This document shows, piece after piece, positions 1 through 64,000 of a stretch of DNA of 64,000 bases. The DNA is from Bdellovibrio sp. NC01 (GTDB lineage: Bacteria > Bdellovibrionota > Bdellovibrionia > Bdellovibrionales > Bdellovibrionaceae): NCBI RefSeq assembly GCF_006874625.1, contig NZ_CP030034.1, forward strand, positions 2,232,001-2,296,000. Direction: 5' to 3'. The stretch's first letter is position 1, and each line of letters starts with the position of its first letter. The notes beneath the pieces are model-generated. The model did no database searches. It was not told the origin of the DNA and saw only the letters and a program-made list of their open reading frames with translations. Made by a program: the position numbers and the translations under genes.

Positions 1-2
1 AC

Positions 3-296
3 GGACAAGACGCCATTCCTCTTCTTGTGAATAAGCAATTTGATTTGGTTGTTTTGGACTGGCAAATGCCACAAATGGGCGGCCGCGATACTTTACTTTT
101 GATGGACCGTCTTTTGACTGAAAAGAAAGTTCATAAGGTACGCAAACCAATTCCTGTGGTGATCTACACAGGTCACAGCGAAGAAGAATTGGATTTGCCG
201 CTTGTACGCAACTTCTCTTACTTGGGCTTCATCAATAAGCGCCAAGCCTTCAGTTCAATGATGCGATCTTTTAATTTTATTTTGCGTTCTATCTAG
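3..296 (+). CDS. Response regulator receiver domain, C-terminal part (5' end outside window)
   Basis: The frame is open to the left window edge, so the N-terminus is missing. The visible 97 or so residues are the C-terminal part of a CheY-like receiver domain. FDLVVLDWQMPQMGG holds the phospho-acceptor Asp, VVIYTGHS holds the conserved Thr, and FINKR holds the conserved Lys of the active site. The protein stops shortly after the last receiver helix (RSFNFILRSI), so no output domain follows. It may be a stand-alone CheY-like protein or the C-terminal receiver of a hybrid kinase; the window cannot tell. The GTG at 27 is internal to the domain and not a credible start. Confidence 0.85.
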   Translation, partial: GQDAIPLLVNKQFDLVVLDWQMPQMGGRDTLLLMDRLLTEKKVHKVRKPIPVVIYTGHSEEELDLPLVRNFSYLGFINKRQAFSSMMRSFNFILRSI

Positions 297-319
297 GCAA
301 CTAGGAACGCTAAGTTTGA

Positions 320-346
320 GGGGCCCTTGCTTCACGCAGGGGCCTC
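320..346. terminator. Strong hairpin between convergent genes
   Basis: GGGGCCCTTGC (320-330), loop TTCAC, then GCAGGGGCCTC (336-346) forms an 11-bp GC-rich stem with two G-T wobbles. It lies between the receiver gene (+) and the aldo/keto reductase (-), which converge here. Neither side has a proper T-run, so intrinsic termination is plausible but not certain. Confidence 0.45.
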
Positions 347-370
347 CAACGCCAACTTCGTTCTTTCGTA

Positions 371-1201
371 TTAGAACGCCGCTGTCTCGGGATTAGGACC
401 AATACGACCCTCCGCTGAATCCATCTTCGCAATCTTTTCCATGTCGCTGTTATCAAGCGTAAAACCAAACACATCAAAATTTTCTTTAATGCGTGAAGGT
501 GTTACTGATTTTGGAATCACAATCAAACCTGATTGCAAATGCCAACGCAAAATAATCTGCGCTACAGATTTTCCATGTTTCGCCGCGATTTCTGATAGAG
601 TCGCATCTTGCAAGATTTTACCTTGGCCAAGTGGACTCCACGATTCTGTGGCGATGCCTTTTTCTGCGTGGAACTTGCGAAGTTCTTTTTGTTGGAAATT
701 CGGATGAAGTTCGATTTGATTTACTGCTGGTACTTCGCCCGTTTCTGCAATGATCTTTTTTAAGTTATCGATCGTGAAATTTGAAACACCGATCGTCTTA
801 ACACGACCTTCCTTACGAAGTTGAATAAGCGCTTTCCATGTATCCACGAACAGACCACGATGTGGCGATGGCCAATGGATCAAATACATGTCCAAGTAAT
901 CAAGCTTTAGCTTTTTCATGCTTTGTTCAAACGCGCTTAACGTCGAATCGTAACCTTGATTTTCATTCCATAGTTTTGTTGTGATGAAAAGCTCTTCGCG
1001 CTTCACTGAAGAGTTTTGAATCGCGCGTCCTAAGCCGTCTTCGTTGCGATAAATCGCTGCACCATCGATAGAGCGATAGCCGACTTTAATTGCTTCAAGC
1101 ACAGCCGTTTCCGCTTCCGCATCTGGAACTTGCCACAAACCGAAGCCAAGTTGTGGAATTGTTTTACCGTCGTTGAGTTTAAGAGAAGGAACATTCGACA
1201 T
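371..1201 (-). CDS. Aldo/keto reductase
   Basis: A 276-residue NAD(P)H-dependent carbonyl reductase of the aldo/keto reductase superfamily, closest in look to the 2,5-diketo-D-gluconate reductase group. The catalytic tetrad is visible as D46, Y51 (RSIDGAAIY), K76 (FITTKLW) and H109 (YLIHWPSP). The C-terminal IPKSVTPSRIKEN segment is the usual cofactor-phosphate-binding motif. I chose the ATG at 1201 because an AGAGGTG ribosome site lies just upstream; a longer in-frame start at 1225 adds eight residues with no support. It is a cytoplasmic single gene; substrate unknown. Confidence 0.92.
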   Translation of the reverse strand: MSNVPSLKLNDGKTIPQLGFGLWQVPDAEAETAVLEAIKVGYRSIDGAAIYRNEDGLGRAIQNSSVKREELFITTKLWNENQGYDSTLSAFEQSMKKLKLDYLDMYLIHWPSPHRGLFVDTWKALIQLRKEGRVKTIGVSNFTIDNLKKIIAETGEVPAVNQIELHPNFQQKELRKFHAEKGIATESWSPLGQGKILQDATLSEIAAKHGKSVAQIILRWHLQSGLIVIPKSVTPSRIKENFDVFGFTLDNSDMEKIAKMDSAEGRIGPNPETAAF

Positions 1202-1354
1202 AAGACACCTCTTATTTTGTAACAAACATAAGCACCATTTAGCTCTTCTGTTCGATTTCGGTCAAGTTTGCATTCTGTGAGATCCCAAGATGACGCGCAT
1301 TTCACGAATGTTAAAATGACAAGCAATGTATAAAATTTATTTTAGTGGATAACT

Positions 1355-1383
1355 TTGATCTTCAGAATCTGAATTGTTATCTT
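1355..1383 (+). promoter_or_regulatory. Candidate sigma-70-like promoter with dyad in the spacer
   Basis: TTGATC (1355-1360), a 17-base spacer and TATCTT (1378-1383) lie about 90 bases before the CNNM/CBS gene. The spacer begins with the inverted repeat TTCAGAATCTGAA (1361-1373), which could be an operator. Consensus match is moderate, and the box set of this organism is unknown. Confidence 0.3.
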
Positions 1384-1471
1384 AACTGCATATGGACCCT
1401 GACCCCAATTTAAATCTCGTAAGCCTTTCTTTAATTAACACCCAAAATAAAATCGCACGCGAGGAGCTTGT

Positions 1472-2509
1472 ATGATGACGGAGCTTCTGGTTGTTGCCGT
1501 ATGTTTATTTTTAAATATGCTTTTATCAGGTGCCGAGATGGCCTTCGTCACAGTTCGCAAACTGCAACTGAAAAACATCTCTGCCAAAGATAAACGCGCT
1601 AAACTTTTACTGCAGTTAAAAGAAAATCCTGAACGCACCCTGAGCGTGATCCAAATTGGTATCACACTTGTCGGCGCTATTGCGGCAGCTGTTGGTGGTG
1701 CCGGTGCTGAAGAAGCGCTGACTCCCCACCTGGTACAAACTTTTGCCTTGAAAGAACAAACAGCAGAAGCCATTTCCATCGCCTTGGTTGTTTTGCCGTT
1801 GTCTTATTTAAGCGTCGTTGTCGGTGAACTTGTTCCAAAAACATTGGCGTTAAGAAATTCTTTATTTATTTCCCTGTGGGCGGCACGCTGGCTTTATTGG
1901 GGCGAAAAGATTTTATCGCCGGCCGTATGGTTGCTGGAAAAATCAACGCATATCATTCTTAAAATTTTTAGTCTGACTGAAAAAACCGAAACCGCTACGG
2001 ATCAAGATTTAGAAATTGAAGATCTACCACATCAAACGAAGCAATACGTAATGAATATCGTTAGCGCCGATAAAACATTGGCGCGCGAAGTGATGGTTCC
2101 ATGGAAAGACGTCGTGTACTTGCGTAAAGGTGATTCCATCGAAGACGTGGAAACAATCATCGTGAATTCGGGGCACACACGTGTGCCCGTCGTTGAAGAT
2201 GGTAACGTCATTGGCCTTATCAACAGCAAAGAATTTTTCGTCGCCCGCAAATACAAAGAAGAAGATCCCGACTGGTCCAGCCTGATTCGCCCATGCTTAA
2301 AGTTTAAATCCTTTGAGCCACTGTTTCGTATTCTGATCAAAATGCAGGAAGAAAACTCCCACATGGCCGTGATCTATGATCGCGCCACAGTGGCCGGATT
2401 AGTGACAATGGAAAACATCTTCGAAGAAATCATCGGCGACATCTACGACGAAGACGATGATGGGTATGTAAAAAAACTTCTGGCAAGCCGCGCTCGCCGC
2501 CGCCCATAA
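1472..2509 (+). CDS. CNNM-domain (DUF21) / CBS-pair membrane protein, hemolysin C/CorC-like
   Basis: A 345-residue inner-membrane protein. The N-terminal half is a CNNM/DUF21 transmembrane domain: hydrophobic start (LLVVAVCLFLNMLLSGAEMA), the ISALVVLPLSYLSV-like helix region, and the family signature GELVPKTLALRN. The second half is a cytosolic CBS pair (AREVMVPWKDVVYL onward, with HTRVPVVEDGNVIGLI and HMAVIYDRATVAGLVTMEN). A C-terminal CorC transporter-associated domain is absent; the protein ends soon after the second CBS. The family is linked to magnesium/cobalt efflux or resistance. GAGGAG precedes the ATG. It ends in a strong shared terminator. Confidence 0.9.
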   Translation: MMTELLVVAVCLFLNMLLSGAEMAFVTVRKLQLKNISAKDKRAKLLLQLKENPERTLSVIQIGITLVGAIAAAVGGAGAEEALTPHLVQTFALKEQTAEAISIALVVLPLSYLSVVVGELVPKTLALRNSLFISLWAARWLYWGEKILSPAVWLLEKSTHIILKIFSLTEKTETATDQDLEIEDLPHQTKQYVMNIVSADKTLAREVMVPWKDVVYLRKGDSIEDVETIIVNSGHTRVPVVEDGNVIGLINSKEFFVARKYKEEDPDWSSLIRPCLKFKSFEPLFRILIKMQEENSHMAVIYDRATVAGLVTMENIFEEIIGDIYDEDDDGYVKKLLASRARRRP

Positions 2510-2516
2510 TAAAAAA

Positions 2517-2541
2517 CCCCGGTTCATCACCGGGGTTTTTT
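2517..2541. terminator. Bidirectional intrinsic terminator
   Basis: CCCCGGT-TCATC-ACCGGGG followed by TTTTTT, and preceded by AAAAAA on the same strand, so it works in both directions. It serves the convergent CNNM/CBS and fadE genes. Confidence 0.93.
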
Positions 2542-2549
2542 ATTTGTTC

Positions 2550-5003
2550 TTAAAGAACTTTGTTTGCGTGATATTGTTCTTCGTTGAAGTCGTCTACCAA
2601 GATCGCGTCGTAGCGAACGGCGTCTGCTTCTTGAAGAAGTTTAAATTCTTCTTCAGTGATAACATTCTTGCTGCGAGCTTCGTCGAACAATTGGTTTGCT
2701 TTCTTCTTCGGAAGAGTGCCCGCGTGAACTGCTTTTCTGATTTTCTTTTCAGCAGCTTCTGCTTTCAAAGATACAGAGAATGCATAATCCAAACGACCTA
2801 CTGCTTGATCGCGTTCTTTTGGAAGATAGATACCTTCAGTCAAACGATCACGGATACCGCCTTCTTTCATCATTGCTGATGCGATAGCGTGTGTCCAACC
2901 GTCAGAAGCTTGCGAACCGATTGAGTTGATACGAGACCAAGCACCCAACCAGCCTTTGAAGAACCAACGAAGACCAGGGATCTTCAAGTTATCAAAGATA
3001 CCATCGAAACCTTTTTGAATCTCAGCCATGCACACTTTCAAGTTGTAGTGTGCGAAAGCCAGATCTTCTTCACGACGACCTTCAGCTTCAAAACGGCGAA
3101 GGATCGCAGTTGCGATGTACATATGAGCCAAGATGTCTGCGAAGCGACCCGTGATTTTCTCTTTCATTTTCAAAGAGCCACCAAGAACGCCCATTGCAAC
3201 GTCAGCAAGCAATGCGAAAGTTGCTGAAGTCCAAGACATACGACGGAAGTAAACTTTCATTTGCGGATGGCAATCTGGAGTTGATGCCAAGTAACCGCGA
3301 GAGCATGACAACAAGATCGCACGGCACGTATTACGTACGATGTGACCAATGTGGCCGAAGAATGCTCTGTCGAATGCTCTTAAGTCATTAGCTTCATAAG
3401 CTTTAACTTCAGAGTACGCGAATGGATGGGCACGAAGCGCACCTTGACCGAAGATGATCAATGTACGAGTCATGATGTTCGCACCTTCAACCGTGATACC
3501 GATTGGAGTTGCGATATAGATTTCAGCCAAAACGTTACGAGGGCCCAAAGAGATACCCGCACCGCCCATGATGTCCATCGCATCAACGATCACTTTACGA
3601 CCCATTTCAGTCGCATAGTATTTTTGCATCGCTGTGATAACGCCTGGTTTGATACCTTTATCAAGTGCACCCAAGCAGTATCTTCTCATCGCCTCAAGAG
3701 CGTAAGCAGAAGCACCGATGCGCGCTAGAGGTTCTTCAACACCTTCGAACTTACCGATAGAAACACCGAATTGACGGCGAACTACAGAGTGAGCTGATGT
3801 TACACGTGCAGCCAATTTAGTACCGCCCGTTGCTTGCGCAGGCAAAGAGATACCACGGCCTGCAGCCAAACATTCCATCAACATCATCCAGCCTTTACCA
3901 GCGTTAGCGATACCACCAACGATAGCCTCTTCAGCATCAACGACAACGTCTTTACCTTGAGTCGGACAGTTATAGAATGGAGTATTCAATGGATCATGAC
4001 GACGACCCAAAACAACACCCGGAGTGTTCGATGGAATCAACGCACAAGTAATACCTAGATCTTCACCTTTACCCAACAAATTTTCTGGGTCACGAAGACG
4101 GAACGCAAGACCGATCACAGAAGAGATCGCAGCCAAAGTGATCCAACGTTTGTTCCAGTTCAAACGGATTTTGATTTTACCGTCTGTATCTTTGAACAAC
4201 ACACCTGTTGAAGTGATCGCACCAGCATCAGAACCCGCAGTTGGCTCTGTCAAACCGAAGCAAGGGATTTCCTTACCGTCAGCCAAACGAGGCAACCAGT
4301 GTTTTTTCTGAGCGTCAGTACCGTAGTGAGCAAGAAGCTCTGCAGGACCCAAAGAGTTTGGAACCATCACTTGAATCGCTACTGCCAATGAACGAGAAGA
4401 GATTTTCATGATCACTTCAGAATGGCAAAGCGCAGAGAAACCAAGACCGCCGTACTCTTTCGGTACGATCATACCCAAGAATTTTTCTTTCTTGATGTAG
4501 TCCCAGATCGCTGGAGGAATTTCTTTTGTTTTATAGATTTCCCAGTGGTCGATCATTTTACAAAGATTTTCAACCGGGCCTTGCATGAACGCTTTTTCTT
4601 CCGCAGTCAAATCTGGGTAAGGTTCGTTCATCAAGTTTTGGAAATTTGGTTTACCAGAGAAAAGATCTTTCTCTACCCACACAACACCCGCATCAAGAGC
4701 GGCTTTTTCTGTGTCAGAGATTTTTGGCAAGAATTCGAATTTTTTGAAAATCGCGAACACGCCTGAAGTCACCAACGCTTGACGGATTGGTGGAATATTG
4801 AAGATCACAGCGACAACCGCAAATACAATCCACAACCACATCGGAGCTGCGAAGCCCGCCATGATAGCCGCGATTGCGATCGTCCACACGATCAAAGGAC
4901 TTCCAAAGAAGCCGACGAACAACAAGAGCACCACAGAGCCCAAAACCCAAGCCCATGTGCAGCTCTCTAAGAAATACCCGTATAACGAGTTGATAGAGTC
5001 CAC
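2550..5003 (-). CDS. fadE: Acyl-CoA dehydrogenase, FadE type
   Basis: An 817-residue membrane-associated acyl-CoA dehydrogenase (E. coli FadE is 814), catalysing the first oxidation of fatty-acid beta-oxidation. Two hydrophobic segments lie within the first 65 residues, followed by the acyl-CoA dehydrogenase N, middle (CFGLTEPTAGSDAG) and C domains. TVEGANIMTRTL carries the expected catalytic Glu region. The last 250 or so residues are the DUF1974-type extension typical of FadE. I chose GTG at 5003 because AAGGAG sits six bases upstream; an in-frame TTG at 5033 would place that ribosome site inside the gene. It is monocistronic and fits use of prey lipids. Confidence 0.94.
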   Translation of the reverse strand: MDSINSLYGYFLESCTWAWVLGSVVLLLFVGFFGSPLIVWTIAIAAIMAGFAAPMWLWIVFAVVAVIFNIPPIRQALVTSGVFAIFKKFEFLPKISDTEKAALDAGVVWVEKDLFSGKPNFQNLMNEPYPDLTAEEKAFMQGPVENLCKMIDHWEIYKTKEIPPAIWDYIKKEKFLGMIVPKEYGGLGFSALCHSEVIMKISSRSLAVAIQVMVPNSLGPAELLAHYGTDAQKKHWLPRLADGKEIPCFGLTEPTAGSDAGAITSTGVLFKDTDGKIKIRLNWNKRWITLAAISSVIGLAFRLRDPENLLGKGEDLGITCALIPSNTPGVVLGRRHDPLNTPFYNCPTQGKDVVVDAEEAIVGGIANAGKGWMMLMECLAAGRGISLPAQATGGTKLAARVTSAHSVVRRQFGVSIGKFEGVEEPLARIGASAYALEAMRRYCLGALDKGIKPGVITAMQKYYATEMGRKVIVDAMDIMGGAGISLGPRNVLAEIYIATPIGITVEGANIMTRTLIIFGQGALRAHPFAYSEVKAYEANDLRAFDRAFFGHIGHIVRNTCRAILLSCSRGYLASTPDCHPQMKVYFRRMSWTSATFALLADVAMGVLGGSLKMKEKITGRFADILAHMYIATAILRRFEAEGRREEDLAFAHYNLKVCMAEIQKGFDGIFDNLKIPGLRWFFKGWLGAWSRINSIGSQASDGWTHAIASAMMKEGGIRDRLTEGIYLPKERDQAVGRLDYAFSVSLKAEAAEKKIRKAVHAGTLPKKKANQLFDEARSKNVITEEEFKLLQEADAVRYDAILVDDFNEEQYHANKVL

Positions 5004-5250
5004 GATGTTTCTCCTTATTATTGCTAACCACAATAATTACACCGCTTAATATGAGCATGCGCAAGCAGGCTTTTTTCAGAAGCCTAGGAAATTCGGTACC
5101 TTAAGGAGCTTATACAAATTTGAATTTATGAGGATTGCTTGGGTCTAAACTCCGCTCAAACAGGTCGTTGGAGGAGCTTTTCAGAATGAGAAATTGAGTT
5201 GGAATTCTAGTTTTGACCGGAAGTCCGCTACTGGTGCGGGAAATAAAAAA

Positions 5251-5268
5251 AGCCCTCCGAAGAGGGCT
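5251..5268 (-). terminator. Intrinsic terminator of the small Pro/Ala/Thr-rich gene
   Basis: On the minus strand AGCCCTC-TTCG-GAGGGCT is followed by a run of seven T, a textbook terminator about 40 bases after the stop codon of the gene at 5310-5531. The 250 bases between here and the fadE start hold no other gene I can see, only a short CCGC/GCGG hairpin near 5227-5240. Confidence 0.9.
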
Positions 5269-5309
5269 TTCATCAAGCAACTAAGGTGCTTTACGCTTGT
5301 GGCGTAAAA

Positions 5310-5531
5310 TTACTTAGTTTCGCCAGCAGGTGCTGCTGGAGTTGCTGCAGGAGCTGCTTCAGTTGGAGCTGGAGCTGCTGTACCTTCAGCTGGAGTAGCT
5401 GCTGGAGTTTCAGTAGCTGCTGGAGTTGCTTCAGTAGCTGCTGGAGTAGTTTCAGCTGGTTGGTTTTTAGAGCATGTGAAACCAGTTGTGAAAGAAAGTG
5501 CTAGCAAAGCTGCGATTACGATAGCTTTCAT
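5310..5531 (-). CDS. Small secreted Pro/Ala/Thr-rich protein
   Basis: A 73-residue protein with an N-terminal signal sequence (MKAIVIAALLALSFTTGF), then TCSKNQPAET and a low-complexity tail made of near-repeats of TPAATE, TPAAT and PAPTEAAPA. The Cys at residue 20 suggests a lipoprotein, but the preceding GFT is a poor lipobox, so a plain cleaved signal is equally possible. The tail resembles a flexible, periplasm-spanning or surface spacer. A GAAGGGA ribosome site precedes the ATG and a strong terminator follows, so it is a monocistronic, probably well-expressed gene. Function unknown. Confidence 0.78.
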   Translation of the reverse strand: MKAIVIAALLALSFTTGFTCSKNQPAETTPAATEATPAATETPAATPAEGTAAPAPTEAAPAATPAAPAGETK

Positions 5532-5660
5532 TGTTGTTGTCCCTTCGTATAATTAATTGCGCACTCAGAGTAATTCCGAACGCACATTTTTGTTTTAATC
5601 TCGACTAATGGCTAAGTTACACAAATTTTTGCACTCTTAGCAAACGAAATTTTAAAAAAT

Positions 5661-6473
5661 TTATTTCTGGCAATGGCCGCACCAGAAGGTATTTCGACCA
5701 CCCATCACTTTCGATCGAATGTGTGTACCGCAGACAACACATGGTTCTCCCGCTCGGTCATACACTTTGAAGCGATCTTGGAAGTATCCACTATCACCCG
5801 AAGCATGTTCGAAATCGCTGATCGAAGATCCACCCGCTTTGATGGATTCTGAAAGCACATTTTGAATCTCACGCACCAGGATTTTCGCTCTGTCCAGAGA
5901 GAGTTTTGAGGCTGGAAGTGACGGCTTAATTCCTGCCGCAAACAACGCTTCGCTAGCGTAAATGTTGCCGACACCAACGACCACTTTTTGATCCATGATC
6001 GCCACTTTGATCGCAATATTTTTCTTACACAGACTTTCCCATAAACTTTCGCCGGTAAAGTCTTTCGAAAGCGGCTCGGGTCCCAGATTTTTAAGGCTTG
6101 GATGCGTCGCAGGATCGGTCACGAAATCAAACACGCCGAAACGTCGCGGATCACGATACGCCAACCGTAGACCGTTAGAAAAATGAAGGTAGATATGGTC
6201 ATGAGACCGCTCATCTCCTTTTGGCGCCACCCTCCACGTTCCGGTCATTCCCAGATGTGAAAGCATCGCCCCTTTCGGCGTCCACAACAGCAAGTACTTC
6301 GCTCGACGCTGCACAGAAGTGATCTTCTCGCCAACCAAGGTGCTTAATTTTTTAGCAGGAATAGGACTGCGAATATCTTTGCGTTTGAGTTCGATTTTTT
6401 CTAAACGCGGATGATCTTCAAGGATTTCTGCAAGACCGCGTTTCACGATTTCGACTTCTGGTAACTCGGGCAT
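5661..6473 (-). CDS. mutM: Formamidopyrimidine-DNA glycosylase
   Basis: A 270-residue Fpg/MutM base-excision repair enzyme that removes 8-oxoguanine and nicks the abasic site. The N-terminus MPELPEVE gives the catalytic Pro2 and Glu3 after Met removal. The central VVVGVGNIYASEALF is the helix-two-turn-helix region, and the C-terminal zinc finger is intact (CVVCGTHI ... FWCGHCQK). Length matches E. coli MutM (269). CGGAGG lies six bases before the ATG. It appears monocistronic. Confidence 0.97.
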   Translation of the reverse strand: MPELPEVEIVKRGLAEILEDHPRLEKIELKRKDIRSPIPAKKLSTLVGEKITSVQRRAKYLLLWTPKGAMLSHLGMTGTWRVAPKGDERSHDHIYLHFSNGLRLAYRDPRRFGVFDFVTDPATHPSLKNLGPEPLSKDFTGESLWESLCKKNIAIKVAIMDQKVVVGVGNIYASEALFAAGIKPSLPASKLSLDRAKILVREIQNVLSESIKAGGSSISDFEHASGDSGYFQDRFKVYDRAGEPCVVCGTHIRSKVMGGRNTFWCGHCQK

Positions 6474-6657
6474 GTTGGCCTCCGGTAGGTACCGTCTATC
6501 ATTGGATTTGGGGTTTGCAAAATTAATTTAACGAACCTCGCAATGGCCATGGTTTTTATCGCTCCGCAAATCTAATCTTCATTGCCTTTTAATGAGACAC
6601 ATTAGACATAAACAAATTACTTTTAAGTAAACAAAAGTTTGTTCCGATCTAACGAAT

Positions 6658-8145
6658 ATGACCAAATTACTTTCTAAAAAACTTCTGGCTACTCTACTGT
6701 TCTGCTGCGCAATCCCTCTCTTGGGGGCATTGGCCGCTATTGGAATGCAGAGTTACAATTCGAGCAAATTTACATCAACACTGGAAGATCTATTCAAAAA
6801 CTCCCAAATAGAATCATACAAATTAACACTAACCTACCTATGCCCGCGACTTTATGATTTAAATCAAGACCAATTCAGACAAGCGGTAAAAGAAAGCTGC
6901 GATATAGATTCAGAGCTTAGAGATTTTGAAACTCTTTGTTTTGCAACTACAGGCTTTACACTTTTCTCACTAATTATTTTCAGTTTACTGGGATGGGTCA
7001 CAAAAACAAATCGATTTATACATCTTATCATGTTCCGAATTGGCGTTTTCGCCTGCATTGGACTCGTTTGTCTATCAGTAATCACGAATGCCATTGTGTT
7101 GGTACTCGGTTCATATTTTATTCCTGCCTATTTCTGGTCGAGATATTTTCCAAAACTGACAGGACTACTTGCGATTGGTGCAGCCTGGATCGTTTTTAAA
7201 ATATGTAGGGACCTATTCAGAATTCTCTCAAAGCCAAGCATAACCACGATAGGCAAACGACTATTCCCATCCGATCATCCTAAACTTTGGGAAGCTGTGC
7301 GCGCTCTCTCACATCAAGCGCAAACCACGGCACCGGACAATATCATTATCGGTCTTGAACCCAACTTTTTCGTTACAGAAGCTGACGTTCAAACACTCGA
7401 TGGAAAATGTAAAGGTCGAACACTATTTATTTCTTCGTCAATCATGAAACTGCTTTCAGTGGAAGAGTTTAAATCTATCCTTGCTCATGAATTCGGACAT
7501 TTTAGAGGATTAGATACAAAGTTCTCCTTACACTATAATCCGGTATTTAATAGACTAAATCGAACTCAGGAATCACTTTCATCTGAGAATAAAAGCTATC
7601 TTAAGTATGGTAGCCTGAGCGCAATGCCTGCGCTATTCATTGTCGATTATTTCGCTACATGCTTTAGGGCTTCCCATGCATTTCATAATAGGCAGCGTGA
7701 AGAGGCCGCAGACGAACTAGCAATTCAACTGACAAGTGCAAAAGTTTTTTCGTCGGCTCTCTTGAAAGCAACAGCAGCTGACGAAATTTACGCAATTGTA
7801 AATGAACGAATTAAGTCACTCGCTAATGAAGAAAAAGTTTTATCAAATATTCCAGATGCTATGCTCAGAGGTATAGTCGCGATTGAAAATAAAGAAATAC
7901 TAGCCATGATTGATGAAAAAGCGACGCCTCATCCATTTGATTCACACCCCGCAACACTGACGAGGGTAAGTCGAGCTGGCTTAGATTTGAACGTTATCAG
8001 TTTTAAAGATATCCAGCCGTCCGCTTCGTGCTACCTCGAGAATAGCCAGGAAATTGAAGAATTCTTAACTCACATTCGATATCTAGAACTAGGGCGACAA
8101 GGGTTGATTGATTACGATAAAATCTTTGGCAAACAGTCCGCGTAA
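6658..8145 (+). CDS. M48-family membrane metalloprotease
   Basis: A 495-residue integral membrane protein with a zinc-peptidase domain. Hydrophobic segments lie near residues 10-28, 95-115 and 120-185. The HEFGH motif is at 277-281 and the third zinc ligand is probably E348 in the REEAADELA segment, the usual M48 arrangement seen in HtpX. Unlike HtpX, the catalytic part comes after a long membrane region. Codons such as AGA, ATA and CTA are commoner than in neighbours and the gene looks A+T-rich, which suggests acquisition. No clear ribosome site precedes the ATG. It probably cleaves membrane or periplasmic proteins; substrate unknown. Confidence 0.85.
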   Translation: MTKLLSKKLLATLLFCCAIPLLGALAAIGMQSYNSSKFTSTLEDLFKNSQIESYKLTLTYLCPRLYDLNQDQFRQAVKESCDIDSELRDFETLCFATTGFTLFSLIIFSLLGWVTKTNRFIHLIMFRIGVFACIGLVCLSVITNAIVLVLGSYFIPAYFWSRYFPKLTGLLAIGAAWIVFKICRDLFRILSKPSITTIGKRLFPSDHPKLWEAVRALSHQAQTTAPDNIIIGLEPNFFVTEADVQTLDGKCKGRTLFISSSIMKLLSVEEFKSILAHEFGHFRGLDTKFSLHYNPVFNRLNRTQESLSSENKSYLKYGSLSAMPALFIVDYFATCFRASHAFHNRQREEAADELAIQLTSAKVFSSALLKATAADEIYAIVNERIKSLANEEKVLSNIPDAMLRGIVAIENKEILAMIDEKATPHPFDSHPATLTRVSRAGLDLNVISFKDIQPSASCYLENSQEIEEFLTHIRYLELGRQGLIDYDKIFGKQSA

Positions 8146-8210
8146 AGAGATCGCGTATTCTGTTTAAAATGTTTCAATTTATCAAAGATTTTATTCACAA
8201 TAATCCCTAA

Positions 8211-9566
8211 CTACCCTGCTCTTCTAATCAGGGGATTCAATTTCAGAAGCATCATCAAGGGATACCCGTCCCCTTCGTTGATCTTTTTCGACAGGAACGT
8301 TTTGAATGTTCCATCAAACTCGACTCGCTCTTTACCCAATTTAATTGTTAGGGCGTCGTCGAGTTCTTGTGCGAGTCTTATGATCATAGGTTCTTCCTTC
8401 ATTTTCACTGCAGCGGGTTTATTAGGAAAACCTTTTTGATCCATACGCTCATGGGACATCAGAATCATATCTTTGATCAGATCATCTAAAGGAATGCGCT
8501 TCGAAAGAATTTGGTTAAGACCGTAAATAGGATGCTTCATGTATTCCATGCGCTCTTCACCCGTCATGTGAGCTACGTTCCCGGTGCGAATTTTTCGACT
8601 GACCTCTGGGGAAACCAAAATCAAACCAATATCGGCAAGCAAACCGCCCATCATCGCTTTCGGAGCGACCGCCGGAGAAATCTTTTCCGCAAGCATTCCC
8701 GCATAGGCTGCGACTGCTGTACCGCGCTCAACCGATCCAAAATCTCCAATCGAGGAATTATTCACGGCCTCCCACGGCGCCATGACTTCTCTTAAAGAAA
8801 CTAAGAGATCTGCACAAAATTTCTCACACAAAGCATACAATGTTTTACCGGCGGCAAAAGAGGTCGAAGTCGTTTGATCGCTGATCAGAATGACCAGATC
8901 TAAGAACGCTTGCTGTAGTTTTAAAAAATTCGCGCGACAGCTTCGCGCACCCGCATTGTCATCGCGAGCTTGAAATTTTTGAATATATTCAACCCACGCA
9001 GATAGGTCGTTACGATGAGTATAAAGTTCTTTCGCTTCGGCGTATTTTATGATGAAAGCATTGTCGATCTTTGAACCTGGCTTATAAACTTTTAAAAATT
9101 TTCTATTCATCGGCATCAACATGTAAAGATGCCCGTTGATGCTTGATTCAGGTACCAAATCGACAACTTTCACAGGAATGAATGCCGACTTAATAACCTG
9201 GCTTGCTACGAATTCCAATTTACTGTTCGTCGTGAACTCGTTATCAAGCATGATCAGATTCGCACCTGATTTTTTTAATAACTCCATTTCATTTGGATCG
9301 ACCTTAGAATTTAAAATTGAAATGATGTAAGAGCGATCCATCATCTGGCGCGCCACTTGAATCGTGCCCGCCGCCTCATGGATATTTTCAAATTTGGTGC
9401 AATCTAAAATGAAGCACTTAATTGTTGGTGCGTGCTCGCTTTGTTCAAAGAAATCTTCCGAAGATCCAAAGTGAGCATATTGAAAATCGAAGTCTGCGCA
9501 CAATGTGCGGCAGCGTTCGATGAAACTTTCATTTTTAGAGATCGCGACTAAATCTAACTGCTTCAT
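8211..9566 (-). CDS. Degenerate HD-GYP-domain protein
   Basis: A 451-residue cytoplasmic protein. The C-terminal part (from about 230) has the HD-GYP fold pattern, but the key HD pair reads A311-D312 (GLLADIGLI) and the GYP motif reads GFP (HERMDQKGFP, 372-381). H345 (MKHPIYG) and H372 remain. The N-terminal 120 residues look like a pseudo-receiver: FILDCTKF sits where the phospho-acceptor would be. HD-GYP enzymes hydrolyse cyclic-di-GMP with a metal centre whose HD His is a ligand, so this one is likely inactive and may be a sensor or scaffold. It is monocistronic, with its 3' end facing the M48 gene. Confidence 0.82.
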   Translation of the reverse strand: MKQLDLVAISKNESFIERCRTLCADFDFQYAHFGSSEDFFEQSEHAPTIKCFILDCTKFENIHEAAGTIQVARQMMDRSYIISILNSKVDPNEMELLKKSGANLIMLDNEFTTNSKLEFVASQVIKSAFIPVKVVDLVPESSINGHLYMLMPMNRKFLKVYKPGSKIDNAFIIKYAEAKELYTHRNDLSAWVEYIQKFQARDDNAGARSCRANFLKLQQAFLDLVILISDQTTSTSFAAGKTLYALCEKFCADLLVSLREVMAPWEAVNNSSIGDFGSVERGTAVAAYAGMLAEKISPAVAPKAMMGGLLADIGLILVSPEVSRKIRTGNVAHMTGEERMEYMKHPIYGLNQILSKRIPLDDLIKDMILMSHERMDQKGFPNKPAAVKMKEEPMIIRLAQELDDALTIKLGKERVEFDGTFKTFLSKKINEGDGYPLMMLLKLNPLIRRAG

Positions 9567-9689
9567 GCCTCAAAGCATATTTGCAGATCAGATTTTTAAA
9601 AGAGGACATCATCAAGATCTCTTGAATTCTAGTCTCTTTGCCGAGGACACGGCATGGACATTTTGAGTATTTTCATATTTCGGATGATT

Positions 9690-10610
9690 TTATAAGCCCA
9701 GCGCATCCATCTTTGGCTTTTCATAGACGTCGTCCTCGCCTGGATAGCGAAGTTCGGCATCGTATTTACCCGATTCTTTTGCAAGTGCCCACAGCAAACT
9801 TTGACCAGAAGGCATACTCTTAGGTTGTTTGGCAAAAACTGGATCTTTGAATGCCTCTTTGGCGTCAATCAACTTCCAACCTTTTGTTTCAAACATCGTT
9901 AGAAGATCATCAAGATAAAGTGCATTCAGTAACTTGTAGTGAACAAGCAGTGTGTGCTTAACCTCACGGCCCAAAACTTTTTTTGAAAGATTATTGTAGT
10001 ATTGCGCTCGATCCCAGATGTGCTCGAGATAGTAATCACGATAAGGTTTTAGATCGGCGTTTGGATCAGCCGCGAGCTTACTTCTCATCCTTTGATCGAT
10101 ATACCAATCAGACGCATCAATCGTGACTTCGCCAAGACGATAACCATGCGCTTTTAACCATCCACGGAATTGATCGCGCTTCTCGGGAGTATCGCCTTCG
10201 GCAAGCATTGGGAAGCGGAAAATCTTTTCAAAGCCGGGATTATCTTTTAAGACAGCCTCGCACTTTAGTACTTGTGCTTTTTCATCTTCAAGACTCATCT
10301 TGGCGTTGTAGGGCTTATGATCGAACGTGTGATTGCCAATCATGTGGCCCTGATCGCTCCACTGCTTTAAAAGCTCACGATCACGATTGGATTGAATATA
10401 CTTGCCCACGACAAACAAAGTGGCCTTAATCTTGTGCTTTTTTAGAACAGCTAAGATCGCGTCATTTCTTTGTTGAGCATTGAGTTTTGTTTCTTCATAA
10501 ACGTCGAAATCGTCCATGGTAATACTGATTTCAGCGGCAAATGACTTCGCTGTGCTGAGACTTAACAAAACTATGGCTGCGATAAATTTAAGCTTCATAG
10601 ATACTTTCAT
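9690..10610 (-). CDS. Secreted polysaccharide deacetylase (NodB domain)
   Basis: A 306-residue secreted CE4-family deacetylase. A signal peptide (KFIAAIVLLSLSTAKSFA) precedes the NodB motifs: TMDD with catalytic D33 and metal ligand D34, then GNHTFDH with metal ligands H94 and H98, and RFPML as motif 3. Family members remove N-acetyl groups from peptidoglycan or chitin-like sugars. Bdellovibrio is known to deacetylate prey wall, so a cell-wall role is plausible but inferred. The start lies three bases after the stop of the upstream GNAT gene with AGGGA inside that gene, so the two form an operon. An alternative ATG is at 10598. Confidence 0.86.
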   Translation of the reverse strand: MKVSMKLKFIAAIVLLSLSTAKSFAAEISITMDDFDVYEETKLNAQQRNDAILAVLKKHKIKATLFVVGKYIQSNRDRELLKQWSDQGHMIGNHTFDHKPYNAKMSLEDEKAQVLKCEAVLKDNPGFEKIFRFPMLAEGDTPEKRDQFRGWLKAHGYRLGEVTIDASDWYIDQRMRSKLAADPNADLKPYRDYYLEHIWDRAQYYNNLSKKVLGREVKHTLLVHYKLLNALYLDDLLTMFETKGWKLIDAKEAFKDPVFAKQPKSMPSGQSLLWALAKESGKYDAELRYPGEDDVYEKPKMDALGL

Positions 10611-10613
10611 AGG

Positions 10614-11054
10614 TCAATCCCTGCGCATGATCATAAAGGTTTTGTCTGAAATCTTACGGTACTCCTGAATGCGATCTTGCAAAAATGCAGGCGCATCCGT
10701 CTCTCTGACGACTTTAAAATCAATCAAACCGTAGAAATTCCCCAAGTGCCCGTACGGAATACAGTATGTTTCTTTGATATTGTTATGCTTAAGGTATTCC
10801 GCGAAGCTTTCAAGAATTTTCGCACCAATTTTCTGCGCGCGTAACGACTCCTGCACAATCATACTTCTTAGCAGTGGCGTATTTTCTTCCACACAAAAAC
10901 GACAAACACCGACAATTTTATCCTCTATGAAAGCTGCAAAGAACAAGTCCGAAGGACGAGCTCGATGCGTTTTACCTTCTTGTTCATAAAATGGATCAAC
11001 GATGGAAGCAGCTTCTGATCCAGGAATCAGTTGAATGCGGACTGTTTTATTCAT
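10614..11054 (-). CDS. GNAT-family N-acetyltransferase
   Basis: A 146-residue single-domain acetyltransferase. DKIVGVCRFCVEE is strand 4 and the following LLRSMIVQESLRAQKIGAKIL is the acetyl-CoA pyrophosphate-binding motif A, although the usual Q/RxxGxG/A loop is loosened to RAQKIGA. HLGNFYGLIDFKVV is the C-terminal motif common in GNATs. It is cytoplasmic and first gene of an operon with the secreted deacetylase, an intriguing acetyl-transfer/acetyl-removal pairing, but the substrate is unknown. Confidence 0.82.
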   Translation of the reverse strand: MNKTVRIQLIPGSEAASIVDPFYEQEGKTHRARPSDLFFAAFIEDKIVGVCRFCVEENTPLLRSMIVQESLRAQKIGAKILESFAEYLKHNNIKETYCIPYGHLGNFYGLIDFKVVRETDAPAFLQDRIQEYRKISDKTFMIMRRD

Positions 11055-11181
11055 GATAAAACGCTATCAACCGTTTTCAACAAAGGCAATCGCACGTGGA
11101 GTCAACCGCAGGTGTCCGCATTTTTAGACCTTTAGCGCGCTTCGCTTGTCAGCATTGGTTTTGATCCCTATACTTCCAAAT

Positions 11182-11919
11182 ATGGCACGTTTTCTTGTAC
11201 TGATTCTTTTAATGGCGCCCCTGAAGCTTTTCGCAACGACAAACTCGGCGATGACTCTTTCGATTCCAGAGGAAGTCACAAACTTACAATCTGTTCGCGA
11301 GTACACACAATTTCTTATTGATACCTTAAAAGATGCCAATATTGATTTAATTCCTAAAAATGTCCCACAGCGACGCTGTAGAGATTTAGTGGAAAAGGGG
11401 CAGCTAGACGTCATCATCTATGACGATCTTGTATCGGGATTTAAAAGTCGTGAAAACCTTGTTCACGTGTCCTTTCCTATCGCCTTTTCAACTGCCAATA
11501 TTTTTTATTCTTCAGAGATCAAAAACTTCAATGTCGATAATCTGAAAAACTACAAAGGCGCTTACACGATTGGTAACTTAATGATCGAAAGAGAAGCTCA
11601 ACGTCGCGGTCTTAATGCAACGTCCATGACAAGCGCGCTTCAAGGCCTGCAGATGATTAAGACCAAGCGTTTAGATTATTACATTGCTTTGAAATCGACG
11701 GGTGAAAGTGTGCTACAAAAAGATCCCGGCATGAAAGAACTTATTAAAGTTTCAGACAAACCGCTTTTAAAAATTCCAACCTATTTTACTTTCCATAAAA
11801 AACACAAAGACAAGTTAGCAAAAATCGAAGCAAGTTTTCGAAAACGTCTTCATGGAGATCTGTCTAAATATCCAATGATCGCGCCCGCACTCAATAAAGA
11901 CCTTAGATCAAGCGAATAA
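11182..11919 (+). CDS. Periplasmic solute-binding-protein-like protein
   Basis: A 245-residue secreted protein with signal sequence MARFLVLILLMAPLKLFA. The rest fits the type II periplasmic binding fold (SBP_bac_3-like): CRDLVEKGQLDVIIYDDLVSG and KTKRLDYYIALKSTG resemble the usual lobe-linking and ligand-lobe segments. No permease or ATPase is adjacent, so it may be a sensory or orphan binding protein. I chose the ATG at 11182 because it starts the signal peptide; a TTG at 11146 adds 12 residues. Neither has a convincing ribosome site. Ligand unknown. Confidence 0.65.
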   Translation: MARFLVLILLMAPLKLFATTNSAMTLSIPEEVTNLQSVREYTQFLIDTLKDANIDLIPKNVPQRRCRDLVEKGQLDVIIYDDLVSGFKSRENLVHVSFPIAFSTANIFYSSEIKNFNVDNLKNYKGAYTIGNLMIEREAQRRGLNATSMTSALQGLQMIKTKRLDYYIALKSTGESVLQKDPGMKELIKVSDKPLLKIPTYFTFHKKHKDKLAKIEASFRKRLHGDLSKYPMIAPALNKDLRSSE

Positions 11920-11927
11920 CTCGAAAG

Positions 11928-14303
11928 CTAATAAATGGTTATGTCGTAGTATTTAAGCGATGAATTGCCTTGGGTATTTAATGAAATACCGCCAGCAAAA
12001 CTTTGCGAAAAGTATTGCAGCGTCAGGGTATAGGATGTTCCCGCAGTCACCGTCCAGTGATCACTGATAGGTGGGAAAAACACGGCACCAGCTCCGTATC
12101 TGTGAATGCTGGTCATAAAAATCGAATTGTTTAAGGCGCCATTCGTCGCATTCAATTGCAGACGAAAACCAAAGTTGCCGCCAGTACCTGCCGTCGTCAA
12201 ATAAACGTCCTGCAAATGCACAACGACGTCCGCGGTCCCTGTTTTCGTCGGCGTAAAAGTATAGGTACACAGATCAACATAACCACCCGAACTTGCAGTC
12301 ACAGTAGTTTGGCAACCTCCCATTGTTCCATAGAGATGCTGAGGCGAATTACTGAGAGGTGTCCACGCGGAGCCATTACAAAATTCCATCACCTTGCTTG
12401 TCGAATTGTATCTTTGCGAACCCTCTATCGCAGCAGAACAAGTCGCCGAAGTATTTCCCATCTTTACTTCGCCTGCGACATCAAGCTTCGTTGCAGGGTT
12501 TGTGGAGCCGATACCGACGTTACCCGCGGCAGCAATACGCATTCGTTCATTTGAACCACCATTAGTTGCAAATCTAATGGCCGTATTTGTGAAAGTATCA
12601 ATCAGCAAGCCATTCGCAGAACTTGATTCAAGATATGTGACCGTACCTCCAGCAGAAGGTCCCCAGGTTCCCAATGCAACACTGTTCGTGCCGGCAACGA
12701 TGTTTACCGCGGCACCACCCGTCGCATCGCTATTTTTAATCTGCATCATTTTTGCCATAGCCGCTGTGCTGACACTAACATCCAAAGGGTTTGTTGGCGT
12801 TGTGGTACCGATACCAACATTCCCGTTTGTCAGAATAGTCATCTTTGTTCCGCCATTGGCCATAAAATTCAAAGGAATATTATTCGTCGTTCCCAGATCC
12901 GCAGTACTTGTACCAAATGCATTGCCCCCGTTTGCAAAGAACGTCGTCGCAGAAAAAGCAGTACAACCCATTTTACCAGCAGCATCGAATGTCACCATTG
13001 AAGTCGTACCACAGGTAAATGGAATCAATGCAGTGCCTGTACTGTTACTTGCAATCAAGCGATCCGCAGTTAAGCTTGTTGCGCCCGTTCCGCCCTTGCT
13101 AACGGGAATTGAGCCCGACAAATTCGCGGGATTTAGATTCGTCAGCGCCGAGCCATCAACACTTGGAAGCTTCGCAGTCCCATCTAATTTCACGATTTGA
13201 TTTGCAGATGTCCCGCTATCAACCGCTAAAGAAACGGAACCTGATGTGCCACCACCCGTTAATCCAGAACCCGCCGTCACGCCGGTAATAGTACCTGGAT
13301 TCGCAGCAGGCAACGTCGTTGGCTCCCACTTATTACTTGAGTTGCTCCATTGCAGAACTTGACCGTCCGTAGGTGCCGTCGCCGAAATGTTTTTATTTTG
13401 AAGCGCGACGACTTTCGTTGCTCCTTGACCTCCAGTGACATCACCACTTAATGAGCCCGTGAAGCCCGCAGCATTGCCAGCAATGTTACCACTGAGTTGT
13501 GAGCCAGAAATCGAAATATTCGAACACGTAAAGCTTCCCGTTGGTGACATGAACGTTAAAGTTTGATTCGCCAAACAACTTGCAGGAAATTGTGATTGCG
13601 AAACTTTACCACTCACCGCTGTCGTCAAATTTGAAATATCAGAAGCCAGTGAAGAGAAACGGGAATCATCGCCAGCTGCCACTGTCCCAGATGTTTGCCC
13701 AACGACCGCACCCGCTTGATCTGTCACACAAGTAAAACCACTAGCATCTGCGCTTAAAATTTTCCCACTGGCTGCACAATTAGGAATACCTGTTTTCAAA
13801 ACAAATTCTGCCGCCGTCTTATCGCCTAATTTTTCTGCGGCTAAAGAATACGCTGCGAAAGGTACAGAACGAATGACAGAGTCCGGAGTGATCTGATTCC
13901 ATCCCACGCCGTCATGAAACTGCACTTGCAGTTTACGCAAATCCCCTTGGGAGGCGTTGTAAGTTGCGCCACCTAAGCAGGTGTAGGTCGCCATGTTGTT
14001 GAACGCATCCAAAATTTTGAACGAGCCTGATGTCGGATAAATGATTGCACCGGAACCAATGGGGACATCGAAAACCCCGCCCGAGTTAATCATGTTCACG
14101 CCATTGATTTGTTCTTTGTAGATCACGCATTGACCAGAAGGGTCGGTAATTTGAAAGATGAATGAAACGCTAGAATATTCGAGTGGGGTTCCGTCAGAGC
14201 GCAGGATACGCCCCTGGTACCCTAGCCCCTGCGGTGACGCCTGAGCCATGGCCCCCATGAACAATGATAAAACTACCCAAAACATACCAAAATAGTTTTT
14301 CAT
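11928..14303 (-). CDS. Secreted mosaic fibre protein (MAT-like), jelly-roll-like tip
   Basis: A 791-residue secreted fibre. After a signal peptide (FWVVLSLFMGAMAQAS), the base domain (GLGYQGRILRSDGTPLEYSS to IRSVPFAAYSLAAEKLG) is closely paralogous to that of the fibre at 17625. A Gly/Ser/Thr-rich shaft follows with two NVGIGT-type repeats. The C-terminal 130 residues (TYTFTPTKTG ... YYDITIY) look like a beta-rich, TNF/C1q-like head. There is no S74 chaperone domain. This matches Bdellovibrio MAT fibres, trimers with interchangeable tips used to contact prey. I chose ATG 14303, which starts the signal peptide; ATG 14315 is possible. Confidence 0.82.
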   Translation of the reverse strand: MKNYFGMFWVVLSLFMGAMAQASPQGLGYQGRILRSDGTPLEYSSVSFIFQITDPSGQCVIYKEQINGVNMINSGGVFDVPIGSGAIIYPTSGSFKILDAFNNMATYTCLGGATYNASQGDLRKLQVQFHDGVGWNQITPDSVIRSVPFAAYSLAAEKLGDKTAAEFVLKTGIPNCAASGKILSADASGFTCVTDQAGAVVGQTSGTVAAGDDSRFSSLASDISNLTTAVSGKVSQSQFPASCLANQTLTFMSPTGSFTCSNISISGSQLSGNIAGNAAGFTGSLSGDVTGGQGATKVVALQNKNISATAPTDGQVLQWSNSSNKWEPTTLPAANPGTITGVTAGSGLTGGGTSGSVSLAVDSGTSANQIVKLDGTAKLPSVDGSALTNLNPANLSGSIPVSKGGTGATSLTADRLIASNSTGTALIPFTCGTTSMVTFDAAGKMGCTAFSATTFFANGGNAFGTSTADLGTTNNIPLNFMANGGTKMTILTNGNVGIGTTTPTNPLDVSVSTAAMAKMMQIKNSDATGGAAVNIVAGTNSVALGTWGPSAGGTVTYLESSSANGLLIDTFTNTAIRFATNGGSNERMRIAAAGNVGIGSTNPATKLDVAGEVKMGNTSATCSAAIEGSQRYNSTSKVMEFCNGSAWTPLSNSPQHLYGTMGGCQTTVTASSGGYVDLCTYTFTPTKTGTADVVVHLQDVYLTTAGTGGNFGFRLQLNATNGALNNSIFMTSIHRYGAGAVFFPPISDHWTVTAGTSYTLTLQYFSQSFAGGISLNTQGNSSLKYYDITIY

Positions 14304-14474
14304 ATAGATACACATCGGTTTAATTAGCTAAACACAATATTGCGTACACATTACAAGTCGCCAAAACCGTTATACGAGCGGAAACCGCGCCATCACGTGA
14401 AATTGAGACGATTTTCCCGCTAGGGAAATGACAACTCTTTCATCTAGCGAGAGCGAGCGTACTCCAAATGGATG

Positions 14475-14508
14475 ATAGGTTTTAACCTATATAAAGCATA
14501 ATTATAAT
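14475..14508 (+). promoter_or_regulatory. Candidate promoter with overlapping palindrome
   Basis: A perfect TATAAT (14503-14508) lies 80 bases before the secreted-protein gene at 14588. The dyad ATAGGTT-TT-AACCTAT (14475-14490) covers the expected -35 position, where TTTTAA is a poor -35 match. This layout suits an activated or repressed promoter. The 284-base region between the divergent fibre and this gene holds nothing else I can name. Confidence 0.4.
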
Positions 14509-14587
14509 AGGATTATACCGATATCTATTTTCAGAATAGAACTCCGGCATCGGCTGGAAAGTCGATAAACTTTAAAAAGGAGTTCCC

Positions 14588-14989
14588 ATGAAAAGCTTAT
14601 TTTCTATTCTTTCACTTCTAGTCGCATTCACAACATCTTCTGCGCAGGCCGCTGATAAAAAATTAAACTGCTCTTTTGGTCTCAGCAATTCCGGCACGGC
14701 AACTGTTGAAGTTCGCAAAGTAGAAGGACATCCAGAAAATCTTCTTCTTGTCGTGACAATCAAAAGTGGCGCAATCGCGGTTGAAGGTCTTTTGGCGGCG
14801 CACGTAGGTGATGGCGGTTCAATCTGGGCAAGTGGCGTTGTGTTCAACTCCGAAGGCGCACAAAACATCATCAATCCTGAGACGATTTCAATTCAAGGTA
14901 CTTTAAATGAAAAAGGTCTTTTCGGAGCGGTCATGGATGACGATCGCGTTCTGCAACACGGTTTCGGCGCCCCAATCGACTGCCAATAA
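14588..14989 (+). CDS. Small secreted protein, unknown
   Basis: A 133-residue protein with a clear signal peptide (KSLFSILSLLVAFTTSSAQA, then ADKK). The mature part has two Cys, one near its start (LNCSFGL) and one at the penultimate position (PIDCQ), which could form a disulfide joining the two ends of a small beta-rich fold. AAAAAGGAG before the ATG is a strong ribosome site. I recognise no family. It diverges from the fibre gene across a 280-base regulatory region, so the two may be co-regulated. Confidence 0.78.
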   Translation: MKSLFSILSLLVAFTTSSAQAADKKLNCSFGLSNSGTATVEVRKVEGHPENLLLVVTIKSGAIAVEGLLAAHVGDGGSIWASGVVFNSEGAQNIINPETISIQGTLNEKGLFGAVMDDDRVLQHGFGAPIDCQ

Positions 14990-14993
14990 AATA

Positions 14994-15608
14994 CTAGCGC
15001 GACACTGGAAGGCTTAATAACTGCATATCAGCAGTCACTTTTAAGCAGTCCATCCCTGCACTGTGGGCTGATTGAATACCAAGATCGGCATCTTCAAAAG
15101 CCAGGCAGTGCTGGGGTTTAATATTAAAAGACGCGGCCGCTTTTAAAAAGCAATCGGGAGCAGGCTTGCCGTTCACATAGTCTTCTGCACACACCAGTAA
15201 ATCGAAATATTTGCCAATGCCCAAGTGATCCATCGTCAATTCGACGATCTTACGACGACTGCCCGTCACGATCGCCATTGGAAGTTTGCCGTGATAGTGC
15301 TGAATGATTTCCATCACCGGAACAATAGATTTCACCGTTCCAAGCGACGCCAAATAATGCACTTCTTTTTCTTTCAGGAAATTCTCAGCAGAAATTTGCG
15401 TTCCGTGCTTTTGATTCAATAACTCCACGATCTTAACCGTGGGAATGCCCGCCCACGTTTGATGTTGCTCTTTCGATAATGACAGATCATAAGCAGCAAG
15501 CCCTAAATTCCAGGCTTCCAGATGCGTGCCCATGGTGTCAGCAACCGTGCCATCAAAGTCGAACAAAAGGGCTTCATAATCTCGTGAAGGATAAAAACGC
15601 TTTAACAT
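14994..15608 (-). CDS. HAD-family hydrolase, beta-phosphoglucomutase/phosphatase-like
   Basis: A 204-residue haloacid-dehalogenase-type phosphatase or phosphomutase. Motif I is LLFDFDGTVADT with the nucleophile and acid Asp, motif II is MAIVTGSRR, motif III is the Lys of NGKPAPDCFL, and motif IV is LAFEDADLGIQSA. An alpha-helical cap follows motif I, as in beta-phosphoglucomutase-like members. No ribosome site is obvious before the ATG. It converges with the small secreted gene, with four bases between the stops. Substrate cannot be told from sequence. Confidence 0.9.
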   Translation of the reverse strand: MLKRFYPSRDYEALLFDFDGTVADTMGTHLEAWNLGLAAYDLSLSKEQHQTWAGIPTVKIVELLNQKHGTQISAENFLKEKEVHYLASLGTVKSIVPVMEIIQHYHGKLPMAIVTGSRRKIVELTMDHLGIGKYFDLLVCAEDYVNGKPAPDCFLKAAASFNIKPQHCLAFEDADLGIQSAHSAGMDCLKVTADMQLLSLPVSR

Positions 15609-15767
15609 AGGCGTTTACTCTCTCACAAACTGCGGCCAAGGAAAAGGAAGCAAGTTGTTGGTCTAGTAAAGACTGCGCCAATTCGTACCTATTCGACAAC
15701 ACAGATTCGTCTGTTTTACTCTAGATATAGGTACTCATTTAGGCGTTTCATCTTGGAGTCAACATCT

Positions 15768-16016
15768 ATGAAGACTGGCGCAACTTCAAAAGCCTCAAAA
15801 AAAAATCAAACGACAATTCCCCTTCGTGTCCGCAAAGCTTTAAAGATCGCAAAAGGCGATGTTTTACTTTGGTCGATTGAAGGTGATGAAGTCACGATTC
15901 GCAAGATGAATAAGGGCGAAATAAACTGGAATAAAAATACTGAGATGTCTTTGCTGGAGTGGACTGAACAAGACGAAGTGGTCGAAGAATCTTACCTTGA
16001 AAATACCTGCAAATAA
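15768..16016 (+). CDS. AbrB/SpoVT-like DNA-binding protein
   Basis: An 82-residue protein whose residues 8-50 match the swapped-hairpin AbrB/MazE fold: QTTIPLRVRKALKIAKGDVL is typical, with IPxxVRxxLxIxxGD, followed by WSIEGDEVTIRK. The C-terminal acidic tail (SLLEWTEQDEVVEESYLEN) resembles antitoxin tails that bind a toxin, but no toxin gene follows. I chose ATG 15768, with GGAG nine bases upstream, over TTG 15753. A strong terminator follows, so it stands alone. It may be a solitary antitoxin or transition-state regulator. Confidence 0.82.
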   Translation: MKTGATSKASKKNQTTIPLRVRKALKIAKGDVLLWSIEGDEVTIRKMNKGEINWNKNTEMSLLEWTEQDEVVEESYLENTCK

Positions 16017-16041
16017 GTTCTTAATAAAAAAATCAAAATTA

Positions 16042-16072
16042 AAAAGCCGACGCCCAAAACGTCGGCTTTTTT
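16042..16072. terminator. Bidirectional intrinsic terminator
   Basis: AAAAGCCGACG, a seven-base loop, then CGTCGGCTTTTTT. The A-run on the left gives a T-run on the minus strand, so it serves both the AbrB-like gene and the convergent secreted-protein gene at 16118. Confidence 0.93.
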
Positions 16073-16117
16073 ATCTTAAAGTTCATCGCCACTAACAAAA
16101 TTAGCGGCAAGATAGAA

Positions 16118-16582
16118 CTAGTCGCACTGAGGAACAGTGTAAGATTTGTTGAACAAGAACGTGTAGTGATCAGCGTTCTTAGTAGAGATCAAACGGTAAA
16201 CTGGAATAGAAACAGTCAATGCGTAAGAACCTTTAACAGTTTGGTTTTTGCAAAGACGTTGGTTGTTGTTCCAGAAGCAGTTTTCTACAGTGTGAGTGTA
16301 GTTGATTGGAGTTGAAAGGTAGCCAGAACCTACAACAACAACTTCTTCACGGTCTCCGTAAGATTTAGAAACTGTAGTGTCTACTGGTTTGATCGTGCGC
16401 AAAGAGTTCCCATCTTGGCAAACGAAAGTGTAATCAACTGAACGACCCATGTATACAGTTGGAGCTTTAACAACAACTGTTTTAGCAGACATGATTTCTT
16501 CCCAAGAAGAATTTTTAGAGATACCTGCGAACGCTGGAACCGCGAACATCATAGCAACCAAAAGACCGAAAGCTTTTTTCAT
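16118..16582 (-). CDS. Secreted Cys-containing protein, unknown
   Basis: A 154-residue protein with signal peptide KKAFGLLVAMMFAVPAFA. The mature part is beta-rich with four Cys (FVCQDG, ENCFW, RLCKN, PQCD), consistent with two disulfides in the periplasm or outside. AAGGGGA before the ATG is a strong ribosome site. The 5' region (16583-16779) holds a CTGCGCA/TGCGCAG inverted repeat at 16627-16647, possibly an operator. Codons look optimised, suggesting high expression. Family not recognised. Confidence 0.78.
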   Translation of the reverse strand: MKKAFGLLVAMMFAVPAFAGISKNSSWEEIMSAKTVVVKAPTVYMGRSVDYTFVCQDGNSLRTIKPVDTTVSKSYGDREEVVVVGSGYLSTPINYTHTVENCFWNNNQRLCKNQTVKGSYALTVSIPVYRLISTKNADHYTFLFNKSYTVPQCD

Positions 16583-16779
16583 TTTGAATCCCCTTCAATA
16601 GTTAAACTTATAAATTTTTAACTTCCCTGCGCAGAAAAGATGCGCAGTTAATGCTCTCGTTTGAAGTGAGATTCAATATTATTAGTTTGTAAATGGGGCA
16701 TCAAAAGGGCGTTAGCGTACCAGCATGTTCCATTCTCAATGCGCGTTCAAAATTCACATCGCTTACTTTTCATTCCGAG

Positions 16780-17526
16780 TTAGCGTTGAAATTGGCGTGT
16801 AACTTCCGGCATCCACTGACGAGCCCCGATTAAAAGATTCATCGAAGTGCTTGCACGATTGCGCACGTTCAAATCCATTTCAGACAAGTATTCAATTTCA
16901 CGGCACAGCTTTACGATTTTTCTTAGCACTTCTGCTTTGGAGTCGTTCGACAAAGGAAAGTTAAAGAAATATTTATAGGAATCCGTCGTTTGATAAACCT
17001 CTTTCGCAAACGAGGTCGCCCACAAAATCATGTATTTATTGTGAAGCGGACCATTCATGTGCCAACGGATTTTGCGATACACAAGCATCTTCAATTTGTT
17101 ATTGGGATGAAGTTCCAGAATGCCGAGCTTTTCAAGCTTCAAGGCAATCTTCGTCAACTGCACTTTTGAAAAAGTGTACTCTGTAAGCATGCGATCAAAT
17201 GTAAAACCCATCGTAATCAGATAATACACAGCAAACGTTGCTTCATCTTCAGCGAGCATTTTTTCTTGCGCTAAAGATAAAATAGGATGCTCTTCTTTTT
17301 GCCCAAACTTCGCCAGTCGAGCCAACTCAAAAACATCAATCCCAATGTGATCACAGATCTCTGAAACGCGTTCCAGCGAAATAGGAATTTTTCCGCTTAA
17401 CAAGCGTTTGATCGTATCGGCACTCAAATCCATTTTGCGCGCCAGATCTTCATAAGTTTGATCCGAATTCTTTACCAGATTTCTGAGCGTATGAAGCAGA
17501 GCTTTGGATTTGTCATTGGTACTCAT
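16780..17526 (-). CDS. XRE-type helix-turn-helix regulator
   Basis: A 248-residue protein. Residues 10-66 are a Cro/C1-type HTH (QTYEDLARKMDLSADTIKRL, then LSGKIPISLERVSEICDHIG). The remaining 180 residues are mostly helical, with a second winged-helix-like stretch (FSKVQLTKIALKLEKLGILE), and resemble the long regulators common in Bdellovibrio. GGGAGAACT precedes the ATG. The gene lies 98 bases downstream of the S74 fibre gene on the same strand, so it could be co-transcribed with it and control fibre expression; that is inference. Confidence 0.75.
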   Translation of the reverse strand: MSTNDKSKALLHTLRNLVKNSDQTYEDLARKMDLSADTIKRLLSGKIPISLERVSEICDHIGIDVFELARLAKFGQKEEHPILSLAQEKMLAEDEATFAVYYLITMGFTFDRMLTEYTFSKVQLTKIALKLEKLGILELHPNNKLKMLVYRKIRWHMNGPLHNKYMILWATSFAKEVYQTTDSYKYFFNFPLSNDSKAEVLRKIVKLCREIEYLSEMDLNVRNRASTSMNLLIGARQWMPEVTRQFQR

Positions 17527-17624
17527 AGAGTTCTCCCGAGGGAACAGGTATAACTCTAAGAATGAAATGATTAAAGACTAAACAACTCCCGACTCAAAGC
17601 GTTTAGTCTATGCTTGCTCTAATT

Positions 17625-20567
17625 TCATTTACAGAATTCAGCCTGAGGATCTTTAGAGCACAAATATTTCTGCAGGGAATCCATCTGCTGGAGCTTCTGC
17701 TTTAGAAGCTGGTTTTCCTCATACAGCTGTGAGTGGTCTTTCTCAAGCAAAGCCAATCTATCACTCAAAACTTTTACGGCTTCAATCAGAGGCGCCACTA
17801 AGTGATCATAGGCAATTGATTTCAAATGAGTCTGCTTATCAGTTACAACAACTTCGGGATAAATTTTTTCAACATCTTGGGCAATAAGACCAATGTGCTT
17901 GCGATCGCCAAAACGAACCTTGTCCTTGTAATCATAGCGCACGGCTTGAAGCTGTAAGATCTTTTCCAATGATTCTTCAAGCGGAGTGATGTTCTCTTTC
18001 AAAGTTCTATCAGATGACGACGTACAGCCCGTGCTTGAGCACACCTGTGTGCCACCGAATCTTAAGACCGAACCCGAGGCGATATTCGTATCCCCATTGA
18101 CATCAAGTTTGTAACCAGGACCTGTCGTACCGATACCGACTCTGCCCGTTTTTGAGATATATAAATCATCAGGAGTATTCGTTTGACCAAAGCGCACGGC
18201 ACCACCATTCGCCGTCAAAGATAGGTCGACGTTGCTTGTTTGCTGAAAGATCGTATTTTGACCGTCAGCACCACTGATACGAATACCATTGAGGTTCGAA
18301 TTGCCATTCACACTCAAATAACATGTTTGCCCGTTGCAATCTTGACTTGGAGTCGCGCCATGAATACCAACACCATCACTAAAACGACCCGCTCCCGTCA
18401 CATCAAACTTCAAACCCGGCGACGTTGTGCCAATACCCACGTTACCGTTTGTCGCAATATAGAAATAATTCGAACTGCCACCAAGTCCCGTGATATCGGA
18501 GGTCGCATTGGTGTGTGTCGTTGTTGATTTATAATTGATCGCATAACCGCTCCCGCCATAAGGAAGCCCAGAAAACCACTCATTGGCAGAACTATCGAAA
18601 GCGAAATAACCATTTGCACGCGGCAAACCTTGCGCAAGGAATCCACCACCCACGTAATTTCCGCCGTAAGATCCCGTCGAAGTGATCAACGGAACCGCTG
18701 TTGAGGAACTAACCTCAAGTGTTTGACTTGGACTAGACGTGCCGATACCGACATTGCCAGAGTTTGCATTTGAAATATTAGAACCATTCGTCGTCCACGA
18801 TCCACCAGAAGATGCTGTGGTTTGCGTTGTTCCATCTGGAAATTTAAATCCTCCAGATGTTGATTCAACGACTCCTGCAACAGAAAGCGCCTGCCCTGGA
18901 GAATTCGTTCCGATACCAACATTGCCATTGGGTTGAATGCGCATGCGTTCGGTGTATGTTGTAGAATTGAATGTCGGGTTCGTAAAAAACTGAATGAGTT
19001 GGGCCGCCGCGATACTGCTATTTGCATCGGCAGATCCACCAATGCCCACGACATTATAATTTTGATATGCCGTCGCAGCGATCAGCGCATAAGGATAAGT
19101 ATTAGCGACGGGAACGGTCGTCGAATTCGCTCCAGCAGTCAGGTAATAATCTTGATTGCTAAAATTCGAAGTATTACCCATTTGAATACTGCCCGTTCGC
19201 AAAGTCGTGCCCGCCAGATTGTAAGCATCCGGAGTAATCCCGACACTGACGATCGAACCATTATCTTGAATCAAGGAATTCGCAAGCGACGTTCCTGCAC
19301 CCGAAAACTTCGCTAAACGTCCCGCTGTGCCACTAACGCCACCAGCAGCCGTTGTTTGAGTTGTCCCATCTGGAAATTTAAATCCACCACTTGTCGACTC
19401 GATAGTACCTGCGACAGAAAGAGCTTGTGATGGAGAAGTCGTTCCAATACCGACGTTGCCCGTATTATAGTAAATGTTCGAACCTGTTGTCGTCCATTGA
19501 GATGTTGTGATGTTATTACAAGTCCATGTCCCCGTCGGAGACGAAAATGCCAACGTCTGATTCGCACCACAATTTGCAGGCATTTGCGAAGCATCAATCT
19601 TATTACTTAGCTGTGTCGACAAACCCGAAATGTCAGAGACCGTAACTGCCGAAGGCGCCCAGTTCGAACCATCATATTTTAAATAATTGCCAGCACTAGG
19701 TGTTGCACTTGAGACCCCCACACCCCGCAAGGCGATGACTTGCGGGCTTGGATAAGTCCCACTCAAATCACCACTTGCCGTTCCACCACTTTGCAATGCA
19801 TTCACAATGCGCGAATCATTGCCAGCAGCCACAGTGTTAGCTCCCGTTCCTACATTTAAAGTTACTTGTGCTGTCGTCGTATTATTTGCAACTGTAATAT
19901 ACGAATTTGTGGACGTGACGCTCGTAACAGTACCGCCGCCACCACCTCCGCCCCCGCTTGATGCAGAACACGTCAAATGAGTTCCATCCCATGTTAAAAA
20001 GTTATCAGCCGCACAAGTTGGCAAGCCTGCTTTCAACAAAAAGTCTGTCGCCGAATAACTTCCAAGTTTACGCGCAGACACCGCATACCCTGCAAACGGC
20101 ACCGAACGAATCGTCGAATCGGGAGTGATCGTTTGCCAGCCAATTCCATCATGAAACTGCACGCGAAGCTTACGACCGTCACTAATTCCCGGTGTGTAAG
20201 TGGCTCCACCACCACCATTACACGCATATGTAAGTGAGTTATTAAAAACGTCTAAGACATTTAGCGAACCATCGGCTGGAAAAATAACAGATCCGGTTCC
20301 AATCGCGACATCGAAAATCCCTTTGGAATTTGTCATGTCATAACCACTGAATTGCTCTTGATAAATAACGCAAGCACCAGATGGATCTGTGATTTTAAAA
20401 ATGAAACTGACGTTATCAAAAATCAAAGGACTGCCGTCAGATTTTACGATGCGGCCCTGATAAGTCAGCGTCGTCGGCGAAGCCCACGTCGCAATACTCG
20501 ACAGACATAATGAAGCGAATAGAATTCGCTGAAATAAATGGACGTACAAAAACTTTGTGTTATTCAT
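17625..20567 (-). CDS. Secreted mosaic fibre protein (MAT-like) with S74 chaperone domain
   Basis: A 980-residue secreted phage-tail-fibre-like protein. After a signal peptide comes the base domain (LTYQGRIVKSDGSPLIFDN to IRSVPFAGYAVSARKLG) shared with the fibre at 11928, then a shaft with a Gly run and five NVGIGT/RVGIGT repeats. The C-terminus is an intramolecular chaperone of peptidase family S74: SSDRTLKENI (851-860) carries the Ser and Lys of the self-cleavage dyad, HIGLIAQDVEKIYPEVV is the family core, and a coiled coil follows. Such domains trimerise the fibre and cut themselves off. GAGGT precedes the ATG. Likely a prey- or surface-binding fibre. Confidence 0.88.
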   Translation of the reverse strand: MNNTKFLYVHLFQRILFASLCLSSIATWASPTTLTYQGRIVKSDGSPLIFDNVSFIFKITDPSGACVIYQEQFSGYDMTNSKGIFDVAIGTGSVIFPADGSLNVLDVFNNSLTYACNGGGGATYTPGISDGRKLRVQFHDGIGWQTITPDSTIRSVPFAGYAVSARKLGSYSATDFLLKAGLPTCAADNFLTWDGTHLTCSASSGGGGGGGGTVTSVTSTNSYITVANNTTTAQVTLNVGTGANTVAAGNDSRIVNALQSGGTASGDLSGTYPSPQVIALRGVGVSSATPSAGNYLKYDGSNWAPSAVTVSDISGLSTQLSNKIDASQMPANCGANQTLAFSSPTGTWTCNNITTSQWTTTGSNIYYNTGNVGIGTTSPSQALSVAGTIESTSGGFKFPDGTTQTTAAGGVSGTAGRLAKFSGAGTSLANSLIQDNGSIVSVGITPDAYNLAGTTLRTGSIQMGNTSNFSNQDYYLTAGANSTTVPVANTYPYALIAATAYQNYNVVGIGGSADANSSIAAAQLIQFFTNPTFNSTTYTERMRIQPNGNVGIGTNSPGQALSVAGVVESTSGGFKFPDGTTQTTASSGGSWTTNGSNISNANSGNVGIGTSSPSQTLEVSSSTAVPLITSTGSYGGNYVGGGFLAQGLPRANGYFAFDSSANEWFSGLPYGGSGYAINYKSTTTHTNATSDITGLGGSSNYFYIATNGNVGIGTTSPGLKFDVTGAGRFSDGVGIHGATPSQDCNGQTCYLSVNGNSNLNGIRISGADGQNTIFQQTSNVDLSLTANGGAVRFGQTNTPDDLYISKTGRVGIGTTGPGYKLDVNGDTNIASGSVLRFGGTQVCSSTGCTSSSDRTLKENITPLEESLEKILQLQAVRYDYKDKVRFGDRKHIGLIAQDVEKIYPEVVVTDKQTHLKSIAYDHLVAPLIEAVKVLSDRLALLEKDHSQLYEENQLLKQKLQQMDSLQKYLCSKDPQAEFCK
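18811..18927 (-). repeat. Direct repeat copy in fibre shaft
   Basis: This stretch encodes NVGIGTNSPGQALSVAG followed by VVESTSGGFKFPDGTTQTTA. It is a diverged copy of 19346-19461. The two segments differ mainly at third positions, so the shaft grew by tandem duplication or recombination. Confidence 0.7.
19346..19461 (-). repeat. Direct repeat copy in fibre shaft
   Basis: Partner of 18811-18927. It encodes NVGIGTTSPSQALSVAG followed by TIESTSGGFKFPDGTTQTTA. Protein identity between copies is higher than DNA identity. Confidence 0.7.
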
Positions 20568-20708
20568 TATGAACCTCTAACAAGTTTTTAATCGGTCCAA
20601 TTCGTTCTCAGCGCGAGCTATTCTAGAGCGGTTTTCGAATCTCCAGATTACAATCCTTGCTCATTTGCTCTATTTTTGGGGCGTTCTTAGAACATAGGCC
20701 AAAAGCAC

Positions 20709-20750
20709 GGGCAGCATAGCCCACAAAGAGGGCATCTCATGCCCCCTCTT
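20709..20750. other. Two consecutive hairpins in the leader of the regulator-KH operon
   Basis: GGGC-AGCATA-GCCC (20709-20722) is followed by AAGAGGGCAT-CTC-ATGCCCCCTCTT (20726-20750, two-C bulge). No T-run follows, so this is not a normal terminator. It lies 41 bases before the ATG of the gene at 20792, where a structured mRNA leader could sit. Confidence 0.45.
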
Positions 20751-20791
20751 CAAGCTGATTTGCCGACACACAGTTTTATTTACATCCTGAC

Positions 20792-21325
20792 ATGGCCATG
20801 AAGAAGTTTAGTAAGTCGATAGAAGTGCTCCAACATGATTATCAATCAAAACGAGAAAAGAATCCCGCTTACTCAAAGCGCGCCTACGCTAAAGCGCTAG
20901 GAATTTCAAGCGGTCGCCTTGTTGATCTATTAAACGAACGTATTCCGCTGACAATGAAAACGGCCGTACAAATCTCAGAAAGAATTTTTTTATCTGACGA
21001 AGACAGAGCTTTATTGTTTGAGCTGACTCGCAACGAGCAGTATCAACGTCTGGATGGGCGCAGAAAAACTCCAGCTCTTGCGATCGCAGCCGTACAAGAC
21101 ACGCGCCGTATCCTTGCCAATGCGATGTCACTTTACGATTCAAAAGAAAATATCGCGACAGAATTTAATGCCGTCACTTTTGCTTTCGACAAACAACGAA
21201 TCACTGAAGCGCGCGCTTTGATTCAACAATTGCAGTACAAGCTTGCAAGTCTTTCTGAAGAACCGCACGCCAGCGATACTTACTGCTTAAGCGTTCAATT
21301 ATTTCCCGCAGATCAGGATGTTTAA
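20792..21325 (+). CDS. Short TIGR02147-like regulator
   Basis: A 177-residue protein. The N-terminus (VLQHDYQSKREKNPAYSKRA, then YAKALGISSGRLVDLLNERI) matches the start of TIGR02147 proteins, a regulator family abundant in Bdellovibrio and Fibrobacter. The C-terminus (TYCLSVQLFPAD) matches their usual end. Family members are typically near 270 residues; the central part is largely missing here, so this is a compact version or a deletion derivative. The stop overlaps the start of the KH gene by one base (TAATG), which suggests coupled translation. MAMKKF gives two adjacent start candidates; no clear ribosome site is seen. Confidence 0.75.
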   Translation: MAMKKFSKSIEVLQHDYQSKREKNPAYSKRAYAKALGISSGRLVDLLNERIPLTMKTAVQISERIFLSDEDRALLFELTRNEQYQRLDGRRKTPALAIAAVQDTRRILANAMSLYDSKENIATEFNAVTFAFDKQRITEARALIQQLQYKLASLSEEPHASDTYCLSVQLFPADQDV

Positions 21326-21612
21326 TGAGTGACGTCAATATTGCTCGCACCAATATCTCTGAGATTATCACGACTATTTTAAACTCGCTCTTGTCGACGA
21401 CTGCAAAATTCGAGGTGAGCTATTTCGTGGGTCCACAGACCACTGTCTTTATGATCGATGTCCAACAAAGCGACTTCGGAAGACTTCTGGGCGCAAAGGG
21501 AAAAAATATCGGTTCACTGCGCACCCTCGTCGCCGCTATGGCCGCTAATAATGGCTTTCGTGGAATCGTTCAAATAAAAGACGAAGAGAAATTTCTCATT
21601 CACAGAGGTTAA
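21325..21612 (+). CDS. KH-domain RNA-binding protein (KhpA-like)
   Basis: A 95-residue protein with a single type II KH domain. FGRLLGAKGKNIGSLRTLVA contains the GxxG loop (GAKG) that grips single-stranded RNA. It resembles KhpA/YlqC proteins but has a longer N-terminal helix (NISEIITTILNSLLSTTAKFE). It begins inside the TAATG overlap with the regulator upstream, so the two are almost certainly made together. Possible roles are RNA chaperone or post-transcriptional partner of the regulator; the pairing is inference from position. Confidence 0.85.
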   Translation: MSDVNIARTNISEIITTILNSLLSTTAKFEVSYFVGPQTTVFMIDVQQSDFGRLLGAKGKNIGSLRTLVAAMAANNGFRGIVQIKDEEKFLIHRG

Positions 21613-21695
21613 TCTTCTGCAACTTAACCAAATTCTAACGGGAAATTCTGCAACACTTCACATATAAAAGCTCCAAACCACGTAAAGGAGTTTTT

Positions 21696-21959
21696 ATGAA
21701 GTTTTTGATTTTCGCTGTACTCGTCTTAAACGCCACGATCTCTTTTGCCTCTGAGAACTGTGCAGACTCCGTTGAAGCACAAATCGCCCAACAACAACAC
21801 ACACAAGTCGAACAATCTCCACGCCTGGATTTCAGTGGCAATAAAGTTTCAATTTTTACTGTGCGCACGAATACCCACGGTGGTCAGGCCCAACTTGAAG
21901 CCGTTGTGGATAAAACGACATGCCAAGTCGTGAATACTTTCACGGTATGGGCTGAGTAA
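21696..21959 (+). CDS. Small secreted protein, unknown
   Basis: An 87-residue protein with signal peptide KFLIFAVLVLNATISFA. The mature part has two Cys (SENCADS and TTCQVV), spaced for a disulfide, and a beta-rich C-terminus. AAAGGAG lies before the ATG, a strong ribosome site. TATAAA near 21663 could be a -10 element. No family recognised; it may be a periplasmic or exported factor. Confidence 0.74.
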   Translation: MKFLIFAVLVLNATISFASENCADSVEAQIAQQQHTQVEQSPRLDFSGNKVSIFTVRTNTHGGQAQLEAVVDKTTCQVVNTFTVWAE

Positions 21960-22012
21960 ACTTGCAAAACCGCAAATTCGAATAACATAATCTAGAACCA
22001 AGGAGGGTCCTG

Positions 22013-22810
22013 ATGCGCGATCCACGTAATCACCAGATTATGGTTCTATTCAGTATGCTGATCTACGGATTGGTTTGGCTCAAATTTGATTTGAATATTG
22101 CATGGTTGGCACTGATTCTTTTGACCGCACTTGTATCGCAAGTTTTGGCCACACGTCTGTGGAAACTTCCTCGCTTCGAGTGGCGTAGTGCTTTGATTTC
22201 GGGTCTTTCCTTGTGCATTCTGATGCGCTGTCCGTCCTTACCGATTTCTTTGGCGCTTATTGCTTTGGCGATTTTTAGTAAATTTATTTTTCGCTGGAAC
22301 GACAAACACATCTTCAACCCAACAAACATTGCTCTTGCTGTCGGCATTCTTCTGGGGCAGGTAACGATCAATCCTGGGCAGTGGAACAATGGCGCGGCCC
22401 TTGCCTTTTTTATTTTATGCATGGGTATTTTTGTCAGCAACAAAGCTTGTCGCACAGATGTCAGCTTAGCATTCCTTCTTACTTATGCGGGAATCCAATT
22501 TGGTTACACTGCCTACATGAATGAATCCTTCAGCATTCCACTTCAAAAAATGCAGACGGCTTCGTTATTGATCTTTGCATTCTTTATGATTTCAGATCCA
22601 CGCAGCACTCCAAACGCACGTTTGGGTCGCATCATCTTCGGCTGCATGGCGGCTTTAGCAGGCGCTTACATTCAAATCGCCTTGGGCAATAAAGCCGGTT
22701 TGATTTTATCACTTGCAGGTTTATCGATCACGACGCCTTTAATTGATAAGCTTCTGCCGGGCGAGAAATTCTTCTGGACTAAACCGACAGAAGCCAAAAC
22801 AACCGTTTAA
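22013..22810 (+). CDS. RnfD/NqrB-like membrane protein (orphan)
   Basis: A 265-residue polytopic membrane protein with about eight to ten hydrophobic helices. NDKHIFNPTNIALAVGILL and MISDPRSTPNARLGR match signature regions of the RnfD/NqrB family, the membrane subunits of ion-pumping NADH:ferredoxin/quinone oxidoreductases. I do not see the SGAT-like covalent FMN site, and no other Rnf/Nqr subunit is nearby, so it is probably a stand-alone relative with another role. AAGGAGGGT before the ATG is a near-perfect ribosome site. It ends two bases from the convergent alcohol dehydrogenase. Confidence 0.78.
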   Translation: MRDPRNHQIMVLFSMLIYGLVWLKFDLNIAWLALILLTALVSQVLATRLWKLPRFEWRSALISGLSLCILMRCPSLPISLALIALAIFSKFIFRWNDKHIFNPTNIALAVGILLGQVTINPGQWNNGAALAFFILCMGIFVSNKACRTDVSLAFLLTYAGIQFGYTAYMNESFSIPLQKMQTASLLIFAFFMISDPRSTPNARLGRIIFGCMAALAGAYIQIALGNKAGLILSLAGLSITTPLIDKLLPGEKFFWTKPTEAKTTV

Positions 22811-22812
22811 GT

Positions 22813-23820
22813 TTAAAAATTTGGAAGCAGCGCCATTCGCGATTTGATGTGACCTGCTTCCAGCTCTTCCAACCAATGATTCACATCTTTCATTGGTGCT
22901 GTTTCCACCTGTGGTTTGATTTTCCCTTCTGAAATCAGTTGAAAAATTTCGTGCATCTCTTGGTGAGTTCCCCAGAACGCACCTTGCACACGCACTTGAT
23001 AGCTAATTAACGGTGTACTAATCACTGGCACCTGTTGTGAACCCAAACCTACTAATACAATGGTACCACCAGGGCGCACAAAGGTCTGTGCCTGAGTGAA
23101 CGTTGAATCACGTCCAACAAAATCTACCACGACGTCGAACGAGCCGGGCTTTACCTGTTTATCCAGATCTTTAGAGTTGATAGCATCCAATTTCCCCATG
23201 GATCTTGCCATTTCCAAACTTGCATCACGCAAATCGCAGGCCGTGACTTTTGCACCCAATGCAAGTGCGACCTGCACGCCATTCATACCAAGACCACCCA
23301 AGCCAATAATTAAGACTTTCGAATTCGTTTGAACTTCACCCAATGCTTTAATCGCGTGATACGGAGTCAACACCGCATCCGTTGCGACCGCTGCGACCTC
23401 AGGTGTAATGCCCTTAGGAACTTCCACGATATTACGTGCAGGCACCGCCAGATATTCAGCATAGGCACCGTCTTGCCCCAAGCCCACAAAGGTTCTGCCT
23501 GGACCGTTACACAAATTATCAAAACCCGTTCGGCAATACGTACAATCACCACAAGGATTCGGTCCATGAACCGCATACAACGTCCCCGCTTTAAATTCCG
23601 TGGAGATATCACTGCCCTTTTCCACAACCTCACCACAAGCTTCATGGCCCATTGTAAACGTATGAGTATAACCAACTTCACCAGCTAGAACGTGCAAATC
23701 AGAATGACAAATACCTGCTGCGCGAATTTTTAAAAGCACATCGCGGGGGCCCGGTTTTGGTTTCGGAATATCCGTTAAAGATAATTTCTTTTGTCCTGGA
23801 ACATAGCGAGCAGCAAACAT
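22813..23820 (-). CDS. Zinc-dependent alcohol dehydrogenase
   Basis: A 335-residue medium-chain dehydrogenase. The catalytic zinc site is in GICHSDLHV and MGHEACGEVV. The structural zinc site is NPCGDCTYCRTGFDNLC with all four Cys. The NAD-binding loop is IGLGGLGMNGVQVA, and the Asp in VTACDLRD suggests NAD rather than NADP. GGGAGG precedes the ATG. It probably oxidises alcohols or reduces aldehydes in the cytoplasm; substrate unknown. Monocistronic. Confidence 0.93.
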   Translation of the reverse strand: MFAARYVPGQKKLSLTDIPKPKPGPRDVLLKIRAAGICHSDLHVLAGEVGYTHTFTMGHEACGEVVEKGSDISTEFKAGTLYAVHGPNPCGDCTYCRTGFDNLCNGPGRTFVGLGQDGAYAEYLAVPARNIVEVPKGITPEVAAVATDAVLTPYHAIKALGEVQTNSKVLIIGLGGLGMNGVQVALALGAKVTACDLRDASLEMARSMGKLDAINSKDLDKQVKPGSFDVVVDFVGRDSTFTQAQTFVRPGGTIVLVGLGSQQVPVISTPLISYQVRVQGAFWGTHQEMHEIFQLISEGKIKPQVETAPMKDVNHWLEELEAGHIKSRMALLPNF

Positions 23821-23921
23821 GACATCCTCCCTTAAAGAGGAAATTTTAAATCGTCAAAAACAGCGGTTCACCTCAAAAGAGATGAACCTGTCAGCTTGCA
23901 AGAATTTGGAAACTTTTTTTG

Positions 23922-24755
23922 TTAAAAGAGAAGATTTGCCGCTGGAACTTCAAGATCATTATTAATATAGAAAATCTGCCCTTGTTCCGGCGCAAGACTG
24001 ATGGAGATAACAAATTTTCCACCTTCAAGTGCCGGCAAGTAGGCATGGTACCAAGCGTACAGCGCACCGCTAATCTGCGCACTGGAATCTTCCGTCAAAA
24101 GCATCAAAGGACCATAGACAACCGGAGTTGAGACCGGCTGACCTGAAATTTCTGTGACAAAAGAAATCGCGACTCTCATATACATGCGCGTTTTCGCATT
24201 TTGCAAGATCTGCGTCGTTAATGGAGACAGCCAATTCTTGAGGGTATCAACCTTGTCAGGCGCATTCAGCAATACTGGAATTTGCACAGCAGAACCATAC
24301 ACAAACAAAGGAGTCAATGGCGATTGAAAACCAACCCAAACACTTTTATCGGCTGCGGTGAAAGCTTGAAAACGTACTTTCAACTCAGGACGTGTTAAAA
24401 CATTCCACTTCTTCACAACGATTTCGATTTTATTGATATCTGTCATACGGGCTTCGATATTTTTAAGATCTTCTGGGAAACCCTCATCGTACATCACTCC
24501 GACGCCACCTTGATCGTCATGAACGATATGAGCCATGGACTCTTGATCGTCGAATTGTAAATTCAAACCGTCTTCAGGATCGTTGTAGAGTGAATAAACG
24601 GTGAATTTCGCAATGCCCTCAAACGAATCAATAAAAGCTGAATAGCCACCTGGTTGAAGGACTTCTTGACCGAGCAATGCTGGAGCAGCGATTCCTTTCG
24701 TAGATGCCTGAGCTGCTGAAAAACTGAAACAAAGAAGGAAGAAAAGTTTTTTCAT
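23922..24755 (-). CDS. Secreted protein, unknown
   Basis: A 277-residue protein. ATG 24755 starts a clear signal peptide (KKLFFLLCFSFSAAQA); a GTG at 24788 would bury it, so I prefer the ATG. The mature part is acidic and beta-rich, with stretches like NDPEDGLNLQFDDQE and no Cys outside the signal peptide. I recognise no domain. It probably folds in the periplasm or is exported. The 160 bases upstream carry the only candidate promoter space. Confidence 0.72.
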   Translation of the reverse strand: MKKLFFLLCFSFSAAQASTKGIAAPALLGQEVLQPGGYSAFIDSFEGIAKFTVYSLYNDPEDGLNLQFDDQESMAHIVHDDQGGVGVMYDEGFPEDLKNIEARMTDINKIEIVVKKWNVLTRPELKVRFQAFTAADKSVWVGFQSPLTPLFVYGSAVQIPVLLNAPDKVDTLKNWLSPLTTQILQNAKTRMYMRVAISFVTEISGQPVSTPVVYGPLMLLTEDSSAQISGALYAWYHAYLPALEGGKFVISISLAPEQGQIFYINNDLEVPAANLLF

Positions 24756-24916
24756 AATGACGCCACTTTCATGAGTTTGGTTTGACACCTGTGTTCATTG
24801 CAGTGGCCGTGCCAGAAAAAATCAGTGTTTCCGAGAGAAAAATGTAGAAATTCGCCAGTTTCACGGCATATCAAAGCCGCCTCTTCGGCAGGTGCCGGTT
24901 TCCCGGCAACTCATGG

Positions 24917-25690
24917 CTAGAGACTTTCTTTAAGTTGAATCATAGCCTGCTGATCCGTTTTGATAAGCCCCCGACGAGGCCTATCGATGTCCATGATCAG
25001 GCCAATGACCAAAGAAAATAAAACCGACAAAGCGAAGATATTAAATAACGACTTATTTCCACGCAAACCTTCCAAATACCCGAGAGACCCCACCCCGATC
25101 GCGCCGATCAGATATAACAAAATATAAACCAGTTCTGGAATGCGATGTTCCATCGCGCTGGTGCGTTCACTTTCAGAATCAAAGACCGTGTTCATCGCAT
25201 TCACACTTAACGCCATTATAGGATCGCGGTATTTTTCTGTTAATGGCATCAACGTATTCCAAATATCACTTTGTACCATGCGGGTTTTCATTTTCAGTTC
25301 ATCAATGCTTTTTTGATCAGCTTTAAAATTATTAAACTCAATGCGCAGGTCGACGTACTGTTTAAGCAAGCTTTTAACTTTTTCTTTAGCAGCTTGCGGT
25401 AGAAGATCTGCACGGAGGTAAGCGGTCCCAATGGCGTTCGCTTCTTGTATGACAAGGTTCCTGCGATTTTCATAGTGCGTAACTGACATCGAAAAAGTAA
25501 AACCTAGAACCAAGGCCATAAGACCTAGGATGGTTGTCGGCGCAAAATTTGTGGAGTCTTCATCAGTATCTTTTAGACGACGGTGAAAACGACCGCTGAG
25601 TTTTCCAATATAAGAAGCCGCTGCCAATATCATCAGCATTATAAGAATGACCAGCCACAGATCTAAATTATAGAACACATCAAGCCGCAT
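24917..25690 (-). CDS. DUF4239 (bestrophin-like) membrane protein
   Basis: A 257-residue membrane protein. Hydrophobic segments lie near residues 10-28, 50-68, 185-202 and 215-235. TTILGLMALVLGFTFSMSV and NLVIQEANAIGTAYLRADLL are the diagnostic core of DUF4239, a family annotated as bestrophin-like because of a distant similarity to anion channels. A helical cytosolic or periplasmic stretch of about 110 residues joins the two membrane pairs. Function not proven in any close relative. Gene 84 bases downstream of the J-domain gene on the same strand. Confidence 0.85.
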   Translation of the reverse strand: MRLDVFYNLDLWLVILIMLMILAAASYIGKLSGRFHRRLKDTDEDSTNFAPTTILGLMALVLGFTFSMSVTHYENRRNLVIQEANAIGTAYLRADLLPQAAKEKVKSLLKQYVDLRIEFNNFKADQKSIDELKMKTRMVQSDIWNTLMPLTEKYRDPIMALSVNAMNTVFDSESERTSAMEHRIPELVYILLYLIGAIGVGSLGYLEGLRGNKSLFNIFALSVLFSLVIGLIMDIDRPRRGLIKTDQQAMIQLKESL

Positions 25691-25774
25691 TCTATAATTT
25701 AAACAACTGTGGCGCGCTTTGTGATTCTTTAAGGAATGCCCTTGTTAAAAATCTGCCTTAAACCTTGCAGATTA

Positions 25775-26569
25775 TCACAGCATCACGTCGACGAAACGTT
25801 TAAAGAAGCCTTCACCACAACGAGAGGTTTCCTGATAGAACTTCACGGCCTCTTTCGCTTTGGCGCTAATGCCGTCGGCGCTGAAGACGGTTTTTTCTGT
25901 GTAGGTTGCCGTTTTTTCTGCGGTCGATGCGGCACTGCTTGCGGGCGGCGTCTTTGGTTTTTCGTAAACCGGTTTTGCTTCTGCTGCTTTTGCGGCTTCT
26001 GCATTAGCCTTTGCAACTCGCGCGGCTTCCTCCGCACGAGCTTGTGCCGCTTTTGCTTCATGCGCGGCTTTTTCGGCCTGATCTTTTGCGGCGGCTTCCG
26101 CTCGGGCCTTCGCTGCGGCGGCGGCCTTTTCTTTTGCAGCTTGCTCGGCCTTTTCAGCCGCCTCTTTTGCCTGCTTTGCACTGAAGTCTTCCGGCGTCCA
26201 TTTTTTCGGTCCTTCACTTGCCGCTGACTTAGCACTTGTCGCGGTCGTCGTTGCAGTTGTTGCTTTGATCTTTACATCGTATTGTCGACGCGCCATTGGA
26301 TCAGCCAACGTATCGCGTGCGATATTTACTTTCTTTAAGACTTCCGTGGCCGCTTTGCTTTTCACAGGGTCCTGTTGATAGCGGTCAGGATGATAAACTT
26401 TCAAAAGCTTTCGATAAGCCGTTTTGATTTCATCATCCGTCGCGTTCTTGCTAACCCCTAGAATGTCGTAAAAAGAACTATTCGGATTCATGATACGACG
26501 AACTTCATCCGCGGTTTGCGCGAAACCGACAGAAGCAAATAGTAATGAGAAAACTATCAGCCACTTCAT
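25775..26569 (-). CDS. Secreted J-domain protein with Ala-rich coiled coil
   Basis: A 264-residue protein that starts with a signal peptide (KWLIVFSLLFASVGFA). Residues 33-90 form a complete J domain (YDILGVSKNATDDEIKTAYR with HPD at 60-62). A long Ala/Glu/Lys-rich helix or coiled coil (about 125-205) follows, then a short C-terminal domain with one Cys. J domains stimulate DnaK-type ATPases, which live in the cytoplasm, so an exported J protein is unusual. ATG 26569 overlaps the upstream stop as ATGA and has AGGAG before it, so translation is coupled to the gene at 26566. Confidence 0.85.
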   Translation of the reverse strand: MKWLIVFSLLFASVGFAQTADEVRRIMNPNSSFYDILGVSKNATDDEIKTAYRKLLKVYHPDRYQQDPVKSKAATEVLKKVNIARDTLADPMARRQYDVKIKATTATTTATSAKSAASEGPKKWTPEDFSAKQAKEAAEKAEQAAKEKAAAAAKARAEAAAKDQAEKAAHEAKAAQARAEEAARVAKANAEAAKAAEAKPVYEKPKTPPASSAASTAEKTATYTEKTVFSADGISAKAKEAVKFYQETSRCGEGFFKRFVDVML

Positions 26570-28110
26570 TTGCAAACTCCTGCTGTCGACGATTCACGAA
26601 TTGCTTGTGATACTTTTTCCGGTTTTTGTTTGATCATCGTCAACACTTGCTGGCGTTCGTTGGCAGGAAGATCAGACAAATACCCTAAGAACATACCCAT
26701 CTCATCCGAGCTGACTTCTTTTTGGCTTTTCTCTAGCGCTTTTAAGACTTCTTTATCCGCAGAAACCTCTTTCAGTGAAACTGCAAGTGACTTGACACTT
26801 GCAGCTTCCACTTTCGCGCCTTCTGTTGCCACTTTTGAAAGCGAACCTAAGCGCGACGCTTGTGCCGCTTCCTTCATAACTTTCATACCTGTGCCAAACG
26901 GAATAATCGAAACCGCAGAAAAGCCAGCTTCAGCAAGTTCGGAATAAGCTTGTTTTTTTGCTTGATCGGCTTTTGTGAAAGCATCGCCTGAAAGACCTTC
27001 TGCATATGCTGAAGATCTAAGATTGCTTGCATCGACAAAAGAACTATAAGCTTTTGAAGATGCATAAACTGTCTCACCACCACCAACAACAGTTCCGGCA
27101 ATAGCGACACCCGTTGCCACAGTTGTCAGCGTTGTCGCAGCCGCAGTGCCAGACAAGACGACGGCACCCACACCTGCACCAATCCCGGTCACAAGTAAAA
27201 CGCCCCCAACAACCAATCCACCCCAGAAGACGGCTTTATCGATTGTTTCTTGTCGTCCCACTTTGCTGTCGTAACCTTGCAGAATTTTACAAATCAAATC
27301 GGCCGAACCTGGATTTTTTAATAGGTACTCTGCTGTCGCAGCGGGATTAGAGATCACCAAGTTCTGCAGCGACTCTTCAGAAGATTTTCTAGAAAGATCC
27401 GTAAGATAGTCTTCGTGCTTCTTAAGTTCGCCTTGTACTTCTTTAAATGCGTTTTTGACATCGACTTGGGAAATCGCTGATTTAAACTTTCGGTCTTTAA
27501 TTGCATTTGTATAAAACAACAACTCCAGGCCCTGCTGTGCCGGACGAGCTTTTAAATCGCGTTCACGATCCATCAGCTCGACAGCCACATCAAGAGTGTC
27601 CTGACTTGCAGCTTGTTGCCAATATTTCTGCGTATTTTTTAACTGCTGCGAAGCGATTCCTAAAATCTTTTCTTTGGCATCGTCTTGCATACTTTGTTGC
27701 AAGTCCTTACCAAACAGTTGCAGCTTCTTTTCTTGCGCCACAGGCTCGAAACAATCAGCGGGACTTAAGGCTTTGATGTTCAAAGCCTTTGCCAACGCCT
27801 CCGCCACACCTTTCGCGGCGGCCGTTGAAACCACGCACTTATCAAGGCGCGCTTTTAGATCGGTGGCTGTTAAAAGGTTCTGACCTTGTTGCAAAATGAT
27901 TTTGCCTTCAGGTGTTTGCAGTTGGGAGACTTTACTTTTATCGGCCACCAATTTTTGAAATGACGTTTTGAATGACGCTACAACTTTAGGATCATCCATA
28001 TTGGCAGCAGCCCACGCGATCTGCTTTGAATATAACAATTCCAAATCGGAAGCGGCATTTGCCACCGAGTAAGAGAATATTAAAATGATCAGGACGATCC
28101 AGCGCTGCAT
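26566..28110 (-). CDS. Secreted protein with Gly-rich hydrophobic hairpin, unknown
   Basis: A 514-residue protein with signal peptide QRWIVLIILIFSYSVANA. The mature part is mainly helical. Residues about 293-350 form a long Gly/Ala/Val-rich hydrophobic stretch (GGLVVGGVLLVTGIGAGVGA, then a second run) like a membrane-inserting hairpin or glycine zipper. Three Cys lie at KCVVS, ADCFE and near the C-terminus (GVCK). The arrangement recalls pore-forming or polymorphic-toxin leader regions, but I recognise no family. It lies between a regulator (six bases upstream) and the secreted J-domain gene (ATGA overlap). Probable role: an exported effector or envelope protein. Confidence 0.7.
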   Translation of the reverse strand: MQRWIVLIILIFSYSVANAASDLELLYSKQIAWAAANMDDPKVVASFKTSFQKLVADKSKVSQLQTPEGKIILQQGQNLLTATDLKARLDKCVVSTAAAKGVAEALAKALNIKALSPADCFEPVAQEKKLQLFGKDLQQSMQDDAKEKILGIASQQLKNTQKYWQQAASQDTLDVAVELMDRERDLKARPAQQGLELLFYTNAIKDRKFKSAISQVDVKNAFKEVQGELKKHEDYLTDLSRKSSEESLQNLVISNPAATAEYLLKNPGSADLICKILQGYDSKVGRQETIDKAVFWGGLVVGGVLLVTGIGAGVGAVVLSGTAAATTLTTVATGVAIAGTVVGGGETVYASSKAYSSFVDASNLRSSAYAEGLSGDAFTKADQAKKQAYSELAEAGFSAVSIIPFGTGMKVMKEAAQASRLGSLSKVATEGAKVEAASVKSLAVSLKEVSADKEVLKALEKSQKEVSSDEMGMFLGYLSDLPANERQQVLTMIKQKPEKVSQAIRESSTAGVCK

Positions 28111-28116
28111 GTTCTC

Positions 28117-28935
28117 TTATCCCTTTATTGGTCCACGATGAAGACTGACGTTAAATGAAATTGCTTCCGTATTATAGCTGACATCGGTTTCATCTGCGGC
28201 ACGAATCGTTTGAAACAACAGTTCCAAATGGCCTAGGATGATATCCACTTGTCGTGGCGAAACGCGCTTAAAGAACGACGCAAGTTTCGCTTTTTTCATT
28301 GCGAAGAACTGATGACGAACTTGATCAAAACTATCGAGAGCGCCATACAGTTTTTTTAACGACTCCGAATCCGCTTTAGGAAAAACATACTCTGGGAATG
28401 AAGCAAAGGCCTGGCCTTTTTCTTCAAAGGCGACCTTTACGGCTTTGAGATCTTTTAATGCCTCTTCAAGATTTACAAATGAATATGTCGCCATATCTTC
28501 ATGTGACAATCCCTCTCGCGCCAAGGTTAATAGCAAGAACAAGAAATAATGGCCTTCCGATTTTGCGATTACCGCCACCTGACGTTCAGTCAGTTCTTGT
28601 TGAAAACTTTTAAGGTCCGCTTTTTTGACTGCAGTTTTCGAGATTTTGCTGGTTGCCTCTTTAGATTGACTTAAAATACGCGACATCTGTTTTGGAAAAA
28701 GACTCTGACAATAAATTGCGACCAAGCTGTCACCGTCCACTTGAGGCAGAAGGTTTGCCAACTGGTTGATAACCTTTTCAGAAGGTGCCGTCTGATCGGC
28801 TTCGATTTTCATGTAATAGGAATAATTGAAAACCAGATCAGCCCTGGCTTCTAACGCCATATAAAAGGAGCGCGCACTGGTAAAACCCATCTTTGTACGG
28901 ATCCCTTTAAGTGCACTGCCCATCGATTCAGCCAT
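28117..28935 (-). CDS. HTH-type regulator, TIGR02147-like
   Basis: A 272-residue helical protein. Residues 5-60 (SALKGIRTKMGFTSARSFYM ... KIEADQTAPSEKVINQLANL) look like an XRE-type HTH. The remainder, ending AISFNVSLHRGP, resembles the C-terminus of TIGR02147 proteins, although the match is weaker than for the gene at 20792. I chose ATG 28935 (AAGAGAC upstream) because a start at 29049 would extend into the divergent gene. It heads the operon with the hairpin and J-domain proteins and probably controls it. Confidence 0.66.
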   Translation of the reverse strand: MAESMGSALKGIRTKMGFTSARSFYMALEARADLVFNYSYYMKIEADQTAPSEKVINQLANLLPQVDGDSLVAIYCQSLFPKQMSRILSQSKEATSKISKTAVKKADLKSFQQELTERQVAVIAKSEGHYFLFLLLTLAREGLSHEDMATYSFVNLEEALKDLKAVKVAFEEKGQAFASFPEYVFPKADSESLKKLYGALDSFDQVRHQFFAMKKAKLASFFKRVSPRQVDIILGHLELLFQTIRAADETDVSYNTEAISFNVSLHRGPIKG

Positions 28936-29039
28936 GTGTCTCTTATCGGTAGAATGTGTAAAAAAATGAGAGATGCGCGATCGTCTCATCTTGAGATAGA
29001 AGTCCCTCATAAACAAAACAACCGTTCGGGGGAACCTCA

Positions 29040-29429
29040 ATGAAAACACTATTTAATTTCTTCTTATCTTTGGGTCTTTTAATTGCCGCGCAATCGGCTT
29101 CTGCTGAAACAGATTCAAAAGGTGTTCAGTGCGAAACGAAAGTCGCACGCATTGCACGCGCTTATTTCGCGATCGTCGATACGTCATCAAAAGTTGACTT
29201 CGTTATCTCTAGCAAAGATCAAATCAACGTACAAAATTTTAAGAACACAACACCGGGCTCTTACAACCAAGAGTATCTGGCTGATGTGCAAATTAAATTT
29301 GATCGTTCTAACAAATGGGCACCTGAACAGGATCAAAAAGTTCGCTTGAAGCTTACAGGCGATTACGATTGCGATAATTTGAAAGTTAAAAACATCAAAG
29401 CAATGGGTGGCGTGGAGCGCGTCGACTAA
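29040..29429 (+). CDS. Small secreted protein, unknown
   Basis: A 129-residue protein with signal peptide KTLFNFFLSLGLLIAAQSASA. The mature part is beta-rich with two Cys (VQCETK and YDCDN), likely one disulfide. GGGGGAA gives a good ribosome site. It diverges from the regulator at 28935 over about 100 bases that must hold both promoters, so it may be controlled by that regulator. No known family. Confidence 0.76.
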   Translation: MKTLFNFFLSLGLLIAAQSASAETDSKGVQCETKVARIARAYFAIVDTSSKVDFVISSKDQINVQNFKNTTPGSYNQEYLADVQIKFDRSNKWAPEQDQKVRLKLTGDYDCDNLKVKNIKAMGGVERVD

Positions 29430-29470
29430 AATAGTTGCTTTTTGGTTTGAAGCCTACAAGGATGCTAGGC

Positions 29471-30178
29471 ATGTCTACAGAAACGCAAAAACCTGAAAAT
29501 AGCTGGCTGAATCTGATTTTTAATATCGTTTTGCCAGTTTTAATTCTGAATAAACTAACGAAGTATTTGGGCCCATTGGCAGCATTGCTATTGGCCCTTG
29601 CCTTTCCGTTGTGCTACGGCGCATACGATCTCGCAAAACGCAAAAAAGTAAATGCTTTTTCAGCCTTGGGTCTTTTGAACGTCAGCTTAACTGGCGGCTT
29701 GGCCTTGATGGGTATCCACGGCTTCTGGTTCGCAGTGAAAGAAGCAGCTTTCCCAGCTCTTGTGGGACTGTTCGTTTTCGGCTCTGCCTTCACAAAAAAG
29801 CCATTCATCGAAGCTATTTTCTTAAATCCAGGCGTGATGAAAGTTGATCTGCTTGAAGAACGTTTGCAACAAAATGGCAAACAAGTTGAATTCCACGCGC
29901 ACTTAAAAAAAGCAACAATGTGGCTGTCGCTGTCATTCGTATTTAGTGCCGTGTGCAACTTCGTCTTAGCAGAAAGAATTTTCCTGAACATCGATAAAGC
30001 TCTGTCACCAGAAGCTCAGTCAGTCATCTTGAACGAACAAATCGCAAAAATGACAACATGGTCAATGGCCATCATCATGGTCCCATCCATGATCTTCCTA
30101 CTAGGAATCTTCTGGTACCTCATGCGCGGAGTAAAACAGTACTCCGGCCTAACAACCGACGATCTAATGAAGACGTAA
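29471..30178 (+). CDS. VC0807-like membrane protein
   Basis: A 235-residue membrane protein with six likely helices. The first half (PVLILNKLTKYLGPLAALLL, then LCYGAYDLAKRKKVNAFSAL) matches the VC0807 / septation-protein-A-like group. A polar middle section (residues about 120-150) joins two more helices. I chose ATG 29471, with AAGGA nine bases upstream; ATG 29462 and 29435 are alternatives. Function unknown. The terminator hairpin overlaps its last codons. Confidence 0.75.
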   Translation: MSTETQKPENSWLNLIFNIVLPVLILNKLTKYLGPLAALLLALAFPLCYGAYDLAKRKKVNAFSALGLLNVSLTGGLALMGIHGFWFAVKEAAFPALVGLFVFGSAFTKKPFIEAIFLNPGVMKVDLLEERLQQNGKQVEFHAHLKKATMWLSLSFVFSAVCNFVLAERIFLNIDKALSPEAQSVILNEQIAKMTTWSMAIIMVPSMIFLLGIFWYLMRGVKQYSGLTTDDLMKT

Positions 30179-30191
30179 CAACGTCTTCATT
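30166..30191 (+). terminator. Terminator hairpin overlapping the stop codon
   Basis: AATGAAGACGT-AACA-ACGTCTTCATT is an 11-bp perfect stem followed by TTATTTC. The TAA stop (30176-30178) is at the loop edge, so the last codons of the gene at 29471 form the left arm. Confidence 0.85.
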
Positions 30192-30240
30192 TTATTTCTT
30201 CAAAAAACTCAGAATTTAAAATCGCAAAACCGAAAACCAA

Positions 30241-30361
30241 GGTTGATCAAAAAGGTTCGAGCGCAAGGCGGAGGGATTTCCCGCAGCGCAGGCGTGCTAC
30301 AGGCACGTCGGAGCGAGGACAAAGCCCGACAACGCAGTCGATCGGGCCTTTTTCATCAACC
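30241..30361. repeat. Structured 121-bp intergenic element with inverted ends
   Basis: GGTTGATCAAAAAGG (30241-30255) and CCTTTTTCATCAACC (30347-30361) are inverted copies with one mismatch. Between them lie CGTGC-TACAG-GCACG, GGGA-TT-TCCC and GCCCGA with TCGGGC (30323-30346), the last followed by CTTTTTC. The G+C content is higher than the flanks. It looks like a dispersed palindromic element or a structured RNA, and its end also gives a T-run for a + strand terminator. It ends three bases from the stop of the proline-rich gene. Confidence 0.55.
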
Positions 30362-30364
30362 GCC

Positions 30365-31093
30365 TTAAAACTCACCTTCTTCACCGAATGGTGGAGGTGG
30401 CGGCGGTGCAGAGAAATCATTCGGGAACGCATCATCACCACCGAAACCTGGAGGTGGTGGTGGCGGTGGAGGTGGTGGCACATCTCCGAAATCTTCAGGA
30501 AGGTTTGGTGCTGGCACGTAGCCGCCCCCGCCCCCGCTGAAATCGTCGAATGTTGGTGGTGGTGGGAAATTGCTTCCGCCGCCAAAGGAAGGACTGCTTC
30601 CGCCTGATGAACCGGCGTTGCTGCCGAATTTAGGTTTGGCTCCGAAAGCGGCGCGCTTACGATAGTCATAACGCGGTCTTTCGCTATCCAAACCCAACTC
30701 TTGCGCTTCGGTCGGCAGCTTTTTGTCCTCACGGGAAAGCTTTTCTTCGTTCGCTTTTTCTAAACTGTACGACTTACGGGTTTTTTCATACTCCGTAGCA
30801 ACTTCTTTCTTAGCAGCTGCATCAGCGCGGAATTCCGGGCCGTCGTCAGTCATCTCTTTTTCTTTTTTGGTTTTTTTATAATCGTCGAGCTGGCGGTGGC
30901 GTTGTGCCTCCCATTGATCCAACTCTTCATAGAACGCTCTTTCGCCCCTCTGACGGGCTTTATCGAACTGCTCGTTCTCGTTTTGATGCTCAGCGAAACC
31001 GCGCAGACGCGTTTCTTCCTTCCCCGCGGCATAGGCAGCCCGTGAGATCGAAGTCAGAAACATTAGAAAAATGAGTTTTTTCGAAAGAGACAT
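30365..31093 (-). CDS. Secreted protein with charged coil and poly-proline tail
   Basis: A 242-residue protein. A signal peptide (KKLIFLMFLTSISRAAYA) is followed by a highly charged helical region (residues about 25-140, Glu/Lys/Arg-rich) and a low-complexity C-terminus of Gly/Ser and proline runs (FGDVPPPPPPPPPPGFGG and APPPPPPFGEEGEF). Poly-proline of this kind forms stiff, extended helices and can bind other proteins. No enzyme motif is seen. The start is at 31093 with a weak ribosome site. It diverges from sohB; function unknown. Confidence 0.75.
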   Translation of the reverse strand: MSLSKKLIFLMFLTSISRAAYAAGKEETRLRGFAEHQNENEQFDKARQRGERAFYEELDQWEAQRHRQLDDYKKTKKEKEMTDDGPEFRADAAAKKEVATEYEKTRKSYSLEKANEEKLSREDKKLPTEAQELGLDSERPRYDYRKRAAFGAKPKFGSNAGSSGGSSPSFGGGSNFPPPPTFDDFSGGGGGYVPAPNLPEDFGDVPPPPPPPPPPGFGGDDAFPNDFSAPPPPPPFGEEGEF

Positions 31094-31206
31094 CTGCCGC
31101 CCAGTCTACCAGGCCCTTCTCTTTTTTTTGAGCAAACAAAAAAGATGCTCGACCTTTGGCCTATTCCTTAATAACTTAGGCCCTTGCTTCATAAGGAGTA
31201 AACATC

Positions 31207-32229
31207 ATGGACGCAATGCAAAGCATCGGAGTTTTTGCCGCAGAGACCTTTCTGATCCTGTTTGCCATCATCGCAGTGATTCTTGTGATCGCGATGGTTG
31301 CCGCCAAAGCTGCCGGCCAAAAATCAGAAATCCAAGTGGAACTTTTGCATAAGAAATACAAGAACTTCCGCAACCTTCTTCAAGCTCATACTTCAAACAA
31401 AAACGAACGCAAAGAGATGAAGAAGAAACTGAAAGCGGAACAAAAAGAGTCTGCTGACAAATCTCGTGCGCACGAAAAGAAAATCTTCGTGATCGACTTC
31501 GAAGGCGATGTGAAAGCATCTGCTGTTGAAAACTTGCGTGAAGAAGTGACTGCGATTTTAACAAGCGCGACTCCACAGGACGAAGTTGTCGTTCGCATTG
31601 AGAGCCCAGGCGGCGTAGTTCATGGCTACGGTCTTGCGGCTTCACAACTTTTGCGCATCCGTGAAAAGAATATTCCATTAACTGTGTGCGTGGATAAAGT
31701 GGCTGCCAGCGGTGGTTACTTGATGTCTGTAACTGCTAACAAAATCATGTCGGCTCCATTTGCAATCGTTGGCTCAATTGGAGTCGTGGCGCAAGTTCCG
31801 AACTTCCATCGCGTTCTTAAAAAACACGATGTCGATGTGAAAGAATACACGGCTGGTGAGTTTAAACGCACGGTCAGCTTGCTTGGCGAGATCACACCAA
31901 AAGGTGAAGAGAAATTTAAACAACAACTTGAGGAAACTCACGTATTGTTCAAGAGTTTCGTACAAAAATTCCGTCCTCAATTGAATCTTTCTGAGGTTGC
32001 AACGGGCGAATACTGGTATGGTGAACAGGCTATCACAAAAGGCCTTGTCGATGAGATTCGAACAAGTGACGACTATTTGATGAGTCTTGCGGATAAACAC
32101 CAAATTATTAAAGTAACTTTTGAACACCACGAAAGCATCAGCGACAAGCTGACTGGCATTATCGGGAAAGCGTTTAAAAAAGGCGCTCTTTCAATTGTTG
32201 AAGAACTTGAAACTCGTCGCTTCCTCTAA
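31207..32229 (+). CDS. sohB: SohB-type inner-membrane signal peptide peptidase
   Basis: A 340-residue peptidase of family S49 (E. coli SohB is 349). An N-terminal membrane anchor (residues 8-35) and a charged linker precede the peptidase domain. The catalytic Ser is S168 in KVAASGGYL and the Lys is K220 in AGEFKRTV. RIESPGGVVHGYG is a conserved substrate-groove segment. The enzyme probably degrades cleaved signal peptides or membrane fragments on the periplasmic side. AAGGAG precedes the ATG. Only 20 bases separate it from the peptide ABC transporter genes, so it may head that operon. Confidence 0.93.
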   Translation: MDAMQSIGVFAAETFLILFAIIAVILVIAMVAAKAAGQKSEIQVELLHKKYKNFRNLLQAHTSNKNERKEMKKKLKAEQKESADKSRAHEKKIFVIDFEGDVKASAVENLREEVTAILTSATPQDEVVVRIESPGGVVHGYGLAASQLLRIREKNIPLTVCVDKVAASGGYLMSVTANKIMSAPFAIVGSIGVVAQVPNFHRVLKKHDVDVKEYTAGEFKRTVSLLGEITPKGEEKFKQQLEETHVLFKSFVQKFRPQLNLSEVATGEYWYGEQAITKGLVDEIRTSDDYLMSLADKHQIIKVTFEHHESISDKLTGIIGKAFKKGALSIVEELETRRFL

Positions 32230-32249
32230 GCTTTAAGGAAAACTGATAA

Positions 32250-33212
32250 GTGCAAAATATCGTTGAAGTAAAAAATCTTGAAACGACTTTTACAACCAAA
32301 GCCGGTCCATTCAAAGCTGTGAACAATATCAGCTATGAAATTCCTAAAGGTAAAACTTTAGGTATCGTGGGCGAATCCGGCTCTGGTAAATCAGTCACGT
32401 CTTACTCGATCATGCGTTTGATCGGCTCTCCAGGCAAAGTGACTGGGGGCCAGGTTCTTTTGAACGGTCGAGATCTGATGAAACTTTCAGAGCCGCAAAT
32501 GGAAGAAGTTCGTGGTGGCGAAATGGCCATGATCTTCCAAGAACCGATGACGGCATTAAATCCTGTGCTTACGATCGGCTTCCAAATGGACGAGCAGATC
32601 ATGAAACACAAAAAATGCTCGCAAAAGGAATCTAAAGAGCGCGCCATTGAAATGTTGCGCCTGGTGGGCATCCCTTCTCCGGAAGAACGTTACAACTCCT
32701 ATCCGCACCAACTTTCTGGCGGTATGAGACAACGTGCGATGATCGCGATGGCTTTATCGTGTGATCCAACATTCTTGATCGCCGATGAGCCGACAACGGC
32801 TTTGGACGTAACAATCCAAGCACAGATTTTGGAATTGATCCAAAACCTGCAAGAAAAATTCAACATGACGGTTCAGTTCATCACGCACGATTTGGGTGTG
32901 ATCTCTGAAATCTCTGACAACGTTTTGGTGATGTACGGCGGTCAAACTTGTGAACAATCTGAAACTCAAGATTTGTTCTTGAACCCGCACCACCCCTACA
33001 CGGCGGCTTTGATTGCGTCTCGTCCTAAATTTGGTGAGCGCACAAAGCGTCTGACGGCGATTGAAGGCAGCGTTCCTGCTCCTCATGAATTACCAGCGGG
33101 CTGCCCGTTTGTGAATCGTTGTCCACGCGCGGTCAGCGAATGTCCTGCAATTAAACCTCAACTTCTTGAAGTGTCTCCAGGTCACAAAGTGGCTTGCTTC
33201 AATCCTCTGTAA
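32250..33212 (+). CDS. Oligopeptide/dipeptide ABC transporter ATP-binding protein (OppD/DppD)
   Basis: A 320-residue ATPase of the peptide importer. Walker A is [10 protein letters not shown], the signature is LSGGMRQR, and Walker B is [11 protein letters not shown]. The C-terminal extension has the Cys cluster typical of OppD/DppD ([19 protein letters not shown] ... ACFNPL). The start is a GTG with AAGGAA about ten bases before. It pairs with the ATPase at 33224. Energises import of peptides bound by the protein at 34240. Confidence 0.93.
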
Positions 33213-33223
33213 AGGAATCAAAA

Positions 33224-34213
33224 ATGGTGAACGATATCATTCTTGAAGCAAAAAATATTAAGAAGCACTTCCCAATTAAAAAGGGCTTGTTCCTTCGCGA
33301 AGTGGCAAGTGTCAAAGCTGTCGACGACGTTTCTTTGATCGTACGCAAAGGTGAAACTTTGGGTCTAGTTGGAGAATCTGGCTGTGGCAAATCCACTTTG
33401 GGCCGTACGTTGATTCGTCTTTACGAACCTACTGCTGGCGACATCAGCTTTGATGGTCAGAACTTTTTGACTTTAAAAGGTGAAGACCTTCGTAAAAAAC
33501 GTAAGAACATGCAAATGATCTTCCAAGATCCGTATGCTTCTTTGGACCCGCGTATGACTGTGGGCCAAATCATTCGTCAGCCTATGGACATTCACAATGT
33601 CGGATCTGACAGCGAACGCACACAACGTGTGCTTGAATTGATCGAACTTGTGGGCCTTCGCAAATCGGCTGTGAATCGCTACCCGCATGAATTTTCAGGC
33701 GGTCAACGTCAGCGTATTTCAATTGCTCGCGCGATTGCTTTAAATCCTGAATTGATCATCTGCGACGAGCCCGTTTCTGCCTTGGACGTTTCCATCCAAG
33801 CTCAGATCTTGAACTTGCTTGAAGATCTACAAGAAAAATTGGGTCTGACTTATATCTTTATTTCCCATGACCTTTCAGTGATCGAACACGTTTGTGATCG
33901 TATCGCCGTTATGTATCTTGGTAAAATTGTCGAGATCGCAAGTCGTGACGAATTGTTCGCAAATCCAAGACACCCCTACACTCAAGCTTTGATCCAAGCG
34001 ATTCCTCGTGTGGGTCAGGGTAAAAAGAAGATGAAAAAATCTTTGGGTGGAGAAGTTCCAAGTCCCATCAACCCGCCATCAGGCTGCTCGTTCCATACTC
34101 GTTGTCCTTATAAAATGGACATCTGTGTGCAGAAGACGCCGGTTCTTGAAGGCGCGGGAACTCACCAGAAAGCTTGTTGGCTGACGACAGCTCCAAGCAT
34201 GAAGGCAGAATAG
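33224..34213 (+). CDS. Oligopeptide/dipeptide ABC transporter ATP-binding protein (OppF/DppF)
   Basis: A 329-residue partner ATPase. Walker A is [11 protein letters not shown], the signature FSGGQRQR, and Walker [13 protein letters not shown]. The C-terminal Cys-rich segment ([16 protein letters not shown] ... ACWL) matches OppF/DppF. I chose ATG 33224 with AAAGGAA upstream; a start at 33194 would overlap the previous gene for no reason. It forms a heterodimer with the ATPase just upstream. Confidence 0.93.
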
Positions 34214-34239
34214 ATTTTAAAATCAACAAGGAGTAATAA

Positions 34240-35931
34240 ATGTTGAATAAGTTTGCAAAAGGATTGCTGGTTGTAGCAGGTTTGGGCCTTGGCGCTCAAG
34301 CAGTAGCAGCACCTACAAATGCCGAACTTAAAATCGGTATTTCTCAAGAGTTCGAGACAATGAATCCGCTGATCATGACAATGTCTGCTTCAGCTTACAT
34401 GTACCGTTTGGTAGGTCGTTCGTTGGTGAATTTGACTGCTGAAGGTAAATGGGTTCCGCAATTGGCGAAAGAAATTCCGTCATTGGAAAAAGGCACAGCG
34501 AAAATCGTTGAAGCTGGCGGCAAAAAACACATCATTGCCAACTGGGAAATCATTGAGGGCGCGAAATGGGGCGATGGCAAACCAGTTATCTGCCAAGACT
34601 TCATTACAGCTCACACAATCGCAACAGCTCCAACTGTGACTGTTGGCGAAAAAGAGCAATGGACGCAAGTTGAGAAAATCGACATTGATCCAAAAAATCC
34701 TAAAAAATGTACTTTTACTTACGACAAAGCAAAATGGGACTTCTACCAACTTGCGCAATTCTTCCCAGTGCCAACTCACTTGGAAAAAGCCATCTTTGAT
34801 AAATATGGTAAGCAAAAAGAAGGTTACGAAAAGAACTCTAACTACGTTCGCAACCCAACAAATCCTGGCTTGTACAACGGTCCTTACGTTATCTCTGACG
34901 TAAAATTGGGTTCACACGTTGCGTTTGCTCCGAATAAAAACTTCTACGGCAAACAACCGAACATCCAAAAGATCGTTGTGAAGTTGATTCCTAACACAGG
35001 AACAATGGAAGCAAATCTTCGTTCTGGCACAATCGACATGATCTCTGTTCTTGGTTTGGATTTCGACCAAGCTTTGGCATTCGATAAAAAAGCTAAAGCT
35101 GAATCTTTGCCATACGATGTTCACTTCGTACCGTCTGTGACTTACGAACACATCGACTTGAACTTGGACAATCCAATCTTGAAAGACGTTAAAGTTCGTA
35201 AAGCATTGTTGTTGTCGATCAATCGCGAAGACCTTGTGAAAGCTCTTTTCGAAGGCAGACAAGAAGTTGCGATCCACAACATTTCACCAAAAGACCCTTG
35301 GTTCACAAAAGATCCTAAAGTGATCACTTTGTACCCTTACTCTAAACGTAATGCGGGTAAACTTTTGGACGAAGCTGGTTGGAAAATGGGTGCTGACGGT
35401 TACCGCGCTAAAGACGGCAAACGTTTGTCATTGGTATTCCAAACAACTGCGGGCAACAAAACTCGTGAGCTCGTGCAAGTGTACTTGCAGAACCAATGGA
35501 AACAAGCTGGTATCGAAGTTCTTATCAAGAATGAACCAGCACGTGTATTCTTCGGCGACACTATGACTCACCGTAAGTTTGGTGCGATGGCATTGTTTGC
35601 TTGGGTTTCTTCTCCGGAAAACAGCCCTCGTTCAACAACGTCATCTAAAGCAATTCCAACTGCGAAAAACAGCTGGTCTGGCCAAAACTTCATGGGTTGG
35701 TCAAATGCAAATGCAGACAAAGCACTTGATGAGTTGGATCTTGAGTTCAACGCGAAAAAACGCGCTGAGCACGTTGCAACTATCTTGAAGAACTACACAG
35801 AAGATGTGCCAGTACTTCCGCTTTACTACCGCTCAGACATTTCTGTAACTCCTAAGAACTTGAAGAATTACAAAATGACTGGCCACCAGTTCTACGAAAC
35901 AAACAACGTAGAAGACTGGAATTTGAACTAG
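34240..35931 (+). CDS. Peptide ABC transporter substrate-binding protein
   Basis: A 563-residue family 5 extracellular binding protein. The signal peptide is KFAKGLLVVAGLGLGAQAVA. Conserved segments include WEIIEGAKWGDGKPVICQDF, the KVRKALLLSINREDLVKALF helix of DppA/OppA, and the C-terminal VPVLPLYYRSDISV. It binds oligopeptides in the periplasm and passes them to the permeases at 35985 and 36963. AAGGAG precedes the ATG. High use of preferred codons suggests strong expression. Useful to a predator feeding on prey protein. Confidence 0.93.
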   Translation: MLNKFAKGLLVVAGLGLGAQAVAAPTNAELKIGISQEFETMNPLIMTMSASAYMYRLVGRSLVNLTAEGKWVPQLAKEIPSLEKGTAKIVEAGGKKHIIANWEIIEGAKWGDGKPVICQDFITAHTIATAPTVTVGEKEQWTQVEKIDIDPKNPKKCTFTYDKAKWDFYQLAQFFPVPTHLEKAIFDKYGKQKEGYEKNSNYVRNPTNPGLYNGPYVISDVKLGSHVAFAPNKNFYGKQPNIQKIVVKLIPNTGTMEANLRSGTIDMISVLGLDFDQALAFDKKAKAESLPYDVHFVPSVTYEHIDLNLDNPILKDVKVRKALLLSINREDLVKALFEGRQEVAIHNISPKDPWFTKDPKVITLYPYSKRNAGKLLDEAGWKMGADGYRAKDGKRLSLVFQTTAGNKTRELVQVYLQNQWKQAGIEVLIKNEPARVFFGDTMTHRKFGAMALFAWVSSPENSPRSTTSSKAIPTAKNSWSGQNFMGWSNANADKALDELDLEFNAKKRAEHVATILKNYTEDVPVLPLYYRSDISVTPKNLKNYKMTGHQFYETNNVEDWNLN

Positions 35932-35943
35932 TACATTTAGAGG

Positions 35944-35960
35944 CGCCGGTTCCACCGGCG
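35944..35960 (+). other. Hairpin between binding-protein and permease genes
   Basis: CGCCGGT-TCC-ACCGGCG is a 7-bp GC stem with a three-base loop in the 53 bases after the binding-protein stop. Such hairpins often stabilise the upstream mRNA or limit read-through so that the binding protein is made in excess over the permeases. No T-run follows. Confidence 0.6.
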
Positions 35961-35984
35961 TGCTGTTAGACGAACGAGGTTATT

Positions 35985-36956
35985 GTGACGACATTTATCG
36001 CCCGCCGCATTTTGCAAACTTTCGCAGTGATAGCTGTTCTATCATTCGTGGTCTTTTATTTAATGAGCTTAATGCCGGGCGATCCAGTCGACATGATGGT
36101 TGCCTCGAATCCTAAAATCACGGCGGAAGACGTTGCACGTTTGAAGTCGTTGTACGGTTTGGATCAACCCATCTACAAACGCTACGGCAGTTGGATGGGT
36201 TCGCTTCTAACAGGTGACCTTGGTTACAGCCGTACTTACCGTGTGCCTGTGGAAGAGCTTATGGGCCCACGTCTTTGGAATACATTCCTGCTTTCATTTA
36301 TCTCTTTGGCATTGTCGATCATCATCGCAGTTCCACTGGGAATGCTTTCCGCTCTTAAACCTGGCAGCAAGATCGACACCTTCGTCAGTCTGCTGTCCTT
36401 CGGGGGGATATCGATACCCTCGTTCTGGCTTGCGATCGTTTTAATTATCGCATTCGCCGTAAAATTCCCGCTATTCCCTGCCGGCGGTACACAAACTATC
36501 GGCGCTGGTGACATGGGCTTCTGGGCCGACATTTTGGATCGCTCTAAATATTTAGTTCTTCCTGTGCTTTCATTATCGATCCAACAGATCGGTCGTTTTT
36601 CTCGTTTCACACGCTCTTCAATGGCCGAAGCTATGCGCCACGATTTCATTCGTACTGCGCGTGCAAAAGGTCTTTCGAACAGCACGGTGATTTGGCAGCA
36701 CGGATTTAGAAATGCTTTGATCCCATTGATCACGATCTTGGCAGTCAGCATTTCTTCTTTATTCTCTGGTGCGCTTTTGACAGAGACTGTATTTGCTTAT
36801 CAAGGAGTCGGTAAACTTGTTTACGACTCTATTATCGGTAATGACTATAACGTAGCGATGATCTCTTTCGTTATCTCGGTAGCGATGGTTCTGTTGATGA
36901 ACTTGGTTGCTGATATCGCTTATGGCTTCGCGGATCCGCGAATCGCTTACAAGTAG
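35985..36956 (+). CDS. Peptide ABC transporter permease (DppB/OppB)
   Basis: A 323-residue permease with about six helices. N-terminus TFIARRILQTFAVIAVLSFV is typical, with VFYLMSLMPGDPVD and the EAA loop EAMRHDFIRTARAKGLSNST followed by VIWQHGFRNALIP. GTG start with GAGG upstream. It forms the channel with the permease at 36963, six bases downstream. Confidence 0.93.
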   Translation: MTTFIARRILQTFAVIAVLSFVVFYLMSLMPGDPVDMMVASNPKITAEDVARLKSLYGLDQPIYKRYGSWMGSLLTGDLGYSRTYRVPVEELMGPRLWNTFLLSFISLALSIIIAVPLGMLSALKPGSKIDTFVSLLSFGGISIPSFWLAIVLIIAFAVKFPLFPAGGTQTIGAGDMGFWADILDRSKYLVLPVLSLSIQQIGRFSRFTRSSMAEAMRHDFIRTARAKGLSNSTVIWQHGFRNALIPLITILAVSISSLFSGALLTETVFAYQGVGKLVYDSIIGNDYNVAMISFVISVAMVLLMNLVADIAYGFADPRIAYK

Positions 36957-36962
36957 GTTGCA

Positions 36963-38183
36963 ATGTCTGGAACGGAAATGACTATGACTGACGTCGCATT
37001 AACGCAAAAACTTTCAGATAAAGATCGTGCCGAGCTCGAAAAAGCTCAGCCGATGTGGAGAATGGTCCTTAGCCAATTCATGACTCACAAACCAGCAGTG
37101 GTCAGTGCAGTTTTGATTTTGTTATTGGTTTTGGTATCTGTCTTCGCGAACCAAATTCAAAGCATCACGGATTTAGATCCCGATGCACAGAACGTGGCGA
37201 ATCGTTACTTAGCGCCATTTACTCACGCCCAGGCAGGTCCTGATGTGCGCGAGACTGAAATTGAAAAGTACATCAACAACCATCCGGCTGAAGCTGAAAA
37301 ATTGCAAACGGCTTTGCTTGAAAAAGGCATCGTGCAATCAGCAGCACCTGCGGATGCATTGTTTGATCTTGCGAACAAAGAAATGCCGGAAGCCCTTGCT
37401 GGCTTAAAGTCTTTGGATATTCCTGAAGCCAAAGAAATGGTGTCTTTGTTTAAAAGTTTCGACACGTTTCACTTTTTTGGTACAGACGAATTGGGTCGCG
37501 ACGTGTTTATCCGCTTGGTTTACGGGACACGCGTTTCAATGGGCGTTGGTATCTTGGTTGCGATTGCCTCCGCCCTTATTGGTTTGTTGATTGGCTCTGT
37601 TGCCGGCTTCTATGGCGGCGTGATTGATGCGACGTTGATGCGTGTGACGGATGGCTTGTTGTCATTGCCGATGATTCCGGTATTGATCGTGATCGCGGCC
37701 GTCGACATGTCGAAGATCCCTGCATTAAAAGCTCTGGTTTCGACTTCGAATGAAAGTATCTTCAAGATGGTTATCATCTTGTGCTTGTTCTCGTGGATGA
37801 CAGTTGCTTTGCTTGTTCGTGGTAGCATTCTTTCTTTGCGTGAACGTGAATTCGTATTGGCAGCTCGTACCCTGGGTGCGAAAGACAGCACAATCATCGT
37901 TCGTCACATGTTCCCGAACGTGATCGCCCCAATGTTGGTATCAATCACTTTGGGTGTTGGTGAATCGATCTTGTTTGAAGCCGCTTTATCATTCTTGGGT
38001 CTTGGTATCATGCCGCCGACTCCAAGCTGGGGTAACATGCTGAACAACGCGCAAGAGTTGATCTATCAAGCTCCGTTCTTGGCGATTCTTCCGGGCGTGA
38101 TGATCTTGATCACAACAGTCAGCTTTAACTACTTGGGCGATGGTCTTCAAGACGCGATCGATCCGAAGTCGATGAGACGATAG
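36963..38183 (+). CDS. Peptide ABC transporter permease (DppC/OppC) with long insertion
   Basis: A 406-residue permease, about 100 longer than usual DppC (about 300). The normal core is present: first helix at 44-62, FGTDELGRDVFIRLVYGTRV at 172-191, the EAA loop EFVLAARTLGAKDSTIIVRH and a C-terminal VSFNYLGDGLQDAIDPK. The extra 80 or so residues (89-168) are helical and charged and sit between helix 1 and FGTDELG, so they should be periplasmic. Only a weak ribosome site is seen. Closes the peptide transporter operon; a strong terminator follows. Confidence 0.92.
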   Translation: MSGTEMTMTDVALTQKLSDKDRAELEKAQPMWRMVLSQFMTHKPAVVSAVLILLLVLVSVFANQIQSITDLDPDAQNVANRYLAPFTHAQAGPDVRETEIEKYINNHPAEAEKLQTALLEKGIVQSAAPADALFDLANKEMPEALAGLKSLDIPEAKEMVSLFKSFDTFHFFGTDELGRDVFIRLVYGTRVSMGVGILVAIASALIGLLIGSVAGFYGGVIDATLMRVTDGLLSLPMIPVLIVIAAVDMSKIPALKALVSTSNESIFKMVIILCLFSWMTVALLVRGSILSLREREFVLAARTLGAKDSTIIVRHMFPNVIAPMLVSITLGVGESILFEAALSFLGLGIMPPTPSWGNMLNNAQELIYQAPFLAILPGVMILITTVSFNYLGDGLQDAIDPKSMRR

Positions 38184-38213
38184 CCGCTTTGCTGGTTCAA
38201 TTTAAAAGCGACG

Positions 38214-38243
38214 AAAAAGGGAGGCTTCAAACCTCCCTTTTTT
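38214..38243 (+). terminator. Intrinsic terminator of the peptide transporter operon
   Basis: AAAAAGGGAGG, a seven-base loop, then CCTCCCTTTTTT. Perfect stem with a T-run about 30 bases after the last permease. Confidence 0.93.
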
Positions 38244-38390
38244 ATTTTTATTGAAGCCTTTCCATGATTTCCACCCGCCTGACAATTGCCTGAACACCCC
38301 TGAAAAAAAGAAATGTTTCCCTCGGTGAGCTAGAAAATACGCGTTCCCCGCTCGGCACGATACTTGGAATAAGTCCGGCTGAGGTATTTT

Positions 38391-38858
38391 ATGAAAACAG
38401 TACTTTCATTTATTGGAATGATTCTTTTCTCGGCGAATGCGTTTACGCAAACGTCCTACGAACTTACTTGCCGTGCGAAAGCGAAAGAGATCGCTGCAAA
38501 CACGTATTCAACTTGCGTGACAGAATCTCGTAACGCCCAAGTTGAGCAAATCCGTTCAAGCTATCAAAAAGAGCTTACGGCTTTGAAGAGCAAATATGAT
38601 CGCGAACTTAAAAAGATGAACGGTGGCCAAGCTTCTGCGAAGGCAACTGCGAAATCTGTGAACCACCCTTCCACACCTGTGAAAGGCATCGCGAAAACGC
38701 TTCCAACGAAGGCTCCACAAAGTGAGGCTGCCCCAGTTCAGGTTGTCTCAGAAGGAGCTAAAGTCGTGGCGATCAGCCCTGATAAAGGTACGGAATCTCT
38801 TGAAAAAGAGGCTTCTGACGCAGATCAGGTCGAAATTATTGACATGCCGACAGAATAA
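38391..38858 (+). CDS. Secreted coiled-coil protein, unknown
   Basis: A 155-residue protein with signal peptide KTVLSFIGMILFSANAF. Residues 20-75 include two Cys (LTCRAK, STCVTE) and a charged helix likely to form a coiled coil (SYQKELTALKSKYDRELKKM). The second half is low-complexity, rich in Ala, Pro, Ser and Lys, and ends acidic. TGAGG lies upstream of the ATG. I recognise no family; it is probably periplasmic or attached to the envelope. Confidence 0.76.
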   Translation: MKTVLSFIGMILFSANAFTQTSYELTCRAKAKEIAANTYSTCVTESRNAQVEQIRSSYQKELTALKSKYDRELKKMNGGQASAKATAKSVNHPSTPVKGIAKTLPTKAPQSEAAPVQVVSEGAKVVAISPDKGTESLEKEASDADQVEIIDMPTE

Positions 38859-38943
38859 TCGACGGGACTGTTGATTTTCCTCTCAGGACGGCTTAAAACG
38901 TGTAAACTGTTTAAGTCGTTGTCTTTTTACTGGGAGGAAACCC

Positions 38944-39192
38944 GTGGGTGAGTTTAGCCTAACACATCTTTTACTTCTTGCTTTGATCTTCTTGATCTTC
39001 TTCGGTCCTAGCCGCCTACCGCAATTGGGCCAATCGCTTGGTAAAGCTATCCGTGGCTTTAAACAAGGTTTGAACGAGATCGACGTTGATGCAAAAGATA
39101 TCAAAGATACTCATCAACAAGTTTCTCACCAACAACAACAAGGTCAAAACGTTGGTCAAACTCAGAAACAATCTGAGCCACACAACTCATAA
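38944..39192 (+). CDS. tatA: Sec-independent protein translocase TatA
   Basis: An 82-residue TatA/E-type subunit. One N-terminal membrane helix (LTHLLLLALIFLIFF) is followed by the FGPSRLPQLGQSLGKAIRGF hinge and amphipathic helix that defines the family. The Gln/His-rich tail (HQQVSHQQQQGQNVGQTQ) is unusual in composition. GTG start with GGGAGG upstream. TatA oligomers form the pore for folded twin-arginine substrates; tatB and tatC are not in this window. Confidence 0.94.
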   Translation: MGEFSLTHLLLLALIFLIFFGPSRLPQLGQSLGKAIRGFKQGLNEIDVDAKDIKDTHQQVSHQQQQGQNVGQTQKQSEPHNS

Positions 39193-39216
39193 TTGTTGTT
39201 CTAAATTTTGAAATTA

Positions 39217-39251
39217 AAAAAGCCTTCATAGCAACCCTATGAAGGCTTTTT
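39217..39251. terminator. Bidirectional intrinsic terminator
   Basis: A 15-bp perfect stem (39217-39231 with 39237-39251, core AGCCTTCATAG / CTATGAAGGCT) flanked by A- and T-runs. It serves tatA and the convergent glycerophosphodiesterase gene. Confidence 0.95.
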
Positions 39252-39279
39252 CTTTTTGCGCTAACGCATGAGGCACTTA

Positions 39280-40059
39280 TTAAACGAGCGTATCAGAGAT
39301 TATGCTGAGGGCTCCATGCTGTAACAGATTTTTTGCGACGGCAGGATCGTTCACTGTCCAGAAGGCCACTGGGATTTTGCGGCGATTCCACTTTTCTAGT
39401 TCTGCGATGCTCACGTAGTTATAATCTAAGTGTAAGGCGTTTGCGCCGATGTAGGGTGCGAACAGCATGTGCTTTAGATAAAACCTGTTTGCTGGATCAT
39501 CTTCTTTCGTTGCAAGCAGCGCACGCGGAACTTCGGGTAAAAGTTTTTTCAAGCGATTGATCGCTAACGGATTGAAGCTTGAAAACAGAATGCGCTTTTC
39601 AGCTTTGTGTTTACGAACAAGCTTAGCCACTTCCGTTTCAAGGGAACCATCAAACGCTTTATCCGTTTTTAATTCGATATTTAAATACGGGGGAATGTCG
39701 TTTGATTGCAGCAAAGCCTCAAGACTGACAACCTGAGAAGCCGTTGCGAGTTCCGCCGCTGTCAGTTCATTCACAAGTTTTTCGACATTTCCTAAGCGCT
39801 TCAAATCGTTATCGTGAAAAACGACGACGACATTATCTTTAGAAAGGCGCACATCCATTTCGATCATTTGCAGACCGCGTTTTTTTGCCGCCATAAACGA
39901 CGCCAACGTATTTTCCTGTGCGCCTTCTTTCCAGTATCCGCGATGACCTTGATATTGTGGAGGACGCAAAGCCCCTTCCGGCCACGCTTGTGCTTTCCAC
40001 GTAAAGTGGCGAATCACCAGAAACGAAACACTTAAAATAAGAATTAACAAGGCGATCAT
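39280..40059 (-). CDS. Glycerophosphodiester phosphodiesterase
   Basis: A 259-residue GDPD-family enzyme with an N-terminal membrane anchor (LLILILSVSFLVIRHF). GHRGYWKEGAQENTLASF has the catalytic His and the Glu ligand; MDVRLSKDNVVVVFHDNDL has the second catalytic His and acidic metal ligands; YLNIELKTD continues the active site. It releases glycerol-3-phosphate from phospholipid headgroups. The start lies two bases after the stop of the AsmA-like gene, so they are co-transcribed. Confidence 0.9.
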   Translation of the reverse strand: MIALLILILSVSFLVIRHFTWKAQAWPEGALRPPQYQGHRGYWKEGAQENTLASFMAAKKRGLQMIEMDVRLSKDNVVVVFHDNDLKRLGNVEKLVNELTAAELATASQVVSLEALLQSNDIPPYLNIELKTDKAFDGSLETEVAKLVRKHKAEKRILFSSFNPLAINRLKKLLPEVPRALLATKEDDPANRFYLKHMLFAPYIGANALHLDYNYVSIAELEKWNRRKIPVAFWTVNDPAVAKNLLQHGALSIISDTLV

Positions 40060-40061
40060 TT

Positions 40062-42041
40062 TTATTTTCTCATTTTACGTGCCGGAATGTTTTCAACCGT
40101 GAACTGTGGATTTTCACGATTACCTTCTAGCACAAACTTTTTCGTGTTCTTCCCGTCTTTGATGAGTGCCGAGCCCTTCAACTGACCGAATTCATCCCAC
40201 GCACCATCTGCCGTCATACGACGATCTTTGCCCATTTTTGCTTGGAAGTTCTTCCACTGCAGATGCTGCAGATCTTTGAAATGGAATTGTCCTGTTAAAT
40301 CTTGAATATCAAGCTGACCGTTTTGCCACCATTCAGGCTCTGTGACTTGATTCAAGATCGCGGCACCTGGTGACGTTTCATGAACGCCGACCGATTGAAT
40401 TTTTGTATTCAACTGGATTTCGCCTTTTTGAAAGTCGAATTCACCGCGAGTTTTGCCGAAGTCCATGCCTTCGACACTCATTTTATCAACGAGCAACAAA
40501 CCTTTCAGAGATTTTAAGTCGCCACCCATAATTCGTGCTTCCGCATTCACGCTTGTCAGGCCGACTTCCCCACCGTTGGTCATTAGCTTTTGTACTTGCG
40601 GAGCGAACACCATTTCGTCGATGCGCGCTTTAATATCAACATCTTTGAAATCACGATCGGCTTTTAAATTCACGCTGCCAATAAAGTTTCCACCACGTGG
40701 TTCAACGCGGTTTACTTGGAACGACCATTGATCACCGTCAAGGTTGATATCACCCAGCATGCGCTCGATTACTTGCAGTTCACGCTGACCTTTGTTGGAG
40801 AAGATAAATTCCAAGCCCGTATGCTCACCCGTCAGATGAATATAATTTTCCGAACGAATTTCTGCACGCCCCGAGAAACTTCCCAAATCGCCTAATATTT
40901 TGTGCTGATGATTTCTGCTTAAGAAATTAAGCAAGCGGTTAACCCGCATGTTCTTGACGTCAATATTGATGGGCTTATAGGTCAAGGGTTCAAGTTTTGT
41001 GAAAGTGATTTGCTCTGATGAAAGCTCACCCAACTCTCCTTCGACGCGGAAGTTTTTTACTTCCACCGGAGCTTCGCGGATTTTTCGAATGTCCGCTGTC
41101 ATACGCCCCAATGCAGAGATCCATACCTGTTTGCCGTTTAGATCTTTTGAAACCAGATCGTATTTTTGCATCAACGACAGAACTTGGCTTAAAGGAATAT
41201 GTTTTAGATCCGTTTCAACATTCAGCAAGTGATCATCAATCGTGTAATTGCCGATCATGCTGTAGTGACCTTCGCGCCAGTTTCCAAAGAAATGCGCTTG
41301 CACGTGTTTTTCTGGGGATTCTTTATACTCGATAAAAAGATTTGCGTGCGACAAATAATCGCCGACCAATTCATCACGCAGCAAATGAGTCTTCGCTTTC
41401 ACTTCGATCACTTTAGGTTCGAAGGATTTTACTTTCACTGCGAAATCCATGAACTCTGTTGGATATTGCGGGTATTCGTTCAAAACGATTTTGAAGTTTT
41501 GAATTGAAAGCTCGCTGACGGCATTACGATATTTTTGTGCTTGTTCGTTGGGTGACAACGACACGGCCGGCGCTGGAGTTGCAGGTTGGCTTGAAGCATT
41601 TTCTGCATTGAACTCAGCCTGATTACAATCCTTCAAATTTCCACGCAAAGTTAATTGCACATTATCGGCTTCGACTTTTTTAACTAATGATGTACCAGTG
41701 ATGACTCCCCAGAAGGAAACCGGCAGACGCAATTCATCGATTTCAAGAATGGGCGCCATCCAACATGCTTGTGTCGATTCCATTTGTGCTTTGGTGATGA
41801 CCACTGAAAAACGCGGCAAAATGCCATCAGCAAGACTGACTTGCGCCGATTCAAAACTCACTTTGATGTCTTTGTGAATATGGCTTGCGGCTTTTTCAAT
41901 TCGCGCAGCCACTCGTGCTGGCGATAGAACAGATTTAAGGGTGTACCCAAGAAAAAATGAGATGGCCAAACCGATCACAAGGATGCGAGTGCCAGGTTGC
42001 TCAGTAACTAGATGCTTATCAGAACGAAGTCGACGATCCAT
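40062..42041 (-). CDS. AsmA/TamB-like inner-membrane protein
   Basis: A 659-residue protein with one N-terminal membrane helix (TRILVIGLAISFFLGYTLKS) and a long beta-rich periplasmic part. VKVSFESAQVSLADGILP-like segments and the repeated 'GEL / RVNRV / KADRDFKDVDI' patterns fit the AsmA-like repeating beta-groove (RBG) superfamily, which is linked to lipid transport between membranes. The family is assigned on pattern, not on a single motif. It sits between greA and the phosphodiesterase in one operon (gaps 52 and two bases), which suits a lipid or envelope role. Confidence 0.65.
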   Translation of the reverse strand: MDRRLRSDKHLVTEQPGTRILVIGLAISFFLGYTLKSVLSPARVAARIEKAASHIHKDIKVSFESAQVSLADGILPRFSVVITKAQMESTQACWMAPILEIDELRLPVSFWGVITGTSLVKKVEADNVQLTLRGNLKDCNQAEFNAENASSQPATPAPAVSLSPNEQAQKYRNAVSELSIQNFKIVLNEYPQYPTEFMDFAVKVKSFEPKVIEVKAKTHLLRDELVGDYLSHANLFIEYKESPEKHVQAHFFGNWREGHYSMIGNYTIDDHLLNVETDLKHIPLSQVLSLMQKYDLVSKDLNGKQVWISALGRMTADIRKIREAPVEVKNFRVEGELGELSSEQITFTKLEPLTYKPINIDVKNMRVNRLLNFLSRNHQHKILGDLGSFSGRAEIRSENYIHLTGEHTGLEFIFSNKGQRELQVIERMLGDINLDGDQWSFQVNRVEPRGGNFIGSVNLKADRDFKDVDIKARIDEMVFAPQVQKLMTNGGEVGLTSVNAEARIMGGDLKSLKGLLLVDKMSVEGMDFGKTRGEFDFQKGEIQLNTKIQSVGVHETSPGAAILNQVTEPEWWQNGQLDIQDLTGQFHFKDLQHLQWKNFQAKMGKDRRMTADGAWDEFGQLKGSALIKDGKNTKKFVLEGNRENPQFTVENIPARKMRK

Positions 42042-42093
42042 AACTTATTGTGCTTGTGAAAGCTATGGACCGACAATGTCTTTTAGGAAAAAT

Positions 42094-42582
42094 TTATTTA
42101 TATTCGAAAGCTAGGATTTCGAACTCTTTGTCGCCTTTCGGGCTTTGAACAGTGACAGTGTCACCGACTTTTTTGCCGATCATTGCGCGCGCCAAAGGAG
42201 ATAGAACAGAAATCAGACCTTTTTTAACGTCTGCTTCGTCAACGCCCACGATTTGGTAAGCGATCTCTTCGTCCGTTTCTGTGTCCACAGCTTTAATGTG
42301 TGCACCGAAAACCACACGGTCCGCCTTGATAGTCGTCACGTCGATAACTTCTGCACCTGCAATTTTGCCTTGAATTTCAGCAATACGACCTTCAATCATA
42401 GATTGACGCTCTTTAGCTGCTTCGTATTCAGCATTTTCAGAGATATCGCCTTGAGCACGAGCCTCTTCGATGGCGTTGATTACAGAAGGTCTCTCCTCCA
42501 ACAATAGCTTCTTCAGCTCTGCCTCAAGCAAAGCTTTTCCGCGAATTGTCATAGGAAGTTTATCATTTGCGCCACCGGCCAT
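42094..42582 (-). CDS. greA: Transcription elongation factor GreA
   Basis: A 162-residue GreA (E. coli 158). The N-terminal coiled coil carries GDISENAEYEAAKERQ, with the acidic tip residues that enter the polymerase channel and trigger transcript cleavage. The C-terminal FKBP-like domain ends SPKGDKEFEILAFEYK. A much longer in-frame stretch runs to 42888, but ATG 42582 has GGAG upstream and starts the known fold; the extension overlaps the divergent ferredoxin-like gene. Confidence 0.96.
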   Translation of the reverse strand: MAGGANDKLPMTIRGKALLEAELKKLLLEERPSVINAIEEARAQGDISENAEYEAAKERQSMIEGRIAEIQGKIAGAEVIDVTTIKADRVVFGAHIKAVDTETDEEIAYQIVGVDEADVKKGLISVLSPLARAMIGKKVGDTVTVQSPKGDKEFEILAFEYK

Positions 42583-42718
42583 CTTTGTCTCCACTGTTAG
42601 AAGGACACTACTTTTACAAGATTCCACGTAACTTATCAACTCGCGACCCCATCCAGACCAAGCGCCCTGCGTCAAGCGACGCATTGCGCCCGAACCCAGC
42701 CTAGCGTACCATAGAGGT

Positions 42719-42976
42719 ATGGGTGCTAAGAAAAAGACCGAAATCATCTGCCGCTGCAACAATATCTCGCGAGAGACTATTGAGAAAGCTATTCGTGACG
42801 GCGCCCATACCCTGAACGATATCTTCGACACCACCCAGGCCGGAGTTGGTCCTTGCGGAGGAACGTGTCGCCGCAAACTGGGCCCCATGCTAGAGCACTA
42901 CCTTAAAACCGGTACGTTCCCCGAAAAAATTGTGGAAGATATGACGGGCAAACCGCCCGAGAAAAAAACGAGCTAA
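42719..42976 (+). CDS. BFD-like [2Fe-2S] protein, variant Cys spacing
   Basis: An 85-residue protein matching the bacterioferritin-associated-ferredoxin-like domain: IICRCNNISRETIEKAIRDG (first two Cys as CxC) and VGPCGGTCRRKLGPML. The second Cys pair is CGGTC, a CxxxC, whereas BFD domains normally have CxxC. The His-free, Lys-rich tail is short. A ribosome-like AGAGGT abuts the ATG with almost no spacing. Could carry a [2Fe-2S] cluster for iron release or electron transfer. Its 3' end overlaps the convergent gene by four bases. Confidence 0.8.
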   Translation: MGAKKKTEIICRCNNISRETIEKAIRDGAHTLNDIFDTTQAGVGPCGGTCRRKLGPMLEHYLKTGTFPEKIVEDMTGKPPEKKTS

Positions 42977-43398
42977 GCTGTCTTTTTACCCAAACGATAA
43001 TCGATGATCTTTTGCACTTCAGGACGACACGTCCCGCAGGCTGTGCTTGCTGACGTCTGACGGGTTACCTTATCTGTCGAGTGTGCCCCCGCAATGACCG
43101 CTTGATCAATCGTGTGCGTTGCGACTGTACGACAATGGCAAACTTCATCTTCTTTATAGGGGAATTCCCACTCGCCTTTAAGCTTTAAAATCATTTCGCG
43201 CAAAAGAATCGCGCCATGATCGTTTGCTTCTGGCAAAGGCCATTTAGAAATATCGACCCCAAAGTTTTTGCGCATCGACTGCATCATATTCATAAACTCT
43301 GTACAGCCCATGAACGACACACGCGTGACAGGTCCCTGAATGCTTTCGCATTCAACCTCTAAAAAATCCCGTCCCTCGAGTTCGACTTTGACCTTCAT
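42973..43398 (-). CDS. BFD-like [2Fe-2S] domain protein with N-terminal extension
   Basis: A 141-residue protein. The first 85 or so residues (VKVELEGRDFLEVECESIQG ...) form a small domain of unknown type with two Cys (VECESI, MGCTEF). The C-terminal BFD-like domain has both Cys pairs in standard spacing: EVCHCRTVATHTIDQAVIAG and TACGTCRPEVQKI. It may shuttle electrons or assemble an iron-sulfur cluster. It faces a second BFD-like gene tail to tail, so the pair probably arose by duplication or shares a role in iron handling. Confidence 0.83.
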   Translation of the reverse strand: MKVKVELEGRDFLEVECESIQGPVTRVSFMGCTEFMNMMQSMRKNFGVDISKWPLPEANDHGAILLREMILKLKGEWEFPYKEDEVCHCRTVATHTIDQAVIAGAHSTDKVTRQTSASTACGTCRPEVQKIIDYRLGKKTA

Positions 43399-43446
43399 AT
43401 AGGATAGAATTCTAAATCACTATTCCTTTACTCCCAAGGCCAGAAC

Positions 43447-44259
43447 ATGCAGGTCCTCATATTGAGTCGCAAATTCGAAATTCACTCAAGCCAGCGTTTG
43501 GTCGAGGAACTGCTGTTGGCAGGACATACTCCGCTCTTATGGGACCCGGGATGGCCTGTCTCAAAATGTGTCGCACGTTTCGACGCTCTAATTCCACGCA
43601 TAGGGAACTTTCAATTTGAAGAGGCCTTAGAGACACTCCATGAGTTTGAAACTCGTGGCGGGCATGTATTGAATAATCACGTCGCCTATAAGAAGGCGCG
43701 CAATAAGTGGATGACTTACGTGACTTGCTTAGAGTTGCAAATCCCTACGCCCTATTCGGAACTTGTCCAGAATCGAGATGAGTTTTCTTGGAAACGAAAT
43801 TTTCCGTGCATCGTGAAGAAGCTCATCTCAAGCAAGGGCGAAGGCGTTTTTCTTGCCGACGATTCTGCTGCTTTAAGTAAGTTACTTGCGGATATTGATG
43901 AAGAGGTGCTGGCGCAAGACGCGTATCCTGAAAGCTTTGGCGAAGATGTTCGCGCCTTCGTTGTCGGTCGCAAAATCATTGCATCAATGAAAAGAAAATC
44001 GACTCACGACTTTAGATCGAATCTTGCTTTGGGAGCCACAGCAGAGCCCTGCACGCTCACGGCGCGCGAGGAAGAGTTGGTTTTAAAGACAGCGGAATTA
44101 TTCAATTTAGAGATTTGTGGCATCGATATTTTGCGCACACACAAAGGCAGTTTGATTTTAGAAGTGAACCCCTGCCCTGGTCTTGAAGGAATCGAAAAGT
44201 ACACTCAAGTCAATGTCACCCGTGCTATTATTAGACATATAGAGGAGCTCTGTCGATGA
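43447..44259 (+). CDS. RimK-like ATP-grasp ligase
   Basis: A 270-residue enzyme of the RimK group, which joins amino acids (often glutamate) to protein or peptide termini with ATP. The N-terminal RimK lobe starts MQVLILSRKFEIHSSQRLVE. The ATP-grasp core shows PCIVKKLISSKGEGVFLADD (Lys and Gly loop), EVLAQDAYPES, DVRAFVVG and the metal site ILEVNPCPGLEGIEKYT. AAGG precedes the ATG. The stop overlaps the start of gloB as ATGA, so they are co-translated. Substrate unknown. Confidence 0.88.
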   Translation: MQVLILSRKFEIHSSQRLVEELLLAGHTPLLWDPGWPVSKCVARFDALIPRIGNFQFEEALETLHEFETRGGHVLNNHVAYKKARNKWMTYVTCLELQIPTPYSELVQNRDEFSWKRNFPCIVKKLISSKGEGVFLADDSAALSKLLADIDEEVLAQDAYPESFGEDVRAFVVGRKIIASMKRKSTHDFRSNLALGATAEPCTLTAREEELVLKTAELFNLEICGIDILRTHKGSLILEVNPCPGLEGIEKYTQVNVTRAIIRHIEELCR

Positions 44260-45014
44260 ACTCAGTTCGCCCTCGGGTAGAACTTCTACCCATCTTTGAA
44301 GATAACTACGTTTTTATGTTGATTGATGATTCCAATCAACAAGTGGTGGTTGTCGATCCAGGAGAGAGCGAAACAGTTTCCGAATATCTTGAAGACAATG
44401 GCTTAAAACTTTCAGGAATTTTACTCACTCATCACCACAACGATCACATTGGTGGCGTGCGCGGCTTGCGCGAAAAACACGGCGCACCGGTTTATGCTCC
44501 TTCAAAAAATAAAATGCAAATTGGTGAAGCTGAGCACTGGGTTCAGGAAGGTGATGAATTTTCCATTGGCCCGATGAAGTTTAAAGTGATGGAGTTACCC
44601 GGACATACTCTAGGACACGTGGCTTTTTATTCGCCAGAAATGAAATGGCTATTTTCGGGCGACGTTCTTTTTGGTTTAGGGTGCGGCCGTCTGTTCGAAG
44701 GGACTTATGAGCAAGCCTACGACAGCCTTCAACGCATCAAACATTTACCTGCGGATACTTTAATTTACTGCACTCATGAATACACAGAGCAAAATTTAAT
44801 GTTCTGTAAAATGCTTTCTAATTTGGACAACTCGCCGATCACTGGCGATGACGAAGATTTAGAAATGTACGAGAATCAATTGGTGAATCGCCGTAGTATG
44901 GGCTTACCTTCCGTGCCTTTAAAATTATCTATTGAAGTAAAAGTAAATCCATTCCTACTAGCTCACTCTGTCGCGCAATTCACTTATTTGCGTGAACTGC
45001 GCAACAAACAGTAA
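44256..45014 (+). CDS. gloB: Hydroxyacylglutathione hydrolase-like metallo-beta-lactamase (glyoxalase II)
   Basis: A 252-residue glyoxalase II-like enzyme. LLTHHHNDHIGGV is the THxHxDH dinuclear metal site, GHTLGHVAFYS gives the next His, and FSGDVLFGLGCGRLFEGT has the bridging Asp and the C-terminal glyoxalase II signature with YCTHEYTEQNL. It hydrolyses S-lactoylglutathione in methylglyoxal detoxification. Coupled to the RimK-like gene by an ATGA overlap. Confidence 0.92.
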   Translation: MNSVRPRVELLPIFEDNYVFMLIDDSNQQVVVVDPGESETVSEYLEDNGLKLSGILLTHHHNDHIGGVRGLREKHGAPVYAPSKNKMQIGEAEHWVQEGDEFSIGPMKFKVMELPGHTLGHVAFYSPEMKWLFSGDVLFGLGCGRLFEGTYEQAYDSLQRIKHLPADTLIYCTHEYTEQNLMFCKMLSNLDNSPITGDDEDLEMYENQLVNRRSMGLPSVPLKLSIEVKVNPFLLAHSVAQFTYLRELRNKQ

Positions 45015-45033
45015 AGCTTCCGTAAATTCTATT

Positions 45034-46401
45034 TTAACGATTTCTCATCTGCTCTGACATTTTGGCGATGTATTCGCGGCGGAAATTAAATATTCCTTCG
45101 ACGTCTTTTCTGACGAACTTATTTGCCGCAAGCCAACCGAAATATCCAAATGGCAATTTGTAGCGAACACGATCGATCATCAATGTGCCTCCACAAAAAG
45201 GTTTGAATTCATGCGTGTGATGCCAAAGCGTGTACGGACCTTTTAATTGATTATCGACGAATTTGAACGGCGGCTTCCATTCATCAATTTCCGTTTTCCA
45301 CTTCGCTGGCACACCGTGAATTTTCAGGTTGTAGTCAATCAATGTCCCCTGCTCGATTTCCTTTGTTGAAACTTTTGAAATCGCAAAGTTCAAGGTCGGC
45401 GGTGTAATTTGTTCTAGGTTGTGTGGATCTTTAAAGAATGGGAATAGATCTTGCGGCTGGACGTTCACAAATTGTTCGGCATAGAAAATCTCTTCACCTT
45501 GCTTGTGAGGCGTACAGATTTCCGCAAAAGCTTCTTTCAGATCACGGAAGTGAAATTCATAATGAAATTCTGTTTCCGCGCGAGTTGTCGCACGGATCGA
45601 ACAAAGAATCGTTTCTGCGGCTTCACCGTACAAGAGTTTCAATGCGGCTTTAGGTACCGGAAGCGCCAATGGTTTTCCAAGGGCTTCAGCGAGCTCTTTC
45701 GAAAATTCTTTATTTGTGACTGGATGTGGAGCGACACCATTGATAGGACCATGAACTTTTGAGTTCTCAAGCGCCATCATGAAAATGCCCACGATATCTT
45801 TGATGTGAATCCAACTCATCCATTGTTTGCCATCGCCTAAAATACCGCCGACGCCGGCTTTAAATGGAAATAGCATTTGATCAATGGCGCCACCTTGTGG
45901 AGCGAGTACGATACCTGTACGAATGAAGCTGACTCGACCTGAGGCTTTGGCTGTTTCTTTTTCCCAATCAACTGTCAGTTGCGCTAAGAAGTCTTTTCCT
46001 GGCGCCGTATTCTCATCACAAATTAAATCTTTAGTGTCGCCGTAAATACCGATCGCCGAGCCGCCAACGAAGACTTTGACTGTTCGTGGTAAGGATTCGA
46101 TCAAATGTCTCGTGCCAAGTACGCGTGAATCGTAAATTTTCTTTTTACGGTCGGAACTCCAGCGAAGACCAACCACGGGCTCACCCATCAGGTTGATCAC
46201 AGCATCGATGTCATTCATGCGCAGATCCTTGATCGGACCTTTCATCAAATCACCCGTGATGACCTCACATGGAAATGGCAATGTTTCGCGCGCTTTCTTT
46301 TCGTTACGTGAAACCGCGTAAATCCGATGGCCTTTTTCGGCCAAAGCTTTTCCAAGTTCACGACCAATAAGTCCCGTAGCACCTGTAATCAAAACATTCA
46401 T
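45034..46401 (-). CDS. TIGR01777-family epimerase fused to an SRPBCC domain
   Basis: A 455-residue fusion. The N-terminal 290 residues are an NAD(P)-binding sugar-nucleotide-epimerase-like protein (YfcH/TIGR01777): VLITGATGLIGRELGKAL Rossmann start, INLMGEPVVGLRWS and QWMSWIHIKDIVGIF are typical. The C-terminal 160 residues match the SRPBCC/START-like fold with a ligand cavity (EEIFYAEQFVNVQPQDLFPF onward). The same fusion occurs in other bacteria, often beside photolyase genes. Seven bases downstream of the photolyase with AGGTG before the ATG; likely a light-response operon. Confidence 0.87.
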   Translation of the reverse strand: MNVLITGATGLIGRELGKALAEKGHRIYAVSRNEKKARETLPFPCEVITGDLMKGPIKDLRMNDIDAVINLMGEPVVGLRWSSDRKKKIYDSRVLGTRHLIESLPRTVKVFVGGSAIGIYGDTKDLICDENTAPGKDFLAQLTVDWEKETAKASGRVSFIRTGIVLAPQGGAIDQMLFPFKAGVGGILGDGKQWMSWIHIKDIVGIFMMALENSKVHGPINGVAPHPVTNKEFSKELAEALGKPLALPVPKAALKLLYGEAAETILCSIRATTRAETEFHYEFHFRDLKEAFAEICTPHKQGEEIFYAEQFVNVQPQDLFPFFKDPHNLEQITPPTLNFAISKVSTKEIEQGTLIDYNLKIHGVPAKWKTEIDEWKPPFKFVDNQLKGPYTLWHHTHEFKPFCGGTLMIDRVRYKLPFGYFGWLAANKFVRKDVEGIFNFRREYIAKMSEQMRNR

Positions 46402-46408
46402 ACAACAC

Positions 46409-47716
46409 CTATTTCTTTAAGGCTTTAGTGAAAGCCTGCAAACAACGCCCGCGCGCTTCAACGTGTGCGATCATGGGTTCAGGATACTTGTCTGTGTGCA
46501 GCTCGGGTATCCATTTCTCGACATATTTTTGCTTAGGATCAAACTTCGCTTCTTGCGCTTCCGGGTTAAAAATTCGGAAGTACGGAGCCGCATCACAACC
46601 CGATCCCGCTGCCCATTGCCAATTCCCATTATTTGATGACAATTCATAGTCTAATAATTTTTTAGCGAAGTATCTTTCGCCTTCCGACCAATGAATCAAT
46701 AAATGCTTACAAAGAAAACTTGCCACCACCATCCGTACACGGTTGTGCATAAAGCCCGTTGCATTTAACTCGCGCATGCCTGCGTCGACCATGGGATAAC
46801 CAGTCGTTCCCGTGGCCCATCGCTCGAAATCTTTTTTCGATTTGCGCCACTCGATCTTATCGTATTCTGGACGGAAACTTTGTTTTTCAACTTGCGGAAA
46901 ATGCCACAGAATCTGCATGAAAAAATCGCGCCAAATAAGTTCACTCAACCACACGTCTGAATGTTTTTTGGCTTCACGTGCAAGTTCGCGAATACTGACT
47001 GTGCCAAAACGAAGATGCATACCGATGTGAGTTGTGCCTTTTTCTTCAGACGGGATATCACGCTTTTCCGCGTACTCTTTTAAAGTTTTACTTGAGATCT
47101 TGTTAGATGGAAGCGCGATCTTTGTCGTCTCAAAGCCCATTTGCTTCAAAGAAATAAGTGGCTCTGCCTTTTTGATTTGCGCATAAGATTTTTCGTATTT
47201 CTTATTCGGGTAAGATTTTAAATAAAAGCTCGTCAGATTTTCCAGGACTTTATTTTTATAAGGAGTAAACACCGTATAGGGTTTACCCTGCCCCGTAAGG
47301 ATCTCATCTTTTTCAAACAAGCATTGATCTTTGTATGTTTTAAATTCGATCTTATGTTTCGTCGCAAGCTTGGCGACGTGTTCGTCACGCGCGCGCGCAT
47401 AAGGTTCGTAATCGTGATTCGTGTAAATTGCCTCGACAGGAAGCTTTGCAAACAGCTCTTTAAAGACCTCTAACGGCTTTCCATGACGCACTAATAAATC
47501 AGAGCCCTTTGCTTGAAGCTCCTCTTTAAGGTTCGCGATGGTTTGATAAATGAATGTTACCCGGGGATCTTCCCGGTCCTCGAGTTTTTCAAGAATCTCT
47601 GTATCAAAAATAAAGACTGGTAGAACGTTATCGTGTTCTTTCAGGGCGTGAAAGAGCCCCGCGTTATCATTCAAGCGCAAATCGCGTCGAAACCAAAATA
47701 GAGTGAGCTTTGTCAT
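46409..47716 (-). CDS. phrB: Deoxyribodipyrimidine photolyase (cryptochrome/photolyase family)
   Basis: A 435-residue class I-type photolyase that repairs UV-induced pyrimidine dimers with blue light. LTLFWFRRDLRLNDNAGLFHA starts the antenna domain; the FAD domain has TTHIGMHLRFGTVSIREL, WLSELIWRDFFMQIL, GYPMVDAGMRELNATGFMHN and the NGNWQWAAGSGCDAAPYFRI signature with the Trp electron chain region. A longer frame runs to 47923 but ATG 47716 begins the conserved fold. Followed by the epimerase-SRPBCC gene seven bases later. Confidence 0.95.
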   Translation of the reverse strand: MTKLTLFWFRRDLRLNDNAGLFHALKEHDNVLPVFIFDTEILEKLEDREDPRVTFIYQTIANLKEELQAKGSDLLVRHGKPLEVFKELFAKLPVEAIYTNHDYEPYARARDEHVAKLATKHKIEFKTYKDQCLFEKDEILTGQGKPYTVFTPYKNKVLENLTSFYLKSYPNKKYEKSYAQIKKAEPLISLKQMGFETTKIALPSNKISSKTLKEYAEKRDIPSEEKGTTHIGMHLRFGTVSIRELAREAKKHSDVWLSELIWRDFFMQILWHFPQVEKQSFRPEYDKIEWRKSKKDFERWATGTTGYPMVDAGMRELNATGFMHNRVRMVVASFLCKHLLIHWSEGERYFAKKLLDYELSSNNGNWQWAAGSGCDAAPYFRIFNPEAQEAKFDPKQKYVEKWIPELHTDKYPEPMIAHVEARGRCLQAFTKALKK

Positions 47717-47801
47717 ATTAGAAGTCCAGTTGCAGTCCGCCTTTAAAGCGCTATACTTTAGAGGTTTAACATTGCCACCAAACAAGGTAAAACAAGTCCT
47801 G

Positions 47802-49208
47802 ATGGATGATAAAAAGTCTGCCAAAAAGCAAAGTCCACCAAAGGGGATCGATAAAATCAAGTCCTCAGTTTTTTCGCGCAGTCTGTCCATCGCAAAATTG
47901 ACCGTACAAACCGGGGCTTCCATCGCAAGTCACGGCATCACGACCGCCCTTAAAAGCAAAGAAGACAAAGAAGCCATTTGGAAAAAGCTGTTACAAAATC
48001 AGGCTTCGTTAATCAGCTCTGAATTGGGTGAACTGAAAGGCAGCTTGATGAAAGCTGGCCAGATGCTTTCGATGTACGGTGAACATTTCTTGCCGGAAGA
48101 AGCCAATCAGTTATTAAAATCTTTGCAGTCGGACTCGCCTCCCCTGACTTGGGCAGCGATCGAACCGACCTTAAAGAAAAATCTTTCGCAAGAAAAGTTG
48201 GATTTATTAGAGATTGAAAAAGAAGCCTTGGCTTCCGCTTCAATGGGGCAAGTGCATCGCGCGCGCATCAAGGCGACTGGTGAATCGATCGTATTGAAAA
48301 TTCAATATCCTAATGTCGATCGCGCAATTGATAGTGACTTAAAGGCGATTAAAACTTTACTCAGCACCATGAAGCTGCTTCCTAAGGATTTGAATTTGAA
48401 TCCTTTGTTCGAAGAAGCGCGTGAAATGTTAGTGCAAGAAACTAATTACGAACTTGAAGCCACTTTGACCGAGGAATATTACGAACGTCTGAAGGGTGAC
48501 ACTCGTTTTGTCGTACCTAAAATTTATCGTGAATTTTCTGGTCCTAAAATTTTAGCTTCTTCCTTTGAGCGCGGTTTGCGCGTTGATGATCCATTAATTC
48601 AAAGTCTTTCTCAAGAACGTCGCAATAAGCTTGCGATGAATTTCTTGGATCTTTATTTCAAAGAAGTCTTTGAATGGGGTGTCGTGCAAACAGATCCTCA
48701 CAGTGGTAACTATCGCATTCGTATTGATCCGCAAGGGCATGATCAACTAGTACTTTTCGATTTTGGCGCGACACGCTCTTATCCTGAAAGTTTTTTAACT
48801 CCCTACCGTCGCATGATCAAAGGCGCCCTATTTAACGATCATCAGGTCTTTACTCAATCAGCGATTGATTTGAAATTTATTGAACACGGAGACGACACAG
48901 AGCTTCGTCGTATTTTTGAAGAGTTCTGCTTTGAAAGTGTCGAACCGTTCATTGAATACAATGATCCACGCAATACGCATGGCCAGATTGATCAGAACGG
49001 TTTGTATGATTGGAAGAATACGGATTTACCACAGCGTTTGTCGCGTAAAGTATTCCAAATTATTCGTCAGTTTAAATGGCGGACTCCCCCACGCGAGATT
49101 ATTTTCTTAGATCGCAAAACAGGCGGCGTTTTTATTTTCTTATCTGTTTTAAAAGCAAAAATTCGTGGTCGTGATGTGTTACTGAAATACATGGATCGAA
49201 TTTCTTAA
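47802..49208 (+). CDS. ABC1/UbiB-family atypical kinase
   Basis: A 468-residue protein of the ADCK/UbiB family, which supports ubiquinone synthesis or lipid handling. The KxGQ motif is SLMKAGQMLSMYG, the Ala-rich nucleotide loop is ALASASMGQVHRARI, the ATP-binding Lys is in IVLKIQYP, VQTDPHSGNYRI is the catalytic loop and LFDFGATRSYPES the metal site. The N-terminal 50 residues are Lys-rich. I chose ATG 47802, since a start at 47703 would run into the divergent photolyase. Eight bases before a TlpA-like gene. Confidence 0.9.
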   Translation: MDDKKSAKKQSPPKGIDKIKSSVFSRSLSIAKLTVQTGASIASHGITTALKSKEDKEAIWKKLLQNQASLISSELGELKGSLMKAGQMLSMYGEHFLPEEANQLLKSLQSDSPPLTWAAIEPTLKKNLSQEKLDLLEIEKEALASASMGQVHRARIKATGESIVLKIQYPNVDRAIDSDLKAIKTLLSTMKLLPKDLNLNPLFEEAREMLVQETNYELEATLTEEYYERLKGDTRFVVPKIYREFSGPKILASSFERGLRVDDPLIQSLSQERRNKLAMNFLDLYFKEVFEWGVVQTDPHSGNYRIRIDPQGHDQLVLFDFGATRSYPESFLTPYRRMIKGALFNDHQVFTQSAIDLKFIEHGDDTELRRIFEEFCFESVEPFIEYNDPRNTHGQIDQNGLYDWKNTDLPQRLSRKVFQIIRQFKWRTPPREIIFLDRKTGGVFIFLSVLKAKIRGRDVLLKYMDRIS

Positions 49209-49216
49209 AGGATTTT

Positions 49217-49735
49217 ATGTTGTCTTCTGTGCTGAAGTTTTTTGTTTTCTGGGTTGTGAGTTGTTTCGCATTTAGTTTCAACGCCCATGCTGCCAGCAAT
49301 CCCCCGACTGTCGAATTTAAATCTATTCCAGCCGTGGCATTGGGGTCATCAGTAAAACCAAAAATCGAAGACCTTAAAGGCAAAGTCGTCGTCGTGGATT
49401 TTTGGGCTTCATGGTGCGCGCCCTGCAAAGAAGCGCTTCCGCACTACAACAAGCTATTTGAAAAGTACAAAGACCAAGGCGTGGTTTTTATTGGTGTGAA
49501 TGAAGACGACGACATTAAAGAACGTGACGCTTACTTAGCGAAAGAAAAAGTCTTATTCACAGTCTTAGCAGATTTAGATAAGCAGATGGCGAAAGACTTT
49601 CAGGTCGTAGCCCTGCCAACTTTATTCGTGTTCGACAAAAAATTAAAACCTGTGACTCTTTATCGCGGTTTTGACGACAAGAAGCCACAGGTCCTAGAGG
49701 AAAAAATCAAGGAACTTTTGAAGGGTCAGAAGTAG
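49217..49735 (+). CDS. TlpA/ResA-like periplasmic thioredoxin
   Basis: A 172-residue secreted thioredoxin-fold protein. A signal sequence (LKFFVFWVVSCFAFSFNAHA) leads to VVVVDFWASWCAPCKEALPH, with the redox pair C67 and C70, and VVALPTLFVFD with the cis-Pro. The DDDIKERDAYL insertion is typical of TlpA/ResA. It reduces disulfides in the periplasm, for example in cytochrome c maturation. AAAGGA precedes the ATG. Probably co-transcribed with the UbiB-like gene (eight-base gap). Confidence 0.92.
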   Translation: MLSSVLKFFVFWVVSCFAFSFNAHAASNPPTVEFKSIPAVALGSSVKPKIEDLKGKVVVVDFWASWCAPCKEALPHYNKLFEKYKDQGVVFIGVNEDDDIKERDAYLAKEKVLFTVLADLDKQMAKDFQVVALPTLFVFDKKLKPVTLYRGFDDKKPQVLEEKIKELLKGQK

Positions 49736-49749
49736 AAACTACTTCTGAC
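49725..49749. terminator. Symmetric hairpin containing both convergent stop codons
   Basis: GTCAGAAGTAG-AAA-CTACTTCTGAC is a perfect 11-bp stem. The TAG of the TlpA-like gene (49733-49735) and the minus-strand TAG of the EF-hand-like gene (49739-49741) are both inside. The T content after it is low, so strength is uncertain. Confidence 0.6.
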
Positions 49750-50986
49750 TTAACTGCACATTACGTGGCGACAACCATACGTCGACGATATCGCCTTTTT
49801 TCAATTTGCCTTTGGCATCTTTATACCAGAAGTCTGCGTATTCACGCTCTTCCGCATACATGCCTTGAGCAACGATACGATCATCTTTGTAGTTCAAAGA
49901 GATTTTTACGACCTTCGACGAAAGCTTCACTAACTCATTTGGTTGAGAAACACCATCACCATTTTTATCACTCCAAAGAACCAAATTTTTGAAAGCTTTA
50001 TCGCGCTTGTCGATAACGCCATCATGATTTGAATCCAAAGCTTTCAGAGCCTCAAAACCATTTTTATATTTCTCATCGTTACCAAAAAGTTGATCCTTTT
50101 TAGTAATTTTGCCAGAACCATCATCAAGAGCTAAGAAATAACCCACGTGATTGGCTTCAGGCCATGATGTTTTAGCAAATTTATTCAACGGGAAATCAGT
50201 GATGTTCGAAAATGCAGGACGCGCATCATCGAAGAACACCATCAACGGCGAATAATAACCTCCGCAGAAACCCGTTTGCCCCGGGAACGATACGTTAATT
50301 TCTACACTCGATTTATCCGATGCGACATTCACTTGACCCAATGTCGCACTAATCGGACCGTTTTTTCCCATGTAATCGCCACAGGCCTTCGCCGGAACAT
50401 ACGACGATACACCATACGCACCATATGCTGATCCATCACAAGTGCTCACCTTTTGAGTGAAGGAAACTGTAGCTGGATTTACGTAAACTGCACCTGGATC
50501 GGCATCAACGATATTTCCCGCAGCATCCACGGATACTTTACTTGGAAAAGGCGAGTTGATAACGACTGTGTTACCATAGATCGCTGCATTTCCTCCGGCA
50601 GGAATATTTAATTTTTCTGCTGAAATTGGATTTACAGAACTTGGATTAAATCCTAGAGCAGAAATGATGATAGCTGGATACCAAACGCCAATATGATAGC
50701 TTTTGCTACCAACAACCAAATCAAAATCCGCATAGATTTCAGAACTAGGAGCAACCGGATTCGTCACACCACGCAAGTTCGTACCGAAGCACGAGTTCAC
50801 AATCTTCACTTGCATAGTCGCGTTCCCTGAACGAGTGACCAGCCCCGACGCCGGTGCGGAAACGACTGACTCTCCCGACGTTGCAGTATTCACTGACATC
50901 GGAAAACTTCTTGTCTGTGCGAACGCGAGACTCCCCGAAAAAACCAAAGCAGCACTCAGTGCTCTTCGTAAATAAACCGTCCCCAT
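49739..50986 (-). CDS. Secreted EF-hand/dockerin-like calcium-binding protein
   Basis: A 415-residue secreted protein; the signal peptide (RRALSAALVFSGSLAFA) follows an ATG at 50986 with a strong GAGGGGG ribosome site. Near the C-terminus two DxNxDG calcium loops are seen: LDSNHDGVIDKRD (318-329) and WSDKNGDGVSQPNEL (340-351), spaced like an EF-hand pair. The long N-terminal part is beta-rich with several Cys (NSCFGTN, KACGDY, GFCGGYY). It is the last gene of the minor-pilin operon (22-base gap), so it may act with those pilins or be exported by them. Confidence 0.8.
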   Translation of the reverse strand: MGTVYLRRALSAALVFSGSLAFAQTRSFPMSVNTATSGESVVSAPASGLVTRSGNATMQVKIVNSCFGTNLRGVTNPVAPSSEIYADFDLVVGSKSYHIGVWYPAIIISALGFNPSSVNPISAEKLNIPAGGNAAIYGNTVVINSPFPSKVSVDAAGNIVDADPGAVYVNPATVSFTQKVSTCDGSAYGAYGVSSYVPAKACGDYMGKNGPISATLGQVNVASDKSSVEINVSFPGQTGFCGGYYSPLMVFFDDARPAFSNITDFPLNKFAKTSWPEANHVGYFLALDDGSGKITKKDQLFGNDEKYKNGFEALKALDSNHDGVIDKRDKAFKNLVLWSDKNGDGVSQPNELVKLSSKVVKISLNYKDDRIVAQGMYAEEREYADFWYKDAKGKLKKGDIVDVWLSPRNVQLSQK

Positions 50987-51008
50987 ACATTCCCCCTCAA
51001 CTAACAAC

Positions 51009-52067
51009 CTAAAGACCCGCAGTTTGCGTTTGAGTCGCTAAGTCCTGTGGTTTGTTAATTTTAAAATAAATCATTCTTTTCAAAACAGAATCGCGAGTCA
51101 TCACAAAGCTACAAACTTTATTCGCAAGCAGCACCTTAGCTGGCGCGCTGGCTCCGCGATAAATGAGCTTATAGAAGTTGGAATGACGATATGGTTTTTT
51201 AGTCGTATCACCATTCGGATAACACTCTGGATTTTCACTTAGCACTGGCTCCATTGTGTATTGTAAAACTTTAACTGCGCGCAAACGTATAACCGATTGG
51301 CCCCCGCCAACCGATGGAACATTTCTTAAAAATGTATCTGCGTCAGGAATAGTAGCCCCTGTATCTGGCTGATTTTTCTTTAACAAAGAAGAGAATGGTT
51401 CACCCACAGGTTGCAAAACCAGCCCTTGAACCGAACCAACAAAAGTTGGACTTCTTGGCGGAGTTTGCATATCCAAAGTGCCATCCGATTTAGTCGGGCG
51501 AACTTTGGCCAAAGTATCAAACATCAACATCATGCCCGTCGTCCAAAATCCCGGGCGAACAGCACCAACCCAGTTATTTCGATTTACAGAAACGAACGTC
51601 AATGGCGCCGCTTTATTAAAGTCGGCTGGAGCCGAACCAATCACGTAAGCCGCAGTTGGATCGTAGTTCATCGTCGCTCCCGCAGCCAAATCTTGCGATA
51701 CCACACTTACCGTTTTATTTACGGTTTCGGATGACAACGTGATTGTTCTGGTCAAACTACCAGCCACAGAGTTTGCAGGAAGATCCGGATAATAATCGAA
51801 GAAATTCAATCCATTATCATCGTTCATCACAATGTTATTATACGAAGGCTCAACTGTATTAAAATCACCGAAAAGAATTCTCTCGGCCTGCATCTCATCG
51901 ATAGATTCATCCAATTGCTTCTTTAAAGCCATTTGATCTTTTGTTGCCGTCACTTGCGTCGCGACTACTGCCGCAGTTACAACTGCCGCAAGACCGACAC
52001 CAACAATGACTTCCGGAAGCGTAAAACCTTTATTATTTTTGAGGGTGCTATTAAATTTTTTAATCAT
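51009..52067 (-). CDS. Minor pseudopilin, PilW-like
   Basis: A 352-residue protein with a type IV prepilin leader: Lys-rich start and NNKGFTLPEVIVGVGLAAVV, with cleavage expected after the Gly and Glu at mature position 5, then a hydrophobic helix. The rest is beta-rich with two late Cys (PECYPN, NKVCSF). Its size resembles PilW. The start overlaps the upstream stop as ATGA. Probably part of a pilus tip or priming complex with its two neighbours. Confidence 0.87.
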   Translation of the reverse strand: MIKKFNSTLKNNKGFTLPEVIVGVGLAAVVTAAVVATQVTATKDQMALKKQLDESIDEMQAERILFGDFNTVEPSYNNIVMNDDNGLNFFDYYPDLPANSVAGSLTRTITLSSETVNKTVSVVSQDLAAGATMNYDPTAAYVIGSAPADFNKAAPLTFVSVNRNNWVGAVRPGFWTTGMMLMFDTLAKVRPTKSDGTLDMQTPPRSPTFVGSVQGLVLQPVGEPFSSLLKKNQPDTGATIPDADTFLRNVPSVGGGQSVIRLRAVKVLQYTMEPVLSENPECYPNGDTTKKPYRHSNFYKLIYRGASAPAKVLLANKVCSFVMTRDSVLKRMIYFKINKPQDLATQTQTAGL

Positions 52068-52531
52068 TTTGCACTCACCACAAATGTATAATCGCGGAAT
52101 TCCTCATTGTTCTTTTTCCAAGATTCATGAGTCAATCGCATGGTTACTTGATAAAGACCTCTGTATTGTTCCAACGGCTGAATAACGAAACCATAAGTGC
52201 CCGCACACTTAGGGCATTGAGCGCGGGTTGTGATAATACCATTATCCCAAGCCATCGGAAGCGTATCGACATTCAGACTTTCTTTAGTTCCCGTCTTATA
52301 GTCAAAATTCACCTGATAGTTTTCAACGCCGGCCTTGATATTCTCTGCAATGTCGTTAATCTGTCTTTCGGTAGAAGACAATACGACAGCACTCTTCGTT
52401 GAGTTTCGAAGAGAAATCATACCACCCGTAAAAGTGAATCCGACTACGGTCAACAAACCTAAGCCCACAAGAGCTTCAACGATGGTCTGACCTTTATTAT
52501 TTGCAATTGATTTATTTGTTTTAAAAATCAT
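52064..52531 (-). CDS. Minor pseudopilin, PilV-like
   Basis: A 155-residue protein with prepilin leader NNKGQTIVEALVGLGLLTVV: cleavage after Gly, mature residue 1 Gln instead of the usual Phe, and Glu at mature position 5. A short globular domain follows with a CPKC pair (AQCPKCAGTYG), which may bind metal or form a tight disulfide. Both starts and ends overlap neighbours as ATGA, so the three pilin genes are translationally coupled. Confidence 0.86.
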   Translation of the reverse strand: MIFKTNKSIANNKGQTIVEALVGLGLLTVVGFTFTGGMISLRNSTKSAVVLSSTERQINDIAENIKAGVENYQVNFDYKTGTKESLNVDTLPMAWDNGIITTRAQCPKCAGTYGFVIQPLEQYRGLYQVTMRLTHESWKKNNEEFRDYTFVVSAK

Positions 52532-55509
52532 ATGCCACTCTCTCTTGATTGCTCAACTACATAGAAACGAACAAGTCTTTTCTTACACGTTGTTGTCGAC
52601 TGAGTTGCACCCGCCACCATACCGCAATCTGGATCGACTGCAGTCCACTGGAACGGATTTGCCTGGGCTCTTAAACTAATCGCATTACACGATCTGACAT
52701 CAGAAACTTCTTGAACAGAAGGAATTGGATGCCAGATTGGCGATTTCATAACTGAATCACAAGAAGCTGCAGGATTACTAGTCGGTTTCAAAATACCTGC
52801 CTTACGTAATTCTTTCGTTGCCTGTGGAAGATAGATGGAACTCCATTGAATGCCGGCAACATAAGCTGACGGATCGATTTTTAATTTACCCACAATAAAT
52901 GTACCGATGATACGCAACGGATTTGTACGAGCATTGATCGTCAAACTATCACAGGCATAAAAACCAGTTACTAAGTTCGCATTCGAAGGAATAATGCAAT
53001 TACCTACGATCGAAGCGACTTTCCAAACAGGTGTCGCACCGAAAACTAAGTCTTTGTTATAGACAGGATCATTTGCCGGATCTGCAGATCCATCGATACC
53101 TGCAAAGTTCCATGAATGGCGAGTCGTCGATGCGAAGCTGACGTTCCAGTCAGCACCACCAAACGATTGCGAAGACAATTTACTTCTGGCATCTTCACAC
53201 TGCGCATTGAGGTCATCCAAACTCATGCCCAAGCCTTCGATATCTTCGGCAGGACTATTACTTGTTGCGGCTACGTTTGTTGGATTCGTTAAATAAGCAC
53301 CGCCGATGCCGAAATTCAAATAACCTTGCAAAGCAGTGTTTTCGCCAATCGATAAGCCTGGGATTAACTTGCTGTTATAATATGTGCTGTCATATCCAAG
53401 AACACCGATGGACGGACCCGTCGACGTCAACTCACCTTTAGAATTGATAAAATGATTCGCATTAACTGTCGTAACATCAAGCTCAAGCTTGTCACCGTAA
53501 TAAGTTACACGCCCCGTCCAATTGTTAATTTTCTTAATTAAACCTTTCACATCCACCGTTACTTGTGGCGGATTCTGAACGGCATCATTATAATTGTTGA
53601 GCGCGTTTTGAGCAGTGTTAATCGCGGCATTCGCATCTGAAATAGCCTTATCCTGATTAGGGATTTTATTTGCACTCAAATCACTAATAGTTGTCTTCAA
53701 ATTCGAGATCTGCGCATTTAAAGACGCAATCGTGTCGGGATTCTGATACTTAGAATCATCCACTGGAGTCGCCGATGGCGAAGGACTTGGTGACGCTTCC
53801 GCCACTGGCGTTTCCGTAGGAGATGGCGACGGCGTTGGAGTTGGACTTGCCTCAGCTGCAGGTTCACGATTATCAGCCGTTTGAGTTGGTTTAACCGGTT
53901 TCGCTAATTCTGCGTCGAGCGAAGCCTGCGCTACGCTTAACGAAGACTTCGCAGTTGATAATTGTGCATTTAGATCGTCCATTCCGGTATTTGCCGTTTT
54001 AAGACTATCTCTTGCAGTATTTAGACTTTTATTCAGCGACGCTAATGCCGATGCAGAGCCAACAACTGGCTGAAAAATCATCTGAGAGTTCAACGGCATA
54101 GCATGTGTGGCGGTTTTACCGTCGAACAAGAAAGTAAGATTAATGACAGCGTCTTCATTATCACCAGAATACTTAGCTACACCACTCCAATTGCTGCTTG
54201 TAATTGCCGCTGCAGGAATATAGTTACCTTGTTCTTCGAATGAACTACCCGTATCGAAAAATAATTTATACGAAACTTTACTTGTATTACCGCTATTAGA
54301 AGAGGTGATTTTAGAGGCGCCCAGTTTTGTTTTAGACGCAGTTTCAACACTCGCTTGGTTTTTTGACAACGTTGCACACATTGCCAAAAGTTTTGTATCA
54401 GGAACATCACCGGTATTAATTTTCGCAAAATATTTTAGACCCGCGTCTTCACCGCCGTCATTTTCAATGCCCTTCAAAAAGCCACCAAAGCTTGGCGAAT
54501 CAGCCCAATAGCGATCTGAAAGACCACCGGCAGATCGAGGCACATATAGATCATCTTCACCACCAGAATGCAGTGACTTCACCCAACCGTTACCGATGTA
54601 CACGCGATCCGCAAACGTTACCGCGGAATATTTTGAATTTTCAGGTGTTGCAGATTCATCTTTAGATAATTGTGGCAGATAAATATTGTTATTAACAAAC
54701 ACAGGACTTAAGAAAACAAGACCGGGACCCTTCCCAAGATCTTTACGATTCGTAAACTGATGAAAGCCGATATCGCCAAGATCATATGTCGCATCATACG
54801 TGTTATCCATATGAAGATCTTTTGGCGCAAGCAACGCAAAAGAACCAACTTCACGAGGATAAATTGCAAGGGATGATCTTAATGAAAGATCCACGTTGTT
54901 CATCGAAATCACGTTCTTTGACGAATCAATCAGAGCAATTTTTACCGTAAGGTATGATTCACGACCCGCGCGTGGCAAATAGGCGCTTGTATCCTTTGTC
55001 AGCTCAACAGTTACGCCAGCAACTTCAACGATTTTACCTGTCGCTTCGTCCTTCACCGTTTTTAATTTTTGCATTACAGGGAATAGAGGATGCACTGAAG
55101 AAAGCAAACCTGGATTCAGAGTAACTTTGAAAGATTTTAACGCCACATTATTGAGATCAACAGAGCCTACGTTTGCACCAGCAGCAACCAGAGTTCTAAT
55201 CGCGTTCTCTTGGTCATTGGACATGATCACACGTTCAACGCTAAATGGACTTGCCAGATTACAAGTTGAATCATTAACAAGCGTACCATCCGTGAAACAC
55301 CATTTTTGACGGACACCGAAGATCACGTAGTCCATCGTACTGTTCAAAGCAAAACGGAGGTTCACAGCATTCACTGTTTTTGTGACTTGTTTCTTCTGGC
55401 CGATAACGTAATTCGTCAGGAAGTAAAAGGAGATACTCATCACAGCTGTGGCTGCAAGGACCTGCATCATCACGCTACCGCGGTTGTTGCGGAATATTGT
55501 GGTTCTCAT
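52528..55509 (-). CDS. Giant minor pilin, PilX/GspK-like, with coiled coils
   Basis: A 993-residue protein with a prepilin-like start RNNRGSVMMQVLAATAVMSI: cleavage after G11, then a hydrophobic helix. Mature position 5 is Gln rather than Glu, a trait shared with tip pilins such as GspK. A large beta-rich body is interrupted by two coiled-coil stretches (about 500-545 and 590-640) flanking a Pro/Ser/Thr-rich linker (about 545-585, TPTPSPSPTETP). AGGAG lies before the ATG. It heads the operon and probably caps a pilus or pseudopilus as an adhesive tip. Confidence 0.82.
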   Translation of the reverse strand: MRTTIFRNNRGSVMMQVLAATAVMSISFYFLTNYVIGQKKQVTKTVNAVNLRFALNSTMDYVIFGVRQKWCFTDGTLVNDSTCNLASPFSVERVIMSNDQENAIRTLVAAGANVGSVDLNNVALKSFKVTLNPGLLSSVHPLFPVMQKLKTVKDEATGKIVEVAGVTVELTKDTSAYLPRAGRESYLTVKIALIDSSKNVISMNNVDLSLRSSLAIYPREVGSFALLAPKDLHMDNTYDATYDLGDIGFHQFTNRKDLGKGPGLVFLSPVFVNNNIYLPQLSKDESATPENSKYSAVTFADRVYIGNGWVKSLHSGGEDDLYVPRSAGGLSDRYWADSPSFGGFLKGIENDGGEDAGLKYFAKINTGDVPDTKLLAMCATLSKNQASVETASKTKLGASKITSSNSGNTSKVSYKLFFDTGSSFEEQGNYIPAAAITSSNWSGVAKYSGDNEDAVINLTFLFDGKTATHAMPLNSQMIFQPVVGSASALASLNKSLNTARDSLKTANTGMDDLNAQLSTAKSSLSVAQASLDAELAKPVKPTQTADNREPAAEASPTPTPSPSPTETPVAEASPSPSPSATPVDDSKYQNPDTIASLNAQISNLKTTISDLSANKIPNQDKAISDANAAINTAQNALNNYNDAVQNPPQVTVDVKGLIKKINNWTGRVTYYGDKLELDVTTVNANHFINSKGELTSTGPSIGVLGYDSTYYNSKLIPGLSIGENTALQGYLNFGIGGAYLTNPTNVAATSNSPAEDIEGLGMSLDDLNAQCEDARSKLSSQSFGGADWNVSFASTTRHSWNFAGIDGSADPANDPVYNKDLVFGATPVWKVASIVGNCIIPSNANLVTGFYACDSLTINARTNPLRIIGTFIVGKLKIDPSAYVAGIQWSSIYLPQATKELRKAGILKPTSNPAASCDSVMKSPIWHPIPSVQEVSDVRSCNAISLRAQANPFQWTAVDPDCGMVAGATQSTTTCKKRLVRFYVVEQSRESGI

Positions 55510-55668
55510 ACGTACCGTTCTCCTACTGCTTGTAGAAGTTATCGGCAGAAATGTATAAAAACTTGTGGAAAGCCGAGTGTTTTTACGTGCTTGAAATGTT
55601 TTATGCTCTAAATGTATTAAATATTCTAAATGCGATACGCAAAAATTGATCAGAATGAGACAGTCAAA

Positions 55669-56616
55669 TTACTTATGTTCCGGATCGATACACGCGAAAC
55701 CTGAGACTTCTGTTTCGATGGTTGCTTCGATGATTCCGTATTTCTTAACGAGACTTTTGATTTGGCTCTTTACTTTCTGCATGTCCTGCATTGAGGCTGC
55801 TGCAGTCAACACGACATGCACACTCATCACATGATTTTCACCATCCAAAGACCACAAATGTGAATGGTGAACATCTTCAACCAATTCGATTTTTTTAATT
55901 TCAGAATTAATTTCTTCAACGCTGGCACTACCCGGCGATGCCATCAAAAAAACTTTCAATGCTTCTTTCAAATTTCTGAAGACGTTATATAAAATCCACA
56001 ATGACAACGCGATCGCAAGACCCGCATCAATTTGTGGCACGTCGAAAAATTTCATAATCAAAGCACCAATCAAAACCAGCACCCACCCCGCCACGTCTTC
56101 GATCATGTGCCACATCAACATGCGCTCGTTCAACGAAGTGCCTTGCGAAACACGATAAGCTGCATAACCATTCACGGCGACACCAAAGAACGCCAACATC
56201 AACATGCCATTCGCTTCAGGTTGTTGCGGATGAATTAAACGCGGAATCGCTTCAATCAAAATAAAGATAGAGCCGGCAATCAAAATCAAACCGGTAATCA
56301 CTGCACCTAGGACAGAGAAACGACGGTAACCATATGAAAAATGCTCATCACTTGAACGGTGCGACACTTTTTCCATCGTGATCGCTAAAACCATCGCTAG
56401 CGCATCACCAAAATCATGAAGCGCATCACTTAAGATCGCGACGGAATTCGTCATAATTCCACCCACCAATTCGATCACTGCAAAGCCTAAATTCAACAAG
56501 AAAGCAAAGCGCATACGCCCGATGATGGCACCGTGAGCATGGGCATGCGAATGACTGTGTGAATGGCTATGAGAACCTGAATGACTGTGGTTGTGATGCG
56601 CGTGTTTTTCAGACAT
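55669..56616 (-). CDS. Cation diffusion facilitator (CzcD/DmeF-like)
   Basis: A 315-residue divalent-metal exporter with six membrane helices. The N-terminus is extremely His-rich (HNHSHSGSHSHSHSHSHAHA). LSDALHDFGDALAMV is the helix-2 signature with the HxxxD metal site, and HMIEDVAGWVLVLIGALIM gives the helix-5 HxxxD. The C-terminal cytosolic domain contains VEDVHHSHLWSLDGENHV. Likely substrate zinc, cobalt or nickel, moved out in exchange for protons. It is monocistronic. Confidence 0.94.
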   Translation of the reverse strand: MSEKHAHHNHSHSGSHSHSHSHSHAHAHGAIIGRMRFAFLLNLGFAVIELVGGIMTNSVAILSDALHDFGDALAMVLAITMEKVSHRSSDEHFSYGYRRFSVLGAVITGLILIAGSIFILIEAIPRLIHPQQPEANGMLMLAFFGVAVNGYAAYRVSQGTSLNERMLMWHMIEDVAGWVLVLIGALIMKFFDVPQIDAGLAIALSLWILYNVFRNLKEALKVFLMASPGSASVEEINSEIKKIELVEDVHHSHLWSLDGENHVMSVHVVLTAAASMQDMQKVKSQIKSLVKKYGIIEATIETEVSGFACIDPEHK

Positions 56617-56705
56617 AACTCAGTAAGACATTGCGAGGGCTTTTCTGTCAATAACTCCCCGCTCAAGTTGACCCCTTTTTCGCCTCGTGATAGCCCATAA
56701 GACCT

Positions 56706-57614
56706 ATGACAAAATCTGGATTCAAGAAATTTGCATTTAGCCTTCTGATTTATACGATTCTTGTGATTCTGTGGGGTGCGTGGGTACGCATTTCTCATTC
56801 GGGTGATGGGTGTGGCGACACGTGGCCTTTGTGTCACGGCCAACTTATTCCCGAAGCGCAACGAGGCAAAACGTGGGTTGAATACGGCCATCGTTTGATG
56901 TCTGGCATCTATGGTTTTGTCGTGATTTATTTCTGGTGGGTCGCACGCAAGATCTATCCAAAAGGTCACTTCGCAAGAAAAGCAGCTCTTGCCACTTTGA
57001 TTTTCATGATTACTGAAGCGCTTCTTGGCGCGAAATTGGTTTTATTTAAGCTTGTTACAACAAACGATACTCCCTATCGCGCATTTGTGATGGCGCTTCA
57101 TCAAATCAATTCATTCATGCTCACAGGTGCTGCAGCTCTTGCTTATGCGGCGGCAACTCTCAGTGCGCCTCTTGACCAACCATCACAACAAGATAAGAAA
57201 TATAAATATCTTCCGTGGGTGATTGTGATCATTGGCGTGACAGGTGCGTGGGCAGCGCTATCAAACTCACTCTTCCCGACTGACAACTTGTTCGAGGGCT
57301 TCCTTGCCGACTTCAACAGTGAATCGCACTTCTTGGTTAGACTTCGTGGTCTTCACCCGTTATTCGCGGTGATCGGTGCGGGCTCACTTGCGTTCTTCTT
57401 CTGGATGAAAGCGCAAATCTCTGACAACGCTCTTCTGCAAAAAAAATCTCTGCAAATGAGCTTGCTACTTATCGTGGGAATTTTATTTGGAATGGCGACG
57501 TTGTTCTTACACGCGCCAACGTGGATGAAGATCACTCACTTATTGCTAGCGCATACTATTTGGGTGGTGTTGCTACAATGGGTGTTCTTTGTAAGAGCCC
57601 GACAGTCGAATTAA
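56706..57614 (+). CDS. ctaA: Heme A synthase (CtaA/Cox15)
   Basis: A 302-residue eight-helix membrane enzyme that oxidises heme O to heme A for cytochrome oxidase. WGAWVRISHSGDGCGDTWPL with CHG following is the family N-terminal loop, and YGHRLMSG, ALHQINSFM, RGLHPLFAV and HLLLAHTIWVV supply the His ligands. The extracellular loop Cys pair (C-G-D-T-W-P-L-C) is intact. No ctaB or oxidase subunits are in the window. Its stop overlaps the convergent LON-domain gene. Confidence 0.9.
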   Translation: MTKSGFKKFAFSLLIYTILVILWGAWVRISHSGDGCGDTWPLCHGQLIPEAQRGKTWVEYGHRLMSGIYGFVVIYFWWVARKIYPKGHFARKAALATLIFMITEALLGAKLVLFKLVTTNDTPYRAFVMALHQINSFMLTGAAALAYAAATLSAPLDQPSQQDKKYKYLPWVIVIIGVTGAWAALSNSLFPTDNLFEGFLADFNSESHFLVRLRGLHPLFAVIGAGSLAFFFWMKAQISDNALLQKKSLQMSLLLIVGILFGMATLFLHAPTWMKITHLLLAHTIWVVLLQWVFFVRARQSN

Positions 57615-57620
57615 ACTGTC
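57601..57620. terminator. Short hairpin over convergent stop codons
   Basis: GACAGT-8-base loop-ACTGTC, a 6-bp stem. The overlapping stop codons of ctaA (57612-57614) and the LON-domain gene (57611-57613) sit in the loop. No strong T-run; weak terminator at most. Confidence 0.35.
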
Positions 57621-58228
57621 AGCTCGTTTGATTCCATCAAGCGATGTAAGAAGACGACCTTATCGTTGATATCGTCGTATTCCAAAACCATCTGCTGCAA
57701 ATCGTAGTCGCGCACCATGTAGGATGCGAAAGCGCCGACGATCTCTTCCGGTTGATTAAGATTTTTCATGAACATCTCTTGTTGCATAGGATCTGGAATG
57801 TGGCTGTAAATCCAGCGCGACAAGATCTTATGCATCGAGCTTAACTTCGGTTTTTGTGGCGGCTCTAAAATCGATTTTTCAGGAATGATCGAACCTTCGC
57901 ACACGATATACGGCGTGCCGCGATCAAGTACTTTGCCTAGACGTAACTTGCCTTGCCCTTGAAGAAAGATCAAAAGTGTCCCGTTGACTCGTTCCTCGAT
58001 AATCTGTGCGTAACCGTAGCCAGCGATTTCTCGAACAAAGGGAACCGCTTCTCCGGGACGAACAGGAACCACTTTTGAAGGATCTTCAATGTAAGCAAGC
58101 GCAATGGGCTGCTTATTGGCGATGGCATCTTTTATCATAGCCAAATAGCGAGGCTCGAAGATATTTAACGGCTTCGTGGTTCTCGGGAAAAGAGTCACGT
58201 TAACAAGAGGGAACAGAAAGACTTCCAT
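57611..58228 (-). CDS. Stand-alone LON N-terminal-like domain protein
   Basis: A 205-residue protein that is only the Lon substrate-binding (LON, PUA-like) domain: VFLFPLVNVTLFPRTTKPLN (LFPLxxxxLFPxxxxPLxxFEPRY), RYLAMIKDAIA and LLIFLQGQGKLRLGKVL. It lacks the AAA+ and protease domains of Lon. Such stand-alone proteins are common but their role is unclear; they may bind unfolded protein or regulate Lon. GAGGAG eight bases before the ATG. Confidence 0.92.
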   Translation of the reverse strand: MEVFLFPLVNVTLFPRTTKPLNIFEPRYLAMIKDAIANKQPIALAYIEDPSKVVPVRPGEAVPFVREIAGYGYAQIIEERVNGTLLIFLQGQGKLRLGKVLDRGTPYIVCEGSIIPEKSILEPPQKPKLSSMHKILSRWIYSHIPDPMQQEMFMKNLNQPEEIVGAFASYMVRDYDLQQMVLEYDDINDKVVFLHRLMESNELTV

Positions 58229-58283
58229 GAGCTGGACTCCTCATCTTGAAACTCTATTATAAAGATTGTAGCCTGAGATTGCT

Positions 58284-58694
58284 ATGGAAAAGGTAGACGC
58301 AAAAATGAGAAATGTAGTCTTTTTCGACGGTATCTGTCACCTTTGTAACGGGTTCGTTGATGCTGTGATTATCCGAGACAAACAGCATTCTTACCTCTTC
58401 GCACCCCTTCAAGGAACGACGGCGGAAGAGCTATTGCCAGAGAAGGATCGTACTGACTTAAACTCCGTAGTATATTATGAGGCCGGCAAACTTTATTATC
58501 GCTCTGCGGCCATTCTTAAAATTCTCTCAGGACTTGGTGGGATCTACAAATTGGCGGTGATCGGTTGGATCATCCCTGGCCCATTACGAGACATCTTGTA
58601 CAATTTGATCGCTAAAAATCGCTATGCTTGGTTTGGCCAAAGAGACTTCTGCCGTCTTCCAACCAAAGAAGAGCGCTCTTATTTGCTGGAATAA
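58284..58694 (+). CDS. DCC-family thiol-disulfide oxidoreductase-like protein (DUF393)
   Basis: A 136-residue DUF393 protein. The defining motif is VFFDGICHLCNGFVDAVI (DGxCxxC), followed by the family-typical YYEAGKLYYRSAAILKILS, IPGPLRDILYNLIAKNRY and C-terminal FCRLPTKEE. Cytoplasmic; possibly a redox protein. The start could be 58284 or 58305. The gene overlaps the convergent NUDIX gene by 16 bases. Confidence 0.92.
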   Translation: MEKVDAKMRNVVFFDGICHLCNGFVDAVIIRDKQHSYLFAPLQGTTAEELLPEKDRTDLNSVVYYEAGKLYYRSAAILKILSGLGGIYKLAVIGWIIPGPLRDILYNLIAKNRYAWFGQRDFCRLPTKEERSYLLE

Positions 58695-59110
58695 ACAGCG
58701 CGGATCAACTGCACAAAAGGTCGATCCGCAGCCGACAACTCCTCTTCAACGATTTCTTCCGGAAGACACCACTTCATAGCGTCATGCTCTCGTAATTCGA
58801 TTTGCGATTGCGCCGTCATCGCCCAATAAACTCTTAGGCGAATTGTCTTTGAAGGATACGCAAAGTCGAGTTCTTCAAGAAAGCCATCGACTTGAATCGG
58901 CAAACCCAATTCTTCATCAATTTCACGCACCAGAGCCGCTTCAGAGGTTTCTCCTGGATCGACTTTACCGCCGGGAAACTCCCAGTATCCTGCGCCGCTT
59001 TGCGCGGGACCTCTTCTGACAACAAGAATTTTCCGATCACTATCGAAGCTTCTGCGAATAAGAGCAGCCACAACTAAAACGGGTTCACGTTTCTGATTCA
59101 TATTCCTCAT
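58679..59110 (-). CDS. NUDIX hydrolase, MutT-like
   Basis: A 143-residue NUDIX enzyme. The box is complete: GGKVDPGETSEAALVREIDE followed by ELGL (GX5EX7REUXEEXGU). The early PVLVVAALIRRSFDSDRKIL and RRGPAQSGAGYWEFPGGK match the 8-oxo-dGTP diphosphatase group that keeps oxidised nucleotides out of DNA. The start may be 59110 or 59101; ribosome site unclear. Confidence 0.88.
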   Translation of the reverse strand: MRNMNQKREPVLVVAALIRRSFDSDRKILVVRRGPAQSGAGYWEFPGGKVDPGETSEAALVREIDEELGLPIQVDGFLEELDFAYPSKTIRLRVYWAMTAQSQIELREHDAMKWCLPEEIVEEELSAADRPFVQLIRAVYSSK

Positions 59111-59256
59111 TACACAGGGCTTTTTAATCTTTTAAAAGCATTCTTTTATTGCTATCTTTGTTCTTTGGGTTGGTTAAAAAGACCGGATGCAAGCAACGCA
59201 GGCAGTTGGTCTTTTTAGTAGGTACTCCGGCGGAGCCGGTAGACAGGATTGTATCG

Positions 59257-60864
59257 ATGATTGATACGGGGAATTCATTTTTTATCTTACTGATCAGCGG
59301 TGTTGCGCTGTTCCTATACGGCATGGGCCTGGCGAGTTCTTCACTCGAAAAGATCATGGCCGGCAAAATCACAAATCTTTTGAACCGCCTTTCGCAGAGT
59401 AAATTTCTTGCGATCTTAACTGGCGTCGTCCTAACGACTTTAATGCAAAGCTCTGGTGCCGTGACTTCGATGCTTGTGGGCTTGGGTTCGGCGCGTGTCG
59501 TGAATCTTCGTCAAGTGATGGGTGTCATCATTGGTACGGCCATCGGTACGACATTGACGGTTCAATTGATCTCTTTGGATTTATCGCAGTATGCCCTGCC
59601 GGTTTTTGCGATCGCGTTTGCGTTCTATTTTAAAGCGAAGAAAACAGTTTTCAAAAATCTTTCGTTAACGGCGATGGGTTTTGCATTACTGTTCTTGGGT
59701 CTGAAACTGGTTTCCGTTTCTGCGCATCACTTTGCAGAAAACCCAATGCTGACGGAGTTCTTCCAAAGCGTTCGTGATAACCCAGGCTACTCTCTTTTGA
59801 TTTCAATCGTCTTCTGTGCGTTCGTGCAAAGTTCGGCGATCACAATTGGTCTTGCGATGAGCTTAGCCGCCGTTAAAGCCATTACATTCTACGATGCGAT
59901 GATCTGGGTTTACGGTGCGAATATTGGGACGACTTCTGTCGCATTGATTGCAGCTGCTGGTGGTAACTATATCGGTCGCCAAGTGGCGTGGGCCCATTTC
60001 TTCTATAAAACGATCAGCGTTGTGATCTTCTACCCGTTCACGCAATTATTCATCGACTTCTTAATGAGTTTCGATACGACAATTTCTCGTTCCATCGCCA
60101 ATGCGCATTTGGTGTTTAATATCGTATCTGCGATCTTATTCTTCCCGTTCATCAATAAAGGTGCGGCATTGATCGAAAAGATGTTCCCGAAATCTGCATC
60201 TGAAGAATTCGGCACAGAGTTCGTGAACATGGACAATTATCAAAGCTCTGCATTGGCGGTGTCTTATGCCAATCGCGAAATCATGCGTACGGCCGATATC
60301 GTTTTAGGCATGATCAAAGACTCGATCCGTTTGTTTGAAACAAACGATCCGAAAGATTTTGATTCCATCAAAGATCGCGACAACAAAGTCGATTTCTTGT
60401 ACCGCGAAACAAAGATGTTCTTACTCGACCACGCCAACAAATCGAACACGGTCGTTCATCAAAACATCATGAACATGATTATGTTCCTGAGTGATCTTGA
60501 GCGTGCAGCCGATGCGATCGACATCAACATCTTAGCTTTGGCGATTAAGAAGAACGCTTTGAAATTAGAATTCTCAAGCGAAGGTTGGCACGAAATTCGT
60601 GGCATGCACGAACAAGTTGTTAAAGTTGCGGCAATGGCCATCAACTCTTATCAACAACGCGAATTGTGCGACGCTGCAATCCAATTGAAACGCGAACTGG
60701 CGAAATTGGAAATCACATTCCGCGAAAACCATATTAGCCGTCTGAACCGTGGTTTAAATTCATCTATTAACACAAGCTCGATCCACTTGGACTTGCTCAG
60801 CGAATACCGTCGTATCGCGAGTCTTCTTGTGAATCATGCTTACAACCAAAGCACAACGCCATAG
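59257..60864 (+). CDS. Na+/phosphate symporter with PhoU-like tail (NptA/YjbB type)
   Basis: A 535-residue protein. The membrane half has two inverted repeats with QSSG/QSS motifs (TTLMQSSGAVTSMLVG and AFVQSSAITIGLAMS) typical of the sodium/phosphate cotransporter family. The C-terminal 190 residues are PhoU-like helices (MIKDSIRLFETNDPKDFDSI onward), probably regulatory. I chose ATG 59257 with AGGA nine bases upstream; a start at 59149 adds a non-conserved segment. Three bases separate it from the DUF486 gene, so they form an operon. Confidence 0.9.
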   Translation: MIDTGNSFFILLISGVALFLYGMGLASSSLEKIMAGKITNLLNRLSQSKFLAILTGVVLTTLMQSSGAVTSMLVGLGSARVVNLRQVMGVIIGTAIGTTLTVQLISLDLSQYALPVFAIAFAFYFKAKKTVFKNLSLTAMGFALLFLGLKLVSVSAHHFAENPMLTEFFQSVRDNPGYSLLISIVFCAFVQSSAITIGLAMSLAAVKAITFYDAMIWVYGANIGTTSVALIAAAGGNYIGRQVAWAHFFYKTISVVIFYPFTQLFIDFLMSFDTTISRSIANAHLVFNIVSAILFFPFINKGAALIEKMFPKSASEEFGTEFVNMDNYQSSALAVSYANREIMRTADIVLGMIKDSIRLFETNDPKDFDSIKDRDNKVDFLYRETKMFLLDHANKSNTVVHQNIMNMIMFLSDLERAADAIDINILALAIKKNALKLEFSSEGWHEIRGMHEQVVKVAAMAINSYQQRELCDAAIQLKRELAKLEITFRENHISRLNRGLNSSINTSSIHLDLLSEYRRIASLLVNHAYNQSTTP

Positions 60865-60867
60865 AGT

Positions 60868-61215
60868 ATGAATACAGCAACAATTTCCCCGATCGTCCTT
60901 TTGTTTCTTTCTAACATTTTTATGACTTTCGCCTGGTATGGGCACTTGAAAAGCTTAAAAGACTCAGCGATCTGGGTGGCTGTGTTCATCAGCTGGGGCA
61001 TTGCCTTCTTTGAGTATGCCCTGCAAGTTCCCGCGAACCGCATCGGCATTAATCACTACACTCTGCCACAGCTTAAGATCATTCAAGAAGTCATCACGAT
61101 GGTGGTGTTTGCGGGCTTTTCAGTTCTCTATATGAAACAGTCCTTGAAGCTGGATTACTTGTGGGCGGGCCTGTGCCTGCTTGGCGCGGTTTATTTCATT
61201 TTTAGATCGCCATAG
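60868..61215 (+). CDS. DUF486 / DMT-like small membrane protein
   Basis: A 115-residue protein with four membrane helices. TFAWYGHLKS, WGIAFFEYALQVPANRIG and YTLPQLKIIQEVITMVVFAG are the hallmarks of DUF486 (COG3169), a drug/metabolite-transporter-like family of unknown substrate. Three bases after the phosphate symporter gene. Confidence 0.92.
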   Translation: MNTATISPIVLLFLSNIFMTFAWYGHLKSLKDSAIWVAVFISWGIAFFEYALQVPANRIGINHYTLPQLKIIQEVITMVVFAGFSVLYMKQSLKLDYLWAGLCLLGAVYFIFRSP

Positions 61216-61227
61216 ATAATATCCACC

Positions 61228-61256
61228 TTCCCATGCATCTCATTTAGGGATACAAT
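61228..61256 (+). promoter_or_regulatory. Candidate promoter giving a leaderless transcript
   Basis: TTCCCA (61228-61233), a 17-base spacer and TACAAT (61251-61256) would place the transcription start about seven bases later, at the ATG of the gene at 61263. No ribosome-binding site is seen before that ATG. Confidence 0.3.
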
Positions 61257-61262
61257 ATAAGT

Positions 61263-62858
61263 ATGAAGTTCATCTACGTACTTGAAGATGATGTGCGTAT
61301 ACAAAAGGATCTATTCGATACTCTTAAATCAATAGATCCAAAGCTTCATATTCGCTTCTTCACTAATCTTGCCGAATTCCACGAATGGCTTAAAGTTGCA
61401 GTTCACGAAGGCCCGAAGGCTCTTGCCAATGGCGGCCAACGTTTTTCTGCAGACGATTCAGAACACCTTGAGCCAGCAAGCACCCACGAACTGCGTTTAA
61501 TTATCGCGAAAAATGAATTCTTGGGCACACAAAACATGGGCCTTGTCCGTCGCGCCCGTGACTTCTTTATGCGCAAAAAAATGTGCTCGGAGCATGAACC
61601 AACGGCGTTGATTCTTACCGCATTTGACAGCCCTAACTTCGATATTAAATTGGCTGAAGATCGCATTATCAACAACGTGATCTATAAACCATTTGATAAA
61701 TTGATTCTGAAGCAGGATTTAGAATACGCACTGACTGGGCGCCATCCGTTAAGTTCTTCATCAACAGTTGCGACGATCAAAATCAATGCGACCATTGAAA
61801 TGCTTAAAGAGGTCTCGATTGAATCTTTAAGCGAGGTTGGCTTTACCACGGTCAACAATCACGAAATCGCATTAGGGGCTTTAACGAAATACTATAGCGA
61901 AGCCTTTAAGGCAGACAGCAAAAAATCAGTCTACGCTTACTGCAAGTCATGCAAAGAATTAAACGAAAAAGAATTCCTGTGTGATTTCCATTTCTTTGCG
62001 GCTGACAATCTGCAAATCAGTCAAATTCGCAAACACATCCTCCAAGCGAAGAATCACGAAAATGCTGGATTTCAGAATACTCACTCTGGCCCCGCACGTA
62101 TTTTAATTATGGATGAAGATGTACCCTTGGGATTGGATCTTAAGATCTTCCTGACGGATCGTTTCGCAAACAGCGAAGTGTATGTTTATACTAACTTCGG
62201 CCAATTGCTTTCCGACCTAGCCGACAAGGATACGCCTAATCGTCAGCAGCTACCGCTGAATTTTGATTTCGTATTTGCAAACTACGAATTATTTGAAATT
62301 GAAAAACAAAAACGCTGGGACCAAATTTCCGACTACTTAAAAGAGCGCCACAAACGTGCCGGTCAAGAAATGAAGGAATTGCCTTCACTCTTTATGATTT
62401 CGCGTAAAAAAGTTCCTCTTGATGAGATTCGCGAAATTGGTAAGTGGACGAAAGACATTTTCTTCACGCCACTTGATAAAGGATATATCGCTAAAAAGCT
62501 TACGAACGAGCAAAGCCGTTTTGCTAATAAAATCCCAGTGACGATTGCTTCTTTAAAAGAGCTTTCTGTTCTTAAAGTCGCAAACCCAGTGGAAATCAGT
62601 CAGATCTCAGAAGCTGGCCTAGTCATGAAATACTATCGTGCGATCAGTGTTGGCGCCTTCCGCGAATTTATCTTGTGGCGTCCCGAAGAAACTGAAACAC
62701 CGGAAATCATCGGCACTGTGAACTACACCGAAGAAGATCGCGGTGGCAAAGAGTTCTTCCACAACCACTTTGTGTTCTTTGGAATGAAAGATCACTATCT
62801 TAAACACATCCGTTTGTGGTTACGCGAAGCTTACATCAAACAAAAAGAAAAAGAGTAG
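61263..62858 (+). CDS. Double pseudo-receiver / PilZ-like protein
   Basis: A 531-residue protein that seems to be built of two units, each a receiver-like domain followed by a PilZ-like domain. Unit 1: YVLEDDVRIQKDLFDTL (acidic pocket), a long insertion, ALILTAFDSP and VIYKPFDK (conserved Lys), but no clear phospho-Asp; then IESLSEVGFTTVNNHEIALG. Unit 2: ILIMDEDVPLGLDLKIFL, FDFVFANYELF (Asp replaced by Asn) and FFTPLDK (Lys replaced by Thr); then VEISQISEAGLVMKYYRAIS. The PilZ DxSxxG appears as SLSEVG and QISEAG, and no RxxxR is seen, so cyclic-di-GMP binding is doubtful. Confidence 0.72.
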   Translation: MKFIYVLEDDVRIQKDLFDTLKSIDPKLHIRFFTNLAEFHEWLKVAVHEGPKALANGGQRFSADDSEHLEPASTHELRLIIAKNEFLGTQNMGLVRRARDFFMRKKMCSEHEPTALILTAFDSPNFDIKLAEDRIINNVIYKPFDKLILKQDLEYALTGRHPLSSSSTVATIKINATIEMLKEVSIESLSEVGFTTVNNHEIALGALTKYYSEAFKADSKKSVYAYCKSCKELNEKEFLCDFHFFAADNLQISQIRKHILQAKNHENAGFQNTHSGPARILIMDEDVPLGLDLKIFLTDRFANSEVYVYTNFGQLLSDLADKDTPNRQQLPLNFDFVFANYELFEIEKQKRWDQISDYLKERHKRAGQEMKELPSLFMISRKKVPLDEIREIGKWTKDIFFTPLDKGYIAKKLTNEQSRFANKIPVTIASLKELSVLKVANPVEISQISEAGLVMKYYRAISVGAFREFILWRPEETETPEIIGTVNYTEEDRGGKEFFHNHFVFFGMKDHYLKHIRLWLREAYIKQKEKE

Positions 62859-62876
62859 TCGCAACGACTACTCTTT
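62850..62876. terminator. Bidirectional hairpin containing both convergent stop codons
   Basis: AAAGAGTAGTCG-CAA-CGACTACTCTTT is a perfect 12-bp stem. The TAG of the pseudo-receiver gene (62856-62858) and the minus-strand TAG of the P-type ATPase (62868-62870) lie symmetrically in the two arms. Flanked by A-rich sequence on the left, so it should also work on the minus strand. Confidence 0.75.
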
Positions 62877-64000
62877 AAGTTTGTAGCGCTTCAATAATAA
62901 TGAATTCGAAACAACTGACACGGAACTCATAGCCATAGCCGCACCGGCGATAACCGGGTTCAAAAGACCGAACGCTGCCAACGGAATACCCAAGACGTTA
63001 TAGATAAAGGCAAAGAATAAATTCTGACGAATTTTCTTTAACGTCACTTCCGATAAGTGCAAGGCGTGAACGACAGATTGCAAATCATTCTTCATCAAAG
63101 TCACATCGGCAGTTTCGATGGCAACATCCGTACCTGATGACATTGAAAAACTCACGTCCGCCATCGCTAATGCCGGCGCATCATTCACACCATCACCCAC
63201 CATCGCGACGATCTGTTTTTTGCGTTTAAGTCCTACGATAACATTTGCTTTATCCGAAGGCTTCACACCCGCTTTAAAATCAGTAAGACCTGCCTGTTTT
63301 GCGATTTCTCGAGCTGTGCCTTCGTTATCGCCTGTTAACATGATAACTTTCACGCCGCGCGATTGTAACGCATGAATCGCTGCTTTCGAGCTTTGACGAA
63401 TTTTATCAGCGACACCGATATAAGCCAGAATGCGCTCTTCACTCGATAAGACCATGATGGTATTGCCCGACGCTTCTAAATCACCCATCACAGCTTGATC
63501 CAAAAATGCGCCATCAGCACTCCATGCAGCTTGTCCCAAACGATATTTCTTTCCACTCACGACACCTTCAATACCATGACCTTGGCTTGCAGTGAAATTC
63601 TGAATGGGCAACAGAGACAGTTCATTTTTTTTCGCGCGATCCAAAATCGCATGTGCTAATGGATGCGAAGAACCGTTTTCAAGACTGGCGGCAATTTGCA
63701 GGACATCAAGTTCTCGCGCACCAGACACAAGATGGATGCGTGTGACAACCGGTTTACCTTCAGTGATAGTGCCCGTTTTATCTAAGACCAGGACATCGAT
63801 TTTTTCAGCCAACTCTAACGCTTTGGCGTCACGGAATAAAATTCCGGCTTGTGCTGCCTTTCCGATTCCAACCACAACAGCAGTTGGCGTTGCCAATCCT
63901 AAAGCACACGGACAAGCGATCACTAAAACGGACACCGCTGAAACGAAGGCCACCTGCAAATCACCAAGAATCAACCACGTCGCGATAAAAGTTAAGACAG
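62868..64000 (-). CDS. copA: Copper-type P1B ATPase, C-terminal part (N-terminus outside window)
   Basis: The frame is open to the right edge, so only the last 377 or so residues are seen. [10 protein letters not shown] is the membrane metal site, DKTGTITEG the phosphorylated Asp, SSHPLAHAI the P1B HP motif, [14 protein letters not shown] and [13 protein letters not shown] the hinge and Mg sites. The last two helices have [12 protein letters not shown] and [19 protein letters not shown], the Y-N and M-S-S residues expected for Cu(I) export. N-terminal metal-binding domains cannot be checked. It moves copper out of the cytoplasm. Confidence 0.94.

Follow-up and report, generated by a model that had tools for sequence, protein, structure and literature searches.

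J domains are, to our knowledge, tied to ATP-driven Hsp70s, and we know of none in bacterial periplasms. That a J-domain protein can leave a bacterium and act on the Hsp70 of a host has a precedent in HopI1 of Pseudomonas syringae, which is injected, binds the host Hsp70 and stimulates its ATPase (PMC8150971). Plasmodium and mammalian cells also export J proteins (PMC9867986, PMC6681276). In the literature that we searched, no bacterial secreted J protein with a signal peptide was found. In Bdellovibrio, Lambert et al. (2010) described Bd0677 as a strong dnaJ homologue and treated it as a normal DnaJ; its transcript was down 6-fold only in the shift from attack phase to host-independent (prey-independent) growth (PMC2797640).

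Here we describe a pair of genes, H and J, in Bdellovibrio sp. NC01. Both lie on the minus strand of the window, by which we mean the whole stretch of 64,000 nucleotides that was analysed (Table 1). Like other class C J-domain proteins (PF00226), J has a canonical J domain with the HPD motif and no other DnaJ domains; unlike them, it carries this domain behind a signal peptide and in front of a disordered linker, ends in a conserved tail with a cysteine, and is obligately paired with H. HopI1 is injected into plant cells by type III secretion, whereas J carries a signal peptide of the Sec type and would act on a bacterial DnaK. Neither a type III signal nor homology to type III J effectors beyond the J domain was found, and no part of J other than this domain matches a characterised family. 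The Plasmodium and mammalian J proteins are likewise sent outside the cell but differ from J in their eukaryotic routes and partners.

Table 1. Features of the H and J genes and of the adjoining open reading frame (positions are those of the window)
Feature	Position	Strand	Remark
J, predicted exported J-domain protein, 264 aa	25775..26569	-	HD100 ortholog Bd0677
H, predicted exported helical protein with hydrophobic hairpin, 514 aa	26566..28110	-	HD100 ortholog presumably Bd0676
H/J stop/start overlap, ATGA	26566..26569	-	same site in 11/11 Bdellovibrio genomes, in one as GTGA
Regulator-like ORF	28117..28935	-	six bases (28111-28116) upstream of H here only; outside the conserved unit
J signal peptide, residues 1-18	26516..26569	-	by inspection; 12/12 orthologs
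J domain, residues 33-98	26276..26473	-	Pfam PF00226, 71.6 bits against a cut-off of 27.8, E 5.9e-20
HPD motif, residues 60-62	26384..26392	-	invariant in 12/12 orthologs
J C-terminal tail with the sole cysteine of the mature protein (Cys251, 25817-25819)	25778..25885	-	conserved
H signal peptide, about residues 1-20	28051..28110	-	by inspection; similar N-termini in orthologs
H glycine-rich hydrophobic hairpin, residues 294-345	27076..27231	-	best-conserved part of H, both among 11 orthologs and in the distant family

The initial annotation described a three-gene operon in which a regulator precedes H and J. The gene order, the six-base gap and the ATGA overlap are all present, and the linkage of H to J holds in relatives, but the linkage of the regulator does not. 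We rejected the trio and exclude the regulator from the unit because, in two genomes that keep the pair (G005 and G023), the orthologs of this gene lie about 2.2 Mb away from it, and in the remaining pair-bearing genomes no ortholog was detectable. The label itself is unproven, as the protein matches no helix-turn-helix family. The genes flanking the pair vary between lineages on both sides. The next gene downstream in NC01 (24917-25690, minus strand) encodes a bestrophin-like membrane protein (PF14023, E 1.6e-16), which elsewhere does not adjoin the pair.

H was found in 11 of the 24 Bdellovibrio genomes searched, NC01 included, and J follows it directly, with the same four-base overlap, in every one of them. 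A profile of H run over 369 genomes of the phylum recovered one further full-length relative, in a genome from another family (G063, locus L098); there too the next gene codes for a J protein with a signal peptide, the overlap is of the same kind and the tail (SCSKGFLGTVIDTLI) is shared. Full-length J orthologs are present in exactly the 12 of these 369 genomes that have a full-length H ortholog, and with the full-length J profile the tail region was detected in exactly the same 12. H and J are thus a real pair, strict, conserved and previously unremarked. The pair is missing from 13 of the 24 Bdellovibrio genomes and therefore cannot be a general requirement for predation; it is also absent from G025, which we take to be the epibiotic B. 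exovorus JSS. This means that the pair is an accessory of some predators and not a core part.

The pair can be placed in the model strain through its neighbour in one of these genomes, G005, which is presumably that of B. bacteriovorus HD100. There, H is immediately preceded by the gene for Bd0675, an HD100 protein with a crystal structure (PDB 7OC9; match over all 134 residues, E 1e-87) that has been described as a secreted predatosome protein (PMC8616854). Because the numbering is consecutive after Bd0675, H would be Bd0676 and J Bd0677, which fits the naming of Bd0677 as a dnaJ homologue by Lambert et al. (2010). The Bd0675 gene adjoins the pair in only three of the 11 genomes. Its product is secreted, as J is predicted to be, and has a cysteine two residues from its end, but it is a small beta-roll protein, unrelated in sequence.

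J consists of a signal peptide, a short stretch, the J domain, a low-complexity linker and the conserved tail. The full J domain with an intact HPD, already recognised in the initial annotation, scores well above the Pfam cut-off, and the domain is under strong purifying selection: in three close pairs of orthologs its dN is 0.01-0.02 and its dS 0.6-0.8 (dN/dS about 0.02-0.03). In these pairs the tail has a dN near zero, and the linker evolves faster. With a list of positions that contact DnaK in E. coli DnaJ, we compared the Hsp70-contact positions with the rest of the surface: they are the more conserved both in the H-linked J proteins (p 2.6e-4) and in the other exported J proteins described below (p 2.4e-4), and the cytosolic DnaJ of the same phylum has the same excess. 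The H-linked J proteins deviate at two of these positions, DnaJ N37 being mostly Tyr and F47 mostly Met, and they have an insertion of four to five residues in the loop following the HPD. The basic helix II is kept in all 12 of them and in the other 13 exported J proteins. The mature chain of each of the 12 has exactly one cysteine, near the C-terminus, and H has four at conserved places in its 11 Bdellovibrio orthologs. This odd total invites the hypothesis of a disulphide between H and J or between two J molecules.

The signal peptides of J and H were judged by eye. Read in this way, the N-terminus of J (MKWLIVFSLLFASVGFA-QT, from the ATG at 26569) is a classical signal peptide, and it is kept in the 11 Bdellovibrio orthologs and at L098. 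Its mean identity across orthologs is 45%, against 64% for the J domain, a drift typical of signal peptides. All 12 J proteins have a Lys or Arg at the extreme N-terminus followed by a short hydrophobic core, and 10 of them have a small-residue cleavage site before QT; from this pattern an N-in/C-out orientation is predicted. A start downstream of the signal sequence, which would leave J in the cytoplasm, was considered and rejected as unlikely because the internal Met is not conserved: Met27 is absent at three loci (L026, L027 and L028), and in the L098 protein no Met separates the signal from the J domain. The initial reading of J as a signal-peptide protein is therefore upheld, and export of J is supported by every sequence criterion that we applied. 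As far as prediction goes, J does not share the cytoplasmic location of the J domain in co-chaperones of the DnaJ, CbpA or DjlA type. With its predicted export, Bd0677 should no longer be read as an ordinary DnaJ homologue of the cytoplasm.

J is not the only protein of this kind. At least 13 more proteins of the phylum (at L162, L163, L164, L171, L175, L176, L178, L182, L184, L187, L190, L191 and L192) have an intact J domain that comes straight after a hydrophobic, signal-like segment, a tally that comes from a non-systematic look through J-domain matches in this phylum only. Ten of the 13 were scanned, and all ten were above the Pfam DnaJ cut-off. The HPD is present in 13/13, partly by selection since it was used to cut out the domain, which does not affect the count for the orthologs of J. 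The bodies of these proteins are mostly unrelated and unannotated; ten of the 13 have a cysteine no further than 17 residues from the end, and the loci around the 13 yielded no H homologue. One of them (L162:7302-8615, 437 aa, with one tail cysteine and no hairpin partner) is from G014, a Bdellovibrio genome that does not have the pair. The J domain lies close behind the signal peptide in each of the 25 exported J proteins that were found. With at least 13 further signal-peptide J proteins, export of J domains is, as judged from their N-termini, a recurrent design in the phylum. That a phylum of predators should repeatedly place intact J domains behind signal peptides needs explaining.

H consists of a signal peptide, a helical region, the hairpin (residues 294-345) and a further helical region that ends in GVCK. 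Its description as a secreted, glycine-rich hydrophobic protein agrees with what we found, the signal peptide again being assigned by inspection. H has no significant match in Pfam, NCBIfam, PADLOC or the PDB sequences, and none in plasmids. Two structure models reached a mean pLDDT of 64 and, for the second, built from 33 rows, 69.8; the hairpin is of low confidence in both. In a Foldseek search the H model had no match under 0.001. VIA-align placed ClyA, AhlB and SmhB among the helical matches with Z about 6, which is within background, and the best PDB match of the H profile is the SmhB hairpin (E 0.37). H resembles the alpha-pore-forming toxins (ClyA; the B components SmhB and AhlB) in that it is secreted and helical and has a glycine-rich hydrophobic hairpin, but it is longer, has separate helical regions on either side of the hairpin and has no significant match to them in sequence or fold.

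The central region of H, an NPxA...NP...C motif and then the hairpin, is common to proteins of 490-1644 aa in about 40 other genomes of the phylum, and H belongs to this unnamed family. Besides the relative at L098, about nine members (L103, L104, L105, L115, L119, L123, L128, L134 and L135) directly precede another secreted gene, often with an overlap. About six other kinds of secreted partner are closely coupled to the family. Four of the nine partner genes form one family: these 684-1005 aa secreted proteins, directly downstream of the H-family genes at L123, L128, L134 and L135, are a second recurrent partner. Other members differ in their C-termini, two of which resemble enzymes. One (L107:4547-7990) has a papain-like region with PF03051/PF00112 above cut-off, and the other (L124:5503-10437) a kinase-like region (TIGR03843, E 2e-16) with a HEFQH sequence downstream. 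Such coupling to secreted genes and fusion to enzyme-like domains is as expected of carriers or effectors, and a conserved module with variable C-termini or partners, the hallmark of polymorphic toxins and effector carriers, is found in the H family. From its sequences, the family may be one of carriers or anchors whose cargo varies.

The question is then which Hsp70 an exported J domain could work with. The only true Hsp70 in the NC01 genome is DnaK (636 aa), which lacks a signal peptide, as do all three DnaKs that were checked. An exported Hsp70 was sought in five genomes, which yielded only DnaK and actin-like relatives, and an exported Hsp70 of the predator was rejected on this basis. Since the predator's only Hsp70 is cytoplasmic and the contact surface of J is kept, the simplest reading is a partner outside the predator cytoplasm, which would be the Hsp70 of another cell; prey DnaK had already been suggested as a possible partner in the initial annotation. 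Within a bdelloplast, the other Hsp70 that an exported J would meet is the prey's. We therefore speculate that H and J form a two-protein module that would leave the predator by the Sec pathway and be released into the prey periplasm. There H, all-helical and with a glycine-rich hairpin apparently built for membrane insertion, would enter the prey inner membrane. J, a small co-chaperone with a flexible linker, would probably be tethered by its tail cysteine to H or to a second J, and its J domain may engage the prey DnaK, which would be turned to the predator's use or simply occupied. We regard an exported module that acts on prey DnaK as the best single explanation, although as a whole it is tentative and falls somewhat short of an even chance. 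If it holds, predators would control prey through the prey's own chaperone, and H would be a candidate for the way in which predator proteins get through the prey inner membrane. The model can be tested directly, since HD100 is amenable to genetics and neither gene is large. A broader proposal is that J is the hairpin-coupled subtype of a whole class of J co-chaperones that Bdellovibrionota export through Sec to take over the DnaK of prey or host bacteria, with delivery by a family of exported hairpin carriers, hitherto undescribed, whose cargo is interchangeable; this we find possible but doubtful.

Other explanations place the action of J elsewhere. J may be exported yet act solely in the envelope of the predator itself, where its J domain would have become a docking site for H or another envelope protein and need neither Hsp70 nor ATP. 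J is inseparable from H, the single tail cysteine of the one and the four conserved cysteines of the other suit an oxidising compartment, and the two altered Hsp70-contact positions point the same way. The HPD and the basic helix II, however, are present in 12/12 orthologs and in the 13 other exported J proteins, which speaks against a mere docking domain, as this would not be expected to retain a catalytic motif, and we consider this explanation rather unlikely. It is improbable, in our view, that the J domain acts before export, recruiting the predator's own DnaK in the cytoplasm and keeping H or its own chain unfolded for Sec, so that its presence outside would be incidental. The low-complexity linker that forms the body of J here would need no such help, and most relatives of H are presumably exported although they lack a J partner; the closeness of J domain and signal peptide in all 25 proteins, the very large bodies of some (1416-1697 aa) and the translational coupling of H and J would nevertheless agree with it.

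The signal-like segment could also be an uncleaved anchor, with J facing the predator cytoplasm as an ordinary membrane-bound co-chaperone. DjlA, with a membrane segment at its N-terminus and its J domain in the cytoplasm, is a precedent, but its J domain is C-terminal, unlike that of J, and the N-terminal Lys or Arg (12/12), short core and cleavage site (10/12) predict the opposite orientation, which makes this very improbable. Finally, the patchy distribution of the pair across the genus, the papain-like and kinase-like C-terminal regions of distant H relatives and the secreted genes that closely follow about nine other relatives would suit a contact-dependent or secreted antibacterial weapon, in which H is the carrier and J one cargo that harms competitors and does not serve predation. 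A J domain is not a known toxin, however, PADLOC gave no match, and by eye no immunity-like gene or toxin-delivery domain was recognised beside the pair. We hold a weapon to be about as improbable as an action before export, and retain the module acting on prey DnaK as our preferred reading.

Two further observations concern cysteines. Secreted proteins of the window and of L018-L028, L098-L137 and L162-L177 often have a cysteine in the last eight residues; in the phylum loci the figures are 31% against 8%, and the window alone gives no significant difference. We do not claim a special export tag because the loci were selected for H and because the terminal cysteine of Bd0675 is in an ordinary disulphide. 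Among the exported J proteins are three giants of 1416-1697 aa (L184:2769-7019, L191:1356-5915 and L192:4609-9702) from small genomes (1.4-2.0 Mb) of the same order; no other Pfam domain was found in those at L184 and L192, and all three combine a signal-like segment with a J domain and contain 10-16 cysteines.

Follow-up and report, generated by a model that had tools for sequence, protein, structure and literature searches.

How Bdellovibrio recognizes and grips its prey is the question on which a small operon of Bdellovibrio sp. NC01 bears. Two published studies point at this operon without saying what it is. We have analyzed it in a window of 64,000 nucleotides (the whole stretch of DNA considered here: contig NZ_CP030034.1, positions 2,232,001 to 2,296,000). 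It consists of four tightly packed genes in the minus strand, coding for a large pilin-like protein without Glu at position 5 (BIG), two prepilins which have Glu5 in their sequences (pilV-like and pilW-like) and a secreted calcium-loop protein (EFh). An earlier note had described a minor-pilin operon at this place, and our results support it: The coordinates, strand and sizes it gave agree with open reading frames of 993, 155, 352 and 415 amino acids, two ATGA overlaps are found between the three pilin genes, and the ATG of EFh lies 22 bases past the stop codon of the pilW-like gene. EFh would have 422 amino acids if an upstream TTG is taken as the start. An Rfam search gave no match, and promoter and terminator scans gave scores equal to the shuffle mean. 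The features, all in the minus strand and numbered from the first letter of the window, are the following:

52528..55509 (-): BIG, large pilin-like protein of 993 aa, GspK/PilX position (open reading frame; orthologue Bd2212)
55306..55476 (-): BIG residues 12-68, long pilin-type alpha-1 helix after Gly11, without Glu5 (model helix 3-68)
53905..54054 (-): BIG hairpin helix A, residues 486-535 (model; pairwise identity 0.23 in alignment A1)
53740..53904 (-): BIG Pro/Ser/Thr-rich apex, residues 536-590 (pLDDT <50 over 541-584)
53575..53739 (-): BIG hairpin helix B, residues 591-645 (model)
52064..52531 (-): pilV-like small prepilin of 155 aa, GspI/PilV-like position (ATGA overlap, N_methyl in family; orthologue Bd2211)
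51009..52067 (-): pilW-like prepilin of 352 aa, GspJ/PilW-like position (N_methyl above cut-off; orthologue Bd2210)
49739..50986 (-): EFh, secreted calcium-loop protein of 415 aa (open reading frame, profile, structure match; orthologue Bd2209)
about 50918-50986 (-): EFh signal peptide (by eye)
50246..50251 (-): EFh Ser246-Pro247, in place of Asp414-Pro415 of FrpC (alignment to 6sjw; conserved rows)
49754..50248 (-): domain like the FrpC self-processing module (SPM), EFh residues 247-411 (VIA-align and hmmsearch)
50090..50125 (-): EFh EF-hand-like loop 1, degenerate in the window (alignment)
50000..50035 (-): EFh EF-hand-like loop 2 (alignment)
49934..49969 (-): EFh EF-hand-like loop 3 (alignment)

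In B. bacteriovorus HD100 the four genes have Bd2212-Bd2209 as orthologues and Bd2726-Bd2723 as a paralogous set (mapped through PMC3013116 and PMC12034629). The gene order agrees with that of the operon in the window, and the proteins have 995, 153, 328 and 414 aa. According to the accessible text of PMC6561027, a transposon mutant in one of these genes (Bd2210::tn) loses prey attachment, and the attachment role suggested by the earlier note thus finds support in an orthologue. Such transposon phenotypes may reflect polar effects. A confident four-protein complex has been predicted with AlphaFold-Multimer for the HD100 orthologues (PMC12034629, accessible text). The main text of that paper uses the word "pilin" zero times, and its account of the Bd complexes, in the accessible text, names no tip trimer, SPM fold, missing Asp or phylum-wide cassette. 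We have not found a pilus-tip reading of Bd2209-2212 in the literature searched. Antibodies against PilA block attachment, as told in the accessible text of PMC4237445, so a tip mutant and a pilus blockade share a phenotype. In the same text, deletion mutants of pilT are reported to remain invasive in liquid, which counts against the pilus-tip reading.

BIG has matches in 24 of 39 genomes, its own included; those of one genome (G014) are restricted to low-complexity sequence. Position -1 of its leader is Gly in 21/21 rows of alignment A1 and in all 15 rows (of 18) of alignment A5 which reach the N-terminus. Glu is absent from position +5 in all 21 A1 rows and in every other row reaching it, as expected from the earlier description of a large tip-type pilin lacking this residue. 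Nine of its ten cysteines are invariant (21/21 A1 rows). The coiled coils proposed around a Pro/Ser/Thr linker appear in the model as a helical hairpin (486-535 and 591-645) with the linker, whose length varies from 1 to 101 aa across the A1 rows, at its apex. Pfam N_methyl does not match BIG of the window and no pilin family is found in its members (0/18 at E 0.01), so the leader assignment rests on the conserved Gly, the model helix 3-68 and the operon. A Foldseek search with the BIG model gave no match at E <= 0.001. The VIA-align matches listed (Z up to 12.4) all cover the hairpin (about 483-647), an arrangement which is common. They include no GspK, PilX or other pilin, which excludes nothing. 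When PDB sequences were searched with a profile of BIG, most matches were coiled coils, and weak Pfam and NCBIfam matches of the coiled coil were set aside. The evidence that BIG is a pilin is therefore indirect: It has neither a pilin profile nor, among the matches listed, a PDB relative beyond the hairpin.

The two smaller prepilins have class III leaders of the type found in type IV pili and the T2SS. With a Pfam N_methyl cut-off of 21.2 bits, the pilW-like protein passes (23.1 bits) and the pilV-like protein of the window stays below (14.1 bits); the family is detected in 15 of 20 pilW-like and 8 of 20 pilV-like members. Their best matches in the PDB sequence profile search are pilin N-termini only. 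Compared with other pilin stretches taken from the genome, the pilW-like profile matches GspJ best, and the pilV-like profile the Tad major pilin Flp (20.8 bits). No TadE/Flp or other Tad family is listed for the pilV-like, pilW-like or BIG families. A FimU/GspH-type adapter was not found in the cassette; the genome has 13 N_methyl places, not all of them typed.

The C-terminal half of EFh has the SPM fold of FrpC, an RTX exoprotein of Neisseria whose module cuts itself: Residues 247..411 of the model align with residues 1..174 of 6sjw (VIA-align Z 18.6), Pro247 falling on residue 1, and a profile search by hmmsearch gives an E of 1.7e-20. The core Trp pair of FrpC, W451/W519, is kept as W275 and W338, and the scissile Asp-Pro is replaced by Ser-Pro, each in 21/21 and 17/17 rows of two alignments. 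Since Asp is replaced by Ser at the scissile site, the sequence suggests that EFh is probably non-cleaving. The earlier note had counted two calcium loops; there are three EF-hand-like loops, as in FrpC (PDB 6SJW/6SJX; PMC7078468), all within this one recognisable module. They are mostly kept, the first being degenerate in the window and in some other rows. Unlike FrpC, EFh has lost the fourth calcium site, with Phe in the place of D419, and has a Sec-type signal peptide as judged by eye. It is thus a calcium-loop protein, as had been proposed, but not simply an EF-hand-like one. The N-terminal half only gave VIA-align rows at Z ~4, many of them antibody domains. The SPM fold of EFh, its kept Trp and loops and its missing scissile Asp are new in this analysis.

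By sequence, the cassette shares one PilY1-type trait, a predicted EF-hand-like calcium site encoded beside minor pilins. The PilY1 beta-propeller (PF05567) does not match EFh, which agrees with the previous remark that no propeller is evident in the operon: The comparison with PilY1 holds only as an analogy. In the genome searches no match exceeded the cut-off (0/24 and 0/290), one genome (G030) giving a sub-threshold match of 19.5 bits. The control genomes gave no match either, so these searches do not prove that PilY1 is absent from the genome. For the same reason an anti-correlation indicating replacement of PilY1 (0/290 genomes and 0 controls) is uninformative.

The four genes form a conserved cassette. 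Profile searches of genome contigs gave nothing with a single protein as the query, and gave matches with an alignment. Gene order is kept in 23/23 cassettes over 20 loci, so the arrangement is not due to chance. All four genes are found in 15 of the 17 named loci, the remaining two stopping at a contig end. The partnership with the calcium-loop protein is near-constant: EFh lies within 5 kb and in the same strand in 81 of 84 large-pilin loci, found across the phylum (58/290 genomes), and at a contig edge in one further locus. The genome of the window has a second copy, and three relatives have tandem copies. It also has its own G-H-I-J-K set in the type II secretion system (T2SS), with a GspK of 434 aa, and a Tad cluster with its own small pilins, so the cassette comes in addition to both. 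PilT (271/290) and CpaB (282/290) are near-universal in the phylum, so co-occurrence does not discriminate and the filament cannot be chosen in this way. In two other genomes of this genus (G007 and G014) PilT is present and the cassette is absent, which counts against the pilus-tip reading.

The cassette may be compared with the PilV/PilW/PilX and PilY1 set of type IVa pili and with GspI-J-K of the T2SS. They share two Glu5 pilins with one larger pilin, the loss of Glu5 of GspK type and a calcium protein in the operon. They differ in the size of the large pilin (993 aa in BIG, 434 aa in GspK of this genome), in that no FimU/GspH was found in the cassette, and in the absence of a PilY1 propeller from EFh. 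We consider it probable that the four genes code for a pilus-tip complex like GspIJK/PilVWX, with a calcium cap other than PilY1, used for prey attachment, in a filament which is more likely a type IVa pilus than a Tad pilus. Prepilin peptidase would cut all three leaders, and the three alpha-1 helices would form a bundle as in GspI-J-K or PilV-W-X and prime a pilus. BIG might dispense with Glu5 because it would be the topmost subunit of the filament. With its beta domains and its 50-residue helical hairpin it would form a spearhead. EFh would dock there without cutting itself, and would fold or stiffen when the tip comes into contact with calcium outside. Prey would be bound by the exposed surface, and paralogous and tandem cassettes would provide alternative tips.

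The main competitor, which we regard as unlikely, is a Kil-type tip on a Tad (type IVc) pilus: The pilin trio would correspond to KilN-KilM-KilL of Myxococcus and cap the Flp pilus rather than the PilA pilus. The accessible text of PMC12075869, on whose description the comparison is based, presents Kil Tips as paralogous trimers which are needed to kill prey. Their minor pilins are of three sizes (large, medium and small), with the large one at the extremity. The extra domain of KilN4, a large beta scaffold plus a pair of long helices, is worded much like the BIG model, and a figure shows a Tip which Foldseek identified in B. bacteriovorus and which may be the Bd2209-2212 trio. The preference of the pilV-like profile for Flp also leaves Tad some room. 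On the other hand, that text makes KilLMN homologues of TadE/F/G, while the smaller prepilins list N_methyl and no TadE/Flp, and it describes no calcium partner.

T2SS substrates are secreted and often bind calcium. The trio could then be an alternative GspI-J-K of the T2SS or of a dedicated system, with EFh as its substrate; gene order and sizes recall GspK-I-J, and the pilW-like profile prefers GspJ. We find this very improbable: The T2SS is already complete, one would not expect duplications to preserve a one-to-one cassette with a substrate, and the attachment phenotype fits less well. Least probable of all is a membrane-anchored complex, periplasmic or on the outer surface, outside any filament, whose leaders are only anchors. 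The missing pilin profile of BIG and its invariant cysteines, suited to a large periplasmic protein, favor it; the invariant Gly -1, the N_methyl leaders of two partners, the published complex model (PMC12034629, accessible text) and the attachment phenotype all speak against it.

If the complex is a pilus tip whose cap folds with calcium, the unexplained attachment mutant becomes a testable machine, and the known pilus requirement is tied to a defined prey-facing surface. The SPM fold of RTX proteins would be reused here without its cutting residue, and the cassette could serve as a marker of tip diversity across predators. A wider proposal is tentative and rather doubtful: Swappable four-gene tip cassettes might occur in much of Bdellovibrionota, with a disarmed FrpC SPM in the place of PilY1. 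The cap would be loose in the low-calcium periplasm and fold on BIG in the calcium outside, so that the tip is armed for prey, and paralogous or tandem cassettes would diversify the prey range.

The following genes form an operon on the minus strand of the window (55509 to 49739), with two ATGA overlaps followed by a 22-base gap:

52528-55509, minus strand: gene 1, the large protein BIG, 993 aa, with Gly11, 57 helix residues after it and Gln at +5
52064-52531, minus strand: gene 2, pilV-like, 155 aa, a prepilin with Glu5
51009-52067, minus strand: gene 3, pilW-like, 352 aa, a prepilin with Glu5
49739-50986, minus strand: gene 4, the calcium-loop protein, 415 aa counted from its ATG, with three EF-like loops and, judged by eye, a putative signal peptide

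This cassette is real and conserved, and most likely of the pilus-tip type. In 20 stretches that surround matches, taken from the window's genome and from relatives, all 23 cassettes (23/23) have the four genes in the same order on one strand. Among them are a second, diverged cassette of the window's own genome, with 31-43% identity, and the paired cassettes that three genomes carry in tandem (L036, L041 and L042). The complete set is also found in 15 of 17 named loci: The exceptions, L046 and L047, stop at a contig end, and in L059 gene 4 lies upstream. Four of these loci (L048, L049, L051 and L054) are, judging by length, contigs also present in the 20-stretch set, so the two counts are not independent.

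In the phylum sample, the BIG profile matches 58 of 290 genomes, with 84 loci. Gene 4 is found on the same strand within 5 kb in 81 of them, the nearest copy being upstream at 11 of the 81 (three of these are neighbours in tandem cassettes). Of the remaining three loci, one is in genome G195, where gene 4 sits at the edge of a contig, and the other two belong to genomes which are 75-76% complete. The window's genome has only two copies of gene 4, one in each cassette. Two genomes of the same genus, G007 and G014 (96% and 100% complete), contain PilT and CpaB and no cassette.

The structure model of BIG (pLDDT 74, pTM 0.53) presents two beta regions with a helical hairpin between them, whose apex is rich in Pro, Ser and Thr. 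In an alignment of 21 rows, the helix and the C-terminal 163 residues are most conserved (mean pairwise identity 0.63 each) and the hairpin least (0.23-0.27), with an apex of 1 to 101 residues. Such a pattern suits a fixed base and core from which a variable part protrudes. Of the ten cysteines of BIG, nine do not vary in this alignment, so it is conceivable that a neighbouring redoxin acts as a disulfide helper. This gene, coding for a TlpA-like periplasmic protein (49217-49735), is convergent and ends 3 bases from the cassette. A redoxin adjoins the cassette in 15 of the 20 loci of the 20-stretch set, and also in locus L044, at 30% identity.

When a profile of 21 homologues of the calcium protein is compared with PDB sequences, the FrpC self-processing module (residues 415-591, PMC7078468) ranks first (E 1.7e-20), versus 0.025 for the best row from any other protein. 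Foldseek with the structure model (pLDDT 77) finds the same two FrpC entries (E 5.8e-9 and 2.3e-8). VIA-align places model residues 247..411 on chain positions 1..174 (Z 18.6, rmsd 2.5, 153 aligned), while the first row below both FrpC entries has Z 4.3. Residue 1 of 6SJW is FrpC Pro415, in agreement with D462 at chain position 48 in the profile alignment, therefore Ser246-Pro247 sits at the place of Asp414-Pro415.

The fold and both tryptophans of FrpC are kept, but the scissile Asp is replaced by Ser and D419, at the fourth calcium site, by Phe. In two alignments which have some rows in common, this Ser is invariant (21/21 and 17/17). The same holds for Trp275 and Trp338, which the profile alignment pairs with W451 and W519. 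Phe is found in 21/21 and 16/17 rows. Since the clip-and-link reaction requires that Asp-Pro bond, the module is probably structural. Calcium binding makes the FrpC module fold (PMC7078468), which suggests by analogy that gene 4 codes for a candidate calcium-folding cap.

The calcium-protein profile matches 85 of the 290 genomes, versus 58 for BIG. The extra matches, some of them within long ORFs, are restricted to the SPM-like part, so this fold is in wider use across the phylum. One stretch (L060, 6367-8598) codes, directly upstream of a cassette, for a protein of 743 aa whose start resembles a lipobox by eye and whose SPM-like module retains more of the PLxLD motif.

The window's genome contains a T2SS with its own GspG-K, a Tad cluster with its own small pilins and, elsewhere, PilA (names by reading of ORFs). 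PilT and CpaB are almost universal in the phylum sample. A type IVa pilus is the more likely filament to carry the cassette, and a Tad pilus comes second: Among the pilin stretches searched, the pilV-like profile gives its top score with Flp, the Tad major pilin, but the leaders of the pilV-like and pilW-like proteins give matches with N_methyl, and none with a Tad family was found for them.

In genome G005, which we take to be B. bacteriovorus HD100, the BIG orthologue occupies 2110075-2113047, a range which includes position 2110823. In HD100 this position falls inside Bd2212 (PMC3013116). The orthologue sizes (995, 153 and 328 aa) match Table 3 of PMC12034629, where gene 4 has 414 aa, versus 418 aa from the first start here. 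The paralogous cassette is Bd2726-Bd2723. The four genes and their attachment phenotype are already in print. The Bd2210::tn mutant has lost attachment, by flow cytometry and blinded microscopy, as well as killing and rounding (PMC6561027). Both operons are expressed in attack phase, transposons tie Bd2210, Bd2211, Bd2212 and Bd2723 to predation loss, and the four-protein complexes predicted (ipTM 0.852 and 0.837) have the large protein as hub (PMC12034629). The word "pilin" has 0 occurrences in the main text of that paper. The authors of PMC4237445 conclude that type IV pili act in initial recognition and attachment, and that invasion does not need retraction. In the accessible parts of the literature searched, we have found no pilus-tip reading of Bd2209-Bd2212, no report of a disarmed SPM and none of phylum-wide linkage of the cassette; for all three, the B. 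bacteriovorus Tip, a Kil-type tip trimer in Fig. 7b of PMC12075869, may be the same trio.

A third large-pilin set, whose large protein also lacks Glu5, is found in stretch L066:

6525-10638 of L066 (G000:C1, about 3934525-3938638): large-pilin set without calcium partner at the locus; 847, 164 and 360 aa

The 847-aa protein gives no match with the BIG profile. In the window, a photolyase-like ORF (46409-47923) and an ABC1-kinase-like ORF (47703-49208) overlap at their divergent starts as listed; their true starts are probably further in.
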